From assembly GCF_020171785.1 (NCBI RefSeq), contig NZ_JAIVAE010000003.1:62001-126000 (forward strand): a stretch of DNA of 64,000 nucleotides, read 5' to 3'. The notes beneath the pieces are model-generated. The model saw nothing but the letters and a program-made list of their open reading frames with translations. It had not been told where the DNA came from and made no database searches. This stretch comes from Guptibacillus hwajinpoensis. GTDB lineage: Bacteria; Bacillota; Bacilli; Bacillales; Guptibacillaceae. The position numbers were made by a program, and so were the translations under genes. This document shows positions 1 through 64,000 of this stretch, in pieces (the stretch's first letter is position 1; the number at the start of each line of letters is the position of its first letter).

Positions 1-1011
1 GTAGCAGATGAATCGTGGTTTGATGATCAGCATCTTTCTGAAGATATGATTTGGAGCGATGAGCACGAATATTATGGAGCGCAAATTTCAGCGCTTACCG
101 TTTCACCAAATACCGATTACGATGCAGGTACTATTATGGTGACTGTTTCGGGAGGGGAAATCGGGAGCGCACCAGAAGTCGTGCTTCATCCTAAAACTAA
201 TTATGTTAACATTGTTAATTTGGCAACGACCGTATCTTCTGAAAAAGAAGGGGAACTTGTTATTAAACGGGTTCATGGGTCAAACACGATCACTATTTCA
301 GGTACTATTTCACAGTTTGGTGATCCGGAAACGAATTGGGTCGCCGTTTGGAATCCTGGAGCTTATGCTCTGGACCTTTTTTCCGATTCGCTGCTAACAC
401 ATCATATCGCTCTATCTGGAAACAAAGAGATTGCGTCTACACCTAGTCATGCAAAGACGCTTCTATCCAAGAAATCAATGCCGCTTTCAGAATTACTCAT
501 ACCGTTCATGAAACTGAGTAATAATGGACACGCCGAAGTACTTTTAAAGGAAATGGGGAGGGTTCACTTAGGAAAAGGAAGTTTTGAAGCAGGTTTAGAA
601 GTCGTTAAGACTTTTTTGAGAAGTGAAGGATTAAATCCTAATAACATGTGTTTACGAGACGGATCCGGCATCTCGCAAATGAACCTTATTCAACCAAACG
701 AACTTTCGAAGCTTTTATATACATTACAAAGCAAGAAATGGTTTTCATCGTTCTTTGATTCGCTCCCAGTAGCAGGAGCTCAAGAGCGGTTCGTAGGGGG
801 TACACTACGTGAGCGGTTAAGAAAAACTTCTGCTGAAAACGTAATCTTCGCGAAAACTGGTTCACTAATAGGGGTTACCTCATTGTCCGGTTATATTAAA
901 AGGCAAAAACCTCTTGTTTTTTCAGTTATTATAAATAACTTTCTTGATGAAGAAGAAATGGAGAAAATTGAAGATGAAATTATGCTTATCTTAGCGGGTG
1001 ACGTATTGTAA
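1..1011 (+). CDS. dacB: D-alanyl-D-alanine carboxypeptidase, peptidase S13 (PBP4/DacB type), 5' end outside window
   Basis: Extracytoplasmic penicillin-binding protein that trims or cuts peptidoglycan peptides. The frame is open to base 1, so the first ATG at 46 is internal and the signal peptide and the catalytic SxxK motif lie upstream of the window. Visible family marks are an SxN-type motif (SNNGHAEVLLKEMG), the DGSGISQMN segment typical of S13 enzymes, and the KTG box encoded at 853-861 (AKTGSL) followed by SLSGY. The segment VHGSNTITISG matches the family's inserted mid-domain. A strong hairpin terminator follows directly, so it ends its transcription unit. The class is secure; the choice between DacB and DacC naming is not. 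Confidence 0.88.
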   Translation, partial: VADESWFDDQHLSEDMIWSDEHEYYGAQISALTVSPNTDYDAGTIMVTVSGGEIGSAPEVVLHPKTNYVNIVNLATTVSSEKEGELVIKRVHGSNTITISGTISQFGDPETNWVAVWNPGAYALDLFSDSLLTHHIALSGNKEIASTPSHAKTLLSKKSMPLSELLIPFMKLSNNGHAEVLLKEMGRVHLGKGSFEAGLEVVKTFLRSEGLNPNNMCLRDGSGISQMNLIQPNELSKLLYTLQSKKWFSSFFDSLPVAGAQERFVGGTLRERLRKTSAENVIFAKTGSLIGVTSLSGYIKRQKPLVFSVIINNFLDEEEMEKIEDEIMLILAGDVL

Positions 1012-1014
1012 TAT

Positions 1015-1036
1015 GGCTGCAATTGCAGCCTTTTTT
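1015..1036 (+). terminator. Intrinsic terminator after dacB
   Basis: Perfect 16-base palindrome GGCTGCAATTGCAGCC (1015-1030) followed by six T. It begins three bases after the dacB stop codon. Confidence 0.85.
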
Positions 1037-1233
1037 AATGTAGAATAGGAGAAATATATGATTCTACGTCAGTTTACATGATGACTGTTATAATAGGTAT
1101 GGATTAGATTTGGTAAAGAGAGACAAAGCCTTGAGCGAATTGCGATTATTTCGGCTATACATAGAAAGAGGCATGCAGCCTAAATAAAAAGAAGTACAAA
1201 CGGTGTACTACCGATGATAGAAAGGGGGATGTC

Positions 1234-1851
1234 ATGCTTAAACGTCTCTATCAGTATCTTTTATTTATATGTGTGATTTTATCTGTATCAACAATCTGGT
1301 ATAAGTCTCCCATACAACAGGAGATCTTGATTGGTACATGGATTGTCTTCTTTATTGATTATATTGTGTTTCTATATTTATCAAAAAGCCGATGGGACTA
1401 CATTAAACGTCATCCTTTTGATTTGGTTGCACTGATCCCTCTTGACTCAATTTTTCAAGGAGCAAAGCTTGCGAGGCTTTATCGATTATGGCGGATTAAA
1501 ACAATTGCAAAACGATTTAGTAACCCCATTCTAGGGAAAGCCATGGGAATGTCACCTCAAACATGGTTTTACACAAGTTTTGCCTTTGTTATTGTTTCAA
1601 CATTCCCGTTTTATTTCTATGAGCCAGTTGTCGATTCTTTTCAGGATGCTGCGATATGGTCATTAGGTTCAATTATATTTGTTGGACGTTTTTCCGTTGA
1701 ACCAACTTCTTTTATTGGAAAAATGGTGATCATTCTCTTAACGATTGTTGGCATTCTTCTTCACGCTTTAATCGTACGAACCGCTTTTCGATACGTTGAT
1801 TATTTACGAAAAAAATGGTCATCCAAAGAGGATGACCATTCAGAAGCCTAG
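1234..1851 (+). CDS. Voltage-gated-channel-like membrane protein with non-canonical pore filter
   Basis: 205 aa integral membrane protein resembling small bacterial voltage-gated cation channels. Hydrophobic segments lie near residues 7-24, 31-49, 111-128 and 163-182. The stretch KRHPFDLVALIPLD (58-71) followed by an Arg/Lys-spaced helix (ARLYRLWRIKTIAKR, 80-94) looks like the S3-S4 region of this family. Where a K+ channel would have its TVGYGD filter before the last helix, this protein has FVGRFS (149-154), so the GYG signature is absent. It may be a non-selective channel, a non-conducting relative or a different transporter. The start ATG has the site AAAGGGGGATGTC. The last four bases overlap the convergent yeiH-like gene. 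Function in vivo is not known. Confidence 0.6.
   Translation: MLKRLYQYLLFICVILSVSTIWYKSPIQQEILIGTWIVFFIDYIVFLYLSKSRWDYIKRHPFDLVALIPLDSIFQGAKLARLYRLWRIKTIAKRFSNPILGKAMGMSPQTWFYTSFAFVIVSTFPFYFYEPVVDSFQDAAIWSLGSIIFVGRFSVEPTSFIGKMVIILLTIVGILLHALIVRTAFRYVDYLRKKWSSKEDDHSEA
1809..1840 (-). terminator. Terminator of the yeiH-like gene, embedded in the 3' end of the channel-like gene
   Basis: Inverted repeat AATGGTCATCC (1814-1824) and GGATGACCATT (1830-1840) with a 5-base loop. On the minus strand it is followed by a T run (complement of 1809-1813). It therefore acts for the leftward gene, although it lies inside the rightward coding sequence. Confidence 0.75.
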
Positions 1852-2873
1852 TAAAACCACTTAACGATAAAGAAAGTGCAAAGTGATAGCGTGATGGACA
1901 CAATTGTGATAATCGCCATTGGCTTCAGGGCTTTATTTTTCAAGTCTTTTAAACTAACGCTTAAACCGAGCCCTACCATAGCAGCGGTTAAACACCACGT
2001 TGTAATTTCTGTCACAACATTCATGGCTGAATCAGAGAAAGGGATAATGGGCCCGAGAAGGAATGTTCCTGCTAGACTCATGATCACAAAGCCAACTAAA
2101 AACCAAGGAAATGCTACTTTTTGTTGCGTACCCTTGTTTTTGCGTTTCATAAGATACATGAACAAAAAACATACTGGGACAAGGAGAAAAACCCTTCCAA
2201 GCTTGGCAAGTAAGCCCATTGCTAATGCAGTTTCTCCCCCTGGTGCTGCAGCTAGAGCAACGTGAGCGACTTCATGGAGTGAAATTCCAGACCATACTCC
2301 ATATTCACTTGATGTTAGTGGCAGGAATGGGCGAAGAATCGTATACCCAATGGAAAAAATCGTTCCAAACAAAGCTATAATACCAACGCCGATTGCTGTA
2401 TCTTCTTCTTTCGCTTCAACGATCGGTGCAACAGCTGCAATTGCAGCAGCTCCGCAAATCCCTGTACCCGCGCCAAGAAGCAGCGTAATAGACTTATTAG
2501 CATTCATTACTTTAGAAAGCCAAATAGATGATAATAGAGCAAATGCAATAACAACTGCACCTAGTAATAGAATAGGTAGTCCATCTTGAAGAATCATACT
2601 AACATTTAATTTCATTCCATATAAAATGATCGCAAACCTAAGTAGTTTTTTTGATGAAAATGTGATGCCTTTTCTGAGCCACTCCGGATAGCCAGCCACT
2701 TGACGGTATGCAATCGCAATTAAAATTGCTGAGGCTAGTTGTCCAGTAAGCTTAAACCCTGGGACCATGGCGAGAAAATAACCTAATAACGCAATAAAAA
2801 ACGTAAAGGCAATGCCAAGAATCCAGCGTATGGGTTCCGGTAGTGTTTGCTGATGTCTTAACGTGTTGATCAT
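1848..2873 (-). CDS. YeiH-family putative sulfate/anion exporter (UPF0324)
   Basis: 341 aa polytopic membrane protein with about ten transmembrane segments. Family marks are the GAGTGICGAAAIAAVAPI loop near residue 135 and SGISLHEVAHVALAA near residue 195. Members are often next to and controlled by LysR-type regulators (YeiE/CysL type), as here, where a LysR gene diverges from it. The proposed role in sulfur-anion export is known only by family association. The start ATG has the site GGAGGAAA. Its terminator lies within the end of the convergent channel-like gene, and the two coding regions overlap by four bases. Confidence 0.82.
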   Translation of the reverse strand: MINTLRHQQTLPEPIRWILGIAFTFFIALLGYFLAMVPGFKLTGQLASAILIAIAYRQVAGYPEWLRKGITFSSKKLLRFAIILYGMKLNVSMILQDGLPILLLGAVVIAFALLSSIWLSKVMNANKSITLLLGAGTGICGAAAIAAVAPIVEAKEEDTAIGVGIIALFGTIFSIGYTILRPFLPLTSSEYGVWSGISLHEVAHVALAAAPGGETALAMGLLAKLGRVFLLVPVCFLFMYLMKRKNKGTQQKVAFPWFLVGFVIMSLAGTFLLGPIIPFSDSAMNVVTEITTWCLTAAMVGLGLSVSLKDLKNKALKPMAIITIVSITLSLCTFFIVKWFY

Positions 2874-2923
2874 ATTCTTTCCTCCGTTTCTCCTTCTATA
2901 GTTTACGTTACGAAGTATTATAA

Positions 2924-2966
2924 GTGAAATAATTATATTGAATGGTTATAATAAGTAATAACTTAT
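2924..2966. promoter_or_regulatory. Divergent yeiH/lysR promoter region with a LysR-type dyad
   Basis: Perfect dyad ATAAGT-AATA-ACTTAT at 2951-2966 overlaps a TATAAT hexamer at 2947-2952 that would serve the rightward regulator gene. The -35 at 2924-2929 (GTGAAA) is weak. A dyad over the regulator's own -10 is the usual autorepression layout of LysR proteins. The operator role is inferred. Confidence 0.5.
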
Positions 2967-2982
2967 AGTTAGAGGTGAGGAA

Positions 2983-3852
2983 GTGGATCAGCAATTAAAA
3001 GTGTTTGTTACAGTCGTCGATAAGCGAAATTTCTCCAGAGCAGCTGAAGAACTACACATGACACAGCCTGCCGTTAGTCAATATATTAAAAGCTTAGAAG
3101 AGACCCTTGGTACTAAGTTACTAGAGAGAAACAACCGATCGGTAGAAATGAACAAAGCTGGTGAAATTGTTTATCATCATGCAATAGAGTTATTAAATTT
3201 ATATTCAAAAATGAACTATTTATTGGATGACCTGACGAACAGAGCAAGTGGCAAACTGACAATTGGTGCAAGTTACACTTATGGTGAATATGTTTTGCCA
3301 CATGTTATTGCTTCAATACGAAAAAAGTATCCTTTAATTACACCAGCTGTCACCATTGGAAATTCAAGAGAAATTGGAGATCTTGTTTATTCCCATCAGC
3401 TAGATGTTGGTATTATTGAGGGAGACTATCCAGCAAGAGACATGAAAGTAGATAGTTTCACACAGGATGAAATGGTCATAGTAGCAGCCCCTTCACATAA
3501 GAATGTCGATCATGGGAGCATACTTGAAAATGAAATGTGGATTGTCCGTGAAGAAGGTTCTGGAACGAGAGAAGCGAGTGAAAAAATGTGGGAGCTTCTA
3601 TCGATTGACCCTTCTCAAAAAATGGCATTTGGAAGTACGCAACTCATTAAAGAGTCCGTCGAAGCTGGAATTGGCATAGGTATCCTTTCAAAATGGACGA
3701 TTCGAAAAGAATTGAAACTCGGAACATTAAAGATTCTTGAATTGCCCAATTTTAGATACACGCGAACGTTTTCGATATTAATGCGCTCTCCCTTTCAAAC
3801 GAAAGTTCTTGAAGTCTTTCTCGATCACGTCCATTCTCATCATAAAACATAA
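2983..3852 (+). CDS. LysR-family transcriptional regulator (CysL/YeiE-like)
   Basis: 289 aa regulator. An N-terminal winged HTH is seen in NFSRAAEELHMTQPAVSQYIK (two parts of the recognition region, residues about 16-36), followed by the linker helix and a periplasmic-binding-protein-like effector domain from about residue 90. The start is GTG with AGAGGTGAGG six to eight bases upstream. It is divergent from the YeiH-type transporter, which is its probable target. The effector-domain segment EEGSGTREASEK resembles CysB/CysL-type anion-sensing domains, so a sulfur-related ligand is plausible but unproven. Confidence 0.85.
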   Translation: MDQQLKVFVTVVDKRNFSRAAEELHMTQPAVSQYIKSLEETLGTKLLERNNRSVEMNKAGEIVYHHAIELLNLYSKMNYLLDDLTNRASGKLTIGASYTYGEYVLPHVIASIRKKYPLITPAVTIGNSREIGDLVYSHQLDVGIIEGDYPARDMKVDSFTQDEMVIVAAPSHKNVDHGSILENEMWIVREEGSGTREASEKMWELLSIDPSQKMAFGSTQLIKESVEAGIGIGILSKWTIRKELKLGTLKILELPNFRYTRTFSILMRSPFQTKVLEVFLDHVHSHHKT

Positions 3853-3934
3853 GCGTTCAGTAGAGAGTTATTGGTGAGCATGATATAGTATAGAAATTGT
3901 GAAAGAACGAATGGTTAAAAGGAAGCGATAGATA

Positions 3935-6154
3935 ATGAAAGAAATGATAGAAGAATGGCAATTAGCGCTTCGTGCGGAAATAGCCCATTTAAAAAAGTTT
4001 GGAAGTAGGCCAATAAAAATTGTTAACGGTCGATTATTATCAGGGGATGATTTTCGATACTATTTTGATGCACGTTCGCTTATTCAGATTCCATCTGGAT
4101 CAAAAATACGCATTGAAATGAAACATATAAAACGCGATGGAAGAATGTTATCTTCAGAAGGGAAAAATGTCATTCTCGCCCTTGAGGGTGATTTTGGCGA
4201 TCAAATTAGAGAAGCTGATCTTTACCATGATCCGTGGGAATTGCTTGATGAGCTGCACGAACGCCTGGAAGAAATAAAGAAAAGTAAAAGAAGGTTAGCG
4301 CGGGTTAGCAAATTAATGAATCCACCTAAAACGGTTAAACACCCTGAAGAAAAAATTAAGAGTCATCTTCACGAGTTGATTCTTAGGTCAAAATATAATC
4401 CAGTAACTTATGTATGGGGGCCACCAGGAACTGGTAAAACACATAACCTGGCAAGAGCCGCCGCAAACCACTTTTTTAAAGGAAATAGCGTTCTAATTTT
4501 ATCGCATAGTAATCAAGCTGTTGATGTTTTAATGAGAGAAATAGCTCTTTTTGCTGAGAAAAGGGAGAAGTTTGAAGAAGGTAAAATCATGCGCTATGGC
4601 CTGCAACGTGACGTTCCATCTATTTTGCCGCTATATACAGATCAGTTACTGAGAGCACAACATCCAGATCTTGCTGAAGAGAAAGAGAGTATAGTGGAGG
4701 AACGGAAGAATTTAAAAGACGATTTATCAAATTCCTTTAGCAATCGTGATTCAACTCAGCTGCTAAAGTTAGAGTCTAAATTAGGGAATGTTCTCGAAAA
4801 GATTCGGCGTAAAGAAATGGAATTCGTTAAAAACGCTACGATAATAGGAACTACTTTAACAAAAGCAGCGATTGATGAAACGATTTACCGAAAAAGAGTT
4901 GATGTTGTCATTATTGATGAAGCTAGTATGGCTTACGTGCCCCAGGCAGCGTTTGCTGCCTCGCTTGGAAAACGGGTTGTGATATGTGGTGATTTTAAAC
5001 AGCTTCCCCCTATAGCATCATCCCGCCATCCGCTCGTTTCAAAATGGTTAAAAGAAGATGTTTTTCATCGGGCTGGCATTATTGAAACGGTTCAATCGGG
5101 TAACCTTCATCCTCAACTGTTTTTATTAAATGAGCAGAGGCGTATGCATCCAGTTATTTCAGCTTTTACAAACAAAACAATTTATCATTCTCTTGTTAAA
5201 GATCATCCCACAACGGCTACGTTAAGGAAAGCCATTACTGAAAAACTTCCTTTCAAAGGAATGGCTTCCGCTCTCATTGATACAAGTCATACAGGTGCTT
5301 ATTGTTTCACTGGCCACTCGTCAAAATCTCGGATGAACGTATGGCAACTCTTCTTATCTTTTCAAGCAATTTACGAATCATTGCAATCAGGAATGACCTC
5401 GATTGGCTATGTAACACCTTACCGTGCCCAATCGAAACTCATGGGATTATTGATAGAAGATCTTCTTTCACAGACTGACCAAGCAGATATTCTATCTGCA
5501 ACTGTTCATCGATTTCAGGGAAGCGAACGAGATATGATGGTGTTTGATACAGTAGATAGTGATCCAGAATTCCGTCCTGGAATGCTACTTACAGGAAATA
5601 ATAGCGAGCGTTTAATCAACGTCGCTATGACCCGTACGAAAGGGAAATTTATACATGTTAGCAACGTGGATTATTTCAAAAACCGGATGGCTCAATCTAA
5701 AACGCTCAGACAATTAATGGAGCACCAGTTACAGAAAAACGAAAGAATTAGACCTACTCAAATAGGAAAGTGGATTACACATCATCATGCTCATTTAAAA
5801 TGGAGTCATGCTTTAAACACTGAAGACGTATTTGATGATATTCAAAAAGCAAACGAAATCATCATTTCTATTCCAACCGGCACATCGCTAACAAAAGAGT
5901 GGATAAAAACGTTGAAATCCTCCCCAGGTAAAACAATCATCCTCTCCCAAGCGGTCGTTCAAGCGATTCCGTTGGCGGTTCATGTGGCGTATGAAGTTCC
6001 CTTTCCCTTTGTAGCTATTGATCGAAAAATATTCTATCTTGGCATGCCATTTGAAGGAATGAAAAATGTCCTTCCACCAGCGGTTTCAGCGAGGTTGGAA
6101 TCAGCGCTTGTTACTGGTGAGATATTAAATCAAATCCTCCCATCAGACGCTTAA
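3935..6154 (+). CDS. Superfamily 1 (UPF1/DNA2-like) AAA-type DNA/RNA helicase
   Basis: 739 aa cytoplasmic ATP-dependent helicase. Motif I is GPPGTGKT (162-169), motif II is DEAS (328-331), motif III is GDFKQLPPI, and motif IV/V elements are NEQRRMHP and VTPYRAQ. Motif VI is carried by ATVHRFQGSERD and NVAMTRTK. The region before Walker A (about 1-150) is a family-specific N-terminal domain, and the last ~150 residues after the helicase core match no domain I recognise. A coiled insertion lies at about 245-300. It sits alone between a LysR gene and a VOC gene. Family assignment is secure; substrate and cellular role are not known. Confidence 0.88.
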   Translation: MKEMIEEWQLALRAEIAHLKKFGSRPIKIVNGRLLSGDDFRYYFDARSLIQIPSGSKIRIEMKHIKRDGRMLSSEGKNVILALEGDFGDQIREADLYHDPWELLDELHERLEEIKKSKRRLARVSKLMNPPKTVKHPEEKIKSHLHELILRSKYNPVTYVWGPPGTGKTHNLARAAANHFFKGNSVLILSHSNQAVDVLMREIALFAEKREKFEEGKIMRYGLQRDVPSILPLYTDQLLRAQHPDLAEEKESIVEERKNLKDDLSNSFSNRDSTQLLKLESKLGNVLEKIRRKEMEFVKNATIIGTTLTKAAIDETIYRKRVDVVIIDEASMAYVPQAAFAASLGKRVVICGDFKQLPPIASSRHPLVSKWLKEDVFHRAGIIETVQSGNLHPQLFLLNEQRRMHPVISAFTNKTIYHSLVKDHPTTATLRKAITEKLPFKGMASALIDTSHTGAYCFTGHSSKSRMNVWQLFLSFQAIYESLQSGMTSIGYVTPYRAQSKLMGLLIEDLLSQTDQADILSATVHRFQGSERDMMVFDTVDSDPEFRPGMLLTGNNSERLINVAMTRTKGKFIHVSNVDYFKNRMAQSKTLRQLMEHQLQKNERIRPTQIGKWITHHHAHLKWSHALNTEDVFDDIQKANEIIISIPTGTSLTKEWIKTLKSSPGKTIILSQAVVQAIPLAVHVAYEVPFPFVAIDRKIFYLGMPFEGMKNVLPPAVSARLESALVTGEILNQILPSDA

Positions 6155-6237
6155 AAGAGAATGCTTTTGCTTTTCTTCATTTGCGTTACTGTGTTAAAGT
6201 TATAGAGTCGAATGAATTGAATGAAAGCAGGTGACTT

Positions 6238-6633
6238 ATGGCGATTCAAAAGCTTGAACATGTTGGCGTACAAGTGCGAAACATTGAAGCATCGAAAGGG
6301 TTTTATCAAGGAATGATTGGACTCGAACTACTTGATGAATTTGATCATCCTGATGGCGATAAAAAACTAGCTTTTCTTGGTTTTAATGGTGAAATTTTAG
6401 TGGAGTTAATTGAAGGCTATGATTCAGATTTACCTACGGAAGGTAAAGTTCACCATATCGCCTTTACAGTAAAAAATATTGAACAAGAACGCACCCGTCT
6501 TCATGATCTTGGTGTAACGTTTATTGATGAAGGTATCAACACATTGCCTAACGGAGCAAAGTATCTTTTCTTCGCAGGACCAGATGGTGAATGGCTTGAA
6601 TTTTATGAACCTGCATCTAAATATAGCAAGTAA
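6238..6633 (+). CDS. VOC-family protein (glyoxalase I / methylmalonyl-CoA epimerase type)
   Basis: 131 aa single-module metalloenzyme with two beta-alpha-beta-beta-beta repeats. Putative metal ligands are His in LEHVGVQV (residue 8), Glu in ILVELIEG, His in KVHHIAFTV and Glu in GEWLEFYE, the pattern of lactoylglutathione-lyase-like and methylmalonyl-CoA epimerase proteins. Substrate cannot be fixed from sequence; methylmalonyl-CoA mutase genes are not in the window. The start ATG has the site AAAGCAGGTGACTT. It is followed by its own terminator. Confidence 0.8.
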   Translation: MAIQKLEHVGVQVRNIEASKGFYQGMIGLELLDEFDHPDGDKKLAFLGFNGEILVELIEGYDSDLPTEGKVHHIAFTVKNIEQERTRLHDLGVTFIDEGINTLPNGAKYLFFAGPDGEWLEFYEPASKYSK

Positions 6634-6644
6634 ATACTAAAAGA

Positions 6645-6675
6645 CAGTGTCCCCGTGAAAGGGCACTGCTTTTTT
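6645..6675 (+). terminator. Intrinsic terminator after the VOC gene
   Basis: CAGTGTCCCC (6645-6654) pairs with GGGCACTG (6661-6668) with one bulge, followed by CTTTTTT. Confidence 0.7.
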
Positions 6676-6807
6676 CTGTTCAAGAGTTCCAATCCTTTCG
6701 TTTTTAAACGCTCATCTTCGCTTTTTTGTCTGAGCAGGAAACTCTTAAAAAGGGTGATCATGCTGTAAGATTGAAGAGAATAAAAGTCATAGAAAGAAGG
6801 AATCGTT

Positions 6808-8004
6808 ATGGCCAAACAGCAAGATCTTCAGAAAGAGAAGATCTGGACGCGTGATTTTATTTTTATTTGCATGGCAAACTTTTTTATTTTTGCTGGATTC
6901 CAGATGACCTTACCTACACTACCTTTGTTTGTGAATGAACTTGGCGGCAGTGATCAGCTAATTGGTTTTGTGGTCGGTATCTTTACCTTATCTGCTTTAC
7001 TTATTCGACCATGGAGCGGGCACGTACTGGAATCACTTGGAAGAAGAATCATTTTCTTAATTGGATTATTGGTTTTTGTCATATCGGTAGGATCTTATGC
7101 GTTCACTGGCAGTCTTGTTCTGTTATTCCTAATGCGGGTAGTCCAGGGACTCGGATGGGGTATGTCGACAACGGCGGTAGGCACAATCGCAACGGATTTA
7201 ATTCCACAAAAGCGAAGGGGAGAAGGAATGGGGTATTTTGGCCTTGCAGGAAATTTAGCTATGGCTTTTGGTCCAGCTCTTGGTTTATTCCTAATCGCTC
7301 TTTCAGGTTTTAAAACAATGTTTTTGATTGCAGCCTCTGCAGGTTTGCTTTCATTCATCATCGCTTCGATTATTCGCTATAAACCTGCGAACAAAACACC
7401 TATTGAGAAAAAGAAATGGGACATCTTTGAGAAGACAGCATTAATGCCTTCGATATTACTTTTCTTCATAACAATGGTCTTTGGAGGAATCGCTACCTTT
7501 CTACCATTGTATGCTGAACAGTTAGGTATTGATGGAATTGAATGGTACTTTGTCGTGTTTGCTGTATCGCTTATGCTTGTACGTGCTTTCGCAGGACGAA
7601 TCTATGATCGGAGGGGCCATAAAGCTATTTTTCTTCCAGGCGCCTTTTTAATTTTAGCGGCAATGATTGATCTTACGTTATTGGCGAATCAATTTATGCT
7701 CATTCTTGCAGCTGTATTATTTGGGATCGGGTTTGGGTCTGTGCAGCCTGCTCTTCAAGCATGGGCAGTTAATGAAGCACCTAATCACAGAAAAGGAATG
7801 GCGAATGCTACCTTTTTCTCATTCTTTGATTTAGGTGTAGGTCTAGGGGCAATGTTTTTCGGTTTGATCGCATCCACATTTGGCTATGCTGATATTTATT
7901 TAACAGCAGGTATATCCGTTATCATTTCAATGGTGATTTACGTTATTTATTTAAAAAGAAGTGCTACGGTACAAAGACACCATGAAGCTGTTCAATGGAA
8001 GTAG
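6808..8004 (+). CDS. MFS transporter, 12 transmembrane segments
   Basis: 398 aa major facilitator permease. Twelve hydrophobic segments are visible. The cytoplasmic loop motif A appears twice, as GHVLESLGRR after TM2 and GRIYDRRGHK after TM8, and a motif-C-like GPALG segment lies in TM5, which favours an exporter. The site GAAGGAA precedes the ATG. It lies alone between two terminators, so its neighbours do not reveal the substrate. Best left as a drug or metabolite efflux-type MFS protein. Confidence 0.85.
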   Translation: MAKQQDLQKEKIWTRDFIFICMANFFIFAGFQMTLPTLPLFVNELGGSDQLIGFVVGIFTLSALLIRPWSGHVLESLGRRIIFLIGLLVFVISVGSYAFTGSLVLLFLMRVVQGLGWGMSTTAVGTIATDLIPQKRRGEGMGYFGLAGNLAMAFGPALGLFLIALSGFKTMFLIAASAGLLSFIIASIIRYKPANKTPIEKKKWDIFEKTALMPSILLFFITMVFGGIATFLPLYAEQLGIDGIEWYFVVFAVSLMLVRAFAGRIYDRRGHKAIFLPGAFLILAAMIDLTLLANQFMLILAAVLFGIGFGSVQPALQAWAVNEAPNHRKGMANATFFSFFDLGVGLGAMFFGLIASTFGYADIYLTAGISVIISMVIYVIYLKRSATVQRHHEAVQWK

Positions 8005-8006
8005 GA

Positions 8007-8040
8007 AAATGAGCTCGTAAACCGAGCTCATTTCTTTTTT
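8007..8040. terminator. Bidirectional terminator between MFS and hydroxyacid oxidase genes
   Basis: Perfect 11-base arms AAATGAGCTCG (8007-8017) and CGAGCTCATTT (8023-8033). A CTTTTTT tail lies on the plus strand and a short T run on the minus strand. It separates two convergent genes. Confidence 0.85.
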
Positions 8041-9208
8041 ATCGACTACTCGGAATGAGCATCTCCTTGTTCACTTCATTTAGATCGCGACACCCTGACA
8101 ACGCCATCGTTAAATCAAAATCAGCAAGAAGGTTAGAAAGTACATGCTTCACGCCTGCTTGCCCAGCTACAGCTAGTCCGTACATACATGGTCGTCCTAC
8201 GAGAACGGCTTTGGCTCCAAGTGCAATGGCTTTAAATACATCAGCACCTCTTCTAATTCCACTATCCATTAAAACAGGAACTTGATTTTCTACAGCTTCC
8301 ACAATGGCCGGTAGAGCATCGAGTGCTGAGATTGCACCATCCACCTGGCGCCCACCATGGTTTGAGACGATAATCCCATCGGCTCCATATTTTAAGGCTA
8401 GTTTGGCATCATCGGGATGAAGGATGCCTTTTAAAATGATAGGCAAAGATGTATACTTTCTTAGCTCTGCTAAATCCTCCCACGTGAGTCCGGCATTTCC
8501 AAATACATGAGTCCAATGCATAATTGCCCCCATAGCATCTTCTTCAGGAGGTACATGGAGTCCAGCGCGAAAAGCAGGATCCGTTAAATAGTTCCCAATT
8601 CCTTCTCCAATCAGAAAAGGCAAGTACACATTCTGTAAATCCAATTCACGCCATGCCATCATAGGAGTGTCAAGCGTTACGACGATTGCTGAGTATCCAG
8701 CGAGTTCCGCTCGTTGAACAAAACTTTTAGCGATCTCTGGATCACGACTCCAGTAAAGTTGAAACCACTTAGGTGCGTCTCCCATTATTTCAGCAATTTC
8801 TTCCATAGAATGACTTGATGCCGAGCTAGCAATGTAGGGGATTTCCATTAAAGCAGCGGCTTTCGCTGAAGCAAGTTCGCCTTCTTGATGGATAATGGAT
8901 TGCACACCAATTGGGGCAACTAACAATGGAGCAGGGAGCATCTGACCGTACAAGCCTACTTTTAAGTTTCGGTCTTCAACATGACGAAAGACGCGGGGCA
9001 CGATATTCCATCTCTTGAATGCTTCGCGGTTCGCATTTTTCGTTTCTTCCGCCCCAGATCCTCCAGCTACATAATGATAAGGTCCATCCTCAAGAATTTC
9101 CCGTGCTCGTGCTTCCCAATCTTCATATCTTGTTGGTAAACGCTCCGGATCAGGTGAAAGCATCTGCTTATAAATACCAAACTGAATTTCATTGCCGATA
9201 TTAGCCAT
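8039..9208 (-). CDS. FMN-dependent alpha-hydroxyacid oxidase / lactate 2-monooxygenase-like
   Basis: 389 aa TIM-barrel flavoenzyme. Family features are YVAGGSGAEET near the N-terminus, PAPLLVAPIGVQ, QLYWSRD, the FMN-binding lysine in PIILKGI, and the catalytic His-Gly-Gly-Arg in SNHGGRQVDG, followed by DSGIRRGADV and LVGRP for phosphate binding. The length and N-terminal EIQFGIYKQ segment fit lactate 2-monooxygenases better than (S)-2-hydroxyacid oxidases. It would oxidise L-lactate or a related hydroxyacid in the cytoplasm. It is monocistronic and convergent with the MFS gene. Confidence 0.82.
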   Translation of the reverse strand: MANIGNEIQFGIYKQMLSPDPERLPTRYEDWEARAREILEDGPYHYVAGGSGAEETKNANREAFKRWNIVPRVFRHVEDRNLKVGLYGQMLPAPLLVAPIGVQSIIHQEGELASAKAAALMEIPYIASSASSHSMEEIAEIMGDAPKWFQLYWSRDPEIAKSFVQRAELAGYSAIVVTLDTPMMAWRELDLQNVYLPFLIGEGIGNYLTDPAFRAGLHVPPEEDAMGAIMHWTHVFGNAGLTWEDLAELRKYTSLPIILKGILHPDDAKLALKYGADGIIVSNHGGRQVDGAISALDALPAIVEAVENQVPVLMDSGIRRGADVFKAIALGAKAVLVGRPCMYGLAVAGQAGVKHVLSNLLADFDLTMALSGCRDLNEVNKEMLIPSSR

Positions 9209-9375
9209 TGGAACGACTCCTTTATGAATGTAGTTAGTTGAATCTTCTTTGCTTTCTATCCAATTCCTTCTTTAAAATGGAAACTTTATATTAATATAAT
9301 TAGAAAATAGCAGGATTTTGTATGTTAGTTTCGAAATAGTAGGATGGCACTAAATTTGCATACTGGGGGACAATC

Positions 9376-10743
9376 ATGAAGCTTTCAGTCATACATACGA
9401 ACGATATTCATAGTCACTTTAACAACTTCGCTAAAGCAACATCACTTATTCGCGATTATGCTGATGAACACACGCTAGTGTTAGATGGTGGGGACTTTGC
9501 AGATTTTAAAAGCATCGAGCTTCAGGGAACACGAGGGGTCGGGGCAGTGAAGATGTTGGAATCGACTGGTTACGATGCCATTACGATAGGAAATAATGAA
9601 CTATTTAATGGAAATGATACATTAGAGCATATGGCGGTTCAGAGCACGGTACCGTTCATTAGTTGCAATCTACTTAAAACTAACGGTGAAACGTTCAAAG
9701 GAGTATATCCTAGTACGATTCTGATTAAAAATGAACTTCGCATTTTAATTACGGGTGCTTCTCCAGATTTACAAGAGTTCAATGATTTAATGGGCTTTCA
9801 AATTTTAGAATATGTAGAAGCGATCAGAACAGAAATTAATAAGCAACATGGAAACTATGATGTTTGTATTGTTTTAAACCATGTTGGCACACAAGCAGAT
9901 ATCGAATTAGCAGAAGCCATCGATGAAATTGATTTGATTTTATCCGCACATGACCACGTCCTTTATGAGGAAGCAAAAATAGTGAATAATACGATACTAA
10001 ATTCAGCAGGTATGTATGGTGAGCATATTGGAATTATTGAAGTTGATGTATCAAATGAAGGCGTAGAACTATTAGCTTCTTCTACCATATCAACAGCTAA
10101 AGCGGTTGAAGATGTCGAAATTCAAAATATATTACAAGTAAGTAGGGAAGAAGCGATCGCTCACCTAAGTAAACCGCTTTATACCGTTAGCAAACCATTG
10201 TGGCATGACGTACTAGAAGAGAATCCGATGACCAATTTAATCGCAGATGGTTTGAAAGATCGTTTTGATTGCGATCTAGGGCTAATAAATAGTGGAATTG
10301 CAAATGGCGGTCTCATCGGCTATGTTTCCAATAAAAAACTAATTGAAATTTGTCCATCTCCACTAAATCCTACTTATTTTGAAATTCAAGGAAAAGACCT
10401 TTACGCAGCTCTTGAAAGTTCATTAAATAGCTCGGTTTGTATGGCTGATGGAAAAGGACCTGGTTTTCGAGGGAAGTATGTCGGACGGCTTCATGTTTCT
10501 GGTGCAAAAATTCAACATAATCAAAATCAAATAAAGATGATTACAATTAACGATGAAGCTTTCGATCCCGAGCGGTGGTATCGTGTAGCTTCATCAGATT
10601 ACTTGCTAAGAGGTTCTGGGTATGGAGAGCTAGCAAACAATCGAAACTTTCATTATCAACCAGATGAAATAAAAGATGTTATTAGAGAATACGCCGAGAA
10701 GGAAACTTTTGTAATAAATGCTTTCAAGAATCGTTGGGTGTAG
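9376..10743 (+). CDS. yunD: Bifunctional metallophosphatase/5'-nucleotidase, YunD-like
   Basis: 455 aa two-domain 5'-nucleotidase/UDP-sugar hydrolase family protein. The N-terminal calcineurin-like domain has HTNDIHSH (residues 7-14), DGGDF, and SAHDH. The C-terminal nucleotidase domain follows from about residue 280 (PLWHDVLEENPMTNLIAD). The usual GNHE metal/catalytic motif reads GNNE here, which to my knowledge is also seen in Bacillus YunD proteins; the catalytic His is thus replaced. There is no signal peptide, so it should act in the cytoplasm, unlike secreted relatives. The site GGGGGA lies six bases before the ATG. Confidence 0.82.
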   Translation: MKLSVIHTNDIHSHFNNFAKATSLIRDYADEHTLVLDGGDFADFKSIELQGTRGVGAVKMLESTGYDAITIGNNELFNGNDTLEHMAVQSTVPFISCNLLKTNGETFKGVYPSTILIKNELRILITGASPDLQEFNDLMGFQILEYVEAIRTEINKQHGNYDVCIVLNHVGTQADIELAEAIDEIDLILSAHDHVLYEEAKIVNNTILNSAGMYGEHIGIIEVDVSNEGVELLASSTISTAKAVEDVEIQNILQVSREEAIAHLSKPLYTVSKPLWHDVLEENPMTNLIADGLKDRFDCDLGLINSGIANGGLIGYVSNKKLIEICPSPLNPTYFEIQGKDLYAALESSLNSSVCMADGKGPGFRGKYVGRLHVSGAKIQHNQNQIKMITINDEAFDPERWYRVASSDYLLRGSGYGELANNRNFHYQPDEIKDVIREYAEKETFVINAFKNRWV

Positions 10744-10754
10744 ACTATTTCCGT

Positions 10755-10781
10755 CTTGAGTTCGTGTAGCTCGTACTCTAG
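10755..10781. promoter_or_regulatory. Imperfect dyad upstream of aminopeptidase T
   Basis: The arms TCTTGAGTTCG and CGTACTCTAGA, separated by five bases, form an imperfect palindrome with two mismatched pairs. There is no T tail, so an operator is more likely than a terminator. No regulator can be assigned. Confidence 0.3.
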
Positions 10782-10841
10782 ACGTTCCTAGAAAAAGGAA
10801 ATGAAACTTAAATTTAGGCCACATTGAAAGGAAGAAGATAA

Positions 10842-11969
10842 ATGCGCGACGAACGATTAAGTCAGTTAGCTAAGACGCTAGTCCATCACTCCATTGAAGT
10901 TAAGATTGGTGAACGCGTGATGGTGACGGGTCATCAAATTGCCAAACCGTTAATACGTGAAATCATTAAGGAGATTTATGCAGCCGACGGGGTGCCATTT
11001 GTTGAATTACGTGATGATGAAATAGACGTTCACTTGGCTGAATTTGCAACAAAAGAGCAAGCAGAGATTCAAAAAGAATGGTATGCGAAGCAATTAGAAG
11101 ATGTGCAATCGTTTATTCATATTCGAGCTGAAGAAAATGATGCGACATTGTCAGAACTTGCATCTGATGCCATGAAACTATATGGAGAAGTTTTCAAAGA
11201 GATCGATCATAAAATGGTGAATGAAAGAAAGTGGGTACTTCTTGATTATCCAACGCCAGCAGCAGCACAAAAAGCAAAAATGGGGACCCTTACTTATCAG
11301 GATTATTTGTTTGAAGTGTGTAGTCTTGATTATAAACGAATGGCGGAAAAGCAACAGCCGCTTTTTGATTTAATGGAAAAGACTGATCAAGTAAAGATCA
11401 TCGCACCTGGTACGGATCTCTCATTTTCTATTTTAAATATCCCAACTATCGCTAGCCACGGAAAGAAAAACATTCCTGATGGAGAAGTGTTTACATCACC
11501 CGTCAAGGAGAGTGTAAATGGTATAATTTCATTTAATACACCTTGTTCTTATCAAGGGATTACCTTTCACAACGTAAAATTAACGTTGGAGAAAGGGAAG
11601 ATTGTTCATGCGGAAGCTGACCAAACAGACAAACTGAACGAAATCCTAAATCTTGACGAAGGAGCACGCTATATTGGGGAATTTGCTATCGGATTGAATC
11701 CACTAATTAATCATCCAGTAGGGAATACCTTATTTGATGAGAAAATAAATGGTAGTATCCATTTTACGCCTGGACAAGCTTATGATAATGCCGACAATGG
11801 AAACCGCTCAATGATTCATTGGGATATGGTTTTGATACTACGGAAGGAGTTTGGTGGGGGAGAACTGTATTTCGATGGTCAACTCATTCAGAAAGATGGG
11901 GTTTTTGTAACAGATGACTTGATTGATTTAAACCCAGAAAATCTTAACCAAAAAGAAATTGTACGCTAA
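10842..11969 (+). CDS. Aminopeptidase T, peptidase family M29
   Basis: 375 aa metallo-aminopeptidase of the thermophilic aminopeptidase family. Expected metal ligands can be placed at Glu in IPDGEVFTSP, Glu in IGEFAIGLNP, and the His/Asp set in GSIHFTPG and MIHWDMVL. It is somewhat shorter than the ~410 aa members, with the difference spread over the N-terminal half. It would release N-terminal residues from peptides in the cytoplasm. The start ATG has GGAAGAAGAT upstream and a terminator follows. It may be co-transcribed with the 5'-nucleotidase 98 bases upstream. Confidence 0.85.
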   Translation: MRDERLSQLAKTLVHHSIEVKIGERVMVTGHQIAKPLIREIIKEIYAADGVPFVELRDDEIDVHLAEFATKEQAEIQKEWYAKQLEDVQSFIHIRAEENDATLSELASDAMKLYGEVFKEIDHKMVNERKWVLLDYPTPAAAQKAKMGTLTYQDYLFEVCSLDYKRMAEKQQPLFDLMEKTDQVKIIAPGTDLSFSILNIPTIASHGKKNIPDGEVFTSPVKESVNGIISFNTPCSYQGITFHNVKLTLEKGKIVHAEADQTDKLNEILNLDEGARYIGEFAIGLNPLINHPVGNTLFDEKINGSIHFTPGQAYDNADNGNRSMIHWDMVLILRKEFGGGELYFDGQLIQKDGVFVTDDLIDLNPENLNQKEIVR

Positions 11970-11974
11970 TCAGC

Positions 11975-12012
11975 AACCACAGGCAGAATGATGCTTGTGG
12001 TTTCCTTTTATA
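11975..12012 (+). terminator. Terminator after aminopeptidase T
   Basis: AACCACAGGCA (11975-11985) pairs with TGCTTGTGGTT (11992-12002) with one G-T pair, followed by TCCTTTTA. Confidence 0.75.
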
Positions 12013-12171
12013 ATAACTAAGAGAGAACGGAAAAATAATAGTAAAATTATAAATTTCAATTACCGTAATAATTTACTAATTTTATAAAAAAGTATATAAA
12101 TAAATATAGCTCCAGACACGTTAAGTCAAGAGAAAAAACAGAAGTTCTTATCATCCCCCAAATATAGCATG

Positions 12172-12406
12172 AATGGTACAAACCACATTTTTACTTTTTC
12201 AGTTCATTAAGAACGAATGACACAATATGCACGTAAACAAAACTAATTGCTTCTATACTCACACAATGATACAAAACATATATTGTGTATCATTGTGAAA
12301 ATGAATGAAAGCTTATTTTTAGGGGTTTTCCTCTTTTACAGGAGAGGCCAGAAGGGTATAATGATACATATTGAACAAAATCTTATTATTAATGATACAT
12401 ATTGAA
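12172..12406. repeat. Cluster of AATGATACA elements upstream of the recombinase gene
   Basis: Four exact copies of AATGATACA occur at 12265-12273 (+), 12286-12294 (-), 12360-12368 (+) and 12391-12399 (+). Near copies with one mismatch are at 12172-12180 (AATGGTACA) and 12216-12224 (AATGACACA). The first two exact copies form a perfect 12-base inverted repeat, CACAATGATACA / TGTATCATTGTG, around a 12-base centre. The last two belong to a 16-base direct repeat AATGATACATATTGAA spaced 31 bases start to start, about three helical turns. They look like protein-binding sites for a regulator or for the recombinase itself. Confidence 0.7.
12335..12362 (+). promoter_or_regulatory. Sigma-A promoter of the recombinase gene
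   Basis: TTTACA (12335-12340), a 16-base spacer and TATAAT (12357-12362). One repeat copy covers the -10 and predicted start, and another lies about 20 bases downstream, so a bound protein would block transcription. Confidence 0.7.
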
Positions 12407-12427
12407 TGTAGAAAGAAGGTTGCCTAC

Positions 12428-12970
12428 ATGAACACGGTTCAGCCGATTCGAGATCCTCAGAAGATAAAATTAGTAAAACAAAACCTGCGAAAGCGAAATT
12501 CCAGAGATTGGTTTTTGTTTAATATGGGAATTAACACTGGTTTACGGATTAGTGATTTACTACCTTTACGTGTTGGTGACGTTCGTAACCAAACCCATAT
12601 CATCATAAAAGAAAAAAAGACCGGAAAATCAAAACGCTTTCCAATTAACTATGCACTTAAGGAGCTTATCGAATCGTATACGTTTGATATGGAAGAACGA
12701 GATTTTTTGTTTCCTTCAAACAAAACAGATTTACCTATCCAACGAGGTCAGGCTTATAAAATTCTAAACCAGGCTGCTTCAGAAGCAGGGCTTTCTGAAA
12801 TAGGAACGCATACAATGCGAAAGACATTTGGTTACTTTTACTATAAACAGACGAAAGATGTAGCAATGCTTCAAAAGATCTTCGGCCATTCTGCACCATC
12901 GATTACTTTAAGATACATTGGCATTGAGCAAGAGCAAATGGATGAATCACTGTTTAACTTTAGTTTGTAA
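12428..12970 (+). CDS. Minimal tyrosine recombinase (catalytic domain only)
   Basis: 180 aa site-specific recombinase. Catalytic residues are all visible: Arg40 in TGLRISDLL, a Lys in the KTGK hairpin (64-67), His128 and Arg131 in HTMRKT, His154 in FGHS and Tyr163 in LRYIG. The usual N-terminal core-binding SAM-like domain is missing, which gives the size of FimB/FimE-type switches and of small Bacillus integrases. The start ATG at 12428 is chosen because AGAAGG lies eight bases before it; an upstream TTG at 12371 has no site and lies in the repeat cluster. No partner mobile-element genes, tRNA or att pair is visible nearby, so it may be a domesticated or regulatory recombinase. Confidence 0.85.
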   Translation: MNTVQPIRDPQKIKLVKQNLRKRNSRDWFLFNMGINTGLRISDLLPLRVGDVRNQTHIIIKEKKTGKSKRFPINYALKELIESYTFDMEERDFLFPSNKTDLPIQRGQAYKILNQAASEAGLSEIGTHTMRKTFGYFYYKQTKDVAMLQKIFGHSAPSITLRYIGIEQEQMDESLFNFSL

Positions 12971-12991
12971 AATTACTTCAAAATCGGAACA

Positions 12992-13000
12992 TGTTATACT
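12992..13000 (+). promoter_or_regulatory. Extended -10 promoter element upstream of kynA
   Basis: TGTTATACT at 12992-13000 is an extended -10 (TG-N-TATACT). No good -35 is seen, as is common for this class. A strong but unused ribosome-site sequence, GAGAGGAGGGG, follows at 13007-13017 with no ATG, GTG or TTG frame behind it. Confidence 0.45.
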
Positions 13001-13136
13001 TTTTTTGAGAGGAGGGGAATTAAGCTCATTAAAAGCAGATTAGCGTTAATGATTTATTAGACTACTATATTAATGAAGAAACACGGAAGAAGGTTGCGTT
13101 TTGGTTCCGCTTACAAATTAGGGGGAGGTTTTGTCA

Positions 13137-13979
13137 TTGGGAAAGAAAGATCATCAAGATCCAACGGAAGCGTCCATACATACTGATTTTAAAAACAATA
13201 TGACATACGGAGAATACTTAAGCCTTGATAAGATACTTGCAGGGCAGAATAGGTTATCCGACCATCATGATGAAATGCTTTTTATCGTTATTCACCAGGT
13301 AAGCGAATTATGGATGAAATTAATCTTGCATGAACTAAGAGGTGCAATTGAAGCAATCGAAAAAGATGAATTATCAACTGCTTTTAAAATGCTTGCGCGT
13401 GTTTCGAAAACTCAGACCCAAATCATTCAGGCTTGGGACGTTCTCTCAACGTTAACCCCGTCGGAATACATGCAGTTCCGCGATTCGCTCGGACAGGCTT
13501 CTGGTTTTCAGTCTTATCAATACCGTATGATCGAGTTTGCATTAGGCTATAAAACACCTCACGTTTTAAAGATTTATGAGAAAGATAAAGAGCTTCATGA
13601 AGAACTAAAAGACGCTTATCAAGAACCCGGTATTTATGATGTAGCGATTAAAGCTTTATCGAGGGCGGGATTACCTATTGATAAGGACGTTCTTGATCGC
13701 GATGTGACCGAAACATACAGAAGGAATAACTCAGTGATGCAGGCATGGTTGACCGTATATCGAGATGTAGAAACGTATTGGGACCTATATGAACTAGCTG
13801 AGAAGCTTGTTGATATTGAAGATTGGCTCCAACAATGGCGTTTCCGTCATATGAAAACAGTTGAAAGGATCATCGGGTTTAAACAGGGGACTGGAGGCTC
13901 ATCCGGCGTTGGATATTTAAAGAAAGTTCTGGATCATCGCTTTTTCCCTGAACTTTGGGATATTCGAACAGAGCTTTAG
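13137..13979 (+). CDS. kynA: Tryptophan 2,3-dioxygenase
   Basis: 280 aa heme dioxygenase that opens the indole ring of L-tryptophan to N-formylkynurenine. Family motifs are [32 protein letters not shown] and, for the proximal heme His, [21 protein letters not shown] (given here only as a landmark, with His in RFRHM). Two TTG codons could start it, at 13131 and 13137. The site GGGGGAGG ends at 13128, so 13137 with eight-base spacing is preferred. The other kynurenine genes (kynB, kynU) are not in the window, so it stands alone. A bidirectional terminator follows. Confidence 0.92.
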
Positions 13980-14011
13980 TATAATTTAATATTATTATGT
14001 AAACAAACACT

Positions 14012-14043
14012 AAAAAATGCCCTCTTGTTAAGGGCATTTTTTT
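14012..14043. terminator. Bidirectional terminator between kynA and the G1P dehydrogenase gene
   Basis: TGCCCT (14018-14023) pairs with AGGGCA (14031-14036), flanked by six A on the left and seven T on the right, so it works for both convergent genes. Confidence 0.85.
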
Positions 14044-15088
14044 ATACTAATACGTCCTGTAACGTGTGATCACTTTCTAAGAAAGAGAGAGCCTTTTGTT
14101 GGAAGGTTTGATCATGTAAATATGTGTAGCGACTTGGTTTTACTGATGGTGCAAATAAAATCGCCTCTGCCAGAGAGGACTTTTGAATCTTTTCTTCTTT
14201 TACATAATGAAAGAAACCTGTTCGCTCAAACACTTTTTTCATTCGTAATGCACGATGGTTTTGGACGTTTGCCATAATGTACGTAGCAAGACCAACTTGA
14301 ATCCCATGCATATAAGGTTTCGACAATTGTTTGTCTAGAGCGTGTGAAATTAAGTGCTCTGAACCACTAATTGGAGCACTATTTCCACTAATCACGGTGG
14401 CCACACCGCCCATGGTTAAGGAACTTACAAGCTCTTTGATAAAGATTGGATTTTGAAGATCAGTCATCGGCGTTCGAATGAAACTATTGACCGCTTTTTT
14501 ACTAAGCATCGCTGCGAAAGCATTGACGTGGCCTTTTCCATGCCTTTCTTCAAATTCCCAATCGTAAAGAGCCGTAATGTTACTCATTAAGTCACCAACT
14601 CCTGCAAGTAAGAAATGAGAAGGAGCCTGTTGAATCACTTCAAGATCCGCAATAATTCCAAAAGGCACCTGTGCAGGAACGGTCGCCTTTTTTTGATTAA
14701 CGATAAGAGAACAATTGCTGCTAGCAAAACCATCATTGGAAGCGGAAGTAGGCATGCTGATAAAGGGGAGTTTTCTAGAAAAGGCAATATACTTTCCGTA
14801 GTCAATAATCTGACCGCCCCCCATCGCAACGACAACATCATAGGAATCAAGGGTAAAAGCAAAAGCTATGAGATCCTGAATCGTTTGACCGGGTTCCATT
14901 TTTTGAACGTTGATTGTCACATGTTTCGATTTCTGAAAGGACTCGGCATAAGCATCGTAAGTAAACGCATCAAACAAAAACAGAGCATGATGAAACCCGT
15001 GTTTATGAAGAATAGAATCTAGCTGATGACGGATACCTGAACGAATCTCCAAAATAGAAGGAATCGGAATATTCGTTAATGCATGCAT
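14042..15088 (-). CDS. egsA: sn-glycerol-1-phosphate dehydrogenase family protein (EgsA/AraM-like)
   Basis: 348 aa metal-dependent NAD(P)H dehydrogenase of the iron-containing alcohol dehydrogenase fold. The nucleotide site GGGQIIDYGKYIA and the substrate loop PTSASNDGFASS are diagnostic for glycerol-1-phosphate dehydrogenases. Metal ligands are Asp in AGVGDLMSN and His in GSEHLISH and YMHGIQVG. It would reduce DHAP to sn-glycerol-1-phosphate, the archaeal-type stereoisomer that Bacillus uses for heptaprenylglyceryl phosphate. It lies two bases after a HAD phosphatase gene in one transcript, which suggests that the two act in sequence. Confidence 0.82.
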   Translation of the reverse strand: MHALTNIPIPSILEIRSGIRHQLDSILHKHGFHHALFLFDAFTYDAYAESFQKSKHVTINVQKMEPGQTIQDLIAFAFTLDSYDVVVAMGGGQIIDYGKYIAFSRKLPFISMPTSASNDGFASSNCSLIVNQKKATVPAQVPFGIIADLEVIQQAPSHFLLAGVGDLMSNITALYDWEFEERHGKGHVNAFAAMLSKKAVNSFIRTPMTDLQNPIFIKELVSSLTMGGVATVISGNSAPISGSEHLISHALDKQLSKPYMHGIQVGLATYIMANVQNHRALRMKKVFERTGFFHYVKEEKIQKSSLAEAILFAPSVKPSRYTYLHDQTFQQKALSFLESDHTLQDVLV

Positions 15089-15090
15089 GA

Positions 15091-15738
15091 TTAAACCGTA
15101 CCTTTCTCACGTAAAAATTCTTCTATCTGTAAAAACGAATCAACCGCAACATAAGGCACATGATTTTCCTTTAATAAATCTTGAAGGGCATCTTTAGCAA
15201 AAGTTAGATCGGCAACTTTCGCAGGATGCGAATCGGGTTCACTGTCACCAGCAAAATAAACAACATCATAGGTTTCCTTTAATTCTGCAATGACTTTTGA
15301 TTTATCAATACCGTAACGTCTTGAATAATGTTTATGATTTTCATCAATCGACAAATGGACATTTTTATCTTCATAGTATCCTTTATTTGAGAATACCGGT
15401 ACGTCTTTAATGCCATAATGCTCAAGAATGTGATGAATGTAATAATCGGTGCCGGCACTTAGTATATAGAAATCCCCACCGCTTTCCTGAACCGTTCGAA
15501 TGAAAGAGGGGACGTGCTCATCAATAGGTAGCGAGAGAATGTCTTGAATAATTTGCTCTTCATGCTGATCAATCGATTGAAATACCTGGCTAAGAAAATC
15601 AATATCTTGCATTTCACCTGCTTTCCATTTCTTATACAATGGTTTACCTTCAGGATAGTAAGTGTCAATCACAAGCCAGTAGAAATCCTTTTTTGAAATC
15701 GTTCCGTCAAAATCTGACACAAAAGCCCACTTTTTCAT
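15091..15738 (-). CDS. HAD-family phosphatase, MtnX-like
   Basis: 215 aa cytoplasmic phosphatase. Motif I is SDFDGT (nucleophile Asp9 and general acid Asp11), motif II is ILSAGTD, motif III Lys lies in GIDKSKV, and motif IV is FAGDSEPD. The closest named family is MtnX of methionine salvage, but no mtn genes are nearby. Its partner two bases downstream is the glycerol-1-phosphate dehydrogenase, so a role in glycerophosphate or prenylglyceryl-phosphate metabolism is a better contextual guess. The start has AGAGGAGG upstream. It is divergent from ilvA. Confidence 0.75.
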   Translation of the reverse strand: MKKWAFVSDFDGTISKKDFYWLVIDTYYPEGKPLYKKWKAGEMQDIDFLSQVFQSIDQHEEQIIQDILSLPIDEHVPSFIRTVQESGGDFYILSAGTDYYIHHILEHYGIKDVPVFSNKGYYEDKNVHLSIDENHKHYSRRYGIDKSKVIAELKETYDVVYFAGDSEPDSHPAKVADLTFAKDALQDLLKENHVPYVAVDSFLQIEEFLREKGTV

Positions 15739-15904
15739 TTATGTATCCTCCTCTTATGATAGCTGATCTCTTAAAATTGTAGCATGCTTTTGGATGCAAA
15801 AGAAATTCAATTCTTTTAGAACAATAACGTACAACAGCATTAAATTGTGTTAAAATGATTTTTAAAAAGTTAAACAATTCAATTTAATCTGAAGGAGTGC
15901 GAGA

Positions 15905-17161
15905 ATGAGTAAAACAATCAGCAAAGTCCAGGTGGAAGATATCATTATCGCAAACCAAGTTTTAAAAGAAGTCGTTGTTCATACACCGCTACAGCGGAAT
16001 GAAATACTCTCCGATCGCTATAACTGCAACGTTTATTTGAAAAGGGAAGATTTGCAAAACGTCCGATCTTTTAAAATTAGAGGGGCTTATAACCTTATTC
16101 AAAGCTTAACAATGGAAGAAAAGGAAAATGGGATTGTATGCGCTAGTGCTGGAAACCATGCGCAAGGTGTCGCTTTCTCATGTAAGACGCTTGGCATTCA
16201 GGGACACATCTTTATGCCCGCTACCACGCCAAGACAAAAGATATCACAAGTTGAATTATTTGGAGGCTCCTACGTTGAAGTGATTTTAACAGGAGATACG
16301 TTTGATGATTCCTTCCATACAGCGAAAGAGTTTTGTAACAAGCATGACAAAACGTTTATTCATCCATTTGATGATTATCGAACGATTGCAGGTCAGGGAA
16401 CCGTTGGCCTGGAAATTATGAATGACATTGATGAAGTTGACTACGTGATGCTCGGCATTGGCGGAGGTGGACTTGCCTCTGGTGTTGGATCGTATATTAA
16501 AAGCATTAGTCCCGATACGAAAATTGTTGGAATTGAACCTGAAGGCGCTGCGGGAATGAAGCGTTCGATTGAACACGACAGCGTCGTACCACTTGACTTT
16601 ATTGACAAATTTGTAGATGGGGCTGCCGTGAAGCAAGTAGGGAAACTTACCCTAGACATTTGCAAGCATCTTCTCGATGATGTTGTTCTTGTTCCAGAAG
16701 GGAAAATTTGCACAACCATTTTGGAACTATACAATCAGAATGCGATTGTAGCGGAACCTGCAGGTGCTTTATCGATTGCTTCACTCGATTTCTATAAAGA
16801 TCAAATTAAAGGGAAAAACGTTGTTTGTGTCATTAGTGGGGGAAATAACGATATTAACCGGATGCAGGAAATTCAGGAACGCTCTTTGATTTATGAAGGT
16901 TTGAAACACTATTTCATTGTCCACTTTCCGCAGCGGGCTGGCGCCTTAAAGGAATTTATGGCAGATGTGTTAGGACCAACTGACGATATTACCCGTTTCG
17001 AATATACAAAAAAGAACAACCGAGATCGAGGGCCAGTCTTAGCAGGCATTGAACTTAAGCATAAAGAAGATTATGAACCTTTGATTGAGCGTTTAAATCG
17101 AAAAGGGTTTTCTTATATTGAAATTAATAAAGATCAGGACCTTTTTAACCTGCTTATCTAA
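15905..17161 (+). CDS. ilvA: Threonine ammonia-lyase (threonine dehydratase), biosynthetic type
   Basis: 418 aa PLP enzyme converting threonine to 2-oxobutanoate, the first step of isoleucine synthesis. Lys57 in SFKIRGAYN binds PLP, SAGNHAQG holds the substrate carboxylate and GGGGLASG holds the PLP phosphate. A single C-terminal ACT-like regulatory domain (about residues 335-418, beginning YEGLKHYFIVHFPQ) implies feedback control, as in the ~420 aa Bacillus IlvA with one domain rather than two. The site GAAGGAG precedes the ATG. No T-box leader is evident in the 166-base upstream gap. Confidence 0.9.
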   Translation: MSKTISKVQVEDIIIANQVLKEVVVHTPLQRNEILSDRYNCNVYLKREDLQNVRSFKIRGAYNLIQSLTMEEKENGIVCASAGNHAQGVAFSCKTLGIQGHIFMPATTPRQKISQVELFGGSYVEVILTGDTFDDSFHTAKEFCNKHDKTFIHPFDDYRTIAGQGTVGLEIMNDIDEVDYVMLGIGGGGLASGVGSYIKSISPDTKIVGIEPEGAAGMKRSIEHDSVVPLDFIDKFVDGAAVKQVGKLTLDICKHLLDDVVLVPEGKICTTILELYNQNAIVAEPAGALSIASLDFYKDQIKGKNVVCVISGGNNDINRMQEIQERSLIYEGLKHYFIVHFPQRAGALKEFMADVLGPTDDITRFEYTKKNNRDRGPVLAGIELKHKEDYEPLIERLNRKGFSYIEINKDQDLFNLLI

Positions 17162-17183
17162 AACGCCTACTATAGGCGTTTTT
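17161..17183 (+). terminator. Terminator after ilvA
   Basis: AAACGCCTA and TAGGCGTTT (17161-17169 and 17173-17181) around a 3-base loop, with a T tail. The stem starts on the last base of the stop codon. Confidence 0.85.
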
Positions 17184-17262
17184 CTTTGTCAGGGCTTTCA
17201 AGTATAAATGTGACGCTTCTTTCGATATGATAGGAAGAGATTGTATTAAAAAGAGGTGCGCA

Positions 17263-18225
17263 ATGAAACTAAGTATACTTGACCAATCACCCATTTTTTA
17301 TGGAGAAACGGAAGGGGATGCTCTACAATCCTCAAAAGAATTAGCTGTTCTCGCAGATCGTCTTGGCTATACCCGATACTGGGTCACAGAACATCACGAT
17401 TTAGAACATGTAGCTTGTCCTGCACCAGAAGTGCTCTTAAGCTATATTGGTGCACACACTAAGCAAATTCGCCTTGGTGCTGGAGCGATTCTCCTTCCGC
17501 ACTATCAACCATATAAAGTCGTTGAAGTTTTCAATACGCTTGCGACGCTATTTCCAGATCGTATTGATTTGGGTCTAGGTAGAGCACCAGGTGGGTCTGC
17601 CGAAGCAACAACGGCTCTATCTCCACGATTTCTTGAAGAAGTTCGAAAGATGCCAGAAAAAGTAGAAGAGTTACTTCACTTTCTTCATCATGATTTTCCG
17701 AAAGACCATCTGTTTCATAACGTTCAAGCAAAACCAATTCCGAACCACAGGCCAGAGCCCTGGTTACTTGGAACAGGAAAGAAAAGCGCATTACTTGCTG
17801 CACAACAAAACCTGTCCTATGCTTTTGGGTATTTTATGAGTGACCATGATGGAAAGGAACTCTTTAACACATACCGAACCAATTTTGTTGGTGATCAACC
17901 TTATACACTATTAGCCGTTTCGGTTATTTGTAGTGAAACAGAATCACGAGCACAGGAACTTGCTCATTGGACACAGGTTAATAATGAAGCAAGGAAAAAA
18001 GGGGATCAAACGCTCTTATCCGTTGAAGAAGCGAAATGCGTTTCTCTTCCTAATGAATCCAATTCAAAGCTCATTAGCGGAACATTTAAAACGGTGAAGA
18101 AGAAGCTAATGAATCTTGAAAAAGAATATGAACCAGATGAACTCATGATTACGACAATCACCCCTAATCGTGAGGAAAGGTTGACTTCTTATCAGCTTCT
18201 AAGTGAAGCCATACAGCAAAAATAG
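17263..18225 (+). CDS. LLM-class flavin-dependent oxidoreductase (luciferase-like)
   Basis: 320 aa FMN-dependent TIM-barrel protein. The start MKLSILDQSP and the segments RYWVTEHHD, RLGAGAILLPHY and GLGRAPGG are typical of the MsnO8-like branch of bacterial luciferase-like monooxygenases. Start at 17263 is preferred because AAGAGGTG precedes it; a longer reading from 17227 has no site. Substrate is not predictable. No partner flavin reductase is adjacent. Confidence 0.82.
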   Translation: MKLSILDQSPIFYGETEGDALQSSKELAVLADRLGYTRYWVTEHHDLEHVACPAPEVLLSYIGAHTKQIRLGAGAILLPHYQPYKVVEVFNTLATLFPDRIDLGLGRAPGGSAEATTALSPRFLEEVRKMPEKVEELLHFLHHDFPKDHLFHNVQAKPIPNHRPEPWLLGTGKKSALLAAQQNLSYAFGYFMSDHDGKELFNTYRTNFVGDQPYTLLAVSVICSETESRAQELAHWTQVNNEARKKGDQTLLSVEEAKCVSLPNESNSKLISGTFKTVKKKLMNLEKEYEPDELMITTITPNREERLTSYQLLSEAIQQK

Positions 18226-18232
18226 ATGTTTT

Positions 18233-18261
18233 TTCACTAATACGAATAAATCTGTTATGAT
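18233..18261 (+). promoter_or_regulatory. Probable sigma-A promoter for the DinG-like helicase gene
   Basis: TTCACT (18233-18238), 17-base spacer, and an extended -10 TG-T-TATGAT with the hexamer at 18256-18261. It implies a leader of about 105 bases before the ATG at 18374. Confidence 0.5.
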
Positions 18262-18373
18262 AGAGTTTGGTTTCTTTTGTTTTTATAACACACGTTACGA
18301 ACTGTCAGCATTTGAACAGTACCAATAGATAAGAAAATAAAAGGACGGATCACGCTAGAAGAGGAGACCGTAC

Positions 18374-20299
18374 ATGACTCAATCACTACCTTTCGAAATT
18401 ACAAAGGAAGATTCTTTTTACGAGAAGCTTGGAGACTATGTAGGCGATGTATTTTATGACATTTTACCTGAACATGGTTACGAGCTTCGCGATGAACAGA
18501 TCTTCATGGCTTTTCAAATTGAACAAGCCTTTAAGAACAAGAGCGTTGTTTTTGCCGAAGCAGGCGTAGGAACAGGAAAAACGTTTGTTTATTTGCTATA
18601 TGCGATTTGCTATGCAAGGTATACACGGAAACCTGCCATAATTTCGTGTGCGGATGAAACGCTGATTGAGCAACTCGTAAAAGAAGGCGGAGACATTGAG
18701 AAACTTGAGAAAGCTCTTGGATTAACCGTAGATGTTCGCCTCGCTAAAGCAAGAGAACAGTATGTTTGTGTAAAAAAACTCGATTACCTTTCCCATCGAA
18801 CAGATGATGAGGACATTTTGAGCGTTCACGATGAAATTCCTGAGTTTGTCTATGAACCTGCTGCCTCGATGAAATCCTTCCATCGATATGGCGATCGTAA
18901 AGAATACCCATGGGTACCAAATGATAAGTGGGAAAAAATCGCCTGGGATCCATTGCAACAGTGTTCAACTTGTGATTGGCGCCATCGATGTGGCCAAACA
19001 TTAAATCGTGAATACTATCGGCATGCTAGTGATTTAATCATTTGTTCTCATGATTTTTATATGGAACATATTTGGACGAAAGAATCGCGTAAACGTGAAG
19101 GGCAACTTCCATTGCTTCCTGAAGCAAGTACAGTTGTTTTTGATGAAGGACACCTCCTTGAATTCTCAGCACAAAAAGGACTAACGTATCGCTTTCACTC
19201 TGAGACTCTCTCAAACATTCTAACAGGTTACATGGACCAGGATGTTCGAGAAGAATCTCTCACACTTGTTGAAGAGATTCTTGAGCTTCATGATAACTGG
19301 TTTGCTCATCTCAGTGACTCAGCAATAGCCGTAGAAGGTTCCGTTCGTAAGGATGTTCCACGCACAGAAGCAATGATTGAAATCGCAAAAGCCATTGCTG
19401 AAAAGGTAGATGCCCTATTAGAACAGCTTGTTTTTGATTCTGAGCTTTATGTGATGGAAGATTATCACGTCAAGATTATGGAAGAATATCTCGAATTTTT
19501 TGCTTATGGATTAAGAACGTTACTTCAGGATGGAGAAGGGATTCACTGGCTCGAGGAAACAGAGACACAAACATCGCTTGTGATTATGCCAAGACTTGTA
19601 GAAGACATTTTAAGAAAAGAAGTGTTTTCACAAAAAATCCCTTTTGTCTTTTCGTCTGCAACGTTATCTCAGGCGGGGGATTTCTCTTATACAGCTAGCA
19701 GCCTTGGTATTCAAAAGTACGCCTCATTTTCTGTGAATTCTCCATTTGATTATGAGACACAAATGAAAATGAATGGAACGGTTTCTCAGTCTGAAAAAGA
19801 AAAATGGGAAGAAATGGGCCGTGCACTCAATCAGAACAAAGGTCATTCGTTATTGCTATTTTCATCGCTTGAAGAAATGAACCGTTTCCGCAGCTATGCC
19901 GATCAAGAAAGCTGGGATTTTACAATCATCTATGAAGGCGATCGTGAAATCAGTGAAACGGTTAAAGCTTTCCAGCGAGAACAGTCTACCGTACTATGCT
20001 CCTATCATCTGTGGGAAGGACTTGATGTACCTGGTGAATCGCTTACGCAGGTGCTTATTTCATCCTTACCATTTCCACCAAACGATCCAGTATTCCAGGC
20101 AAAGCGAAGCCACTCAGAAAATCCAGTGAATGAAGTGGATCTTCCTTATATGCTCTTACGCTTACGTCAGGGAATTGGTCGGTTAATTCGAAGCAGTGCG
20201 GATCATGGTTCTGTCCGGATTTGGATGACAGAAGAGCAAGTCACCACATATGAAAAGCAAGTTCAAGAAGTTTTGCCATTACCGATTAACTGGAATTAA
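18374..20299 (+). CDS. DinG/XPD-family ATP-dependent DNA helicase (YpvA-like)
   Basis: 641 aa superfamily 2 helicase. Walker A is AEAGVGTGKT (61-70) and the DEAH-type box is DEGH (257-260). Between them four cysteines, Cys132, Cys197, Cys200 and Cys206, are spaced as in the iron-sulfur domain of XPD/DinG proteins, so a 4Fe-4S cluster is expected. C-terminal motifs include FSSATLS, a WEGLDVPG segment and RLRQGIGRLIRS. Length matches the B. subtilis protein I recall as YpvA. It probably acts on structured DNA in repair or replication. A long hairpin terminator follows. Confidence 0.87.
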   Translation: MTQSLPFEITKEDSFYEKLGDYVGDVFYDILPEHGYELRDEQIFMAFQIEQAFKNKSVVFAEAGVGTGKTFVYLLYAICYARYTRKPAIISCADETLIEQLVKEGGDIEKLEKALGLTVDVRLAKAREQYVCVKKLDYLSHRTDDEDILSVHDEIPEFVYEPAASMKSFHRYGDRKEYPWVPNDKWEKIAWDPLQQCSTCDWRHRCGQTLNREYYRHASDLIICSHDFYMEHIWTKESRKREGQLPLLPEASTVVFDEGHLLEFSAQKGLTYRFHSETLSNILTGYMDQDVREESLTLVEEILELHDNWFAHLSDSAIAVEGSVRKDVPRTEAMIEIAKAIAEKVDALLEQLVFDSELYVMEDYHVKIMEEYLEFFAYGLRTLLQDGEGIHWLEETETQTSLVIMPRLVEDILRKEVFSQKIPFVFSSATLSQAGDFSYTASSLGIQKYASFSVNSPFDYETQMKMNGTVSQSEKEKWEEMGRALNQNKGHSLLLFSSLEEMNRFRSYADQESWDFTIIYEGDREISETVKAFQREQSTVLCSYHLWEGLDVPGESLTQVLISSLPFPPNDPVFQAKRSHSENPVNEVDLPYMLLRLRQGIGRLIRSSADHGSVRIWMTEEQVTTYEKQVQEVLPLPINWN

Positions 20300-20302
20300 A
20301 TC

Positions 20303-20336
20303 AAAAGCTCTTTCTCCAATGAGGAAGAGCTTTTTT
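20303..20336 (+). terminator. Strong terminator after the helicase gene
   Basis: 14-base arms (20303-20316 and 20321-20334) with one G-T pair and a CAAT loop, ending in six T. Confidence 0.85.
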
Positions 20337-20373
20337 GTATAGGAGTTGGTATGATAGATACAGGAGGGATTGA

Positions 20374-21321
20374 GTGAAAACAAATTGGGAAAGGCATCAA
20401 GCGATCATTCATCTTCCAGATGAAGCCATTACCTCCATAGTGAAAAGCTATCATCCACATTGGAATATTACATCAACGACTTACCTTTCAGGGGGCTTAA
20501 GTCACACAAACCTGAAAGTCGACATTGCAAATGAAAAGCCAATCGTCATAAGAGTAGCAAGAAATGCTGAGAGTTTATACCGTGAAAAAGAAATTCATGG
20601 CATTCTTCCAACTCGTGTCCGAAAACCCTATTTTCTTCACTTAACTAAATGGAATGGGTATAACATTGGGCTGTTAGAATGGATGGAAGGTGAGTTACTT
20701 CGAGATCAGCTGACGATTTCTTCAGCACTTGAAATAGGAGAAATGGGGAAATCAATAGGTGAGCAGCTTGCGTGTATTCGCAAAAAACGTTTTACTACAT
20801 ATGGTTTTCTTGACCCGAATCTTAATGTTAGGGAAGAATTCCGTTTAACTCCTCAGTCATTTATCACAACAATCGAATCGTTTTTCAAACACCATGCTTC
20901 TAAATGGTTACCGGAACATATGCCTGAAAAAATCATTGAATATGCAAAGGAAAATGCGCCTTTACTTAAAGAAGATCAGAGTGGAGCAAGACTTGTTCAT
21001 GGTGATTTTAATGGGTTGAACATCTTAATGACAGGAACGGAAGTAAGTGCCATTCTGGATTGGGAATTTGCATTATCAGGGAGTATTTATTTTGACATAG
21101 GGAACTTGCTACGGTACGAATTCAATCATATCGACTCCTTTGAACAAGGTTTATATAAGGGGTTAAAGAATAAAGGAATTTCACTACCGAAGCAATGGAA
21201 AAAGCTCGCGAAGCTTGCTGATCTTGTAGCGCTATGTAGCTTGCTTGACAGAGTAATGTGTGGAGAAAATAGAGTGAAAGATATTACGTGCCTTATCAAA
21301 CAAACAATTCACTCAGAATAG
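20374..21321 (+). CDS. Aminoglycoside-phosphotransferase-like small-molecule kinase
   Basis: 315 aa protein-kinase-fold enzyme of the APH/choline-kinase superfamily. The catalytic loop is LVHGDFNGLNIL (Asp general base, Asn metal ligand) and the DFG-equivalent is AILDWEFA. An N-terminal lobe with SGGLSHTNLKV is the nucleotide-binding loop. Starts with GTG, six bases after CAGGAGGG. It is followed 21 bases later by a histidine phosphatase gene, so they are probably co-transcribed. Substrate is unknown; an antibiotic-resistance role is not implied. Confidence 0.78.
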   Translation: MKTNWERHQAIIHLPDEAITSIVKSYHPHWNITSTTYLSGGLSHTNLKVDIANEKPIVIRVARNAESLYREKEIHGILPTRVRKPYFLHLTKWNGYNIGLLEWMEGELLRDQLTISSALEIGEMGKSIGEQLACIRKKRFTTYGFLDPNLNVREEFRLTPQSFITTIESFFKHHASKWLPEHMPEKIIEYAKENAPLLKEDQSGARLVHGDFNGLNILMTGTEVSAILDWEFALSGSIYFDIGNLLRYEFNHIDSFEQGLYKGLKNKGISLPKQWKKLAKLADLVALCSLLDRVMCGENRVKDITCLIKQTIHSE

Positions 21322-21342
21322 TTAAAGAGAGAGGGAAAAGAC

Positions 21343-21912
21343 ATGAGGATAGGTTTTATTCGCCACGGGAGTACGTCATGGAATAAAGAAAAGCGGGCTC
21401 AAGGAAGCTCGGATATTCACCTTGATGAACAAGGTCGCCGTGATGCAGCTAAGCTAGGTGAGTCACTCTTAAATGAGGAGTGGGATATAATCGTTTCAAG
21501 TGATCTATCACGTGCAAAAGAAACAGCAGAAATTATCGGGAGGTCCCTTCATATTGATGTTAAAACGGATCCAAGGCTGCGGGAAGCTGGCGGAGGACAA
21601 ATTGAAGGCACAACGGAGCAAGAACGAATAGAAAAATGGGGAGAGAAATGGCGTGAGTTAGATCTCGGCATCGAAAAAGAAGAACTCGTTGTGGCAAGAG
21701 CACATGAAGCATTAGATGACTTATACCACCAATATCCAGGTCAAAACATTCTTATCGTAAGTCATGGATCGTTTCTTCGACATTTCTTTAAAAGCACATT
21801 ACCTGAACTAAATCATGAAAAGCATATTGTGAACACATCTTTAACAGTTTTAAGAAGAAAAGGAGACGAGTGGTTAAATGAACTTTATCACTCAACAAGT
21901 CACCTTGATTAA
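21343..21912 (+). CDS. Histidine phosphatase family protein (phosphoglycerate mutase-like)
   Basis: 189 aa cytoplasmic phosphatase. The phospho-acceptor motif is IRHGSTSWN (RHG, His8), the second arginine is in SDLSRAKETA, the Glu in LREAGGGQIEG, and the second histidine in VSHGSFLRH. These are the four core residues of the superfamily. Length suits a broad-specificity phosphatase (PhoE/CobC-like) rather than true dPGM (~250 aa). It follows the APH-like kinase in the same probable transcript. Confidence 0.85.
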   Translation: MRIGFIRHGSTSWNKEKRAQGSSDIHLDEQGRRDAAKLGESLLNEEWDIIVSSDLSRAKETAEIIGRSLHIDVKTDPRLREAGGGQIEGTTEQERIEKWGEKWRELDLGIEKEELVVARAHEALDDLYHQYPGQNILIVSHGSFLRHFFKSTLPELNHEKHIVNTSLTVLRRKGDEWLNELYHSTSHLD

Positions 21913-22021
21913 TAAATAAGGTTGTTATTAGCTCCAATATACATTTTAAAAAGGATATTCGATTATCATCAAGAAGTCTTTTAGTAAGTATAAGCAAGGT
22001 ATTTATTGGAGGGATTGAACG

Positions 22022-22978
22022 GTGAAGCAATATCCTACACGTATAGCAGAAGATTTATCTCTTATCGATCTTTACGACCTGTCTCTCACACAGCGGACAG
22101 GTTGCTATGTCCTGCATGAAGAAGAACTAACCATTATTGAAACAAGTGCAAGTCCTTCGATTCCACACTTACTTAACGGGTTAGAAAAACTACATATCGA
22201 CCTGGATGACGTGCGTCATATTATTGTGACGCACATTCATCTTGATCACGCAGGCGGAGCAGGCCTCCTGCTAAAAAAATGTCCGAATGCGCGGATTCTC
22301 GTTCATTCAAAAGGAGCACGACATTTAGAAAATCCAACTCGCTTAATTCAGGGCGCCAAAGCTGTTTATGGCGAACGGTTTAAGGAGCTGTTTGACCCGA
22401 TTCTACCGATACCAGAAGACCGCTTAGTCATTATGAAGGATTACGATGAACTGAAGATTGGAAAGAAGCGCACGTTAACATTTATCGACACACCAGGACA
22501 TGCCAAGCATCATTTTTCCATACATGACTCCAAAACGAACGGCATGTTTGTTGGAGATACAGTAGGGGTTTATTACCCACAACTGGACGTTGAACTATAT
22601 TTACCCTCAACATCACCAAATCAGTTTGATCTAGATGACATGCTGGCATCTGCTGATAAAATTATGTCATTTAAACCTAGTTACATATACTTTGGCCACT
22701 ATGGTATGTCTAACCATCCGCCCGAAGTTATTCAACAGCTGAAAGCTTGGCTATCTGAATTCTCAAGAATAACTGAAGAAGTGATAGGAACCCACCATAA
22801 GAATGATGAGCGTTCAGAACATCTTTTCAAAACGCTATTCAGTAATGTTCAAGGCATTTTATCTAAGCAAGGCGTACCTCTTGATCATCCCGTTTATCAA
22901 TACATCAAGATGGATTTACACGTGTCAGCACTTGGCCTATTGGATTACACTGATCGAAAAAAAGTAAGAACCACTTAG
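22022..22978 (+). CDS. MBL-fold metallo-hydrolase
   Basis: 318 aa zinc-dependent hydrolase. The HxHxDH motif is THIHLDHAGG, followed by TPGHAKHHFS, FVGDTVGVY and YFGHYG for the remaining metal ligands. Starts with GTG preceded by TTGGAGGG. An extra C-terminal helical part (about residues 240-318) follows the catalytic fold, as in several Bacillus MBL proteins. Substrate is not predictable. Its stop codon lies inside the left arm of the terminator hairpin. Confidence 0.83.
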   Translation: MKQYPTRIAEDLSLIDLYDLSLTQRTGCYVLHEEELTIIETSASPSIPHLLNGLEKLHIDLDDVRHIIVTHIHLDHAGGAGLLLKKCPNARILVHSKGARHLENPTRLIQGAKAVYGERFKELFDPILPIPEDRLVIMKDYDELKIGKKRTLTFIDTPGHAKHHFSIHDSKTNGMFVGDTVGVYYPQLDVELYLPSTSPNQFDLDDMLASADKIMSFKPSYIYFGHYGMSNHPPEVIQQLKAWLSEFSRITEEVIGTHHKNDERSEHLFKTLFSNVQGILSKQGVPLDHPVYQYIKMDLHVSALGLLDYTDRKKVRTT

Positions 22979-22998
22979 GGGGATCTTAAGTGGTTTTC
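22969..22998 (+). terminator. Terminator overlapping the MBL stop codon
   Basis: AACCACTTA (22969-22977) and TAAGTGGTT (22987-22995), followed by TTC TT. The loop is GGGGGATCT. Confidence 0.75.
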
Positions 22999-23068
22999 TT
23001 ATGGATACGAAGCAAAACCGTTTATGATATAGTGAATAAGTCTACAGATCAACGTGTGGAGAGGTGCT

Positions 23069-24382
23069 ATGTTAAAAACAAAATCAACGATTCAATCATT
23101 TCGTTATATTTTTATTACGTATGTAGGAACCATCGTCTTATTTGCGCTTCTTTATTTGCTGCCTTTTTCACATTATGGGTCGCTACAAGCGGTTGACTCG
23201 CTTTTTATATCCACAAGTGCTCTTAGCGTAACGGGTTTATCTTCAGTGAATATTTCGACAGACTTCACTCGAATTGGACAGGCTTTATTGATTATTGAAA
23301 TGCAGTTAGGAGGCATTGGCATATTGGTTCTAGTCAGCTATCTTTTTCTTATGATGGGAAAGAAGCTAACGATGTCTAGCATGCTTTTAATTTCTAAAGA
23401 CCAAAATCAATCGCAGCTAAAAACCATTCGTTCGTTAAGTTTGTCGGTATTAATGATTGCGTTAACAGTCGAAGCGATTGGCTTTAGTCTCATGTTCAAT
23501 GCTATTAGTGAACAATACAGCTCAGTTAAAGAAGCAGTCTTTGTGACCGTTTTTCATAGCGTTGCAAGCTTTACGAATGCAGGATTCGATTTATTTGGAG
23601 ATAGCTTAATTTCTTATCAGCATAATTGGCTATTGCTTTTAACGTCTGCTACAATGATTTTTCTTGGTAGCCTTGGATTTCCTACCATAGTCGAATACAT
23701 ATTAGGCTTTCGTAAAAAGAAGAGTTTATTTACAAAAGTAAATATTCGACTTCATAGTTCACTTTTTATCATTGGACTTATGGTGTATTTCTTTTTAGAG
23801 TACAACGGTGTATTTAATCATTTATCTGTATGGGATAAGTTCGTAAATGTGATTTTCCTTTCAGCCACCTCCCGCAACGGGGGGTTAACGACTGTCGACA
23901 TTTCAACGCTTGATATCACCACAGTCCTTATTTTAATGACTTTGATGTTTATAGGTGGATCTTCTTCTAGTACAGGTGGAGGACTGCGCTTAACAACTTT
24001 TGCCGTACTTCTCGCAAAGATGGTATCTGTCGCAAAGTCGGAAGAATACACTACATTATTTAAAAAAACCATTTCTCAGGATTCCATTAATAAATCCTTT
24101 CTTATCTTTTTAAGCTTCATCTTTTTATTTGGCTTTTCGACCATCGTACTTTCCTATTTTGAATCGCAGGATATCCTTTTAGTGGCTTTTGAAGTCATTT
24201 CAGCATTAACGAATACCGGATTATCGATGGGCATCACTGGAGAACTTACAGAGGTATCAAAGCTATTATTATGCATGCTTATGATTATTGGGCGCATCGG
24301 CGTATTTAGTTTCATTTACGCTGTATTTAAAATCGAAAAATCGAGAACACGTTACATCAAAGAAGACCTGGCTGTTGGATAG
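23069..24382 (+). CDS. Ktr/Trk-type potassium uptake membrane subunit (KtrB-like)
   Basis: 437 aa polytopic membrane protein of the TrkH/KtrB/HKT superfamily, which moves K+ with Na+ coupling. Four pore loops with the filter glycine are visible: SALSVTGLSS, ASFTNAGFD, ATSRNGGLTT and SALTNTGLSM. The GSSSSTGGGLRLTT segment in the middle of the sixth helix region is the intramembrane gating loop. ATG at 23069 is preferred over an upstream GTG because GGAGAGGTG precedes it. The cytoplasmic gating partner follows 15 bases later. Confidence 0.9.
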   Translation: MLKTKSTIQSFRYIFITYVGTIVLFALLYLLPFSHYGSLQAVDSLFISTSALSVTGLSSVNISTDFTRIGQALLIIEMQLGGIGILVLVSYLFLMMGKKLTMSSMLLISKDQNQSQLKTIRSLSLSVLMIALTVEAIGFSLMFNAISEQYSSVKEAVFVTVFHSVASFTNAGFDLFGDSLISYQHNWLLLLTSATMIFLGSLGFPTIVEYILGFRKKKSLFTKVNIRLHSSLFIIGLMVYFFLEYNGVFNHLSVWDKFVNVIFLSATSRNGGLTTVDISTLDITTVLILMTLMFIGGSSSSTGGGLRLTTFAVLLAKMVSVAKSEEYTTLFKKTISQDSINKSFLIFLSFIFLFGFSTIVLSYFESQDILLVAFEVISALTNTGLSMGITGELTEVSKLLLCMLMIIGRIGVFSFIYAVFKIEKSRTRYIKEDLAVG

Positions 24383-24397
24383 AAGGAGTGAAGAACG

Positions 24398-25057
24398 ATG
24401 CGAAAACAATTTTTAGTAATCGGTGCAGGAAGGTTTGCAAAGGGCATCATTCGTGAACTATATGAGCAAAAATGTGATGTTGTTGTGTGTGATAAAGATG
24501 AAGGACCGTTAGAAGATATTGACGATTATACGACTCATTCCATTGTCGGAGATTTACGTGAAAACCGCGTGATGGATGATCTCAATGTTGAGCAATATGA
24601 CGCCGTTTTTGTCGCGATCGGTACGGACGCCTATTCTGCGATTTTAATTACGAACAGATTGCGTGATCGGAAGGCAAAAAAAATTATTACAAAAGCAGTT
24701 AGTCGCGAAATCGGAGAAATTTTATCTAACTTAGGAGCAGATCAGGTCATTTATCCTGAAGAAGAAGCAGGGATGAAAGTAGCGAAACAAATTATGATGC
24801 CAAATGTGCTCGAGTATATCGAAATCACAAAAAACGTTTCGGCGATTGAAGTCGAGGTCCCAGAAGAACTGGTCGGAAAAACACTTCTCGAACTCGATTT
24901 TTCTAGAAAATATGAGTTGAACGTCTCCCTAATCTTACGGAAGGAAGCACCTATTTTGAGTCGCTATGCAGAAGTCGCGTTTCAAAAAGGGGATGTTATC
25001 TTAATGGTTGGAGAAAATAAGAAAATCGAGCGCTTTAAACACAAATTTTCAATCTGA
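24398..25057 (+). CDS. Potassium uptake regulatory subunit, RCK/TrkA-N type (KtrA-like)
   Basis: 219 aa cytoplasmic subunit that binds nucleotides and gates the KtrB-like pore. The Rossmann motif is VIGAGRFAKG (residues 7-16) with an acidic strand end (CDKDEG), giving the RCK-N domain to about residue 135. The RCK-C domain follows (AIEVEVPEELVGKTL to the end), the site where c-di-AMP binds in studied Ktr proteins. Length is normal (~220 aa). The B-then-A gene order is opposite to ktrAB of B. subtilis. Co-transcribed with the upstream pore gene and followed by a terminator. Confidence 0.9.
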   Translation: MRKQFLVIGAGRFAKGIIRELYEQKCDVVVCDKDEGPLEDIDDYTTHSIVGDLRENRVMDDLNVEQYDAVFVAIGTDAYSAILITNRLRDRKAKKIITKAVSREIGEILSNLGADQVIYPEEEAGMKVAKQIMMPNVLEYIEITKNVSAIEVEVPEELVGKTLLELDFSRKYELNVSLILRKEAPILSRYAEVAFQKGDVILMVGENKKIERFKHKFSI

Positions 25058-25081
25058 ATCTGTAACTCAACAGGAAATTAA

Positions 25082-25108
25082 AATCCGCATAGTTTTGCGG
25101 GTTTTTTT
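25082..25108 (+). terminator. Terminator after the Ktr operon
   Basis: AATCCGCA (25082-25089) pairs with TGCGGGTT (25096-25103), with one G-T pair, and seven T follow. Confidence 0.8.
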
Positions 25109-25209
25109 ATGAAAATACAAAAAAATAAAAAAACATTTGAATGCGTTTACATCGTTGTCTTTTCAGTACAAATAGCTTAATTTTGCATAGAGATTAGGTG
25201 TCATAAAAG

Positions 25210-25239
25210 ATGACAAGAATAAAATTTCTTGTTTATAAT
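25210..25239 (+). promoter_or_regulatory. Promoter of ppc with an internal dyad
   Basis: ATGACA (25210-25215), 18-base spacer, TATAAT (25234-25239). The spacer is filled by the inverted repeat CAAGAA-N6-TTCTTG (25214-25231), so a repressor bound there would cover the promoter. The dyad's protein is not identifiable. Confidence 0.6.
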
Positions 25240-25299
25240 AAGTTTATTGAAATATTTTTAATATTTGGTATTAAGTTTTTTTAGAAAGGTTGATCGGAC

Positions 25300-28050
25300 A
25301 TGACAATTGATACGGCACATTCAACGCAACAAAGTCACCACGTTGCGCTAAGGCGTGACATTAACATGCTAGGAAGCCTTCTTGGTGACGTTTTAGTGCA
25401 GCATGGCGGCAAAGAACTTCTTGATATGGTTGAATCGATTCGAGAGAAGACGAAATCTCTCAGAACAGCTGCAGATCTCGAAACTTCTCAGCAGCTGAAG
25501 GAAACCATTCAGACGCTTCAACCACCTATGAGAAAACAAGTCATTCGCGCATTTGCTCTTTATTTTCATCTCGTCAATATTGCAGAGCAGAATCATCGCA
25601 TTCGAAGACGTAGAGATTATCAAATGTTGGAAGAAGAACAGTCACAGCCCGGATCCATTCCGCACGCAATTTCTTTACTTAAGAAGAACAATGTACCAGG
25701 TGAGCTGATTGAAGATACATTGTCCTCTCTATCACTTGAATTGATTTTAACAGCCCATCCAACTGAGGCAACGAGACGCTCAGTGCTAGAAATTCATAAA
25801 CGTATCGCAAATTCATTACAACAATTAGATAATCCGCTATTAACAAAGCGAGAACAAAAAGCATTAAAAGCGGATCTTCTTAACGAAATTACCATCCTTT
25901 GGCAAACTGATGAATTACGCCATAAAAAACCATCCGTTATGGACGAGGTAAATATGGGCCTTTTCTATTTCGAAGAAACGCTATTCGAAGTACTACCACA
26001 AATCCATCAAGAACTTGAAGAGTGTTTAAAAGAACATTATCCAGATGCAAAATGGGAAGTGCCGAATATTCTAAAATTTGGCTCGTGGATCGGTGGAGAT
26101 CGAGATGGCAATCCATTTGTTACGCCAGAGGTTACATGGAATACGCTTGAACGGCAGCGAGAAGTTGTCATTTCTAAATACAAAGACTCTGTAAAAGACT
26201 TAATGAGACAGCTAAGTCAATCGACAAACCGTATTTCCATCTGTAGCGAGTTGATGGAATCCATTGAGGAAGATAAACGTCAATTTCCAAACACAAAAGA
26301 ATGGGGCGTGCCTCATGAAGCTTATCGGGTGAAATTAGCCTATGTATTAGAAAAGCTAAGTCGGGTAAACAGTGTGAACGGATACAAAAATACAGAACAG
26401 TTTATTGCTGATTTGAAGCTTATAAGCAATAGTTTGCGTCAACATTTCCCAGAAGGGGCTCACTTTTCGCAATTAAATAAACTCATCCGACAGGCATCTC
26501 TTTTCGGATTTCACCTCGCTACGTTAGATGTTCGGAATCATAGTGGTGAACATGAGGGAGCAATCGCAGAAATTTTAAATCGAGTTAACATGGCAAGTGA
26601 TTATGCAGCATTAGAAGAAGAACAAAAAGTTCGCTTACTTACTAGTATTTTGGAAGATCCGCGTCCTGTTTTATCGACATATGAGGACTATTCCGAAAAA
26701 ACACGGAAAATCATTGATATTTTTACAATGATTAAAAAAGCTCATCAAGAGTTCGGTACAAAATCAATTTCTGTTTACTTAATTAGTATGACCCGTTCGG
26801 CAAGTGATCTTCTTGAGGTACTCGTTCTTGCGAAAGAAGCAAACATTTACCGATTGCATGCAGATGGAAGTGTTGAAAGTGATTTAAATATTGCCCCTTT
26901 ACTTGAAACCATCGATGACCTTAAAGCTGGACCTTCCATTATGAAGAGGCTTTTTGAACTCCCGGTCTATAAAAACCACTTAGCCAAGCTCGAAAACCGT
27001 CAGGAAATTATGCTTGGGTATTCAGATGGAAGTAAGGATGGAGGTACACTGACAGCTAACTGGAAGCTTTATCAGGCCCAGCAAGAAATTAGCAGCATTG
27101 CATCTGAAAAAAACCTTCGTCTTAAATTCTTCCATGGACGTGGAGGTGCACTTGGCCGAGGTGGTGGCCCACTTCGCAGAAGTCTTTTGTCACAACCACC
27201 AGAAACATATACAGCTGGGGTCAAAATTACAGAGCAAGGTGAAGTGCTTTCTTCTCGCTATTTGCTTTACGATATCGCTTATCGAAGTTTGGAACAAGCA
27301 ACGACAACATTACTAACTTCTGCTGTTTCAGGAATTGAAACAGATCAGCGTCAAGAAAAATGGCATAAAATGATGGATGAAATGTCAGCAGTTTCACTTA
27401 AGTCTTATCAGTCCCTTGTATTTGAAGATGACGGATTCCTTGCTTACTTTAAACAAGGAACGCCACTCCCAGAACTTGGCGCACTAAACATTGGTTCACG
27501 CCCTATGAGTAGAAAAGGAACTGATCACTTTGATGATTTACGTGCAATTCCTTGGGTATTTGCCTGGACTCAAAGCCGTCAATTGATGCCAGCATGGTAT
27601 GCTTCAGGCACTGGTTTAACGAAACTCGCTACAACAGAGGAAGGCTTAAAGAATTTAAAAGAAATGTATCAAAACTGGCCATTTTTCGCTTCACTTATTG
27701 ATAACTTACAAATGGGTCTAATGAAAGCGGACCTCGCAACCGCTGAGAAGTATATGTCTCTGATTGATGACGAACAGCTCGCAAATCGGATTTTTGGTAA
27801 GATTGTCGATGAATATCATCGTACGAAGGATGTAATCTTAACCATTACAGGACAAGAAGAGCTTCTTGATGGTACGCCAAATATTAAAGACTCCATCCGT
27901 TTACGCAACCCTTACGTTGATCCATTAAGTTCACTGCAAGTTGAATTAATTTCAACGTATCGATCTCAAGGTAGCGAGGACGATGAGCTATTGAAAGAAA
28001 TTCTGTTAACCATTAACGGCATCGCGGCTGGTCTTCGAAATACAGGCTGA
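25300..28050 (+). CDS. ppc: Phosphoenolpyruvate carboxylase
   Basis: 916 aa cytoplasmic enzyme adding bicarbonate to PEP to give oxaloacetate, refilling the TCA cycle. Catalytic His153 lies in LTAHPTEATRR, the PEP-binding region is GSWIGGDRDGNPF, the glycine-rich active-site loop is FHGRGGALGRGGGP, and RPMSRKG plus the C-terminal RNTG are conserved. Full length for a bacterial enzyme. Many Bacillus species rely on pyruvate carboxylase, so ppc is not universal in the group. AGAAAGGT precedes the ATG; it has its own promoter and terminator. Confidence 0.95.
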   Translation: MTIDTAHSTQQSHHVALRRDINMLGSLLGDVLVQHGGKELLDMVESIREKTKSLRTAADLETSQQLKETIQTLQPPMRKQVIRAFALYFHLVNIAEQNHRIRRRRDYQMLEEEQSQPGSIPHAISLLKKNNVPGELIEDTLSSLSLELILTAHPTEATRRSVLEIHKRIANSLQQLDNPLLTKREQKALKADLLNEITILWQTDELRHKKPSVMDEVNMGLFYFEETLFEVLPQIHQELEECLKEHYPDAKWEVPNILKFGSWIGGDRDGNPFVTPEVTWNTLERQREVVISKYKDSVKDLMRQLSQSTNRISICSELMESIEEDKRQFPNTKEWGVPHEAYRVKLAYVLEKLSRVNSVNGYKNTEQFIADLKLISNSLRQHFPEGAHFSQLNKLIRQASLFGFHLATLDVRNHSGEHEGAIAEILNRVNMASDYAALEEEQKVRLLTSILEDPRPVLSTYEDYSEKTRKIIDIFTMIKKAHQEFGTKSISVYLISMTRSASDLLEVLVLAKEANIYRLHADGSVESDLNIAPLLETIDDLKAGPSIMKRLFELPVYKNHLAKLENRQEIMLGYSDGSKDGGTLTANWKLYQAQQEISSIASEKNLRLKFFHGRGGALGRGGGPLRRSLLSQPPETYTAGVKITEQGEVLSSRYLLYDIAYRSLEQATTTLLTSAVSGIETDQRQEKWHKMMDEMSAVSLKSYQSLVFEDDGFLAYFKQGTPLPELGALNIGSRPMSRKGTDHFDDLRAIPWVFAWTQSRQLMPAWYASGTGLTKLATTEEGLKNLKEMYQNWPFFASLIDNLQMGLMKADLATAEKYMSLIDDEQLANRIFGKIVDEYHRTKDVILTITGQEELLDGTPNIKDSIRLRNPYVDPLSSLQVELISTYRSQGSEDDELLKEILLTINGIAAGLRNTG

Positions 28051-28058
28051 TATCCAAG

Positions 28059-28090
28059 TACCCCTTTATTTATAGAGGGGTATTTATTGT
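28059..28090 (+). terminator. Terminator after ppc
   Basis: TACCCCT (28059-28065) and AGGGGTA (28076-28082), then TTTATT. Confidence 0.7.
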
Positions 28091-28132
28091 AAAGAAGGTG
28101 CGCGATTCTCGCTATTTACCACAAATACTTTT

Positions 28133-28180
28133 CCCTCCTTTAGAAAAACTAAGATAGTAACAAAATCATCTAAAGGAGGG
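28133..28180 (+). promoter_or_regulatory. Hairpin that can sequester the ribosome site of the CAP lipoprotein gene
   Basis: CCCTCCTTTAGA (28133-28144) is the perfect reverse complement of TCTAAAGGAGGG (28169-28180), which contains the Shine-Dalgarno sequence for the ATG at 28187. If both arms are in the transcript, a 12-bp stem with a 24-base loop would hide the ribosome site. No transcription start could be placed, so this remains a structural prediction. Confidence 0.55.
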
Positions 28181-28186
28181 CAACCC

Positions 28187-29008
28187 ATGTACAAAAAGAT
28201 CATACCTTTATTATTGCCAGGATTACTGCTTCTCGGAGCATGTAACGCAAATAACAACGATGAAGAAGCGTTAAATATAAATAAAACAAGCGCGCCTACA
28301 GAGGGAATTCAACGGATAAACAGTGGTCAACTTACTATTGATCCTAACTCCTATAGTACAGAGACACCAAGCGCAAAATTCCCTCATGGTGAAATGGTTC
28401 AAGATGGGCAATTTGAATTCAATGAAGTTCTTCCAAATGTAGATCCGCGTGAATATTTACCAGAAGGTTTCCCAGAACAATATGGCATTGGCGGCAAAGA
28501 GGAACAACAGCGTCAACAAAAGATGAGACCAGATCAAAATACTGGTCAAGCTCAGCCAAATGAAAATCCTGCTCCTGAGCAGGAAGAAGCCAATAAAGAA
28601 AAATCACCTACTTCAGAGCCATCAGGTGAAATTACAAAAGAGATTCAACAGGTTATCGACTTAACAAACGCTGAACGAAAAGAGCAAGGACTATCTCCAC
28701 TAAAAGCCATGCCATCATTAAGTGATGTGGCTCAGGAAAAATCACGTGACATGCAACAAAAAAATTACTTTTCCCATACGAGTCCCACTTATGGTTCACC
28801 ATTTGACATGATGAGGGATTTCGGAGTTGACTTTAACACTGCTGGTGAAAATATTGCTCAGGGACAACAAACTCCCGAAGCCGTTGTTGATGCCTGGATG
28901 AAGAGTGAAGGTCATCGAAAAAACATTATGAACAGCAGTTTTACTCACATCGGAGTGGGACTTGCACAAGATGGGCATTATTGGACGCAAATGTTTATCG
29001 GGAAATAA
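28187..29008 (+). CDS. CAP/SCP-domain lipoprotein (YkwD-like)
   Basis: 273 aa exported lipoprotein. The signal peptide has a lipobox LLGAC with the lipid-bearing Cys19. A low-complexity Gln/Glu/Pro/Asn-rich linker spans about residues 100-150. The C-terminal CAP domain (about 155-273) shows NAERKEQGLSPLK, NYFSHTSP, GENIAQGQ, the HRKNIMN helix and GVGLAQDGHYWTQMF, with the conserved His and Glu of the CAP cavity. Function of bacterial CAP proteins is poorly known; extracellular ligand binding or spore/wall roles are suggested for relatives. Its ribosome site can pair with an upstream complementary segment. Confidence 0.87.
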   Translation: MYKKIIPLLLPGLLLLGACNANNNDEEALNINKTSAPTEGIQRINSGQLTIDPNSYSTETPSAKFPHGEMVQDGQFEFNEVLPNVDPREYLPEGFPEQYGIGGKEEQQRQQKMRPDQNTGQAQPNENPAPEQEEANKEKSPTSEPSGEITKEIQQVIDLTNAERKEQGLSPLKAMPSLSDVAQEKSRDMQQKNYFSHTSPTYGSPFDMMRDFGVDFNTAGENIAQGQQTPEAVVDAWMKSEGHRKNIMNSSFTHIGVGLAQDGHYWTQMFIGK

Positions 29009-29020
29009 TGATAACAAAGA

Positions 29021-29052
29021 AAAGGGTCACATTTGTGGCTCTTTTTCCTTTT
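29021..29052 (+). terminator. Terminator after the CAP lipoprotein gene
   Basis: AAAGGGTCACA (29021-29031) pairs with TGTGGCTCTTT (29034-29044), with two G-T pairs, then TTCCTTTTTT. Confidence 0.75.
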
Positions 29053-29115
29053 TTAGATAAATATTTAGAAATTACCTGAAGAAGAAGGAAGTGGATTCAT
29101 TTTGTCGAATCAAGA

Positions 29116-29131
29116 TACTAACCGGTCAGTA
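29116..29131. promoter_or_regulatory. ACCGGT-centred palindrome upstream of the acyl-CoA dehydrogenase operon
   Basis: TACTAACCGGTCAGTA is palindromic except for one pair (A/C). Its shape fits operators of TetR-family repressors, which often control acyl-CoA genes. No TetR gene is in the window, so the regulator is inferred only. Confidence 0.45.
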
Positions 29132-29174
29132 AGTGTGTAGTTTATCAAAATCGATTTACAAGGAGAGATTACTT

Positions 29175-30350
29175 ATGGATTTACGATTAACTGACGAACA
29201 AGTGATGGTGCAAAAAACAATTCGGAAATTTGTAGAAAACGAATTAATTCCATTAGAAAATGATGTGCTTCGTAATGAACGAGCAGGAAAGCCAGGGATT
29301 TCTGCCGAAAAAATGGAAGAGCTTCAGCAAAAAGCAAAAAAAGCAGGCTTTTGGGGCATTAATACACCAGAAGAGTATGGTGGGGCTAACCTTGGTCAAA
29401 TGATGCTTGCGATTGTGATGATGGAGGTTTCTAAAACGTTTGTCCCGTTCCGCTTCGGTGGATCCGCTGATAATATCCTTTATTACGCAAATGAAGAACA
29501 GAAAGAAAAGTATCTTTTACCAACGATTAATGGTGAAAAGAAATCTTGTTTTGCGATGACAGAGCCTGGTGCTGGTTCTGATACACGAAATATTAAAATG
29601 ACAGCCGTACGTGATGGGGATGAGTGGGTTCTTAACGGTGAGAAAACGTTTATTACTGGTGGAAATGAAGCTGATTTTGTTATGGTGATTGCGATTACAG
29701 ATAAAGAAAAGCATGCCGCAACAGGTAGAGACGGAGTTACTTGCTTTATCGCAGACCGCGAGATGGGCTGGAAGTCTGAATACATTCACACAATGGGAGA
29801 ATGGGGACCAGCAGGATTAGTGTTTGATAATGTAAGGGTACCAAATGAGAATATTTTAGGTGAAGTGGATGGCGGTTACAACCTCGGTCTTGAATGGATT
29901 GGTTTTGCGCGTTGGATTGTTGGGGCAACAGCTGTCGGAGCTGGTGAACGGTTACTTAAAATGGCGATTGACTACGCGAATGAAAGAGAAACATTTGGTA
30001 AACCAATTGCAGAACGCCAGGCCATTCAATGGCAAATCGCCGATTCTGCTGTGGAGATTGAAGCTGCTAAATGGCTCGTTTTAAACGCTGCTTATACGCT
30101 CGATGAAGGGAAAGACAATCGCCAGCTCGCTTCCATGGCTAAACTCTATGGTTCAAATATGGGAAACCGCGTTGTAGACCGTGTCTTGCAAATTCATGGA
30201 GGAATGGGATATACAAAGGAGTTACCAATCGAACGCTGGTATCGTGAAGCTCGTCTTTGGAGGATCTATGATGGAACAGACGAAATTCAACGCTTGATCA
30301 TTGCTCGAAACCTCTTGAAAGGACATGTGAAGGTAGGTCAATACGCATAG
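29175..30350 (+). CDS. Acyl-CoA dehydrogenase (Asp at the usual Glu position)
   Basis: 391 aa FAD flavoprotein introducing a 2,3-double bond into an acyl-CoA. FAD/substrate segments are CFAMTEPGAGSDT and FITGGNEADFVMV, with IHGGMGYTKELP near the C-terminus. The catalytic-base segment of short/medium-chain enzymes, YEGT, reads YDGTDEIQ here, an Asp for Glu change. ATG at 29175 is preferred over an upstream GTG because AAGGAGAG precedes it. It heads an operon with two MaoC-type dehydratase subunits, so it probably supplies the enoyl-CoA that they hydrate. Substrate is unknown. Confidence 0.88.
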   Translation: MDLRLTDEQVMVQKTIRKFVENELIPLENDVLRNERAGKPGISAEKMEELQQKAKKAGFWGINTPEEYGGANLGQMMLAIVMMEVSKTFVPFRFGGSADNILYYANEEQKEKYLLPTINGEKKSCFAMTEPGAGSDTRNIKMTAVRDGDEWVLNGEKTFITGGNEADFVMVIAITDKEKHAATGRDGVTCFIADREMGWKSEYIHTMGEWGPAGLVFDNVRVPNENILGEVDGGYNLGLEWIGFARWIVGATAVGAGERLLKMAIDYANERETFGKPIAERQAIQWQIADSAVEIEAAKWLVLNAAYTLDEGKDNRQLASMAKLYGSNMGNRVVDRVLQIHGGMGYTKELPIERWYREARLWRIYDGTDEIQRLIIARNLLKGHVKVGQYA

Positions 30351-30360
30351 GAGGGTGTTT

Positions 30361-30810
30361 ATGTTTGAATCACTTATTGGTACACGATCAACTCCTGTAA
30401 AGAATATCGTGGAACGCGGTTCTTTGAAAGCGTTCTCAAAATCGATTGGGGATGAATCACCGCTTTATCTTGATGAGTTAGTTGGGAAACGCTCAAGGTA
30501 TGGAGCAAACATTGCACCACCTACATATCCCAGAGTGTTTGATTATGGTGAAATTCAAGGCTTCGACTTGCCTAATGTCGGATTGATTCATGGAAAGCAA
30601 TCTTTTCACTATAAGCGTCCGCTTTTGGTAGGGGAAACAGTTATGTGTTCCACTTCGCTTGAAAATTACTATGAGCGCAATGGAAAGAGTGGTTTACTCG
30701 GATTTCTTTTATTAAAGCGGTATGGAGAAGAGCCAGGAGGAAAACTAATTTTTACTGAAGAGCAAGTAGTGATTATTACTGAAGCTGTAAGAGAGGGGAT
30801 GAGTTCTTGA
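30361..30810 (+). CDS. MaoC-type dehydratase N-terminal-half protein (FAS1-like, HadA-type)
   Basis: 149 aa single hot-dog-fold protein of the FAS1-type dehydratase N-domain family. It carries AFSKSIGDESPLYLDE, the place of the hydratase motif, but Tyr-Leu stand where the active subunit has the catalytic His, so it is probably the non-catalytic partner. AGGAGGG precedes ATG 30361. The next gene overlaps its stop by four bases and has an intact motif. Together they should form a two-subunit hydratase, like HadA with HadB. Confidence 0.78.
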   Translation: MFESLIGTRSTPVKNIVERGSLKAFSKSIGDESPLYLDELVGKRSRYGANIAPPTYPRVFDYGEIQGFDLPNVGLIHGKQSFHYKRPLLVGETVMCSTSLENYYERNGKSGLLGFLLLKRYGEEPGGKLIFTEEQVVIITEAVREGMSS

Positions 30811-31205
30811 ACATAGTAGAAGAATTTAGTGTCGGAACACCATTGGAAATCACGCTCCCCCCAGTCTCTAGGTTAGATCTAATCAAATATGCAGGCGCAT
30901 CGGGCGATTTCAATCCAATCCATACGATTGATGAAGAAGCTACTAAAGCAGGACTTCCGGGTATTATTGCACATGGAATGTGGACAATGGGTAACTTAGC
31001 GAAATTGTTCACGCCATACTATAAAGAGGTCTTTCTTGAAGATTATTCTGTTGCCTTCAAAGGAATGGTTTTCTTAAATGATGTGCTTACACTAAAAGCT
31101 TCTCTCGTATCGATCCAGAACGATCGCTATTATTTTGATGTAGCTGCACTAAATCAGAAAAACGAAGCAGTTGTCAAAGGCTCAGCCGTTCTAAAAAGGT
31201 TTTAA
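30807..31205 (+). CDS. MaoC-family (R)-specific enoyl-CoA hydratase/dehydratase, catalytic subunit
   Basis: 132 aa hot-dog protein. The hydratase motif YAGASGDFNPIHTIDEEA holds the catalytic Asp and His, and GLPGIIAHGMW completes the site. Starts with TTG overlapping the TGA stop of the preceding gene, with GAGAGGGGATG upstream, so translation is coupled. It would hydrate the enoyl-CoA made by the acyl-CoA dehydrogenase encoded two genes upstream, giving an (R)-3-hydroxyacyl-CoA. Confidence 0.83.
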   Translation: MNIVEEFSVGTPLEITLPPVSRLDLIKYAGASGDFNPIHTIDEEATKAGLPGIIAHGMWTMGNLAKLFTPYYKEVFLEDYSVAFKGMVFLNDVLTLKASLVSIQNDRYYFDVAALNQKNEAVVKGSAVLKRF

Positions 31206-31221
31206 TCAAATAAGCCCGCAC

Positions 31222-31252
31222 AAACGAACCTTTTTAGGTTCGTTTCTTTTTT
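31222..31252 (+). terminator. Terminator of the acyl-CoA dehydrogenase/MaoC operon
   Basis: AAACGAACCT (31222-31231) and AGGTTCGTTT (31236-31245) with a TTTT loop, followed by CTTTTTT. Confidence 0.88.
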
Positions 31253-31277
31253 GTTCTTTATTAAATTCAATTAATCC

Positions 31278-31303
31278 CGAAACTTATTTTATTCCAAATC
31301 GTA
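31278..31303 (+). promoter_or_regulatory. Sigma-W-type promoter of the flotillin gene
   Basis: CGAAAC (31278-31283), a 16-base spacer and CGTA (31300-31303) match the sigma-W consensus TGAAAC-N16-CGTA at nine of ten positions. The B. subtilis flotillin operon is a known sigma-W target, which supports the call. Confidence 0.65.
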
Positions 31304-31358
31304 GAAGAAGAGAGAGGAAGATACATACTTACCACTAATCGGAAAGGATGATGAACAG

Positions 31359-32909
31359 ATGATGGAATTTATCGGATTAATAATTTCCGGTATTATTTTG
31401 TTTTTATTACTTTTGGCAGGCGGTATCGGATTTTTCATTTTCAAAAGGCGTTATAAAACCGCCTCCTCTAATCAGGCACTGATAATCACAGGACCAAAAC
31501 TAGGAGATGCAGAGAAAGATAATCGCATTTTCGTCGATGACAATGGTCGTAGTATGAAGATCGTACGTGGTGGCGGTATTCGATTAAAGTTGTTTCAAAC
31601 AAGTACGCCGATCGACCTTACCTCATTTCAACTAGAAATTGCTTCACCAAAAGCATATACATCAGAAGGCGTTCCAATTCGTGCAACAAGTGTCGCAGAA
31701 ATTAGCATAGGCAGCAGACTTGAAATTGTTGCGAATTATGCAGAGAAATTTCTAGGCAAACCACAAAAAGAGAAAGAGCGTGAATTAAAAGAGGTTCTTG
31801 AAGGTCATCTTCGCGCCATCATTTCATCGCTTACAGTCGATGAAATCTACAAAGATTTTAATTCGGTCAATAAAAAAGTGAAGAATATTGCTGAAGAAGA
31901 TCTCAAGAATCTAGGATTTGAAATTACTTCTTTTGCTCTAAAAGAATTAAAGGATGATGACGAAGAGAACGGATATTTAGAAGCTCTAGGACGTCCACGT
32001 ATTGCAGAAGCTAGAAAAGATGCCGATATTGCAGAGGCTAACGCCAGACGTGAAACCCGGATGCACAAAGCGAAAACGGACCAAGAAGCAGAAGAAGATG
32101 AAATAAGACGTCAGATTGAGATCGCCCGTTCTCAAAAAGACAAAGATGTGAAGGAAGCGGAGTACAAAGCTGAAATCGAACAAGGAAGAGCACGTTCTGA
32201 GCAGTCCTATAACCTTGAGCAAGCAAGACTTAATCAGAAAGTAAAAGAAGAAGAAATGCAGGTTCAATTCATTGAACGACAGCGTCAGGTCGAATTAGAA
32301 CTTGAAGAACAAAAACGAAGAAAAACGCAGGCCGATTCGAATGCCTATGATATTCGAGCAAAAGCCGAAGCGGAAGCGGAACGCGATCGCATCGATGGAG
32401 AAACGAAAGCTGAAATTGAAAAGCAAAAAGGATTGGCTGAAGCAGAAGTGATTCGAGAACGTGGTCGTGCTGAAGCGGAAGCGAAAGAACTAATGGCTCA
32501 GGCAATGGAGAAATATGGCGATGCTGCGATTATTGAAATGCTTGTCGACATGTTGCCGAAATATGCGCATGAAATTGCTCAACCATTGTCTCAAATTTCT
32601 GAGATGAAAGTGATTGATATGGGTGGCGGTAAAGGTTCCACACAGATTACAGACAATGTAACAAAAACAATGACAGGTCTTCAGGCAAGTCTAAAAGAAT
32701 CAACTGGAATGGATTTAAAAGCCATGCTTGAGAGTTTTGTCTCAAGAGGACATTACAATTCTTTTGATAAAAAAGCTGATCCTACAGAAGAAGATAAGAG
32801 CACCAATTCAGGAATGGAGGATGACGCTTTTAAAAGCGAAGTAGCCTCAGCATATGAAGAAGAAAGAACAGAACGTCTTAATAATGAAGAAAACGAACAA
32901 AAAGAATAA
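31359..32909 (+). CDS. floT: Flotillin (FloT/YuaG-like)
   Basis: 516 aa membrane-associated scaffold of functional membrane microdomains. Residues 5-30 form a membrane anchor. An SPFH/PHB domain follows (about 30-200), then a long Ala/Glu-rich coiled coil (about 215-385, with many EAEAE repeats). The tail carries a conserved MLPKYAHEIAQPLSQI segment and an acidic end rich in Glu/Ser. In B. subtilis it is co-expressed with the NfeD-like YuaF, but here neither neighbour encodes an NfeD protein. Control by sigma-W is suggested by its promoter, linking it to envelope stress. Confidence 0.9.
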   Translation: MMEFIGLIISGIILFLLLLAGGIGFFIFKRRYKTASSNQALIITGPKLGDAEKDNRIFVDDNGRSMKIVRGGGIRLKLFQTSTPIDLTSFQLEIASPKAYTSEGVPIRATSVAEISIGSRLEIVANYAEKFLGKPQKEKERELKEVLEGHLRAIISSLTVDEIYKDFNSVNKKVKNIAEEDLKNLGFEITSFALKELKDDDEENGYLEALGRPRIAEARKDADIAEANARRETRMHKAKTDQEAEEDEIRRQIEIARSQKDKDVKEAEYKAEIEQGRARSEQSYNLEQARLNQKVKEEEMQVQFIERQRQVELELEEQKRRKTQADSNAYDIRAKAEAEAERDRIDGETKAEIEKQKGLAEAEVIRERGRAEAEAKELMAQAMEKYGDAAIIEMLVDMLPKYAHEIAQPLSQISEMKVIDMGGGKGSTQITDNVTKTMTGLQASLKESTGMDLKAMLESFVSRGHYNSFDKKADPTEEDKSTNSGMEDDAFKSEVASAYEEERTERLNNEENEQKE

Positions 32910-32918
32910 CACATGGAG

Positions 32919-32950
32919 AAAGCCTGGTTCAGTCCAGGTTATTTCTTTTG
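32919..32950 (+). terminator. Terminator after flotillin
   Basis: GCCTGG (32920-32925) pairs with CCAGGT (32932-32937) around TTCAGT, then TATTTCTTTTG. The stem is moderate and the T tail is broken. Confidence 0.6.
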
Positions 32951-32966
32951 TATACCTGAACGTTGA

Positions 32967-32996
32967 TTGACGCTTTTTATAAAATAGTGGTAAAGT
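32967..32996 (+). promoter_or_regulatory. Sigma-A promoter of the glcD-like/activator operon
   Basis: TTGACG (32967-32972), 18-base spacer, TAAAGT (32991-32996). It would express the oxidase gene and the sigma-54 activator without needing sigma-54. Confidence 0.5.
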
Positions 32997-33048
32997 GATG
33001 ATGTTATCAGAAAAGTTTAAATTTTACATATGAACGGAGGACTGTCAC

Positions 33049-34437
33049 ATGAATATCGTATCTTTGCTAGCCACCTTTCTTGGTGATGACCAAATTAGCG
33101 TAAATGCCACTGTGTTAGAGCAGCATAGTAAAGACGAATCTTATCATACACCACATGATCCAGACGTGGTCGTTTTTCCAAAAACGACTGAAGAAGTTAG
33201 TAAAGTTTTAAAGGTAGCAAACGAAAATGGAATACCTGTTGTTCCATTTGGGTTAGGTTCAAGCCTAGAAGGTCATGTGATTCCTTATCAAGGTGGAATC
33301 TCTATCGATTTTCAATTGATGAACAAGGTTCTTGAAATAAGACCAGAGGATTTCCTCGTACGGGTACAGCCCGGTGTCACGCGTTCCCAATTAAATAAAG
33401 AATTAAAAAAGCACGGCTTATTTTTCACCGTTGATCCAGGTGCAGATGCCACACTAGGTGGAATGGCATCAACTAATGCTAGTGGAACCACCTCTGTTCG
33501 ATATGGGGTCATGCGAGATCAAGTTCGTGATATGGAAGTTGTCCTTGCAGATGGTAGGGTTATACATACTGGAAGTAACACAGCAAAATCGTCATCTGGC
33601 TATCATCTGAATGGGCTATTCGTTGGCTCAGAAGGCACACTCGGGACATTTACAGAACTGACTCTCAACGTCTACGGAATTCCTGAAGCCACCCTTGCAG
33701 GCAGGATCGTTTTCCCAACCATTGAGCAAGCGGTTTCAACTGTTACCAATATCCTTCATGCTGCGATACCAGTCGCAAGAATTGAACTGGTTGATGCGCG
33801 TTCCGTTCAACAAGTGAACAAAACAAATGAAACGAACTACATAGAGAAGCCAACATTATTTATCGAGTTTCACGGAAATGAAGCTGGACTGAATCAAGAT
33901 GTGGCGTTTGCTAAAAGCATTGCTGAAGACAACCAGTGTGAGGAGTTTATTTTCGAACATGATACGAAGAAACGCGCTCTTTTATGGGAAGCTCGACACA
34001 ACCTCGCATACTCGTTCAGTCATGGATCTCCAGGTAAAAAGATGATGGTAACAGACGTCTGCGTCCCCATTTCAGAGCTTACCGGTGCGATAACAGACGC
34101 AAGGAAAGCAATCGAAACTTACGGATTAGATGGTGCCCTTCTCGGTCATGTGGGAGATGGAAACTACCATGCCATCGTCATGATCAATCCTAATGATTCA
34201 ATTGAGCTTGAGAAAGCGACAAAACTAAATCAACACCTTGTTCACTATGCGCTCGAGCGAGGAGGCACATGTACAGGAGAACATGGAGTAGGTACAGGGA
34301 AAGCGCAATATCAGCAAAAGGAACATGGAGCTGCTTTGGATGTCATGTTAGCAGTTAAACACACACTTGATCCGAACGGCATTATGAATCCAGGTAAAAT
34401 ATTTGCGATTGATAAAGAACAGTCTTCCATTATCTGA
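33049..34437 (+). CDS. glcD: FAD-binding oxidase, GlcD / D-lactate dehydrogenase (cytochrome) type
   Basis: 462 aa flavoprotein of the PCMH/vanillyl-alcohol-oxidase fold. FAD-binding segments are VVPFGLGSSLEGH (residues 63-75 region), TVDPGADATLGGMAST and FVGSEGTLG. The C-terminal oxidase domain has GHVGDGNYH and GTCTGEHGVGTGK with metal-binding His. It would oxidise a 2-hydroxyacid such as D-lactate or glycolate. Partner GlcE/GlcF subunits are not adjacent. It is 20 bases upstream of the sigma-54 activator gene and probably shares its transcript, which hints that a hydroxyacid is linked to the downstream catabolic island. Confidence 0.85.
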   Translation: MNIVSLLATFLGDDQISVNATVLEQHSKDESYHTPHDPDVVVFPKTTEEVSKVLKVANENGIPVVPFGLGSSLEGHVIPYQGGISIDFQLMNKVLEIRPEDFLVRVQPGVTRSQLNKELKKHGLFFTVDPGADATLGGMASTNASGTTSVRYGVMRDQVRDMEVVLADGRVIHTGSNTAKSSSGYHLNGLFVGSEGTLGTFTELTLNVYGIPEATLAGRIVFPTIEQAVSTVTNILHAAIPVARIELVDARSVQQVNKTNETNYIEKPTLFIEFHGNEAGLNQDVAFAKSIAEDNQCEEFIFEHDTKKRALLWEARHNLAYSFSHGSPGKKMMVTDVCVPISELTGAITDARKAIETYGLDGALLGHVGDGNYHAIVMINPNDSIELEKATKLNQHLVHYALERGGTCTGEHGVGTGKAQYQQKEHGAALDVMLAVKHTLDPNGIMNPGKIFAIDKEQSSII

Positions 34438-34457
34438 TCATTTTTGAGGTGACCGCT

Positions 34458-36095
34458 TTGGACTTATCAACTATTTTCCAACTGTCTTTTCCTGCTTTCA
34501 TTTCAAAAAAAGGAATTATTTTTTCCACAAATGACGCTTTTCGTTCCATCATAAAAGATGCTGAAGAAGAACCAGTTGAAGAGATTTTTGATATCATAGA
34601 AGAACACGAAACATTTACTATAACCCGGTATAAGAACAAAGAAATGTTGTTCATTACAGAGAAGAAGGATCAGTACATCTATTACATCGGGAAAGAAAAC
34701 ACTCATTTCTCTGATTTGGAAAAACAGGTAACAGAACTTGAAAAACTAAACAGGGAATTGGATTCAATTATTGACAATTCCTATGACGGAATTTATATTA
34801 CCGATAACAAAGGGATTACATTGAAAACCAATACAGCGATTGAACGAATAACTGGCATCCCAAAGGAATATTACATTGGAAAAAATGTTGATCGTCTCGT
34901 CAATAGAGGTATATTAAAAGATTCCGTAACGAAAAAAGTACTGAAACAACGCCGAACTGTATCAGTTGTACAGAATAATTTCGAAGGAAAAGAAACGTTA
35001 ATCACCGGTAGCCCAATCTTTAACAATAAGGGTGATATTGAAAAGGTGATCACAAACATACGGGATCTTTCTGAATTAAACAGACTTATATCCGAGTTGA
35101 ATAGTGTTCAAAAAAAGAATGCTGAATATGAAAAAGAACTCGAACTATTAAAAGGATATTCAAACTCAGGAATCATTATTGAGAGTGAACCGATGAAAGA
35201 ACTTTATGAAACTGCCACTAGAATCGCGAGTTTTGATGCAACTGTTCTTATATTAGGTGAAACGGGTGTAGGAAAAGACGTTCTTGCTCGATTTATCTAT
35301 TCAAAAAGCAAGAGAGCTTCAACCGGAGACTTTATTAAAGTTAATTGCGGTGCTATACCACAAGAGCTAATTGAATCAGAGCTCTTCGGTTATGAAGGCG
35401 GCGCATTTACTGGCGCGAATCGCAATGGTAAGCCGGGAATGTTTGAAATGGCTGACAAGGGGGTTCTGTTTCTTGATGAAGTAGGTGAACTCCCACTGAA
35501 GACGCAAGTGAAATTACTTCAGGTCATTCAAGATAATACCATTCAACGCGTTGGTGCCACAAAACTGAAAAAGGTCGATGTAAGGATTATAGCTGCAACC
35601 AATCGCAACCTCCTCCAAATGGTAACAGAGCAGGAATTTAGAGAGGATTTATTTTATCGCCTCAATGTCATTCCACTCTCCATTCCTCCATTAAGAGAGA
35701 GAAGAGATGATATTCTACCACTAATCCAGTTCTTTCTAAATCGAACGAATTTAAAATATAACCTTGATAAGCATTTAAATGCAGACCTTAAAAACTCTCT
35801 ATATGAATTGGATTGGAAAGGGAATGTAAGAGAAATGGCTAATTTAATTGAACGAATGGTATTAACCACTTCTAAGCGAGCCATATCTCATGATCACCTT
35901 CCTGCCGATTATAAAAAGGAAAGAGCAGATCCTCAAATTCACAGCCTTAAAGAAGCAGTTGAAATAACAGAGCGTAAAGTTTTAGAAAATGCCTATTCAA
36001 AATACAAAAGCACATATGAGATTTCTCGAGTTTTAAATACCAGTCAACCAACAATTGTAAGAAAATTAAAGAAATATAAAATTGGTCAATCATAG
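34458..36095 (+). CDS. Sigma-54-dependent transcriptional activator (PAS, AAA+, Fis-type HTH)
   Basis: About 545 aa enhancer-binding protein. An N-terminal sensory part (about 1-90) is followed by a PAS domain (about 100-210, with DSIIDNSYDGIYITDNKG cut here to its landmark SYDGIYIT), a linker helix, and a sigma-54 AAA+ domain: Walker A GETGVGKD, the sigma-54 contact loop GAFTGA, Walker B VLFLDEVGEL and the arginine-finger segment FREDLFYRLNV. A Fis-type HTH ends it (STYEISRVLNTSQPTIVRKLKK). The start is probably TTG 34458, six bases after GAGGTG, rather than GTG 34449 inside that site. Two -24/-12 promoters lie just downstream of it and are its likely targets. Confidence 0.9.
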   Translation: MDLSTIFQLSFPAFISKKGIIFSTNDAFRSIIKDAEEEPVEEIFDIIEEHETFTITRYKNKEMLFITEKKDQYIYYIGKENTHFSDLEKQVTELEKLNRELDSIIDNSYDGIYITDNKGITLKTNTAIERITGIPKEYYIGKNVDRLVNRGILKDSVTKKVLKQRRTVSVVQNNFEGKETLITGSPIFNNKGDIEKVITNIRDLSELNRLISELNSVQKKNAEYEKELELLKGYSNSGIIIESEPMKELYETATRIASFDATVLILGETGVGKDVLARFIYSKSKRASTGDFIKVNCGAIPQELIESELFGYEGGAFTGANRNGKPGMFEMADKGVLFLDEVGELPLKTQVKLLQVIQDNTIQRVGATKLKKVDVRIIAATNRNLLQMVTEQEFREDLFYRLNVIPLSIPPLRERRDDILPLIQFFLNRTNLKYNLDKHLNADLKNSLYELDWKGNVREMANLIERMVLTTSKRAISHDHLPADYKKERADPQIHSLKEAVEITERKVLENAYSKYKSTYEISRVLNTSQPTIVRKLKKYKIGQS

Positions 36096-36110
36096 ATTAT
36101 AATTCCATTA

Positions 36111-36132
36111 CTCGCCTCTGGCGAGCTTTTTT
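36111..36132 (+). terminator. Terminator after the activator gene
   Basis: CTCGCC-TCT-GGCGAG (36111-36125) then CTTTTTTT. It ends three bases before the -24 element of the next promoter. Confidence 0.85.
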
Positions 36133-36134
36133 AT

Positions 36135-36150
36135 TGGCATCAAACTTGCA
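36135..36150 (+). promoter_or_regulatory. Sigma-54 (-24/-12) promoter of the ketopantoate-reductase-like gene
   Basis: TGGCAT-CAAAC-TTGCA matches TGGCAC-N5-TTGCA with a single change. The predicted start near 36161 leaves the site AAAGGAG inside the transcript, ahead of the ATG at 36178. It shares the same form as the promoter at 37458. Confidence 0.8.
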
Positions 36151-36177
36151 ATATTTAAGGGAAAGGAGTGAAACGCT

Positions 36178-37092
36178 ATGAAAATCGGAATTGCTGGAAC
36201 AGGAGCAGTGGGTGGTTATATTGGCGGTATACTAGCACTTGCCAATCATGAGGTTGTTTTTTTATCCCGAGGGACTAACTTGCTCAGGATGCAAGAACGG
36301 GGTTTGAAAATCAAAAGCCCTGTAGATGAAGAAATTATTTATAAGGAATTTACACATTCACTGGATACATTTAGCGATGTCGACCTTATTATATTAAGTG
36401 TCAAATCAAACGATACACTCTTTATGACTAAACAGTTAAGCCATAATATATCTTCTAGTACGCCCGTTCTTCTTATGCAAAACGGAGTTAGTAATGAAGA
36501 AATTACAATGAAATATTTCGATCCTGCTCGCCTATTTACAGCTGCAGTCTATTTAACATCTAGAATGACAGAACCAGGTATCATCGAGATGTCAGGTAAA
36601 CCTAGATTAACGATTGGGTCATTAAATTCTGGAAATATAGAGGAAGCAAAGTCTCTCACTCATTTGTTTAATGAAGCAGGAATTCAATCGAAGACATCAT
36701 CAAATATAATGCGGGATAAATGGAAGAAACTGTTGTGGAATGTAACGTTTAATCCTCTTTCTGCCTACGCAGGTGTCACAGTAGGACAAATCATTAACCA
36801 ACCAGAACTACGTGAAATAGCTGAGAGAGCTTTAGTGGAAGGGATGCAAATAGCGAGTCATAAAGGGTTCTATTTTCAGGATGAGCTGATCAATCAAATA
36901 TTCGTTGGGGCAAGAAAAGCAGATAATCATTATACAAGCATGCTCCAAGATCGACTAAACGGAAAACAACTCGAGATTGAATCGATATGTGGATATTTTT
37001 TGAAAGAAGCGACGAAGCGAGGTATTTCTATTCCAGTTATTCAATCACTTTATAACCATTTAGCAACTTTAAAGAAAGAAGCTTTTCGCTAA
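36178..37092 (+). CDS. Ketopantoate reductase family (ApbA/PanE-like) dehydrogenase
   Basis: 304 aa NADPH-dependent reductase. Rossmann motif IAGTGAVGGYIGG (residues 4-16), catalytic Lys and Asn in RDKWKKLLWNVTFNP, and the C-terminal helical domain with SMLQDRLNGKQLEIE are intact. True PanE makes pantoate for CoA. The sigma-54 promoter and the catabolic setting argue against housekeeping pantoate synthesis and for reduction of another 2-keto acid in the same pathway, or for extra CoA supply. It is the only gene of its transcript. Confidence 0.8.
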   Translation: MKIGIAGTGAVGGYIGGILALANHEVVFLSRGTNLLRMQERGLKIKSPVDEEIIYKEFTHSLDTFSDVDLIILSVKSNDTLFMTKQLSHNISSSTPVLLMQNGVSNEEITMKYFDPARLFTAAVYLTSRMTEPGIIEMSGKPRLTIGSLNSGNIEEAKSLTHLFNEAGIQSKTSSNIMRDKWKKLLWNVTFNPLSAYAGVTVGQIINQPELREIAERALVEGMQIASHKGFYFQDELINQIFVGARKADNHYTSMLQDRLNGKQLEIESICGYFLKEATKRGISIPVIQSLYNHLATLKKEAFR

Positions 37093-37125
37093 AAACCATT
37101 TACTTAAATCGTTTCAGGTTTATGG

Positions 37126-37145
37126 CTGATTCATTTATGAATCAG
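37126..37145. repeat. 20-base dyad, candidate activator site
   Basis: CTGATTCAT-TT-ATGAATCAG, perfect 9-base arms. There is no T tail, so it is more likely a protein site than a terminator. It shares the ATTCAT/ATGAAT core with the larger palindrome downstream. Confidence 0.5.
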
Positions 37146-37331
37146 TGCATTGTCATACGATAATAGCGATTCTTTTTATCGATAGCTAGATGTTAATGAA
37201 ACGTGTTGATTTTTGATTCACTTACGTTTTTTGATGTTTAAAATAGTCAATATAACAATAAAATCTAACATAGACATAGCGTAAATAGTTTATACGTCAC
37301 TACTAACAGAGCTTGCTTACTAGAAAGTATT

Positions 37332-37378
37332 AAAAGCGATACAAAAATGAATTAGTAATTCATTTTTGTATCGCTTTT
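37332..37378. repeat. 47-base perfect palindrome with T tail
   Basis: Two exact 23-base arms around G37355. The left arm runs 37332-37354 (it begins AAAAGCGATACAAAAATG) and the right arm 37356-37378; two more T follow. As RNA it gives a 22-bp stem with a three-base loop and a T tail, a very strong terminator for transcripts from the ketopantoate-reductase-like gene. Its centre, ATGAATTAGTAATTCAT, could also serve as a protein site about 100 bases upstream of the -24 element. Confidence 0.75.
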
Positions 37379-37457
37379 TTGATTTTTTTTAACCATTTTT
37401 ATTTCCAAAATGAATATAAACCTCGTAAATAAGCTGTTTTTGAGCTTTTTTAAAAAA

Positions 37458-37473
37458 TGGCATAAAACTTGCA
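37458..37473 (+). promoter_or_regulatory. Sigma-54 (-24/-12) promoter of the beta-oxidation/TRAP operon
   Basis: TGGCAT-AAAAC-TTGCA, nearly identical to the promoter at 36135. The predicted start near 37484 leaves AAGTAAGGGG in the leader before the ATG at 37511. Confidence 0.82.
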
Positions 37474-37510
37474 ATCAAATTAAAGTAACAAAAGTAAGGG
37501 GTAACCTATT

Positions 37511-38659
37511 ATGACTGCAACGATTACAAGTGAATTACAACAGATGAAAGCGATGATTCGAAACTTTGTTGAGAATGAGATTGAACCCTATGCTCAGCAA
37601 ATTGAAGAAGAAGATACGATTCCAGAGCACTTGATCGAAAAAGCAAAAGAACTTGGCCTATTTGGAATGAGCATCCCAGAGGAATATGGGGGAATCGGAT
37701 TAAATACAGAAGGAAAAGCTGTCGTATTAGAACAGCTTGGACGAACGCACAATGGATATGTTTCATTAATTAGTGCTCATACAGGGATTGGAAGTACGGG
37801 GTTGGTGAAATTAGCTTCTGAATCTCTTAAACAAAAGTACTTACCTGATATGGCTGCTGGAAACAAAATTGCCGCATTTGCTTTATCTGAACCTGGAGCC
37901 GGATCAGACGCAACGAACTTATCAACCAATGCAGTGAAACAAGGGAATAAATGGATTATAAATGGTATGAAGCATTTTATTACCAACGGTCCTGTTGCAG
38001 ATGTCTTTACTGTCATTGCCTCTACTGATAAATCAAAGGGAGCTAAAGGTGGCATTACCGCATTTCTAGTAGAAAAGAATTTCCCGGGACTACTTGTTGG
38101 AAAACGCGATAAAAAGATGGGGTTAAAAGGTTCCTATACATGCCAGATCATTTTTGAAGATTGTGAAGTACCAGAAGAAAATGTAATCGGTGAAGTCGGA
38201 ATGGGATACATATCAGCACTCAAAATTCTCGGTGAAGGGCGGATAGGTCTTGCTGCTCGTGCAGTAGGTTCGTGTGATAAATTAATCGAGATGTCTGCAA
38301 GTTATGCGAAAGAACGTATACAATTTGGAAAGCCTATTGCTTCCAATCAAGCGATTCAGTGGATGCTTGCTGATATGGCAACAGAAACGGAAGCAGCTAG
38401 GGCACTAACGACCATGGCAGCGAAGAAAGTTGATGAAGGAAAAAAAGTGATTAAAGAAGCATCGATGGCAAAACTCTATGCCTCTGAAGTATTCAACCGC
38501 GTTGCTGATAAAGCGGTACAAATCCATGGCGGGATGGGGTATGTCTCTGATTATCCAGTTGAACGCTTTTACAGAGATGCTCGGATTACTAAAATTTATG
38601 AAGGAACAAGTGAAATTCAGCGCATGATTATTTCAAGACACATACTAGATGAGAATTAA
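37511..38659 (+). CDS. Acyl-CoA dehydrogenase, first copy of the island
   Basis: 382 aa FAD enzyme. Segments FALSEPGAGSDATN and FITNGPVADVFTV bind flavin and substrate, IHGGMGYVSDYPVE is the C-terminal signature and the catalytic Glu sits in [10 protein letters not shown]. It is closely similar in length and sequence to the enzyme at 46330, so the island has two paralogues, which may act on different chain lengths. It is the first gene behind the sigma-54 promoter and is followed by the TRAP transporter genes. Confidence 0.9.
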   Translation: MTATITSELQQMKAMIRNFVENEIEPYAQQIEEEDTIPEHLIEKAKELGLFGMSIPEEYGGIGLNTEGKAVVLEQLGRTHNGYVSLISAHTGIGSTGLVKLASESLKQKYLPDMAAGNKIAAFALSEPGAGSDATNLSTNAVKQGNKWIINGMKHFITNGPVADVFTVIASTDKSKGAKGGITAFLVEKNFPGLLVGKRDKKMGLKGSYTCQIIFEDCEVPEENVIGEVGMGYISALKILGEGRIGLAARAVGSCDKLIEMSASYAKERIQFGKPIASNQAIQWMLADMATETEAARALTTMAAKKVDEGKKVIKEASMAKLYASEVFNRVADKAVQIHGGMGYVSDYPVERFYRDARITKIYEGTSEIQRMIISRHILDEN

Positions 38660-38709
38660 CTTTCGATTTACTCGAACGACGGATACAGCGAAGAAAGGAG
38701 CTGGATTGT

Positions 38710-40677
38710 TTGAGTCAACATTATTCTGAAAATTCCGTTCAGAAAATCGATACAACTATTAAAGATAAACCAGCCTATATCGAAGACATATGGTCAACGA
38801 GAAAAGCCAATTGGAATCCAGCAAGAATTCTAATTCTTGTAGCATCTGTTTTAGCTATTGGTTTATCACTCTTTCACATTTATACGGCTGGTTTTGGAAC
38901 GCTATCCTCGTGGCAGCAGAGAAGTATCCACGTGGTCTGGGCACTTCTGTTAATCTTTCTTATCTTCCCATTTCGAAAAGGAAAGAAATTTGGATTTATT
39001 GATTTGCTATTTGTTTTAGCAACAATAGTAGAAACTGGTTTTATCCTTCTTCACGGGGACGCCATTCAAAGTAGGCAAGGGAACCCAAACATGACAGATA
39101 TCATTCTCGGTAGTATTTTCATAGGATTAGTGCTTGAAGCAACACGCAGGACAAACGGCTTTCTTATGTCATGTATTGGGTTGTTTTTCATGGGCTACAT
39201 CTTTTTGGGTCCCTATTTTCCTGGTGCGCTAGCTCACCCCGGAGTAAGGTATGGAAAAATGGTGGATCAGATGTTTAATGGCACACTTGGAATTTTCAGT
39301 GCTCCTATCTATATCAGTTCAACCGTATTAATTTTGTTTGTGATTTTCGGAGCGTTTTTAATGCGTTCTGGAGGAGGGCAATTTTTTACCAACTTTGCTT
39401 TCGGCGCACTTGGTCATCGAGCAGGAGGACCCGCATTATCTGCAGTTGGAGCAAGTGCAATGGTTGCAACAATTACTGGAAATGGGGCGGCCAATGCAGC
39501 TGTAACAGGCTCTTTCACGATTCCTCTAATGAAGAAACTCGGGTATAGTAAACGGTTTGCTGCAGCGGTTGAAGCAGTAGCTTCGCAAGGTGGACAAATT
39601 ATGCCACCCATTATGGGAGCATCCGTCTTCATCATGGCTGAAACAACGGGTATCCCTTATATAACGCTCGCATTATATGCATTAATTCCCGCAATTATTT
39701 ACTTCTTAATTGCAGGATTCATCGTGTATTACCATGCGAAACGTTTGCACATGGAAGGCATTCCAAAAGAACAACTTCCCGATCCCAGAATGGTACTTCT
39801 AACTCAGGGCTATCTATTTCTTCCAATTATTATGATTATTTACTTAATGATTGATGGATTTAGTCCAATGAAAGCTGGCTTTTATGGAATCATAGCTACG
39901 ATTCTCTTAAGCTGGATTAGAAGAATGACGAGAATGAATTTATTGGATATTCTCGCTTCACTCGAAAGTGGTGCCAGAAGCGCTTTAGCCGTTATTTCTG
40001 CCTGTGCGACTGCTGGTATTATTGTTGGTGCTGTATCGCTAACTGGACTTGGTCTTACGTTCTCGAGATTTATGATTGATACTGCGGGAGGTCATTTATT
40101 TCTTCTTCTCATCATGTTAGCCATTGCTTCAATCATTCTTGGTATGGGAATGCCAACCGTTTCAGCCTACGTCATCCTTGCCGTTTTAGGGGTTCCTGCG
40201 CTAGTGGAGATGAATGTTAACGTTGTGGCTGCCCATATGTTTGTCTTTTATTTCGGCGTAATGTCAGGACTTACTCCTCCAGTTGCAATAACAGCTTATA
40301 CGACGGCAGGAATTGCTGGATCTAATCCATCATCAACCGCATTTTACGCGATTCGTATTGCTCTTGGCGGATTTTTTGTTCCATTTGTCTTTGTATATAA
40401 CCCCGAATTGTTACTTCAAGGCGGTGATATTCCTGCCATCATTACTGCATTGCTTTCTGCTGCAGTTAGCTGTGTACTTTTTGCAGGTGCAGTGGAAGGA
40501 TATTGGTTTGGACATGTCACGCCATTGAAAAGGACGATTTTATTTATCAGTGCTATATTACTTGTCATGCCTGGCTTAATCGGAGACCTAATAGGGCTTA
40601 TTCTTGTCGTGTTCACGTTCATCTGGCAACGTGCTCATCGTGTCAGTAAAAGCTCACCACAAGAAATAAGTGGATAA
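38710..40677 (+). CDS. TRAP transporter permease, fused small and large subunits
   Basis: 655 aa polytopic membrane protein joining the DctQ-like four-helix part (about 40-160) to the DctM-like part (about 160-640). Landmarks are SAVGASAMVATITGNGAANAA, given only in part as ATITGNGAANAA, and ASQGGQIMPPIMGA, plus GMGMPTVSAYVILA and FGVMSGLTPPVAITAY. Such fusions pair with TAXI binding proteins, as here. It should import a carboxylate driven by an ion gradient. The start TTG lies nine bases after AAAGGAG. The TAXI gene begins 13 bases after its stop. Confidence 0.9.
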   Translation: MSQHYSENSVQKIDTTIKDKPAYIEDIWSTRKANWNPARILILVASVLAIGLSLFHIYTAGFGTLSSWQQRSIHVVWALLLIFLIFPFRKGKKFGFIDLLFVLATIVETGFILLHGDAIQSRQGNPNMTDIILGSIFIGLVLEATRRTNGFLMSCIGLFFMGYIFLGPYFPGALAHPGVRYGKMVDQMFNGTLGIFSAPIYISSTVLILFVIFGAFLMRSGGGQFFTNFAFGALGHRAGGPALSAVGASAMVATITGNGAANAAVTGSFTIPLMKKLGYSKRFAAAVEAVASQGGQIMPPIMGASVFIMAETTGIPYITLALYALIPAIIYFLIAGFIVYYHAKRLHMEGIPKEQLPDPRMVLLTQGYLFLPIIMIIYLMIDGFSPMKAGFYGIIATILLSWIRRMTRMNLLDILASLESGARSALAVISACATAGIIVGAVSLTGLGLTFSRFMIDTAGGHLFLLLIMLAIASIILGMGMPTVSAYVILAVLGVPALVEMNVNVVAAHMFVFYFGVMSGLTPPVAITAYTTAGIAGSNPSSTAFYAIRIALGGFFVPFVFVYNPELLLQGGDIPAIITALLSAAVSCVLFAGAVEGYWFGHVTPLKRTILFISAILLVMPGLIGDLIGLILVVFTFIWQRAHRVSKSSPQEISG

Positions 40678-40690
40678 AAGGAGGATTTTA

Positions 40691-41692
40691 ATGCGTAAAT
40701 CATTAATTAGTCTATTGATAGCGCTTACACTAATCGTAATGACAGCTTGTGGAAATAGTGCTTCTAGTGATGGAGAAGGACTCGAAGCACCTGATAAGTT
40801 TTTAAAAGTTGGTTCTGGACCTATGGGTTCTGGGTGGTATCCGATTACGACTGCATTGTCAGAACTATATATGGATCACTTTTCTGGACTTAATGTTTCA
40901 CAGATTGAAGGCGGCAGTACTTCGAACCTAAAATCACTTCAAATTGGTGATATCCAGTATGGTATTCATTACACTTCTGATTTTGCTGACGCAGTTAAAG
41001 GGACCGGGAGCTTTGATGAACAATTAGATCAGGTAGCAGGACTTACTTCTCTCTACCCGGTTTATCAGACAATCGCGACTCTTGCAGATAATGAAGAGAT
41101 TAATAAGGTGGAAGATATCGTTGATCAACACATCTTCCTAGGTCCAAAAGGCGGGGGTGGCCCAGTTGCCTTCTGGAGAATGATGAAAGAATACGGGATT
41201 GACGAAGGTTCTATTGAGGATGCAGGTGGTAAGATTTCCTATGGTAATTATTCAGATGGTGCCTCTATGTTAAAAGATGGAATTGTCGATGTTTTTGTTG
41301 GTGGTGGGGCTCCTCAAGTGACTTCTCTTCAGGAGATAGAGGTAACAAAACCTGTTAAGGTTATTCCAATTGATGAAGAAAAACTTAAAGCAATTAGCGA
41401 TAAAGGATTAGGAATTTCTAATGACAACCTTCCAGGAGGTACGTATAAAGGTCTAGAAGAAGAGATTCCAACTTACACTCTTGTTGCGATGTTTAGCGTA
41501 CGCTCAGACCTACCAGAAGATTACGTTTATAACTTGACGAAAGTATTTTGGGAAAACCAGGATCCCTTCAAGGAACAAATTCCACAAAGAGCAAAGAACT
41601 TCACGTTGGAAACGGCTTTGGATGGGATCGATCCAGAAACACTTCATCCAGGAGCAAAGAAATATTATGAAGAAGAAGGGATCATTCAATAA
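40691..41692 (+). CDS. TAXI-family TRAP transporter solute-binding lipoprotein
   Basis: 333 aa exported binding protein. The signal peptide ends in a lipobox (MTACG), so it is anchored outside the membrane by a lipidated Cys. The mature part has FLKVGSGPMGSGWYPI, QIEGGSTSNLKSL and GPKGGGGPVAFW, the ligand-binding landmarks of the TAXI family. ATG at 40691 follows AAAAGGAGG; an upstream GTG at 40670 overlaps the permease end and lacks a site. Ligand is unknown, probably the acid activated by the next gene product. Confidence 0.9.
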   Translation: MRKSLISLLIALTLIVMTACGNSASSDGEGLEAPDKFLKVGSGPMGSGWYPITTALSELYMDHFSGLNVSQIEGGSTSNLKSLQIGDIQYGIHYTSDFADAVKGTGSFDEQLDQVAGLTSLYPVYQTIATLADNEEINKVEDIVDQHIFLGPKGGGGPVAFWRMMKEYGIDEGSIEDAGGKISYGNYSDGASMLKDGIVDVFVGGGAPQVTSLQEIEVTKPVKVIPIDEEKLKAISDKGLGISNDNLPGGTYKGLEEEIPTYTLVAMFSVRSDLPEDYVYNLTKVFWENQDPFKEQIPQRAKNFTLETALDGIDPETLHPGAKKYYEEEGIIQ

Positions 41693-41722
41693 AAAAAGGA
41701 AAAGAAATTCTCAAAGGTGGGA

Positions 41723-43345
41723 ATGGCAGTGGATAAACTGATCGATCGACCATGGTACCGATTTTACCCAGAAGTCATGAACAATTCTCCATCACTACCG
41801 GAATGTTCTGTGTACCAATTGCTTCAAGATAGCGTGAAAAAATACGGACAAAAAATTGCACTTCGTTTTCAAGATCAACATATCTCTTATATAGACTTGC
41901 AGGAGAAAGTGGATCGGCTCGCCTCATCCTGGCATGAAAGGGGCATAAAAAAAGGAGAACGAATCGGCTTGATGTTACTGAATCAGCCTATGTATGTCTA
42001 TGCCTATTATGCAGCTCAGAAGTTAGGAGCTACTGTGGTACAGATGAATCCGATGTATATGCCCAGGGAAATTGAAGAGATATCACACGAGGTAGGTCTT
42101 TCTTATCTCGTGACAGAGAGCAAGTACTTGGAAAAACTTGAAATTGTGATGAAATCCTACTCTTATGATCAGCTATTTCTTACAGATCAGAACTCTTCCA
42201 TTTTACCAACAAATGTTCACTTCATTGAACAGCTTATTGAAAACAGCTCATCGGATCATGAAACCGTACCAATTCAAGCAAAAGATGATATTGCCGTCAT
42301 CCAGTTTACAGGTGGTACTACAGGAAAAATGAAAGGCGCTATGCTAACACATTATAACCTTGTTTCTAATGTGATCCAGAGTCATTTAATGTATGGAAAT
42401 GAGATGAAGCTGGGGGAGGAAGTCACGTTAACGGCAACCCCTCTTTATCATGTTTACGCCATGACAAGCGGAATGAATTTAAGTATTTATATAGGAGCTA
42501 CCAATATTATCGTACCTAAGTTCGATGTAAACGACGTGTTACGAATCATTAGGGAAGAACAGCCTACATTTTTCCCAGGTGTACCAACGATGTACAACGC
42601 TTTTGTTAATCACCCAGATGTAAAGGAATACGGACTCAATTGCTTTAAATTTTGTTCTAGCGGGTCTGCTCCACTTCCGATTGAAGTGATTAATCGTTTT
42701 GAAGAAATAACAGGCGCAGTCATCGGAGAGGGTTTTGGCATGTCAGAAACATCCCCTTCTACACATCGAAATCCACCATTCGGTGAAAGAAAGATTGGTA
42801 GTATCGGTATCCCTTTCCCAGGAACAGATTGTCAAATCGTTGATGGAGATGGAAATGAACTTCCTCCTAAAAGTGTTGGAGAGCTCGCCATCAAAGGACC
42901 TCAAGTAATGAAAGGTTACTGGAATAAACCAGAGGAAACGAGTAAGAGCTTAAAAAACGGATGGCTACTCACTGGTGATCTTGCAACGATGGATAAGGAT
43001 GGTTACTTCTATATCGTTGGCCGAAAAAAGGAAATGATTATTACAGGAGGATTTAATGTTTATCCTCAGGAAATCGAGAGCGTCCTGTATGAACATCCTT
43101 CTGTGAAAGAAGCCGCTGTTATTGGGGTCCCTCATGAATACAGCGGCGAAAGAGTGAAAGCATTCGTTGTTGTTAAAGATAGTTCCATTTCAGAAGAAGA
43201 GCTCGTTGCCTATTGTTACGAGCATTTAACAAAATACAAAGTTCCAAAGCAAATTGAGATAAGAGACTCATTGCCCAGGAATACAGTAGGAAAGTTACTC
43301 AAAAGGCTATTGATTAATGAAGAAACGATCGAAATAAGGAGGTAA
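41723..43345 (+). CDS. AMP-forming acyl-CoA synthetase (fatty-acid-CoA ligase family)
   Basis: About 540 aa adenylating enzyme. The P-loop-like motif is QFTGGTTGKMKGA, the acyl-adenylate motif GEGFGMSETSP, then GWLLTGDLATMD, VGRKKEMIITGGFNVYP and the catalytic Lys in VGKLLKR. It would convert the imported carboxylate to its CoA ester. Start choice is uncertain among GTG near 41717, ATG 41723 and GTG 41729; AAAGGTGG overlaps the first. It is placed between the uptake genes and the beta-oxidation genes, as expected for the entry step. Confidence 0.9.
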   Translation: MAVDKLIDRPWYRFYPEVMNNSPSLPECSVYQLLQDSVKKYGQKIALRFQDQHISYIDLQEKVDRLASSWHERGIKKGERIGLMLLNQPMYVYAYYAAQKLGATVVQMNPMYMPREIEEISHEVGLSYLVTESKYLEKLEIVMKSYSYDQLFLTDQNSSILPTNVHFIEQLIENSSSDHETVPIQAKDDIAVIQFTGGTTGKMKGAMLTHYNLVSNVIQSHLMYGNEMKLGEEVTLTATPLYHVYAMTSGMNLSIYIGATNIIVPKFDVNDVLRIIREEQPTFFPGVPTMYNAFVNHPDVKEYGLNCFKFCSSGSAPLPIEVINRFEEITGAVIGEGFGMSETSPSTHRNPPFGERKIGSIGIPFPGTDCQIVDGDGNELPPKSVGELAIKGPQVMKGYWNKPEETSKSLKNGWLLTGDLATMDKDGYFYIVGRKKEMIITGGFNVYPQEIESVLYEHPSVKEAAVIGVPHEYSGERVKAFVVVKDSSISEEELVAYCYEHLTKYKVPKQIEIRDSLPRNTVGKLLKRLLINEETIEIRR

Positions 43346-43350
43346 CAATA

Positions 43351-44217
43351 ATGAAAAATGAACGTGTTAATAGAGTTGGTGTGATTGGATCTGGAACCAT
43401 GGGGGCTCAGATTGCGATGGTTTGCGCTCTTGCTGGCTATCCAGTTGTTTTAAACGATATAGAAGAAAGTAGTCTTGATAAAGCCAGAAAGTCACTAGTT
43501 GGCCATATGGAACGCAGAATTAAGAAAGGAAAATTGACAGAAGGACAGGTGGAAGAAGCTTTTCACTTGATTCACTTTAGTACTTCTCTAAACGATTTCA
43601 AAGAAGTTGACCTTGTTATCGAGGCAATCATTGAGAAGCTAGAAGTAAAAAGAGAACTGTTTGCTAAGCTCGATCAAATCTGCCCAAATCATTGCATCCT
43701 TGCAACAAATAGCTCGACAATCGTAAGTTCAAAAATAGCAGACACAACGGACCGTCCTGAAGCTGTATGCAACATCCATTTCTTCAATCCTGCGCTCGTC
43801 ATGGATTTAGTAGAGGTTGTAAAAGGACCTCATACGTCTAACCAAACAGCAGATACCGCTTTCGAATTTGTAAAATCCATTCACAAAACGCCGGTTCTAT
43901 TGCAAAAAGAAATTTCTGGTTTTGTTGCAAACAGAATTCTTGGAAAACTAATGGACGAAGCAGTTTACTTACTTGAGAATGGCTATGCAACACACGAAGA
44001 GATCGATCTCGTTTGCACAAAAGCATTAAATCATCCCATCGGACCTTTTGCACTAATGGACCTCACTGGTATCGATGTGAATTATTATGTACGTCAACAG
44101 CGATATGAAGAGTCCGGAAATGAAGCCGATCGACCAGCACAAATCGTGGAAGAAAAAGTAAACAAAGGGGAACTTGGGAGAAAGACAGGTAAAGGCTTTT
44201 ATAGCTATCAAACTTAA
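43351..44217 (+). CDS. 3-hydroxyacyl-CoA (3-hydroxybutyryl-CoA) dehydrogenase, first copy
   Basis: 288 aa NAD-dependent enzyme. Rossmann motif VIGSGTMGAQIA, an acidic Asp at the end of strand two (VVLNDIE), the catalytic His in CNIHFFNPALVMDLVEVV, and Asn in GFVANRILG with GPFALMDLTGID at the C-terminus. It is five bases behind the ligase gene, with AAGGAGG inside the ligase end as its ribosome site. It oxidises an (S)-3-hydroxyacyl-CoA. A second copy lies at 45463. Confidence 0.9.
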   Translation: MKNERVNRVGVIGSGTMGAQIAMVCALAGYPVVLNDIEESSLDKARKSLVGHMERRIKKGKLTEGQVEEAFHLIHFSTSLNDFKEVDLVIEAIIEKLEVKRELFAKLDQICPNHCILATNSSTIVSSKIADTTDRPEAVCNIHFFNPALVMDLVEVVKGPHTSNQTADTAFEFVKSIHKTPVLLQKEISGFVANRILGKLMDEAVYLLENGYATHEEIDLVCTKALNHPIGPFALMDLTGIDVNYYVRQQRYEESGNEADRPAQIVEEKVNKGELGRKTGKGFYSYQT

Positions 44218-44237
44218 ATGATGGGAGTCGTTTGAAT

Positions 44238-45011
44238 ATGGAGAATATCGTTTTCACTCAAGAAGATCAGCTAGCCTATGTAAAAATTTCACGTCCTGAC
44301 GTAAGGAACGCTTTGAATAAAGAAACATTGATTGAATTAAAACAAACTCTGGAGAAACTTGAAGAAATGGACGAAGTGAAGTGTGTCATCATCACAGGTG
44401 AAGGAGAAAAATCATTTGCAGCAGGTGCAGATATTTCACAACTTGAAAAGAAAACCATGTATGATGCATTCAAATCAGGAAGCATGCAGGAAGTCTATGA
44501 TTATATCGAAGGCTATACGAAACCAACCATAGCAATGGTAAACGGTTATGCGCTGGGTGGTGGATGCGAGCTTGCCATGGCATGTGACATAAGAGTTGCA
44601 GCGACACATGCCAAATTTGGCTTGCCCGAACTCAATCTCTCCATTATTCCTGGAGCAGGTGGTACTCAGAGGCTTACAAGACTTGTCGGTAGAGGGAAAG
44701 CACTGGAAATGATTTTAACAGGAAAGTTGATTTCAAGTGAAGAAGCCGCTGCGATTGGCCTAATCACTGAAACTGTTGAAATATCAAACTTAAAAGAAAA
44801 AACAGTTGAAATCTCCCAACAAATTATTAGTAAAGGTCCGATGGCCGTTATGATGGCAAAACTCGCCGTGAATATGGGAGCGGATACAGATATGAAAACA
44901 GGTTTAGTCATTGAGAAGCTGTCACAAGCGATTCTTTTTGCTTCAGAAGACAAAAACGAAGGAACGAGAGCTTTTCTTGAGAAAAGAAAGCCCGTTTTTC
45001 AAGGTAAATAA
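44238..45011 (+). CDS. Enoyl-CoA hydratase/isomerase (crotonase) family
   Basis: 257 aa crotonase-fold enzyme. The oxyanion hole is made by FAAGADI and GYALGGGCELA. Both catalytic glutamates of hydratases are present, in GGGCELAMACDI and FGLPELNLSIIPGAGG, so true hydratase activity is expected. ATG 44238 gives the usual family length; an alternative TTG at 44232 is possible. The thioesterase gene starts directly after its stop. Confidence 0.9.
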   Translation: MENIVFTQEDQLAYVKISRPDVRNALNKETLIELKQTLEKLEEMDEVKCVIITGEGEKSFAAGADISQLEKKTMYDAFKSGSMQEVYDYIEGYTKPTIAMVNGYALGGGCELAMACDIRVAATHAKFGLPELNLSIIPGAGGTQRLTRLVGRGKALEMILTGKLISSEEAAAIGLITETVEISNLKEKTVEISQQIISKGPMAVMMAKLAVNMGADTDMKTGLVIEKLSQAILFASEDKNEGTRAFLEKRKPVFQGK

Positions 45012-45434
45012 ATGGAGACAAATACAAACACTATTTATGATCATGTTAGAACTGATTTTGAAACAAGTCCCTTTTTCAATTTATTAGGTTTTGAATTACG
45101 ATCGATTACTGAAGATGAAGTCATCCTTGAGCTACCAATAGAAAGAAAACTATTAAACACACATGGAAGTCTGCATGGTGGTGTATATGCAACGATGATC
45201 GACAATATTATTAGTTTGAAAATACGTTCTATGATCGGCAGTCCTGTCATCACGATTAACTTGACCATCAACTATATTGCTCCAATTACAAGTGGGAAAA
45301 TTATTGCAAAAGCGTTCGTCTATGGAGAAGGAAAGCGAACGAAAATGGGTGAAGGAATTGTGATGGATGAGAACGGAAAACTTCTTGCAAAAGGAAGTGG
45401 AACTTTTAAAGTGATTAAATCGAAAGAACAATAA
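45012..45434 (+). CDS. PaaI-type hot-dog thioesterase
   Basis: 140 aa thioesterase. The PaaI signature GSLHGGVYATMIDN carries the HGG turn and catalytic Asp. The ATG directly follows the hydratase stop codon (TAAATG), so translation is coupled. In a beta-oxidation operon such enzymes release CoA from dead-end or overloaded acyl-CoA intermediates. The exact substrate is unknown. Confidence 0.85.
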   Translation: METNTNTIYDHVRTDFETSPFFNLLGFELRSITEDEVILELPIERKLLNTHGSLHGGVYATMIDNIISLKIRSMIGSPVITINLTINYIAPITSGKIIAKAFVYGEGKRTKMGEGIVMDENGKLLAKGSGTFKVIKSKEQ

Positions 45435-45462
45435 CGATCGTTAAAGAAAAAAGGTGTTGCAT

Positions 45463-46314
45463 GTGTCAATTCAAAAAATAGCAGTGATTGGTGCAGGAAC
45501 TATGGGGAGAGGCATTGCCTATTCTGCTGCAGCAGCAGGACTATCGGTCATTCTTCAGGATGTCAGCGAGGCGTCATTAGATAAGTCCAAATCTTATCTA
45601 AAAACGCAATTTGATCGGTCCGTAAGTAAAGAGCTTCTTTCAAAAGAATTAGCTGATAAACGATTTAGAGAAATTAACTATACAACAGAACTATCTGAAG
45701 CTGCCAGGGATCGTGATCTAGTCATTGAAGCAGTTCTTGAACTAATGGAACTCAAAACAAGTATCTTCAAACAACTCGATGAATACGCACCAGATCATGC
45801 TATCTTAGCTACCAACACATCCACCATGAGTCCAACCGAAATCGCTGCCCAAACAAAGAGACCTGATCAATGTCTTGCCCTTCACTTTTTTAATCCCGTG
45901 CCAAAAATGAAGCTAATTGAAGTCATTTGTGGTTTAGAAACTTCTGAAGAAACTATTAACAAGGCTATGGCCTTTTGTAAATCGATTGAAAAAGAATGCG
46001 TGCGAATTAATGAATTTCCTGGGTTTGCTGTCAGCCGAATGAATTGTCTAATTGGCAATGAAGCGATGAACATGGTCATGGAGGGTGTTGGTTCACCAGA
46101 GGATATCGATAAAGCGATAAAACTAGGTCTAAACCATCCAATGGGTCCACTAGAACTCGCTGATCTAGTTGGTCTCGATACAAGACTACGTAACATGCAA
46201 TATCTGTATGAAACGCTCGGAGAAAAATATCGACCATGCCCGATTTTAACGAAATACGTTAAAGCCGGAAGACTAGGGAGAAAAAGCGGAAGAGGATTTT
46301 ATACATACGATTAA
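45463..46314 (+). CDS. 3-hydroxyacyl-CoA dehydrogenase, second copy
   Basis: 283 aa NAD-dependent enzyme of the same family as the 43351 gene. Rossmann motif VIGAGTMGRGIA, catalytic His in LALHFFNPVPKMKLIEVI, and FPGFAVSRMNC with GPLELADLVGLD. GTG at 45463 is the preferred start because AAAGGTG lies six bases before it; upstream GTG/TTG codons fall in that site. Two dehydrogenases and two acyl-CoA dehydrogenases in one operon suggest two rounds or two substrate classes. Confidence 0.9.
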   Translation: MSIQKIAVIGAGTMGRGIAYSAAAAGLSVILQDVSEASLDKSKSYLKTQFDRSVSKELLSKELADKRFREINYTTELSEAARDRDLVIEAVLELMELKTSIFKQLDEYAPDHAILATNTSTMSPTEIAAQTKRPDQCLALHFFNPVPKMKLIEVICGLETSEETINKAMAFCKSIEKECVRINEFPGFAVSRMNCLIGNEAMNMVMEGVGSPEDIDKAIKLGLNHPMGPLELADLVGLDTRLRNMQYLYETLGEKYRPCPILTKYVKAGRLGRKSGRGFYTYD

Positions 46315-46329
46315 AAGGGAGAGAAAATA

Positions 46330-47478
46330 ATGGACTTTAAATTCGATCAGGACATTCAGTTTCTTAAAACCAACATCCGCAATTTTGTTGAACATGAAGT
46401 CGAGAAGGTTGCCATGACGATAGAGCGCGAAGATCGTATACCAGACCGAATCATTGAGATGTCTAAAGAAATGGGATTATTCGGCTTAAGTATCCCAGAA
46501 GAATATGGTGGCTTAGGTATTGGGATGGTTGGAAAATGCGCTCTCTATGAAGAGTTAGGTAAAACCCATAATGGTTTTACTACACTGATAGGTGCTCATA
46601 CAGGTATTGGCTCTGTCGGAATCGTTGAACTCGGCAATGAAGAACAAAAACAAAAATACTTACCCGATATGGCAAGCGGAAAGAAAATTGGCGCCTTTGC
46701 CTTAACCGAACCTTCTGCGGGATCGAATGCTTCTAATTTAAAAACCACAGCAGTTAAAGAGGGAAATAAGTATATTTTGAATGGAACAAAGCACTACATT
46801 ACGAATGCCACTGAAGCTGATGTTTTTACCGTAATGGCAGCAACAGATCCATCAAAAGGTGCAAAAGGAATTACTTCATTTATCGTAGAAAAGGACTTTC
46901 CAGGCTTTCAGGTCGGTGCGGTTGAAGAAAAAATGGGGTTAAAAGGATCCCACTCCGCTGAGCTTATTTTTGATAACTGTGAAGTACCAGAGGAAAACGT
47001 GCTTGGTGATGTGGGAAAAGGATACGTGAATGCATTGAAAATCTTAGCAAATGGACGTGCTGGGCTCGCTGCGCGTAATCTGGGGTCATCTCAAAAACTA
47101 TTGGATTTAAGCATGGAATATGTACAAGAACGTATTCAATTTGGAGTACCAATTATTGAACATCAGGCCGTCGCTCACATGGTGGCAGAAATGGGAGTAG
47201 AGATTGAAGCCCTAAGGTCGTTTACGTACCGCGTCGCGTGGATGGTGGATCAAGGTGAAAAAGTGATCAAAGAAGCTGCCATGCTTAAGTTATATGGATC
47301 AGAAGTTTACAACAGAGTGGCAGACAAAGCGCTACAGGTTCATGGAGGAATTGGTTACATTTCCGATTATCCAATTGAGCGCTATTTTAGAGACGCGCGT
47401 ATTACACGGATTTACGAAGGAACTTCTGAAATCCAAAAGAACATCATTGCAAGTCAACTTCGAAAAGAGTACAGCTAA
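46330..47478 (+). CDS. Acyl-CoA dehydrogenase, second copy of the island
   Basis: 382 aa FAD enzyme closely resembling the 37511 product. [14 protein letters not shown] replaces the usual PGAGSD with PSAGSN at the flavin segment. [27 protein letters not shown] and the catalytic Glu in [10 protein letters not shown] are conserved. The PGAGSD-to-PSAGSN change may alter acyl-CoA recognition. It follows the second hydroxyacyl-CoA dehydrogenase gene by 15 bases. Confidence 0.9.
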
Positions 47479-47491
47479 AGGAGGATGAGGT

Positions 47492-48682
47492 ATGACAGAA
47501 AAGATTGTTATTGTTGAAGCTGTTAGGACACCAGTAGGGCGTTATGGAGGCGTGTTGAAAAATTTTAATTCAGGTGAACTAGCCGCTATTACCATTAAAG
47601 AAACAATCGCAAGAGCAGGGATTACGCCCGAACTTATTGATGAAGTTATCCTTGGTGAAGTACGTCAAACAACAGAGTCGTCGAATGTTGCCAGGGTTGC
47701 TGCTTTAAGAGCAGGGGTACCTGCTACTTCACCCGCATTTACAATCAATCGACTTTGCGCTTCTGGAATGCAGGCAATTGCTTCAGCTGTTCAACAAATC
47801 CATTCCGGACAGGCTGAGATTCTCGTCGCTGGTGGTACGGAAAGCTTAAGTCACGCACCGATCTATTTACGCGACAGCCGCTTTGGCGGAGATAGAACAA
47901 AATTAGTAGATTCCAATCTTGAAGCTGGTCAACAACCGGCCGAGTTATATGGTAATAATTTAGGTATGGGCATTACCGCAGAAAACGTAGCGGAAAAGTA
48001 CCAGATTTCTCGAGAGGATCAGGATGCTTTTGCTGCTGAGAGTCAGCGACGCGCGGCTGTAGCCATCGAGGATGACGTTTTTGCTGAAGAAATCGTTCCG
48101 GTCGAGGTAAAGTCACGACGTCAGACCAACCTCGTTAATCATGATGAACATCCGCGTCCAGGAACAACGATAGAAAAGCTTTCAATGTTAAAGGCAGTAT
48201 TTAAAGAAGGCGGTTCGGTTACTGCTGGAAATTCTTGCGGTAGAAACGACGGAGCGGTGGCGATGCTTGTGATGACGGAAGCGAAAGCACGTGAACTACA
48301 ACTTCAACCACTTGCCCGAATTATTGACTGGGCTACCTCGGGCATTTCACCCGAGATCATGGGGGTTGGCCCTGTTCCGGCTGTTAAAAAACTTCTAGAA
48401 CGAACAGGAAAGCAGTTAAATGATATCGGATTAATCGAATTAAACGAGGCATTCGCTGCCCAGGCGCTTGCGGTTATCCGTGAACTTGGACTCCAGTCAG
48501 ATAAAGTGAATGTAAATGGCGGGGCTATAGCGCTTGGTCATCCCCTTGGGGCAACGGGTGCACGCATTTTAACATCTCTTATGTATGAAATGAAACGAAG
48601 AGATGAGCGGTTCGGTATCGCCACACTTTGCGTCGGTGGTGGACAAGGAATGGCAATGATGGTAGAGAATATGGTTAACTAG
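47492..48682 (+). CDS. Acetyl-CoA C-acyltransferase (thiolase)
   Basis: 396 aa thiolase, last gene of the island. The nucleophile Cys is in NRLCASGMQAI, GGTESLSHAP follows, and the second site has NGGAIALGHPLGATGAR and CVGGGQGMA (base Cys). It would cleave 3-ketoacyl-CoA to acetyl-CoA plus a shortened acyl-CoA, completing the cycle. GGAGGATGAGGT precedes its ATG. A terminator follows. Confidence 0.93.
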   Translation: MTEKIVIVEAVRTPVGRYGGVLKNFNSGELAAITIKETIARAGITPELIDEVILGEVRQTTESSNVARVAALRAGVPATSPAFTINRLCASGMQAIASAVQQIHSGQAEILVAGGTESLSHAPIYLRDSRFGGDRTKLVDSNLEAGQQPAELYGNNLGMGITAENVAEKYQISREDQDAFAAESQRRAAVAIEDDVFAEEIVPVEVKSRRQTNLVNHDEHPRPGTTIEKLSMLKAVFKEGGSVTAGNSCGRNDGAVAMLVMTEAKARELQLQPLARIIDWATSGISPEIMGVGPVPAVKKLLERTGKQLNDIGLIELNEAFAAQALAVIRELGLQSDKVNVNGGAIALGHPLGATGARILTSLMYEMKRRDERFGIATLCVGGGQGMAMMVENMVN

Positions 48683-48683
48683 A

Positions 48684-48709
48684 AGAGACGGGATGCCGTC
48701 TTTTTTTTT
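48684..48709 (+). terminator. Terminator of the beta-oxidation/TRAP operon
   Basis: GACGG (48687-48691), GATG loop, CCGTC (48696-48700), then nine T. Flanking A and T bases extend the stem. Confidence 0.88.
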
Positions 48710-48774
48710 CAGCCTATACAGCTTTACACACTACTCATTTAGCAAAAAAATAACGAATTAAAGGAGGTCAAAAA

Positions 48775-49251
48775 ATGAAAATAAGACCATACGAACCTAA
48801 AGACTTAGATCACATCATCGAATTATTTCAACAAACCGTTTATATCATTAATCGACAGGATTATTCAGCGAATCAAGTAAATGCATGGGTGAATTCAACA
48901 ACTAAATCAACAAGATATTCAAAATGGGCACTAGAATTTGAGCGGAATTTCACTTATGTAGCTGAAGAAGAAGGAGAAGTTGTAGGCTTTATCGACATGA
49001 CCGCAGCCGGCTATCTTGACCGTTTATATGTGCATCATTATTTCCAGAGAACGGGAATTGCTTCTTTGCTTCTCTCAGAAATTGAATCCACTGCACGAAG
49101 TCAGCAGTTAAATAAGATCACCACAAAGGCTAGCATTACAGCACGTCCATTTTTTGAAGCACAACATTTTCAGACGATCAAGAAACAAACTGTTGAAATA
49201 AGCGATGCTAAAATGACAAACTTCTTGATGGAGAAAAAGTTGAAACGCTGA
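48775..49251 (+). CDS. GNAT-family N-acetyltransferase
   Basis: 158 aa acetyltransferase. The core beta4-alpha3 segment is VGFIDMTAAGYLDRLYVHHYFQ (landmark LDRLYVHHYFQRTGIASLL), with the acetyl-CoA loop Q-R-T-G-I-A. Overall shape is that of small YafP-like proteins. Monocistronic between the catabolic island and the repeat protein. AAAGGAGGTC precedes the ATG. Substrate is unknown. Confidence 0.82.
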   Translation: MKIRPYEPKDLDHIIELFQQTVYIINRQDYSANQVNAWVNSTTKSTRYSKWALEFERNFTYVAEEEGEVVGFIDMTAAGYLDRLYVHHYFQRTGIASLLLSEIESTARSQQLNKITTKASITARPFFEAQHFQTIKKQTVEISDAKMTNFLMEKKLKR

Positions 49252-49312
49252 GACAGGAGAGATCATTGAAAAAATGATAGAGGGTTAAATCAGCAGTCAG
49301 TTCATCTCAACA

Positions 49313-49912
49313 TTAATATTTAATTTGAAATTCTTTTGAGTATCCAATAGCGGCAATGATCGTCCCAGCTGTTTGAGCATAACTTCCTAGCGCCAAAATT
49401 TTCTCACCAAGTTTGATCCGTTTTCTTTTAATAAACAAAAGCCCAATTGTCTCTATTGAGAGCGCATAAGTTTGTATGGTCAATCCTGTTGTAATTAATC
49501 TAGCATAAGCGGATTGACTTAGGCTTGAACCTTGTGCTTCAAAGCCAGCACCAATTGTTTGAACCAGGCCTCCAATAATATCAATAGTTAGACCCTCATT
49601 TTCATCTAAGCTAATGGCTTGAGCGCCTCCCACCACATTAGAAGCGTTACCCGCCGCCTGCAGCCAGGAACCTAAAATACCTAGCATTTCCTCTTGCTTA
49701 CCACCTGACAAGTTCGTCCGCCCTATGGCTTGAAGAGAATCTCCTGTTGCTTCAATCGCATTCCCAATCGCATACAGGTCGCCACCAACTTCATCAATGA
49801 GTTCTCCTTCTTCCCCCATTGCAACAAGTGTATTTCCGATCGAAACAATACCTGCTCCTAGAACTTGTATCCAAGCACCTATCAGTATAATCGAATCACC
49901 GTACACCTCCAA
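49313..49912 (-). CDS. Glycine-rich repeat protein of unknown function
   Basis: 199 aa protein that I cannot assign to a characterised family. It consists of about six degenerate units of roughly 20-30 residues, each with a small residue-aromatic/hydrophobic-Gln-x-x-Gly pattern: GAWIQVLGAG, GDLYAIGNAI, GSWLQAAGNA, GGLVQTIGAG, TGLTIQTYAL and GSYAQTAGTI. Between them lie IGNTLVAMG, LQAIG and IIAAIG tails. The units are hydrophobic and Gly/Ala-rich but contain few charged breaks, so membrane or self-assembly behaviour is possible. The start is TTG, with AAGGAG 11 bases upstream. It is divergent from the siderophore operon. Confidence 0.6.
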   Translation of the reverse strand: MEVYGDSIILIGAWIQVLGAGIVSIGNTLVAMGEEGELIDEVGGDLYAIGNAIEATGDSLQAIGRTNLSGGKQEEMLGILGSWLQAAGNASNVVGGAQAISLDENEGLTIDIIGGLVQTIGAGFEAQGSSLSQSAYARLITTGLTIQTYALSIETIGLLFIKRKRIKLGEKILALGSYAQTAGTIIAAIGYSKEFQIKY

Positions 49913-50231
49913 AATTTAATCCACTCCTTTTCATTTCTTCATCTTATTCAGTAATTAGAAGCAATGATTGTATGCTATATTCATTAATCGTCAAATCGCT
50001 TCATAGTAGAGTAAAACATCCTCTTTTTCTCTTCAAGTTGGAACCCCCACTAAAAATCAACCTGTTCATCTTCCATTTTACGGATGTTATTACCTCCAAT
50101 AGACCTACAAACATCTCATTCATTCAATGAGAATAGTTCTCAAGTATTATTGAATATGATAATCATTCTCACTTATAATGTTACTTGCAACACATTGAAA
50201 ATGATTATCATTTAAAAAGGATGGTTTCTAT
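49913..50231. other. Divergent intergenic region with Fur-controlled promoter
   Basis: 319 bases between the repeat-protein gene and the siderophore operon. The right half carries the Fur boxes and promoter annotated separately; the left half shows nothing else I can name beyond the leftward ribosome site. Confidence 0.6.
50128..50210 (+). promoter_or_regulatory. Promoter of the siderophore operon with three Fur-box matches
   Basis: Matches to TGATAATNATTATCA lie at 50128-50142 (TGAGAATAGTTCTCA, 12 of 14 defined bases), 50157-50171 (TGATAATCATTCTCA, 13 of 14) and 50196-50210 (TGAAAATGATTATCA, 13 of 14). The promoter is TTGAAT (50150-50155), 18-base spacer, TATAAT (50174-50179). The middle box fills the spacer and the third lies just past the start, so Fur-Fe would block transcription. 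Confidence 0.85.
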
Positions 50232-51587
50232 ATGACTGTTAAAGATTTAGCCAATAACCAGACACTGCTTGACCAACAAGAAAGAAGAGAATCAAATGCA
50301 AGATCTTATCCAAGAAGGATACCAATCGCCATTGATAAAGCAGAAGGCATTTTTGTTACAGACGTGGACGGAAAGCGATACTATGACTGTTTGGCTGGTG
50401 CAGGAACACTTGCACTTGGACATAACCATCCTGTAGCGATAGAAGCAATGGAGAAGATTCTTCACGATAAACGACCGTTACATACGTTAGACATTACAAC
50501 GCCAGTGAAAGAAGAGTTTGTAAATGAAGTGTATTCATGCTTACCAGAACAATTTGCCACTCGAGCCAAAATCCAGTTTTGTGGCCCTACTGGAGGGGAC
50601 GCCATTGAGGCAGCTTTAAAATTAGTCAAAACAGCAACTGGAAGAAGCAGCATCCTTACTTTCCAGGGTGGGTACCATGGTTCTACACATGGGACGATGG
50701 CGATCAGTGGGAATCATGCTCCTAAACAATATGTTCAAGGCTTAATGCCTGATACTCACTTCATGCCGTATCCTTATGCCTACCGCTGTCCATTCGGAAT
50801 GAAGGATGAAGAGGGACACAGGGTTTCAAGCACCTATATCGAAAATCTTCTCGATGATCCAGAAAGCGGCATTTTAACCCCAGCAGCCATGATTCTTGAG
50901 GTCGTACAGGGCGAAGGAGGTTCAGTTCCAGCTCCAATTGAATGGCTTCAAGAAATGAGAAGAATCACGAGTGAGAGAGGAATCCCTCTCATTATTGATG
51001 AAATTCAAACAGGCATCGGTCGAACGGGTAAAATGTTCGCATTTGAACATGCAGGGATTGTACCGGACGTTATTGTGCTTTCAAAAGCAATCGGAGGAAG
51101 TTTACCTCTTTCCGTTGTGATTTATGATCAAGATCTTGATAAGTGGAATCCAGGTGCACACATTGGTACTTTTCGAGGGAACCAAATGGCAATGGCTGCT
51201 GGGACTGCTTCATTGAAATTTATTAAAGAGCATGAACTTCACAAGCATGCAGCTGCAATGGGTGAAAGAATGATTGCTGCACTAAAAGATATGCAACACC
51301 AGTTCCGTGAAATTGGGGACGTTCGAGGAAGAGGGTTAATGATTGGAGTAGAAATTGTAGACCCCAATCAGGTTCAATCTTCTTCAGGAAGTTATCCATC
51401 TCACCCTGCATTAGCAAGCCTCATTCAGAGAGAATGTTTTCGTCGAGGTTTGATTTTAGAAGTTGGAGGGAGAAACGGCAGTGTCGTAAGACTTTTACCT
51501 CCGCTGATTATTACGGACGAGCAAGTGACAGATGTCCTCACAATTATTGAAGAAGCAGTAAAAGTTGCTGTTGAGTCAATCGAATGA
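50232..51587 (+). CDS. rhbA: L-2,4-diaminobutyrate:2-ketoglutarate aminotransferase (RhbA-like)
   Basis: 451 aa class III PLP aminotransferase. It makes L-2,4-diaminobutyrate from aspartate semialdehyde, the first step toward 1,3-diaminopropane. Landmarks are GAGTLALGHNHP near the N-terminus, FQGGYHGSTHG, LIIDEIQTGIGRTG with the PLP Asp, and the PLP Lys in LSKAIGGSLPLS. First gene of the Fur-controlled operon; its stop overlaps the next start (ATGA). Confidence 0.9.
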   Translation: MTVKDLANNQTLLDQQERRESNARSYPRRIPIAIDKAEGIFVTDVDGKRYYDCLAGAGTLALGHNHPVAIEAMEKILHDKRPLHTLDITTPVKEEFVNEVYSCLPEQFATRAKIQFCGPTGGDAIEAALKLVKTATGRSSILTFQGGYHGSTHGTMAISGNHAPKQYVQGLMPDTHFMPYPYAYRCPFGMKDEEGHRVSSTYIENLLDDPESGILTPAAMILEVVQGEGGSVPAPIEWLQEMRRITSERGIPLIIDEIQTGIGRTGKMFAFEHAGIVPDVIVLSKAIGGSLPLSVVIYDQDLDKWNPGAHIGTFRGNQMAMAAGTASLKFIKEHELHKHAAAMGERMIAALKDMQHQFREIGDVRGRGLMIGVEIVDPNQVQSSSGSYPSHPALASLIQRECFRRGLILEVGGRNGSVVRLLPPLIITDEQVTDVLTIIEEAVKVAVESIE

Positions 51588-53092
51588 CACTAACGAACAA
51601 AGAAATTAAAGCAGAAGTAATGGAAGAACTCTTTCTTCATAGTGGAGAAAGTGGACAAGCTTCTTTTCAAAAGCAAATGACCGAAATGATCGCCATCCTC
51701 AGTCGAACCTTTCAGGATGCAACCGCTCCATACATTGGGAAGCAACCCAAAATGGTTCAAGATGAAATCGCATCACTGATTAAGTTTCCTAATGAAACTC
51801 AAAATTTCACCGAACTATTGCAAGAAATAGCGGAACCGATACTAAAAAATAGTCTTCAAGTTTCTCATGAAAAAAGCATCGCCCATTTGCACTGCCCGCC
51901 GCTCATACCAGCTATTGCGGCGGAGATTGTGATTAGTTCTTTCAATCAGTCTCTTGATTCATGGGATCAAAGCACCGCTGCCACGTACTTAGAACAGGAA
52001 ATGATCAAGTGGCTGACAAAGAAATTTGGCTATACAGCCAATTCTGATGGCACATTTACAAGTGGCGGGACGCAATCGAATTATACAGGCCTTTTGTTAG
52101 CGAGGGATGAATTTTGTTATCGCAAGTGGGGGCGTGATGTCAAGCTGGATGGGTTACCCTCCCAATTTCACAAATTAAGGATTCTTTGCTCTGAGGATGC
52201 TCACTTCACCGTACAAAAAACAGCTGCCCAACTAGGACTAGGAGTGAACGCCGTAATAACGGTAAAAGTTGATGAGTACCACCGGATGTCGCCGATGCAC
52301 TTAAAAAAACAATTGATAGATTTAAAAGAAAAAGATCTATTACCTTTTGCACTTGTCGGAACTTGTGGCACGACTGATTTCGGGAGCATCGATCCTTTAG
52401 TTGAATTAGCCACGATCGCAAAAGAGGAAGAATTATGGTTCCATGTCGATGCGGCATATGGTGGAGCACTTATACTCTCTGAATCTTACAATTGGAAGCT
52501 AGAAGGGATTAAAGCGGCGGACTCCATTACAGTTGATTTTCATAAGCTTTTCTATCAACCAATCTCATGTGGCGCTTTTCTTGTGAAAAACAGCCAGTCC
52601 TTTCGTTTTCTGAATCATCACGCTGATTACTTGAATCCAATTGAGGATGACGGGGAGGGAATTCCAAACCTAGTCAATAAATCGATTGTTACAACTAGAA
52701 GATTTGATGCTTTTAAACTTTTCCTCTCACTGAAGACCGTTGGAATCAGACTTTTTTCTGAAATGATTGACGCGACCTTTTATCTGGCTCAAGAAACAGC
52801 GAATTACTTATCTCACCAACCTAATATTAAAGTTGAAAACAAAAACCCAGAACTCAACACGGTTATTTTTCGATTTGAACCACAGACTTCAACCGGAGAT
52901 GTGTGCAAGTTAAATCGAAAAATACAGCAAGAAATGCTCTACGAGAGCAAAGCAGCCATTGCTAAAACATCGGTGAATGGTCGAACCTATTTAAAATTCA
53001 CTATGCTTAATCCTAGAACAAAAATGAAGCACATTTATGAGATTGTAGAAGAAATTCAAACGCTAGGATGGAAATGGAGGGAACACACGTGA
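51584..53092 (+). CDS. rhbB: L-2,4-diaminobutyrate decarboxylase (RhbB-like)
   Basis: 502 aa PLP-dependent group II decarboxylase. The PLP pocket has TSGGTQSNYTG, WFHVDAAYGGALIL and the PLP Lys in VDFHKLFYQPISCGAF. With the preceding aminotransferase it yields 1,3-diaminopropane, the diamine of schizokinen and rhizobactin 1021. Translation is coupled by the ATGA overlap. It also overlaps the next gene by four bases. Confidence 0.9.
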   Translation: MTLTNKEIKAEVMEELFLHSGESGQASFQKQMTEMIAILSRTFQDATAPYIGKQPKMVQDEIASLIKFPNETQNFTELLQEIAEPILKNSLQVSHEKSIAHLHCPPLIPAIAAEIVISSFNQSLDSWDQSTAATYLEQEMIKWLTKKFGYTANSDGTFTSGGTQSNYTGLLLARDEFCYRKWGRDVKLDGLPSQFHKLRILCSEDAHFTVQKTAAQLGLGVNAVITVKVDEYHRMSPMHLKKQLIDLKEKDLLPFALVGTCGTTDFGSIDPLVELATIAKEEELWFHVDAAYGGALILSESYNWKLEGIKAADSITVDFHKLFYQPISCGAFLVKNSQSFRFLNHHADYLNPIEDDGEGIPNLVNKSIVTTRRFDAFKLFLSLKTVGIRLFSEMIDATFYLAQETANYLSHQPNIKVENKNPELNTVIFRFEPQTSTGDVCKLNRKIQQEMLYESKAAIAKTSVNGRTYLKFTMLNPRTKMKHIYEIVEEIQTLGWKWREHT

Positions 53093-54867
53093 AGTTTGCC
53101 AAAGACTATGCAGAACAAGCTACGATGCAGAGCTTCCTAAATTGTTATTTACGCGAAACTAGCCATTTTACTGAAATAGAAAAACCTGAAGCTTTGCGAG
53201 ATTTATCAGCTCCGAAATTCATTTCCTGCTTACTAGAAAACCAGGGAATTGAGCTGATTTTACCAATCTCTTATTGGTCTTTAACTGGACGACATATCTT
53301 TGAATTCCCATTGGTTTATCGCATCGAAAATGGCGCATTTAACCCGCTTGATTATCTGACATTAACCACATTAATTGTAAAAGAACTCCTGATCGATCAG
53401 AAACGATTAGATGCAGAAGATGAATTGATCATGCGGATCATATTAAGCTGTCAAAACATGAAATCGTATATTGAAGAAAGATACAAAGACAATAAGCGCT
53501 TATCGGATGAAACATTTGATTACATTGAAGCAGAACAGTCTCTCTTACTTGGGCATCTGCTACACCCAACACCCAAAAGCAAACAAGGGTTATCACTAGA
53601 AGAAGATCGGCTGTACTCACCTGAATTAAATGGTGAATTTCAACTTCACTATTTTAGTGTTCATCCTTCCCTCATCTTAGAAGATTCAAGTTTATCACTA
53701 TCCGCAAGTGAACTGGTGAGAGAAGAATTAAAAGCGGATGAATCCGTTAATCAAGAATGGCTTCATCAATTTGAAGATTGGGTTCTTATACCTGTGCACC
53801 CCCTTCAAGTCAATGTTCTCTTAAAAAATAAACATGTGGTTCACTATATTCAAAAAGGGAAACTTGATTATCTCGGTCCAGTGGGGAAGATGTATACGGC
53901 TACTTCTTCATTTAGAACGCTTTACAGTCGTCAGTCTAACTATATGCTGAAATTTTCGGTTCCCGTTAAAATAACAAACTCACTTCGAGTTAATCAGCAA
54001 AAAGAACTTTATCGAGGCGTTGAAGTTTCTAGACTATTGAAAACAGTGTTAGGAAAAGAACTAAAGAGCTTTCACCCAATGTTTGAGATAATTCGTGATC
54101 CCGCTTATTTGAATGTCGCAATTCCGGACCTTGAAGATGGTTTTGCTGTTGTCATTCGAGAGAATCCTTTCTACAAAAATAGCGAAAACACAAGCTTAGT
54201 CGCTGCTCTTTGCCAGGATCATCCATATGACGGGAAAGCTCGTCTACATGCGATTATTACTTCAATTGCAAGAAGAGAAGGACGTGCAATTGAAAAAGTA
54301 AGTTTAGAATGGTTTGATCGCTATTTGTCTCTCTCTCTTGATCCGATGCTATGGCTTTATCGCAACTACGGTATTGCTCTTGAAGCACATCAGCAGAATT
54401 CTGTCATTAAATTATCGGAAGGTTATCCATCAAGCTTCTATTATCGAGACAATCAGGGTTATTACTTCAGTGAATCTATGGCGGATAAACTCTCAAAACT
54501 TCTTCCAGATTTAAATGAGAAAAGCGATACCATTTGTACTGATGAAGTAGCAAATGAACGTTTTCGCTATTATTTCTTTTTTAATCATTTATTCGGCTTA
54601 ATCAATGCATTTGGAGTGAACGGATTGATTAGCGAACAACACCTAATAAATCTCTTAAGAGATCGTCTTCTACGGTATGAGGCGTCATCATCTCTTGTGA
54701 AAAGTTTACTAGAAGAGCCAGTTTTGCCGTGCAAAGCAAATTTACTAACTCGCTTCTATGACATGGATGAGCTGGTGGGATCACTGGAGACACAATCGGT
54801 TTATACAATGGTGACTAATCCAATAGCTCAGGGGGTTGCAGTAGAAAATGGCTCACAAGCACGTTGA
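53089..54867 (+). CDS. rhbC: IucA/IucC-family NIS siderophore synthetase (RhbC position)
   Basis: 592 aa NRPS-independent siderophore synthetase that adenylates citrate or its monoamide and joins it to the hydroxamate amine. Family segments are LLLGHLLHPTPKSKQG, VLIPVHPLQVN, SSFRTLYSR and EAHQQNSVIKL for ATP/Mg and substrate. GTG at 53089 (GTGA overlap with the previous stop, seven bases after GGAGGG) is preferred over ATG 53068. The second synthetase at 56742 would make the other amide bond. Confidence 0.9.
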   Translation: MKFAKDYAEQATMQSFLNCYLRETSHFTEIEKPEALRDLSAPKFISCLLENQGIELILPISYWSLTGRHIFEFPLVYRIENGAFNPLDYLTLTTLIVKELLIDQKRLDAEDELIMRIILSCQNMKSYIEERYKDNKRLSDETFDYIEAEQSLLLGHLLHPTPKSKQGLSLEEDRLYSPELNGEFQLHYFSVHPSLILEDSSLSLSASELVREELKADESVNQEWLHQFEDWVLIPVHPLQVNVLLKNKHVVHYIQKGKLDYLGPVGKMYTATSSFRTLYSRQSNYMLKFSVPVKITNSLRVNQQKELYRGVEVSRLLKTVLGKELKSFHPMFEIIRDPAYLNVAIPDLEDGFAVVIRENPFYKNSENTSLVAALCQDHPYDGKARLHAIITSIARREGRAIEKVSLEWFDRYLSLSLDPMLWLYRNYGIALEAHQQNSVIKLSEGYPSSFYYRDNQGYYFSESMADKLSKLLPDLNEKSDTICTDEVANERFRYYFFFNHLFGLINAFGVNGLISEQHLINLLRDRLLRYEASSSLVKSLLEEPVLPCKANLLTRFYDMDELVGSLETQSVYTMVTNPIAQGVAVENGSQAR

Positions 54868-55411
54868 AGTAGATCAAGAATATAAAACCATTTCCTTTTC
54901 TGAAGTGAGCTTTGAACGCGATGTACATATGATTCATCGGTGGATGAACGAATCACATGTTTCGCCCTTCTGGCAATTAAATATACCGATAGAAGCCTAT
55001 AAACGTCATTTGCTGAAAGCATTAAAAGACGAGCATCAGAACCTTTACCTCGGTCTTATAAATAACGAACCAATCAGCTACTGGGAAGCGTACTGGGTAG
55101 AAGGAGATATTATGGAAGGCATGTATGAAAATAAACCTTATGATCAAGGTATTCATCTCTTAATTGGAGAAACAGACTTCCTCGGTAAGGGATACGCACT
55201 TCCGCTTCTTAGAGAAATGGTGTCTTTACAACTGAAGGAAAGGCGGACAAAAAGAGTGATTGCTGAACCAGACATTCGAAATAAGAAAATGATTCATGTG
55301 TTTGAAAAATGTGGCTTTCGACCGCAAAAACCGATTAAGCTTCCTGATAAAACAGGGTTATTAATGATTTGTGAACGTGATCAGTTTGAAAGGAAGTGGG
55401 GGAATGAGTGA
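54848..55411 (+). CDS. rhbD: Siderophore N-acetyltransferase (RhbD/IucB-like)
   Basis: 187 aa GNAT enzyme of the lysine/diamine N-acetyltransferase type used in siderophore synthesis. Landmarks are HRWMNESHVSPFWQLN, DQGIHLLIGETDFLGKGYALPLL with the acetyl-CoA loop GKGYA, and AEPDIRNKKMIHVFEKCGF. It would acetylate N-hydroxy-1,3-diaminopropane. The start ATG lies within the last 20 bases of the previous gene, so expression is coupled. Confidence 0.9.
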   Translation: MAHKHVEVDQEYKTISFSEVSFERDVHMIHRWMNESHVSPFWQLNIPIEAYKRHLLKALKDEHQNLYLGLINNEPISYWEAYWVEGDIMEGMYENKPYDQGIHLLIGETDFLGKGYALPLLREMVSLQLKERRTKRVIAEPDIRNKKMIHVFEKCGFRPQKPIKLPDKTGLLMICERDQFERKWGNE

Positions 55412-56726
55412 ACACGTATATGATGCCATTGGGATAGGGATCGGACCATTTAACCTTAGTTTTGCTGCCTTAACAGACGAGCTTGATGAGGTAGATGTCC
55501 TTCTGTTTGATCGGAAAGAAGAGTTTGATTGGCATCCTGGCATGCTGATTGATGGAACCACTTTACAAGTGCCATTTTTCGCTGACCTGGTCAGCATGGC
55601 GGACGTAAAAAACAAATTTAGCTTTCTAAACTATTTACAAGTTCATAATCGCATGTATCATTTTTATTTTTTGGAAAAGTTTCATATCCCTCGAAAAGAA
55701 TACAATCACTACTGTCAATGGGTATCTAAGCAACTTGATTCATGCCGATTTGGTTATGAGGTGGTGGATGTTTCATTACATCAATCAGGAAAAGGAGCAT
55801 CCGTTTATCTTGTGCAAGTTCAGCATATTAAAACATTAGAAATTGAAACGTTTCTAACAAAACATATCGTAATGGGGATAGGTTCAATACCTTCCGTTCC
55901 TAAACCTTTCAAGTCTATGCTCAGTGAAACGGTTTTTCATTCATCAGATTACATGGAGAAGAAAGAGCGAGCTGTACAAGGAAAATCGATTGCTGTCGTC
56001 GGTTCAGGTCAGAGTGCAGCTGAGATCTTTTTAGACTTGGCCAAAGAGCAAGATAAGCACAATTATGAATTAAGTTGGTATACAAGATCAAACGGATTTT
56101 TCCCAATGGAATACTCTAAACTTGGTCTTGAATATTTTTCGCCAGATTACACGGGCTTCTTTTACAGACTTACACAAGAAAAGAAAGATGGGCTACTGAA
56201 AGATCAAGCATTGCTTTATAAAGGTATTAGCGCGGAAACGATTTCTGAAATTTATGATCTTTTATATGAGCAATCGATCGGAAATCAACAGCCGGCGCAT
56301 CTACAAGCAATGAGCCAAATAAACCATCTAGAGATGAATGGAGACGTATGCAGCGTGCAAGGAAGTCATACCGTGACAAAAGAATCGTTTGGTTTTGAAT
56401 CTGAAGTCATCATTCTTGGGACTGGTTACATACAGAACATGCCAAGCTTTTTGCCGGAATCCCTATTAAATAGAGACCCAAAAAATCGTCTAGAAATTAC
56501 AGAAGATTATCGTTTGGGCACGAAACATAACAGTGGAAATGAGATTTTTGTACAAAATGGTGAACTTCACACTCATGGAGTCGGAGCACCTGACCTTGGT
56601 CTTGGCGCTCATCGAAACGCCGTGATTATTAACCAAATCGCTAAGAAAGAAGTTTATCCCATTCAGTCAAAAAATGTCTTCCAATCTTTTGGAGTGGTCA
56701 AAAAACCTGCATTAACAACTAATTAG
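55404..56726 (+). CDS. rhbE: Diamine/lysine/ornithine N-monooxygenase (RhbE-like)
   Basis: 440 aa FAD/NADPH enzyme that N-hydroxylates the diamine to give the hydroxamate precursor. FAD motif IGIGPFNLSFAAL near the N-terminus, NADPH motif VVGSGQSAAEIFLDL in the middle and the ATG-like motif GTGYIQNMPSFLP near residue 340. ATG 55404 follows AAGGAAGTGGGGG and overlaps the previous stop. An upstream in-frame start at 55371 would lie inside the previous gene without a site. Confidence 0.9.
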   Translation: MSEHVYDAIGIGIGPFNLSFAALTDELDEVDVLLFDRKEEFDWHPGMLIDGTTLQVPFFADLVSMADVKNKFSFLNYLQVHNRMYHFYFLEKFHIPRKEYNHYCQWVSKQLDSCRFGYEVVDVSLHQSGKGASVYLVQVQHIKTLEIETFLTKHIVMGIGSIPSVPKPFKSMLSETVFHSSDYMEKKERAVQGKSIAVVGSGQSAAEIFLDLAKEQDKHNYELSWYTRSNGFFPMEYSKLGLEYFSPDYTGFFYRLTQEKKDGLLKDQALLYKGISAETISEIYDLLYEQSIGNQQPAHLQAMSQINHLEMNGDVCSVQGSHTVTKESFGFESEVIILGTGYIQNMPSFLPESLLNRDPKNRLEITEDYRLGTKHNSGNEIFVQNGELHTHGVGAPDLGLGAHRNAVIINQIAKKEVYPIQSKNVFQSFGVVKKPALTTN

Positions 56727-56741
56727 AAAGTGGTGAAAGGT

Positions 56742-58544
56742 ATGTTCTCTGATAAAGACTTAGATCGTATTTTATCAAAAGAAAGCTGGGAATTAGTGAA
56801 TCATAAACTTCTCGGAAAAATGCTTTCAGAATTTATGTACGAGGATATGATTACACCTGAAATCATTCAAGAACAAGAAAACCATAGCCTTTTTGAGCTA
56901 CGTGTTTCTGTGAAGAAAACCTATCAGTTCCATGCAGCAACTCGTCTATTTGATAGCTTCGACGTTGATTGGAAATCGATTCGTCTCTTTTCTGACGGAA
57001 AAGAAGAGAAGGTAGGAGCCATCGCTTTTCTTCTTGATATTCAACCGCTGATCGGCATGTCGGCTGAAACGACAGCTCACTTAATAAAAGAAATCAATCA
57101 AACCCTCATTGCAGATGCTCATCTGTTATCAAATCCCGTCTCCTCTGATGATTTAGTTGAGGAAGACTATGCTAGATTAGAAGGCTATATGACTGGTCAC
57201 CCTTGGATCACCTATAACAAAGGAAGGATTGGATTTGGCTACGATGATTACTTGGACTTTGCCCCTGAACAACAAAATGAAGTAAAGCTTTCCTGGATCG
57301 GAGTTAGTCGTGAAATTAGCTCTTTTCAATCCGTTAACGACCTAACTTTTGGTGCGCTCATCAATTCTGAGCTTAGTCATGATGACCTTCAACATTTCAA
57401 TGAGGTTTTACTATCAAAAAAGCTAGATCCTACTAACTTCCTCTTCATGCCAGTTCATGAGTGGCAGTGGAAAAATGTTTTGATTCAGAATTTTGCAGAA
57501 GAAATTGCAAATCAAACGATTGTACCGCTCGGGGAATCTAGTGACTCTTACCTCCCTCAGCAGTCCATTCGTACGTTTGTCAACCAATCTCATCGAGACA
57601 AGCATCATGTTAAGTTGCCAATGAGCATTTTAAATACCCTCGTCTATCGGGGCTTACCTACAGAACGAACGCTCATCGCACCGCAAATCACTGAATTTAT
57701 AAAAGGAATCTATGAAAACGACTCCTTCTTAAAAGAGGAATGTAACGTTATTTTACCAGGTGAGATTGCAAGTATTAACGTTGATCATCCTTATTATCAT
57801 AGGCTAGAACATGCACCGTATCAATACAAAGAAATGCTTGGGGTTATTTTTCGTGAAAGCATCTACACATACCTTGAAGAAGGAGAACAAGCCATTACAT
57901 TAGCTGCATTGCTATATGAAGACCATGACGGTAAACCCTATATTCAAAGTATGATCGAAAAATCAGGGATTTCGACGCAAGAATGGATCACTCAATTTTT
58001 GGATGTCACGATGAAACCGCTGCTGCATTATCTGTACCAGTATGGCACGGTTTTCTCGCCACATGGACAAAACACTATTCTCGTATTAGAAGAGTACAAA
58101 CCATGCCGACTCGCTGTAAAAGATTTCGTAGATGACGTGAATATTAGTGATCAACCGATCGAGGAGTTAAGAGGATTGTCACCAGAATTGAGAGAGGTTC
58201 TTCGCAGTGAACCGCCAGAAGGTCTTACGCAGTTTATTTTCACAGGATTGTTTATTTGCCATTTGCGCTATTTAACAAACATTCTAGAGCATAATGAAAT
58301 GATGTCTGAAGATGAATTTTGGAAGATTCTCGCGGAAACGATTCATTCATATCAAGCTAGGTTTCCTCACTTAGAAGAGCGGTTTAAGCTTTTTGATTTC
58401 TTCCAACCATCATTTACAAAGCTATGTCTTAATCGAAATCGCATGGTCCAAGAAGGTTATTCGTCTGGAGATGATCGGCCGCACGCATCAGAGTTCGGTA
58501 AAGTTAATAATGCACTTTCAAATTATAAAAGCGTAACAAACTAA
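56742..58544 (+). CDS. rhbF: IucA/IucC-family NIS siderophore synthetase (RhbF position)
   Basis: 600 aa second siderophore synthetase of the operon. MTGHPWITYNKGRIGF is the textbook ATP-binding motif, with FMPVHEWQWKNVL, SIRTFVNQSHR region and PHGQNTILVLEEY. It is more canonical than the RhbC-position enzyme, where GHPxHP reads GHLLHP. It probably completes the citrate bis-amide. ATG 56742 is used; upstream GTG codons at 56730/56733 are alternatives. A terminator follows. Confidence 0.9.
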   Translation: MFSDKDLDRILSKESWELVNHKLLGKMLSEFMYEDMITPEIIQEQENHSLFELRVSVKKTYQFHAATRLFDSFDVDWKSIRLFSDGKEEKVGAIAFLLDIQPLIGMSAETTAHLIKEINQTLIADAHLLSNPVSSDDLVEEDYARLEGYMTGHPWITYNKGRIGFGYDDYLDFAPEQQNEVKLSWIGVSREISSFQSVNDLTFGALINSELSHDDLQHFNEVLLSKKLDPTNFLFMPVHEWQWKNVLIQNFAEEIANQTIVPLGESSDSYLPQQSIRTFVNQSHRDKHHVKLPMSILNTLVYRGLPTERTLIAPQITEFIKGIYENDSFLKEECNVILPGEIASINVDHPYYHRLEHAPYQYKEMLGVIFRESIYTYLEEGEQAITLAALLYEDHDGKPYIQSMIEKSGISTQEWITQFLDVTMKPLLHYLYQYGTVFSPHGQNTILVLEEYKPCRLAVKDFVDDVNISDQPIEELRGLSPELREVLRSEPPEGLTQFIFTGLFICHLRYLTNILEHNEMMSEDEFWKILAETIHSYQARFPHLEERFKLFDFFQPSFTKLCLNRNRMVQEGYSSGDDRPHASEFGKVNNALSNYKSVTN

Positions 58545-58550
58545 CAGAGT

Positions 58551-58575
58551 GACGGGGGTGCCCCCCGTCCTTTTT
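58551..58575 (+). terminator. GC-rich terminator closing the rhb genes, abutting the next ribosome site
   Basis: GACGGGG (58551-58557) pairs with CCCCGTC (58563-58569), then CTTTTT. The next gene's AAGGAG site follows immediately at 58576, so the downstream genes depend on read-through or an unseen promoter. Confidence 0.82.
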
Positions 58576-58590
58576 AAGGAGATAGGTAGA

Positions 58591-59235
58591 ATGGCGTATG
58601 AATGCACGATCACCGAAGAATCCGGTCGAACCCTTTCTTTTCGACCGGTCCATGAAGAAGATGTTCCTTTATTACACGAATGGATGCATCAGAAACACAT
58701 TTATCCATTTTGGAAGTTAAATTTGCCACTTGAAGAAATTAAAGTCTGGGTTGAAAACTCGATTTCGTCACGACATAAGCGCGTTTTTATGGGCTATCTA
58801 AATGATGAACCTGTTTGTTACGTCATTGGTTACGATGTTAGGCAGGATCCAATTAGAAGCTATTATTCAATTGAACCGAGGGATTTAGGTATGCATTTGC
58901 TTATAGGACCGAGACGACTATTAAACAAAGATGATGGAGAAGCCATTATTCGAGCGATGACTTTGTTTTTGTTTGAAAAATTTGGTGCAAACAGAATAAT
59001 TGGAGAGCCAGATGATCGAAATAGGATCGTCATTCCAATACTTAAAAAACTGGGCGGGAATGTGGTAAAAGACATTCAAATCAATGAAAAAAGAGCAAAA
59101 CTCGTGATTGCAAATCGGAACGATTTTCATCAAAACATATGTGACTCCAACATCACTTCTTCATTTCATCTATTAAATTCCCCAGATCATGAGTGGGAAG
59201 TATTTAATGAGGCGGTCAAACATGGATCATCGTAA
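58591..59235 (+). CDS. Second siderophore-type acyltransferase (IucB-like GNAT), diverged
   Basis: 214 aa GNAT paralogue of the RhbD-position enzyme: HEWMHQKHIYPFWKLNLP, GMHLLIGPRRLL and GEPDDRNRIVIPILKKLGG align with its motifs. The acetyl-CoA loop, GKGYA in RhbD, reads NKDDGEA here, and the C-terminus carries about 30 extra residues. It may therefore transfer a different acyl group, for example a fatty acid, or be impaired. ATG 58591 lies nine bases after AAGGAG. It follows the rhb terminator and overlaps the next gene by 14 bases. Confidence 0.75.
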   Translation: MAYECTITEESGRTLSFRPVHEEDVPLLHEWMHQKHIYPFWKLNLPLEEIKVWVENSISSRHKRVFMGYLNDEPVCYVIGYDVRQDPIRSYYSIEPRDLGMHLLIGPRRLLNKDDGEAIIRAMTLFLFEKFGANRIIGEPDDRNRIVIPILKKLGGNVVKDIQINEKRAKLVIANRNDFHQNICDSNITSSFHLLNSPDHEWEVFNEAVKHGSS

Positions 59236-60202
59236 ACTTGATCCACAATCAGAAAAACTACTTAAGAAAATCGCTTCAAGAATGAAGGAGTTGCAACATC
59301 CTCCTCTTGAATTACTAACACCAGAAATGTCACGTTATTATTACGACGAAGCTCGCGCATATTTTAAGCCTCTGCCTTCAAATCAAATACACTCAGAGGA
59401 AACAAGAATTGGCAGCCATCAAATCCCAATTCGTATTTATCAACCAGAAGGTTTTCATCATCTTCCTGTATTCATCTACATGCATGGTGGCGGGTGGGTT
59501 TTTGGATCACTTGATAGCTGTGAATCATTTTGTCAATACATAGCAGAGAAGTGCAAGTGTATCGTGATTTCTGTAGGGTATCGACTTGCGCCTGAACACA
59601 AATATCCTGCTGCATTGCTGGATACAATTGATGCCGTGCTCTGGACAGTTGAGCACATTTCATCGTTTGGGGGAGACATCAACAGGCTTTCTATTGGTGG
59701 GGAATCTTCAGGTGGGAATTTGGCTGCTGCCGCTTGTATTGCCCTTCATCAAAAAGTAGCGATTCATCATCAATTTTTAATTAATCCAGTCACAAATTAT
59801 GCATTTGATTCTCCTTCTTATCTTGAAGATTACCAATTTAATTTAACATCTGAGAAAATGAAATGGTTTTGGCACCATTACCTTAAAGCCTCAAATGATG
59901 GTAAGGAAGCTTTTGCTTCTCCTTTACAAGTAGAAGATCAGATAGCTGAAAATCTTCCTCAAGCTTTAATCGTTACTGTTGAATATGATCCTTTAAGAAG
60001 TGAGGGAGAAGCTTATGCGAATAAACTAAAAAGAAATGGTGTAAACGTTACCCACCTTCAGTATGAAAAACTTGTTCATAGTTTTATCAATATGATTGGA
60101 GAAGTTGACATGGCTAAATCGGCTGTTGATCAGATGCTTCTTCATATGAAAGAATTTCTTTATGATAGTGAAGCAAAAACTCCATCTATGAAACCGGTTT
60201 AA
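59222..60202 (+). CDS. Alpha/beta hydrolase, HSL-family esterase
   Basis: 326 aa hydrolase. The oxyanion motif is MHGGGWVFGS, the nucleophile Ser is in GGESSGGN, the acid Asp in EYDPLRSEG and the His in LVHSFIN. Family members hydrolyse short acyl esters. ATG 59222 follows GAGGCGG and overlaps the preceding acyltransferase stop, so they are translated together. A link to siderophore maturation or release is only contextual, since schizokinen itself has no ester bond. Confidence 0.85.
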   Translation: MDHRKLDPQSEKLLKKIASRMKELQHPPLELLTPEMSRYYYDEARAYFKPLPSNQIHSEETRIGSHQIPIRIYQPEGFHHLPVFIYMHGGGWVFGSLDSCESFCQYIAEKCKCIVISVGYRLAPEHKYPAALLDTIDAVLWTVEHISSFGGDINRLSIGGESSGGNLAAAACIALHQKVAIHHQFLINPVTNYAFDSPSYLEDYQFNLTSEKMKWFWHHYLKASNDGKEAFASPLQVEDQIAENLPQALIVTVEYDPLRSEGEAYANKLKRNGVNVTHLQYEKLVHSFINMIGEVDMAKSAVDQMLLHMKEFLYDSEAKTPSMKPV

Positions 60203-60260
60203 TCCGTTAACTAAAGGGAAACTACCATGTAATGACAGGTTTTGTTAATGGAGGGGAATT

Positions 60261-61244
60261 ATGAAGTATCGACAGTTAGGACAAACCGACTTAAAGGTAA
60301 GTGAAGTTAGTTTTGGTACATGGGCCATCGGCGGAGCGTGGGGCAAGACAAATGACGCCCAAGCTCTTGAATCACTTCAATACGCGATCGATGCTGGGGT
60401 TAACTTCTTTGATACAGCAGATGTATACGGTGATGGTCATAGTGAAAAACTTCTTGCGAAAGCAACAAAAGGACAGGAAGATAAGATCCATATTGCAACG
60501 AAATTTTGTCGTGCAGGAGATATCCATGATCCAGCTACTTACTCTGAAGAAAGTGTGCGTTCATACTGTGAAGCAAGCTTAAAACGATTGGAACGCGATC
60601 AGATTGATCTTTTTCAAATCCACTGTCCACCAATTGAAATACTAAAAGATGGAGCTGTATTTCAAGTATTAGATAAGTTAAAGGAAGAAGGAAAAATACG
60701 TTATTACGGTGTTAGTGTTGAAACCGTAGAAGAAGGACTGCTATGTCTCGACTATCCAAGGGTTAGCGCATTGCAAGTTATTTTCAACCTTTTTAGACAA
60801 AAACCTTTAGAAGAGTTGTTTCCTAAAGCATATGAACAAGGGGTAGGAATCCTTACTCGGGTTCCACTTGCAAGCGGGTTATTAACTGGGAAATTCAAGA
60901 AAAACTCATCATTCGAAGAAGACGACCATCGTCACTTTAATCGAAATGGAGAAGCCTTTAATGTTGGGGAAACCTTTGCAGGGATTGAATTTGAAAAAGG
61001 GGTTGAATTAAGTAATGAAATCGATTGGATTGCTCGAGATCGAGAGAGCATGACAACCGCAGCCTTAAAATGGATCCTTGAACATAAGGAAGTCTCTTGT
61101 GTTATTCCTGGCTTTAAAAATAGTGACCAGGTGAAACAGAATCTTAAAGCGGTAGAAGTTCCTGATTTTACGAAAGAAGAGATGGAGAAGCTTAAAGCGT
61201 TCTATGAGCAAGAAGTTCATGGACTAATTAGAGGAGCTTATTAA
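60261..61244 (+). CDS. Aldo/keto reductase
   Basis: 327 aa NADPH-dependent TIM-barrel reductase. The catalytic tetrad is visible: Asp and Tyr in FFDTADVYGDG, Lys in HIATKFC and His in LFQIHCP. NADPH contacts lie in ALKWILEHKEVSCVIPG. The site GGAGGGG precedes the ATG. It is followed 22 bases later by the OsmC-type selenoprotein gene and the two probably form one transcript ending at the 61735 terminator. That pairing suggests detoxification of carbonyls and peroxides, an inference. Confidence 0.88.
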   Translation: MKYRQLGQTDLKVSEVSFGTWAIGGAWGKTNDAQALESLQYAIDAGVNFFDTADVYGDGHSEKLLAKATKGQEDKIHIATKFCRAGDIHDPATYSEESVRSYCEASLKRLERDQIDLFQIHCPPIEILKDGAVFQVLDKLKEEGKIRYYGVSVETVEEGLLCLDYPRVSALQVIFNLFRQKPLEELFPKAYEQGVGILTRVPLASGLLTGKFKKNSSFEEDDHRHFNRNGEAFNVGETFAGIEFEKGVELSNEIDWIARDRESMTTAALKWILEHKEVSCVIPGFKNSDQVKQNLKAVEVPDFTKEEMEKLKAFYEQEVHGLIRGAY

Positions 61245-61266
61245 ATAAAGGAAAGGAGTTTTAAAG

Positions 61267-61731
61267 ATGGCAAACCCAATTGAAATTGCTAATATTCGGA
61301 TTGAGCAAGATAAAGATAAAAGCCGACGAGCTTATATCGCTGATTTCAAAGAACCTATACACTATGGAGTACATGGTGGTGTAAAAGATTTTTACAAAGC
61401 CACACCGGAGGTAGAACAACCTTCGACCCTCGATCATATTGTTGCAGCAGCTGGCGGCTGACTAACCGGTACATTATCCGGTGCGCTGGAAGCGCGCCAC
61501 ATACCAACTTATCCAAATAAGGTATCAGGAAAGTTTGAAGGAATCATTGAAGCGCCAGATGGCGTTCTTAAAATCACAAAAATCCGCTGTCATTATAAGT
61601 TAATTATTCCTTCTGAGAAGCGGGATGCAGCTGAAAGAGCGCTTAATGTGTTTGAACGAGGATGTCCTGTAGCCCAAACGTTAAAAGACTCCGTCGCTTT
61701 TGAACATGATTGGGAGATTATAGAAGAATAA
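61267..61731 (+). CDS. OsmC-family protein with predicted selenocysteine at TGA codon 65
   Basis: Read through one in-frame TGA (61459-61461), the frame gives 154 aa with both halves clearly OsmC-like. Before the TGA stand HYGVHGG and STLDHIVAAAGG; after it LTGTLSGALEARHIP, KITKIRC and RGCPVAQTL. Relatives have AAGGCLTG, so the TGA sits exactly at the redox-active Cys, and the partner Cys133 in RGCP is kept. No further stop occurs before TAA 61731. A SECIS-like hairpin lies downstream. OsmC-like selenoproteins are a known prokaryotic group. AAAGGAG precedes the ATG. A nonsense mutation is the alternative; the Sec machinery must exist elsewhere in the genome. Confidence 0.85.
61480..61498 (+). 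promoter_or_regulatory. Predicted bacterial SECIS element
   Basis: GGTGCGC (61480-61486) pairs with GCGCGCC (61492-61498), seven pairs with one G-T, around the loop TGGAA. The loop is five bases, has G at its second position, and begins 25 bases after the TGA, all within the usual bacterial SECIS limits. The stretch is far richer in GC than its surroundings. Confidence 0.75.
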
Positions 61732-61734
61732 ATG

Positions 61735-61773
61735 AAAGGCTGATGAATAAAACCATTCATCAGCCTTTCTTAT
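61735..61773 (+). terminator. Terminator of the AKR/OsmC transcript
   Basis: 14-base perfect arms (61735-61748 and 61755-61768, beginning AAAGGCTGATG) with an AAAACC loop, then CTTATT. Confidence 0.85.
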
Positions 61774-61845
61774 TGGAGATATTGGATTTTCTAGAAAAAT
61801 TTCATAAGATCAGACTCACAGATTACTAATGAAATAATCCGTGTA

Positions 61846-62733
61846 TTATTTCAGCTCAACAACCGGTTCAGCTAGATTAATAAACTCTTTCACAGCAAAA
61901 GGCAAATATTTATTTCGTTTCCAAATCAATCCGAGTTCTAAGTTTAAATTAGAGTGTCTAAGCTTTAATGTTTTAATTCTCTCATTATGGATTGAATTGG
62001 CAATTTTACTCGGTAGAAGTGCAATACCCAGTTTCGCTTCTACCATTTCAATCATAAAATCCTTTTGTGAGCTTTGACAGACGATGTTAGGGTAAAATTC
62101 ATTCTTCGAGCATTCTTCTAGAATTCGATCATATAAAGTGAAGTCATCTCGATACAAAATAAAGGGCTCATATTCGAGATCAGCAAGGTGGATTTCAGAG
62201 TACACTGCTAACGGATGCTCATCATGAACAATTAACATGAGCGGATCTTTGATAACCTGTATTGCTTCAAAACTACTATTTTTTAAAGGTGTGTTACAGA
62301 TCAATCCAATATCAAGAGAACCGTCATCAACGCCTTGTTTTATCATTTTGGACCCTACTTCAGTAAGTAGAATTTCTACTGTAGGATAGAGTGCCTTAAA
62401 CTGGCTGATGATCTTTGAAAAAAAAGCTGCACCGATGATAGGGGGGATCCCAATTTTGATTTCCCCCTTTTTTAATTCTGTAATATCTGAGAGCTCTGCT
62501 GTTAGGTTTTGAAAAGCATGCAGAACATGCTGGGCATTGACCAAAACAGCCTTACCAGCATCAGTCAATTCTAATTGCTTGGAACGATAGAAAAGGGGGA
62601 TGCCAAGCTCTGTTTCCAGATTCTTGATGGCTTTACTAATCGATGGTTGTGACACATGAAGTGTCGATGCTGCTTTTGTAAAACTTAGCTGTCTCGCCAC
62701 TTCTGAAAAATACTCAAGATGACGAATCTCCAA
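61846..62733 (-). CDS. LysR-family transcriptional regulator divergent from malate synthase G
   Basis: 295 aa regulator. The HTH is seen in LSFTKAASTLHVSQPSISK, and the effector domain from about residue 88 shows KIGIPPIIG and GIALLPSKIA. The start codon is TTG with TAGGAG upstream. It diverges from glcB with a clear LysR-type dyad between them, so it probably controls glyoxylate-related metabolism. A small dyad overlaps its stop codon (61830-61853), perhaps a weak terminator. Confidence 0.85.
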   Translation of the reverse strand: MEIRHLEYFSEVARQLSFTKAASTLHVSQPSISKAIKNLETELGIPLFYRSKQLELTDAGKAVLVNAQHVLHAFQNLTAELSDITELKKGEIKIGIPPIIGAAFFSKIISQFKALYPTVEILLTEVGSKMIKQGVDDGSLDIGLICNTPLKNSSFEAIQVIKDPLMLIVHDEHPLAVYSEIHLADLEYEPFILYRDDFTLYDRILEECSKNEFYPNIVCQSSQKDFMIEMVEAKLGIALLPSKIANSIHNERIKTLKLRHSNLNLELGLIWKRNKYLPFAVKEFINLAEPVVELK

Positions 62734-62789
62734 ACCTAATCACTCCTACTGCTGCGATATTTTATGCAAAATTCTGAATTATAACCTTA

Positions 62790-62808
62790 TGGCATACTCA
62801 ATATGCCA
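62790..62808. promoter_or_regulatory. LysR-type operator in the lysR/glcB gap
   Basis: TGGCATA-CTCAA-TATGCCA, perfect 7-base arms, with the T-N11-A spacing of LysR boxes inside it. It lies about 57 bases from the regulator start and about 100 bases from glcB, placed to act on both. Confidence 0.65.
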
Positions 62809-62908
62809 AATATGTATTATATTAATAACTATTTTTATTATAAGATAATACATAACAAAAGGACAGTACCACCGCGAGGTCCTGTTATCTTTACAAGGAG
62901 GAAATACA

Positions 62909-64000
62909 ATGGAAAAGTATACGAAGATCGGCTCTTTACAAGTTGCCACTGAACTCTATAACTTTATTAATTCCGATGTTATTCCAGGTACAGACGTTAC
63001 AAGTGATCAATTCTGGAATGGATTCGGTGAAATTGTGAAAGATCTCTCTCCTAAAAATAAAAGACTACTTTCAATTCGTGAAGAACTTCAACAAAAAATC
63101 AACGAATGGCATCAAGCAAATCCTAAGTACAGTTTCGAGGAGTACAAAACGTTTTTAACAAAATTAAATTATATTGAGAAGCAAACGGATGAATTTACGA
63201 TAACCACTACAAATGTAGACGATGAAATAGCTGTTCAGGCTGGACCGCAACTAGTTGTCCCAGTAAACAATGGACGTTACGCAATTAACGCTGCGAACGC
63301 AAGATGGGGAAGCCTTTATGACGCATTATATGGGACAGACGCCATTAGCGACGAAAACGGAGCAGACAAAGCCGGAAATTATAATCCAGTTCGTGGACAA
63401 AAAGTAATTGCATATGCAAAACGTTTTCTTGATTCAGCAGTCCCATTAAAAGAACGAAGCTATTCCGATATAAAGCGTTTTTCGATAGAGCAAGGGATGC
63501 TCAAAGTGCACTTTTCGGACAATAATGAAAGCGTTTTATTAAATAGGGATCAATTCGTGGGGTATCAAGGTAATGAAAATAATCCCGATGCCATTCTATT
63601 GAAAAACAATGATATCCACCTTGAAATTCAAATAGATCCCACTAATCCAATTGGTCAGACTGATCCGGCAGGCATTAAAGATGTATACGTAGAATCTGCC
63701 ATTACAACGATTATGGATTTTGAAGATTCAGTTGCTGCAGTAGATGCCGAAGATAAAGTACTTGTATATCGGAACTTTCTCGGCCTAATCAAAGGCGACA
63801 TTGTTGCATCCTTTACAAAAGGAAAAAAGACGATATCACGAACACTGAATCCCGATCGTGAATATATCTCCCCAGATGGTAAAGAATTCTCACTTCGTGG
63901 CCGCTCACTCATGTTTGCCCGTAATGTTGGTCACTTAATGACAACAAATGCCGTACTCGATCAATCAAACAGCGAAGTTCCAGAGGGTATCCTGGATACA
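62909..64000 (+). CDS. glcB: Malate synthase G, 3' end outside window
   Basis: First 364 codons of malate synthase G, which condenses glyoxylate with acetyl-CoA to malate. The frame is open to the window end. Landmarks are QLVVPVNNGRYAINAANARWGS region (seen as VNNGRYAINAANARWGSL), ALYGTDAI, VYVESAITTIMDFEDSVAAVD and RGRSLMFARNVGH. AAGGAGGAAA precedes the ATG. The G isoform usually serves glycolate/glyoxylate use rather than the isocitrate lyase shunt, which fits the GlcD-like and hydroxyacid oxidases in the window. Control by the divergent LysR protein is likely. Confidence 0.93.
   Translation, partial: MEKYTKIGSLQVATELYNFINSDVIPGTDVTSDQFWNGFGEIVKDLSPKNKRLLSIREELQQKINEWHQANPKYSFEEYKTFLTKLNYIEKQTDEFTITTTNVDDEIAVQAGPQLVVPVNNGRYAINAANARWGSLYDALYGTDAISDENGADKAGNYNPVRGQKVIAYAKRFLDSAVPLKERSYSDIKRFSIEQGMLKVHFSDNNESVLLNRDQFVGYQGNENNPDAILLKNNDIHLEIQIDPTNPIGQTDPAGIKDVYVESAITTIMDFEDSVAAVDAEDKVLVYRNFLGLIKGDIVASFTKGKKTISRTLNPDREYISPDGKEFSLRGRSLMFARNVGHLMTTNAVLDQSNSEVPEGILDT

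Follow-up and report, generated by a model that had tools for sequence, protein, structure and literature searches.

The OsmC-family gene in the window, by which we mean the whole 64,000-nucleotide stretch of Guptibacillus hwajinpoensis DNA analyzed here, raises a simple question: does the TGA in the middle of its reading frame silence the gene, or is it read as an amino acid, and if so, as which one and for what chemistry? The frame starts with ATG at 61267, ends with TAA at 61729-61731, and contains one internal stop in 154 codons. When translated through that stop, the product matches Pfam OsmC (PF02566) with 48.2 bits against a cut-off of 27.5. The frame reading and the Pfam score thus bear out the preliminary description, in which a single TGA lay inside an otherwise intact OsmC frame with Cys133 kept and no second internal stop. 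The features discussed below are as follows.

60261 to 61244, plus strand: aldo/keto reductase gene, 22 nt upstream of the OsmC gene and perhaps co-transcribed with it here.
61267 to 61731, plus strand: predicted OsmC-family selenoprotein gene, 154 codons plus TAA, with putative selenocysteine (Sec) codon 65 and Cys codon 133.
61459 to 61461, plus strand: in-frame TGA, codon 65, predicted to be read as Sec; in alignment it matches the first redox Cys position in four paralogues from the same genome.
61480 to 61498, plus strand: predicted bacterial SECIS hairpin, GGUGCGC-UGGAA-GCGCGCC, 25 nt from the UGA to the loop, -12.6 kcal/mol.
61663 to 61665, plus strand: Cys133 codon, the conserved partner (putative resolving) cysteine, within GCPVAQTL.
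61734 to 61769, plus strand: long palindromic hairpin directly after the stop, a possible transcription terminator (-23.3 kcal/mol, z -8.8).

The TGA site reads U65-L-T-G, a UxxG motif. Alignment with Cys-type OsmC homologues, which the preliminary description had proposed, places Sec65 on the first and Cys133 on the second Cys of the four paralogues. Cys at the Sec65 site was seen in these distant OsmC/Ohr proteins of the same genome; the expectation that relatives have Cys there did not hold for close relatives, which have TGA too. Eight in-frame TGA bridges in the window, including the OsmC gene, passed the length filter; by their coordinates, the other seven overlap or immediately precede longer frames and were set aside. 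Rfam returned 0 matches in the window at gathering thresholds. Plasmid comparison gave no match, and PHROGs gave none.

The stop itself is what suggests a pseudogene or a sequencing error, in which TGA is a nonsense mutation of TGT or TGC and the gene is dead. Against this, the same TGA stands at the site in 118/118 loci read by script, from many genera. These loci combine the genus, order, phylum, and named-collection sets and include some places fetched twice; once repeats are removed on the basis of the 90 nt that begin with the TGA, 96 distinct rows are left. In the genus, the gene is found in all 14 genomes, each time with exactly one TGA. Among 397 genomes of the order, exactly one TGA occurs in 46/46 full-length orthologues, which come from 45 genomes and 20 genera and are 56-99% identical; below them, fragments aside, identity drops to about 22-33%, and the OsmC-like proteins found there have no TGA. 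The protein is conserved on both sides of the TGA, with 51 invariant columns across 23 aligned sequences. A pseudogene would find some encouragement in a few other genomes that hold decayed or partial copies (G096, G350, G270, G204, and the second copy in G317); among matches that appear to lack the TGA, those of G350 and G961 are C-terminal pieces, and those of G204 and the second G317 copy are N-terminal pieces. Separately, loci L143, L139, L140, and L141 are frameshifted or partial gene copies in genomes that retain selA, as if the loss were recent. Some genomes have two full copies, both with TGA (L032 and G032 C28:21448-21906; L129 and L133).

The TGA extends well beyond the order. In 398 genomes of the phylum, we found eight matches in six genomes, seven of them with one TGA; the remaining match, which has a TAA, is the second part of a copy broken by a frameshift. 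The named collection, for which 80 of 190 loci are listed, is mostly from bacilli, with four loci from Rokubacteria, Armatimonadetes, and Acidobacteria metagenome-assembled genomes (MAGs). Bacillus-like versions of the gene also occur in records titled Chryseobacterium sp. ISL-80 (L075) and Pseudomonas sp. ISL-84 (L113), titles that are probably wrong. The phylum of the Rokubacteria MAG yielded 67 matches in 59/95 genomes; at E<=1e-20, TGA is present in 65 of 66 matches, one of which also has a TAG. The 66th (G815) breaks off at this codon after an abrupt sequence change, and as its last matched residue reads Cys, it is ambiguous. The phylum of the Acidobacteria MAG yielded 33 matches in 32/297 genomes, with one TGA in 26/26 matches at E<=1e-20. 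The codon site was read directly only in fetched loci, and other matches were counted by TGA content; for the two MAG phyla, the site itself was displayed in 54 of the 55 loci fetched at E<=1e-20, with L196 failing the motif filter. Six other matches in these two phyla are TGA-free, all with E above 1e-10 and covering only about positions 52-151. No full-length Cys orthologue was found in the genus, order, phylum, or two MAG phyla as searched or among the loci listed from the named collection.

We then considered what could direct the reading of this codon. The hairpin behind the UGA folds with seven pairs and the loop UGGAA, or, as folded, with eight pairs and the loop GGA. Bacterial SECIS elements are described, in the available text of PMC13188914, as having an apical loop of 3-9 nt, an upper stem of 4-16 bp, a distance of 16-37 nt from the UGA, an MFE of <= -7.5, and a G among the first two loop positions. 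With its loop UGGAA, seven pairs, 25-nt distance, and -12.6 kcal/mol, the hairpin in the window falls within the constraints given in that text. Single-sequence folding gave modest z-scores (-1.6 to -3.0 overall; -1.6 to -2.0 for segments of 45-72 nt), and it is the comparison across relatives that argues for the hairpin. All six compared pairs form in 92/96 distinct relatives; after recoding with synonymous codons at the family's own usage (100 trials), they form together in a mean of 0.57 and a maximum of 3 of the 96 rows. Counted as individual cells in the same rows, 568/576 stem pairs form, whereas recoding leaves 289 on average and 317 at most. Because the rows are related, none of these hairpin counts represents independent events.

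The codon pattern is localized. Three hairpin codons are nearly fixed (GCG in 94/96, CTG in 93/96, and GCG in 93/94), synonymous sites elsewhere are mostly near expectation, and some codons beside the UGA and the hairpin are also raised, such as that of the Gly preceding the UGA, which is GGC in 80/96. In a wider set that includes distant phyla (140 distinct rows), the hairpin holds up less well: the six pairs form together in 113/140 and the inner four in 129/140, being missing in the other 11. Two-sided changes in these 140 rows convert G27-C35 to A-U in ten, C26-G36 to U-A in three, and C28-G34 to U-A in one. Loop places two and three are GG in 122 rows, AG in 17, and GT in one; the 17 AG rows therefore have G only at the third place of the five-base loop and fit a SECIS element less well. 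Taken across relatives, these patterns indicate a hairpin under selection, one that synonymous recoding destroys. Such selection also speaks against a dead gene, and together with the conserved TGA and flanking protein sequence it makes a pseudogene or sequencing error exceedingly unlikely.

The remaining question for the codon is whether the host can insert Sec. Its assembly (4.24 Mb, 35 contigs) carries selA (564 bits against an NCBIfam cut-off of 268), selB (359 against 242), selD (418 against 125), and a tRNA-Sec that scores 60.2 bits (cut-off, 47) and has the anticodon tca, i.e., UCA, by ARAGORN; all are on contig C2, with selA and selD close by. As a gauge of these models, those for selB and tRNA-Sec match all 14 control genomes, though above cut-off in only 2/14 and 5/14, respectively, and selA has a match in 1/14. 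The preliminary description had supposed that the host likely carries selA, selB, selC, and selD and had named absence of selB and selC from the genome as what would refute the selenoprotein; since selA, selB, selD, and tRNA-Sec are present, that reading came through its main test. Host selD has an in-frame TGA of its own, in the N-terminal KGG-U-GCK motif (L030 15312-15314; G000 contig C2), followed by a hairpin whose short apical loop is UGA. SelD and the OsmC protein are unrelated, and their genes are alike in having an in-frame TGA followed by a hairpin; because selD is also interrupted by TGA, the likely selenoproteins of the host number at least two. Formate dehydrogenase was set aside as a Sec client: it has four matches in the host's own genome, one of them above cut-off, and none with a stop.

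Carriage of the gene also goes with carriage of selA. At E<=1e-60, selA is present in 45/45 carriers of the order versus 181/397 genomes overall (hypergeometric, 1.5e-17) and in 20/20 carrier genera versus 67/135 (1.5e-7), statistics in which kinship is ignored except through the per-genus count. As all 45 carriers have selA, none of the 216 order genomes without it has a full-length orthologue. The earlier statement that selenoproteins are not general in Bacillaceae was only half right: selA occurs in 181 of the 397 genomes of the order. Among distant carriers, selA was found in 8/8 tested.

These results bear on whether the UGA might be read as Cys or Trp, or simply read through, rather than as Sec. 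Sec systems can sometimes insert Cys, which lends this reading some plausibility. Against it stand the selA gene in every order carrier and every distant carrier tested, a SECIS hairpin within published constraints, and a site that is a redox Cys, not Trp, in the paralogues. We consider a reading other than Sec very unlikely. With the Sec machinery in the genome and with the TGA and hairpin conserved across genera and phyla, the selenoprotein first proposed for this locus is upheld: the apparent stop is almost certainly read as selenocysteine, and we infer that Sec is inserted at codon 65 in vivo. In the proposed mechanism, tRNA-Sec and SelB would insert Sec at UGA codon 65, guided by the SECIS hairpin directly downstream within the coding sequence; Sec65 would replace the fold's first (peroxidatic) cysteine, with Cys133 in the place of the resolving one. 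We regard this overall picture, an OsmC/Ohr selenoprotein with SECIS-guided Sec at codon 65 and Sec65 and Cys133 in the peroxidatic and resolving places, as highly probable.

An OsmC-like selenoprotein with the motif UxxT has been described from the Sargasso Sea (PMC1088965 and, in its available text, PMC13188914), and so we asked how the family in the window relates to it. The curated seleno-OsmC family NF041052 (OsmC_like_Se) likewise consists of OsmC-type proteins whose first redox position is Sec; the two members we read carry AFULMT, i.e., UxxT, and from this motif NF041052 would be the Sargasso family. In contrast, UxxG is found in 118/118 and 55/55 rows of the family in the window, although the 118-row set was found with a pattern requiring that G, which every locus had. 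Tested against NF041052, 8 of 14 members match at 20.2-28 bits, far under the cut-off of 95, and 6/14 have no match at E<=0.001; membership in NF041052 was ruled out by these scores. Two BLASTP comparisons of the family with NF041052 members detected no significant similarity. In a scan of 94 genomes from the phylum of the Rokubacteria MAG, NF041052 matches above its cut-off carry one TGA in 21/21 cases. Several genomes have the two families side by side on one contig, among them G839 C17, G841 C121, and G843 C115, where about 2 kb at most separates the genes. At places where the family in the window was not found, weak NF041052 matches under the cut-off have one in-frame TGA each (e.g., G876 C93:423-803 and G841 C1:246757-247131) and are perhaps a third group of OsmC selenoproteins.

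The Cys-based Ohr/OsmC hydroperoxidases (PF02566, TIGR03562, and TIGR03563) share the predicted fold and both redox positions but have Cys where the protein in the window would have Sec65, and the family falls below their NCBIfam cut-offs; for TIGR03562, the gene in the window scores 24 bits and other members at most 35, against a cut-off of 85.8. A review treats differing Sec motifs as separate subfamilies, and in its available text OsmC occurs once (PMC13188914). In the freely accessible literature searched (including the available text of PMC2398784, PMC9312934, PMC5029168, and PMC1794560), we found no report of a UxxG OsmC selenoprotein. Because its NF041052 scores lie below the cut-off and its motif is UxxG rather than UxxT, we assign the family to a new subfamily of OsmC selenoproteins, which is apparently wide and Sec-only.

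What the protein does was approached through its predicted structure and its neighbors. An AlphaFold model built from the 23-sequence alignment has a mean pLDDT of 87.7, and in Foldseek it matches OsmC and Ohr crystal structures, with 2onf, 1ml8, 1ukk, and 1nye topping the list (best E, 6.1e-10). In Ohr, as described in the available text of PMC5962072, peroxide oxidizes the first Cys, the second Cys joins it in a disulfide, and Arg and Glu assist. In the family in the window, Asp56-His57 is invariant in both the 23-sequence and the wider alignment, with Asp-Tyr instead in 3/118 and 14/55 rows, and Arg20 reaches 90% or more in one alignment and less in the wider one. The Ohr Glu aligns near Ser53 and is not kept at that place.

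The lack of this Glu, the distance from named OsmC subfamilies such as TIGR03562, and the absence of a conserved partner gene among the 80 named loci listed would all suit a selenoprotein that is not a peroxidase but uses the OsmC scaffold for, e.g., thiol or disulfide exchange or the reduction of persulfides or electrophiles. For the neighborhood comparison, three frames of at least 80 aa on each side were clustered by BLASTP at 30% identity and 50% cover, and no cluster was shared by more than 8 of those 80 loci. Only 3 of the 80 loci listed (of 190) have the aldo/keto reductase as their upstream neighbor, and a functional tie to it is not supported. On the other side of the gene, a terminator pattern scan scores the 61734-61769 hairpin on the minus strand only (1 found, 1.5 expected in shuffles), and a LysR-type regulator (61846-62733, minus strand) faces the OsmC gene; its nearest family is CidR, under the cut-off (340 of 415 bits). 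Against an activity other than peroxidase, the fold is that of a peroxidase, and the Sec/Cys pair occupies its peroxidatic and resolving positions. We therefore view such an activity as a substantial possibility, if a somewhat less than even one, and a selenium peroxidase as the likeliest function, with odds slightly in its favor. A hydroperoxide or similar oxidant would then be reduced through a Se-S intermediate.

Nearly all known selenoproteins have Cys homologues, and many were discovered via Sec/Cys pairs, according to the available text of PMC13188914. A widespread family for which the searched sets yielded no Cys orthologue would be harder to discover in that way. Since the selenium version is the sole version found, standard gene callers are likely to shorten the gene. 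The chemical need for selenium looks strict in this family, and the gene offers a client for the Sec machinery in a bacillus whose formate dehydrogenase matches have no TGA. We tentatively suggest, while giving it somewhat less than an even chance, that the family is an old selenium-only OsmC branch spread over Bacillota, Rokubacteria, Acidobacteria, and others; that hosts giving up selenium use lose it instead of converting it to a Cys enzyme; and that it, rather than formate dehydrogenase, may help keep Sec decoding in aerobic bacilli.
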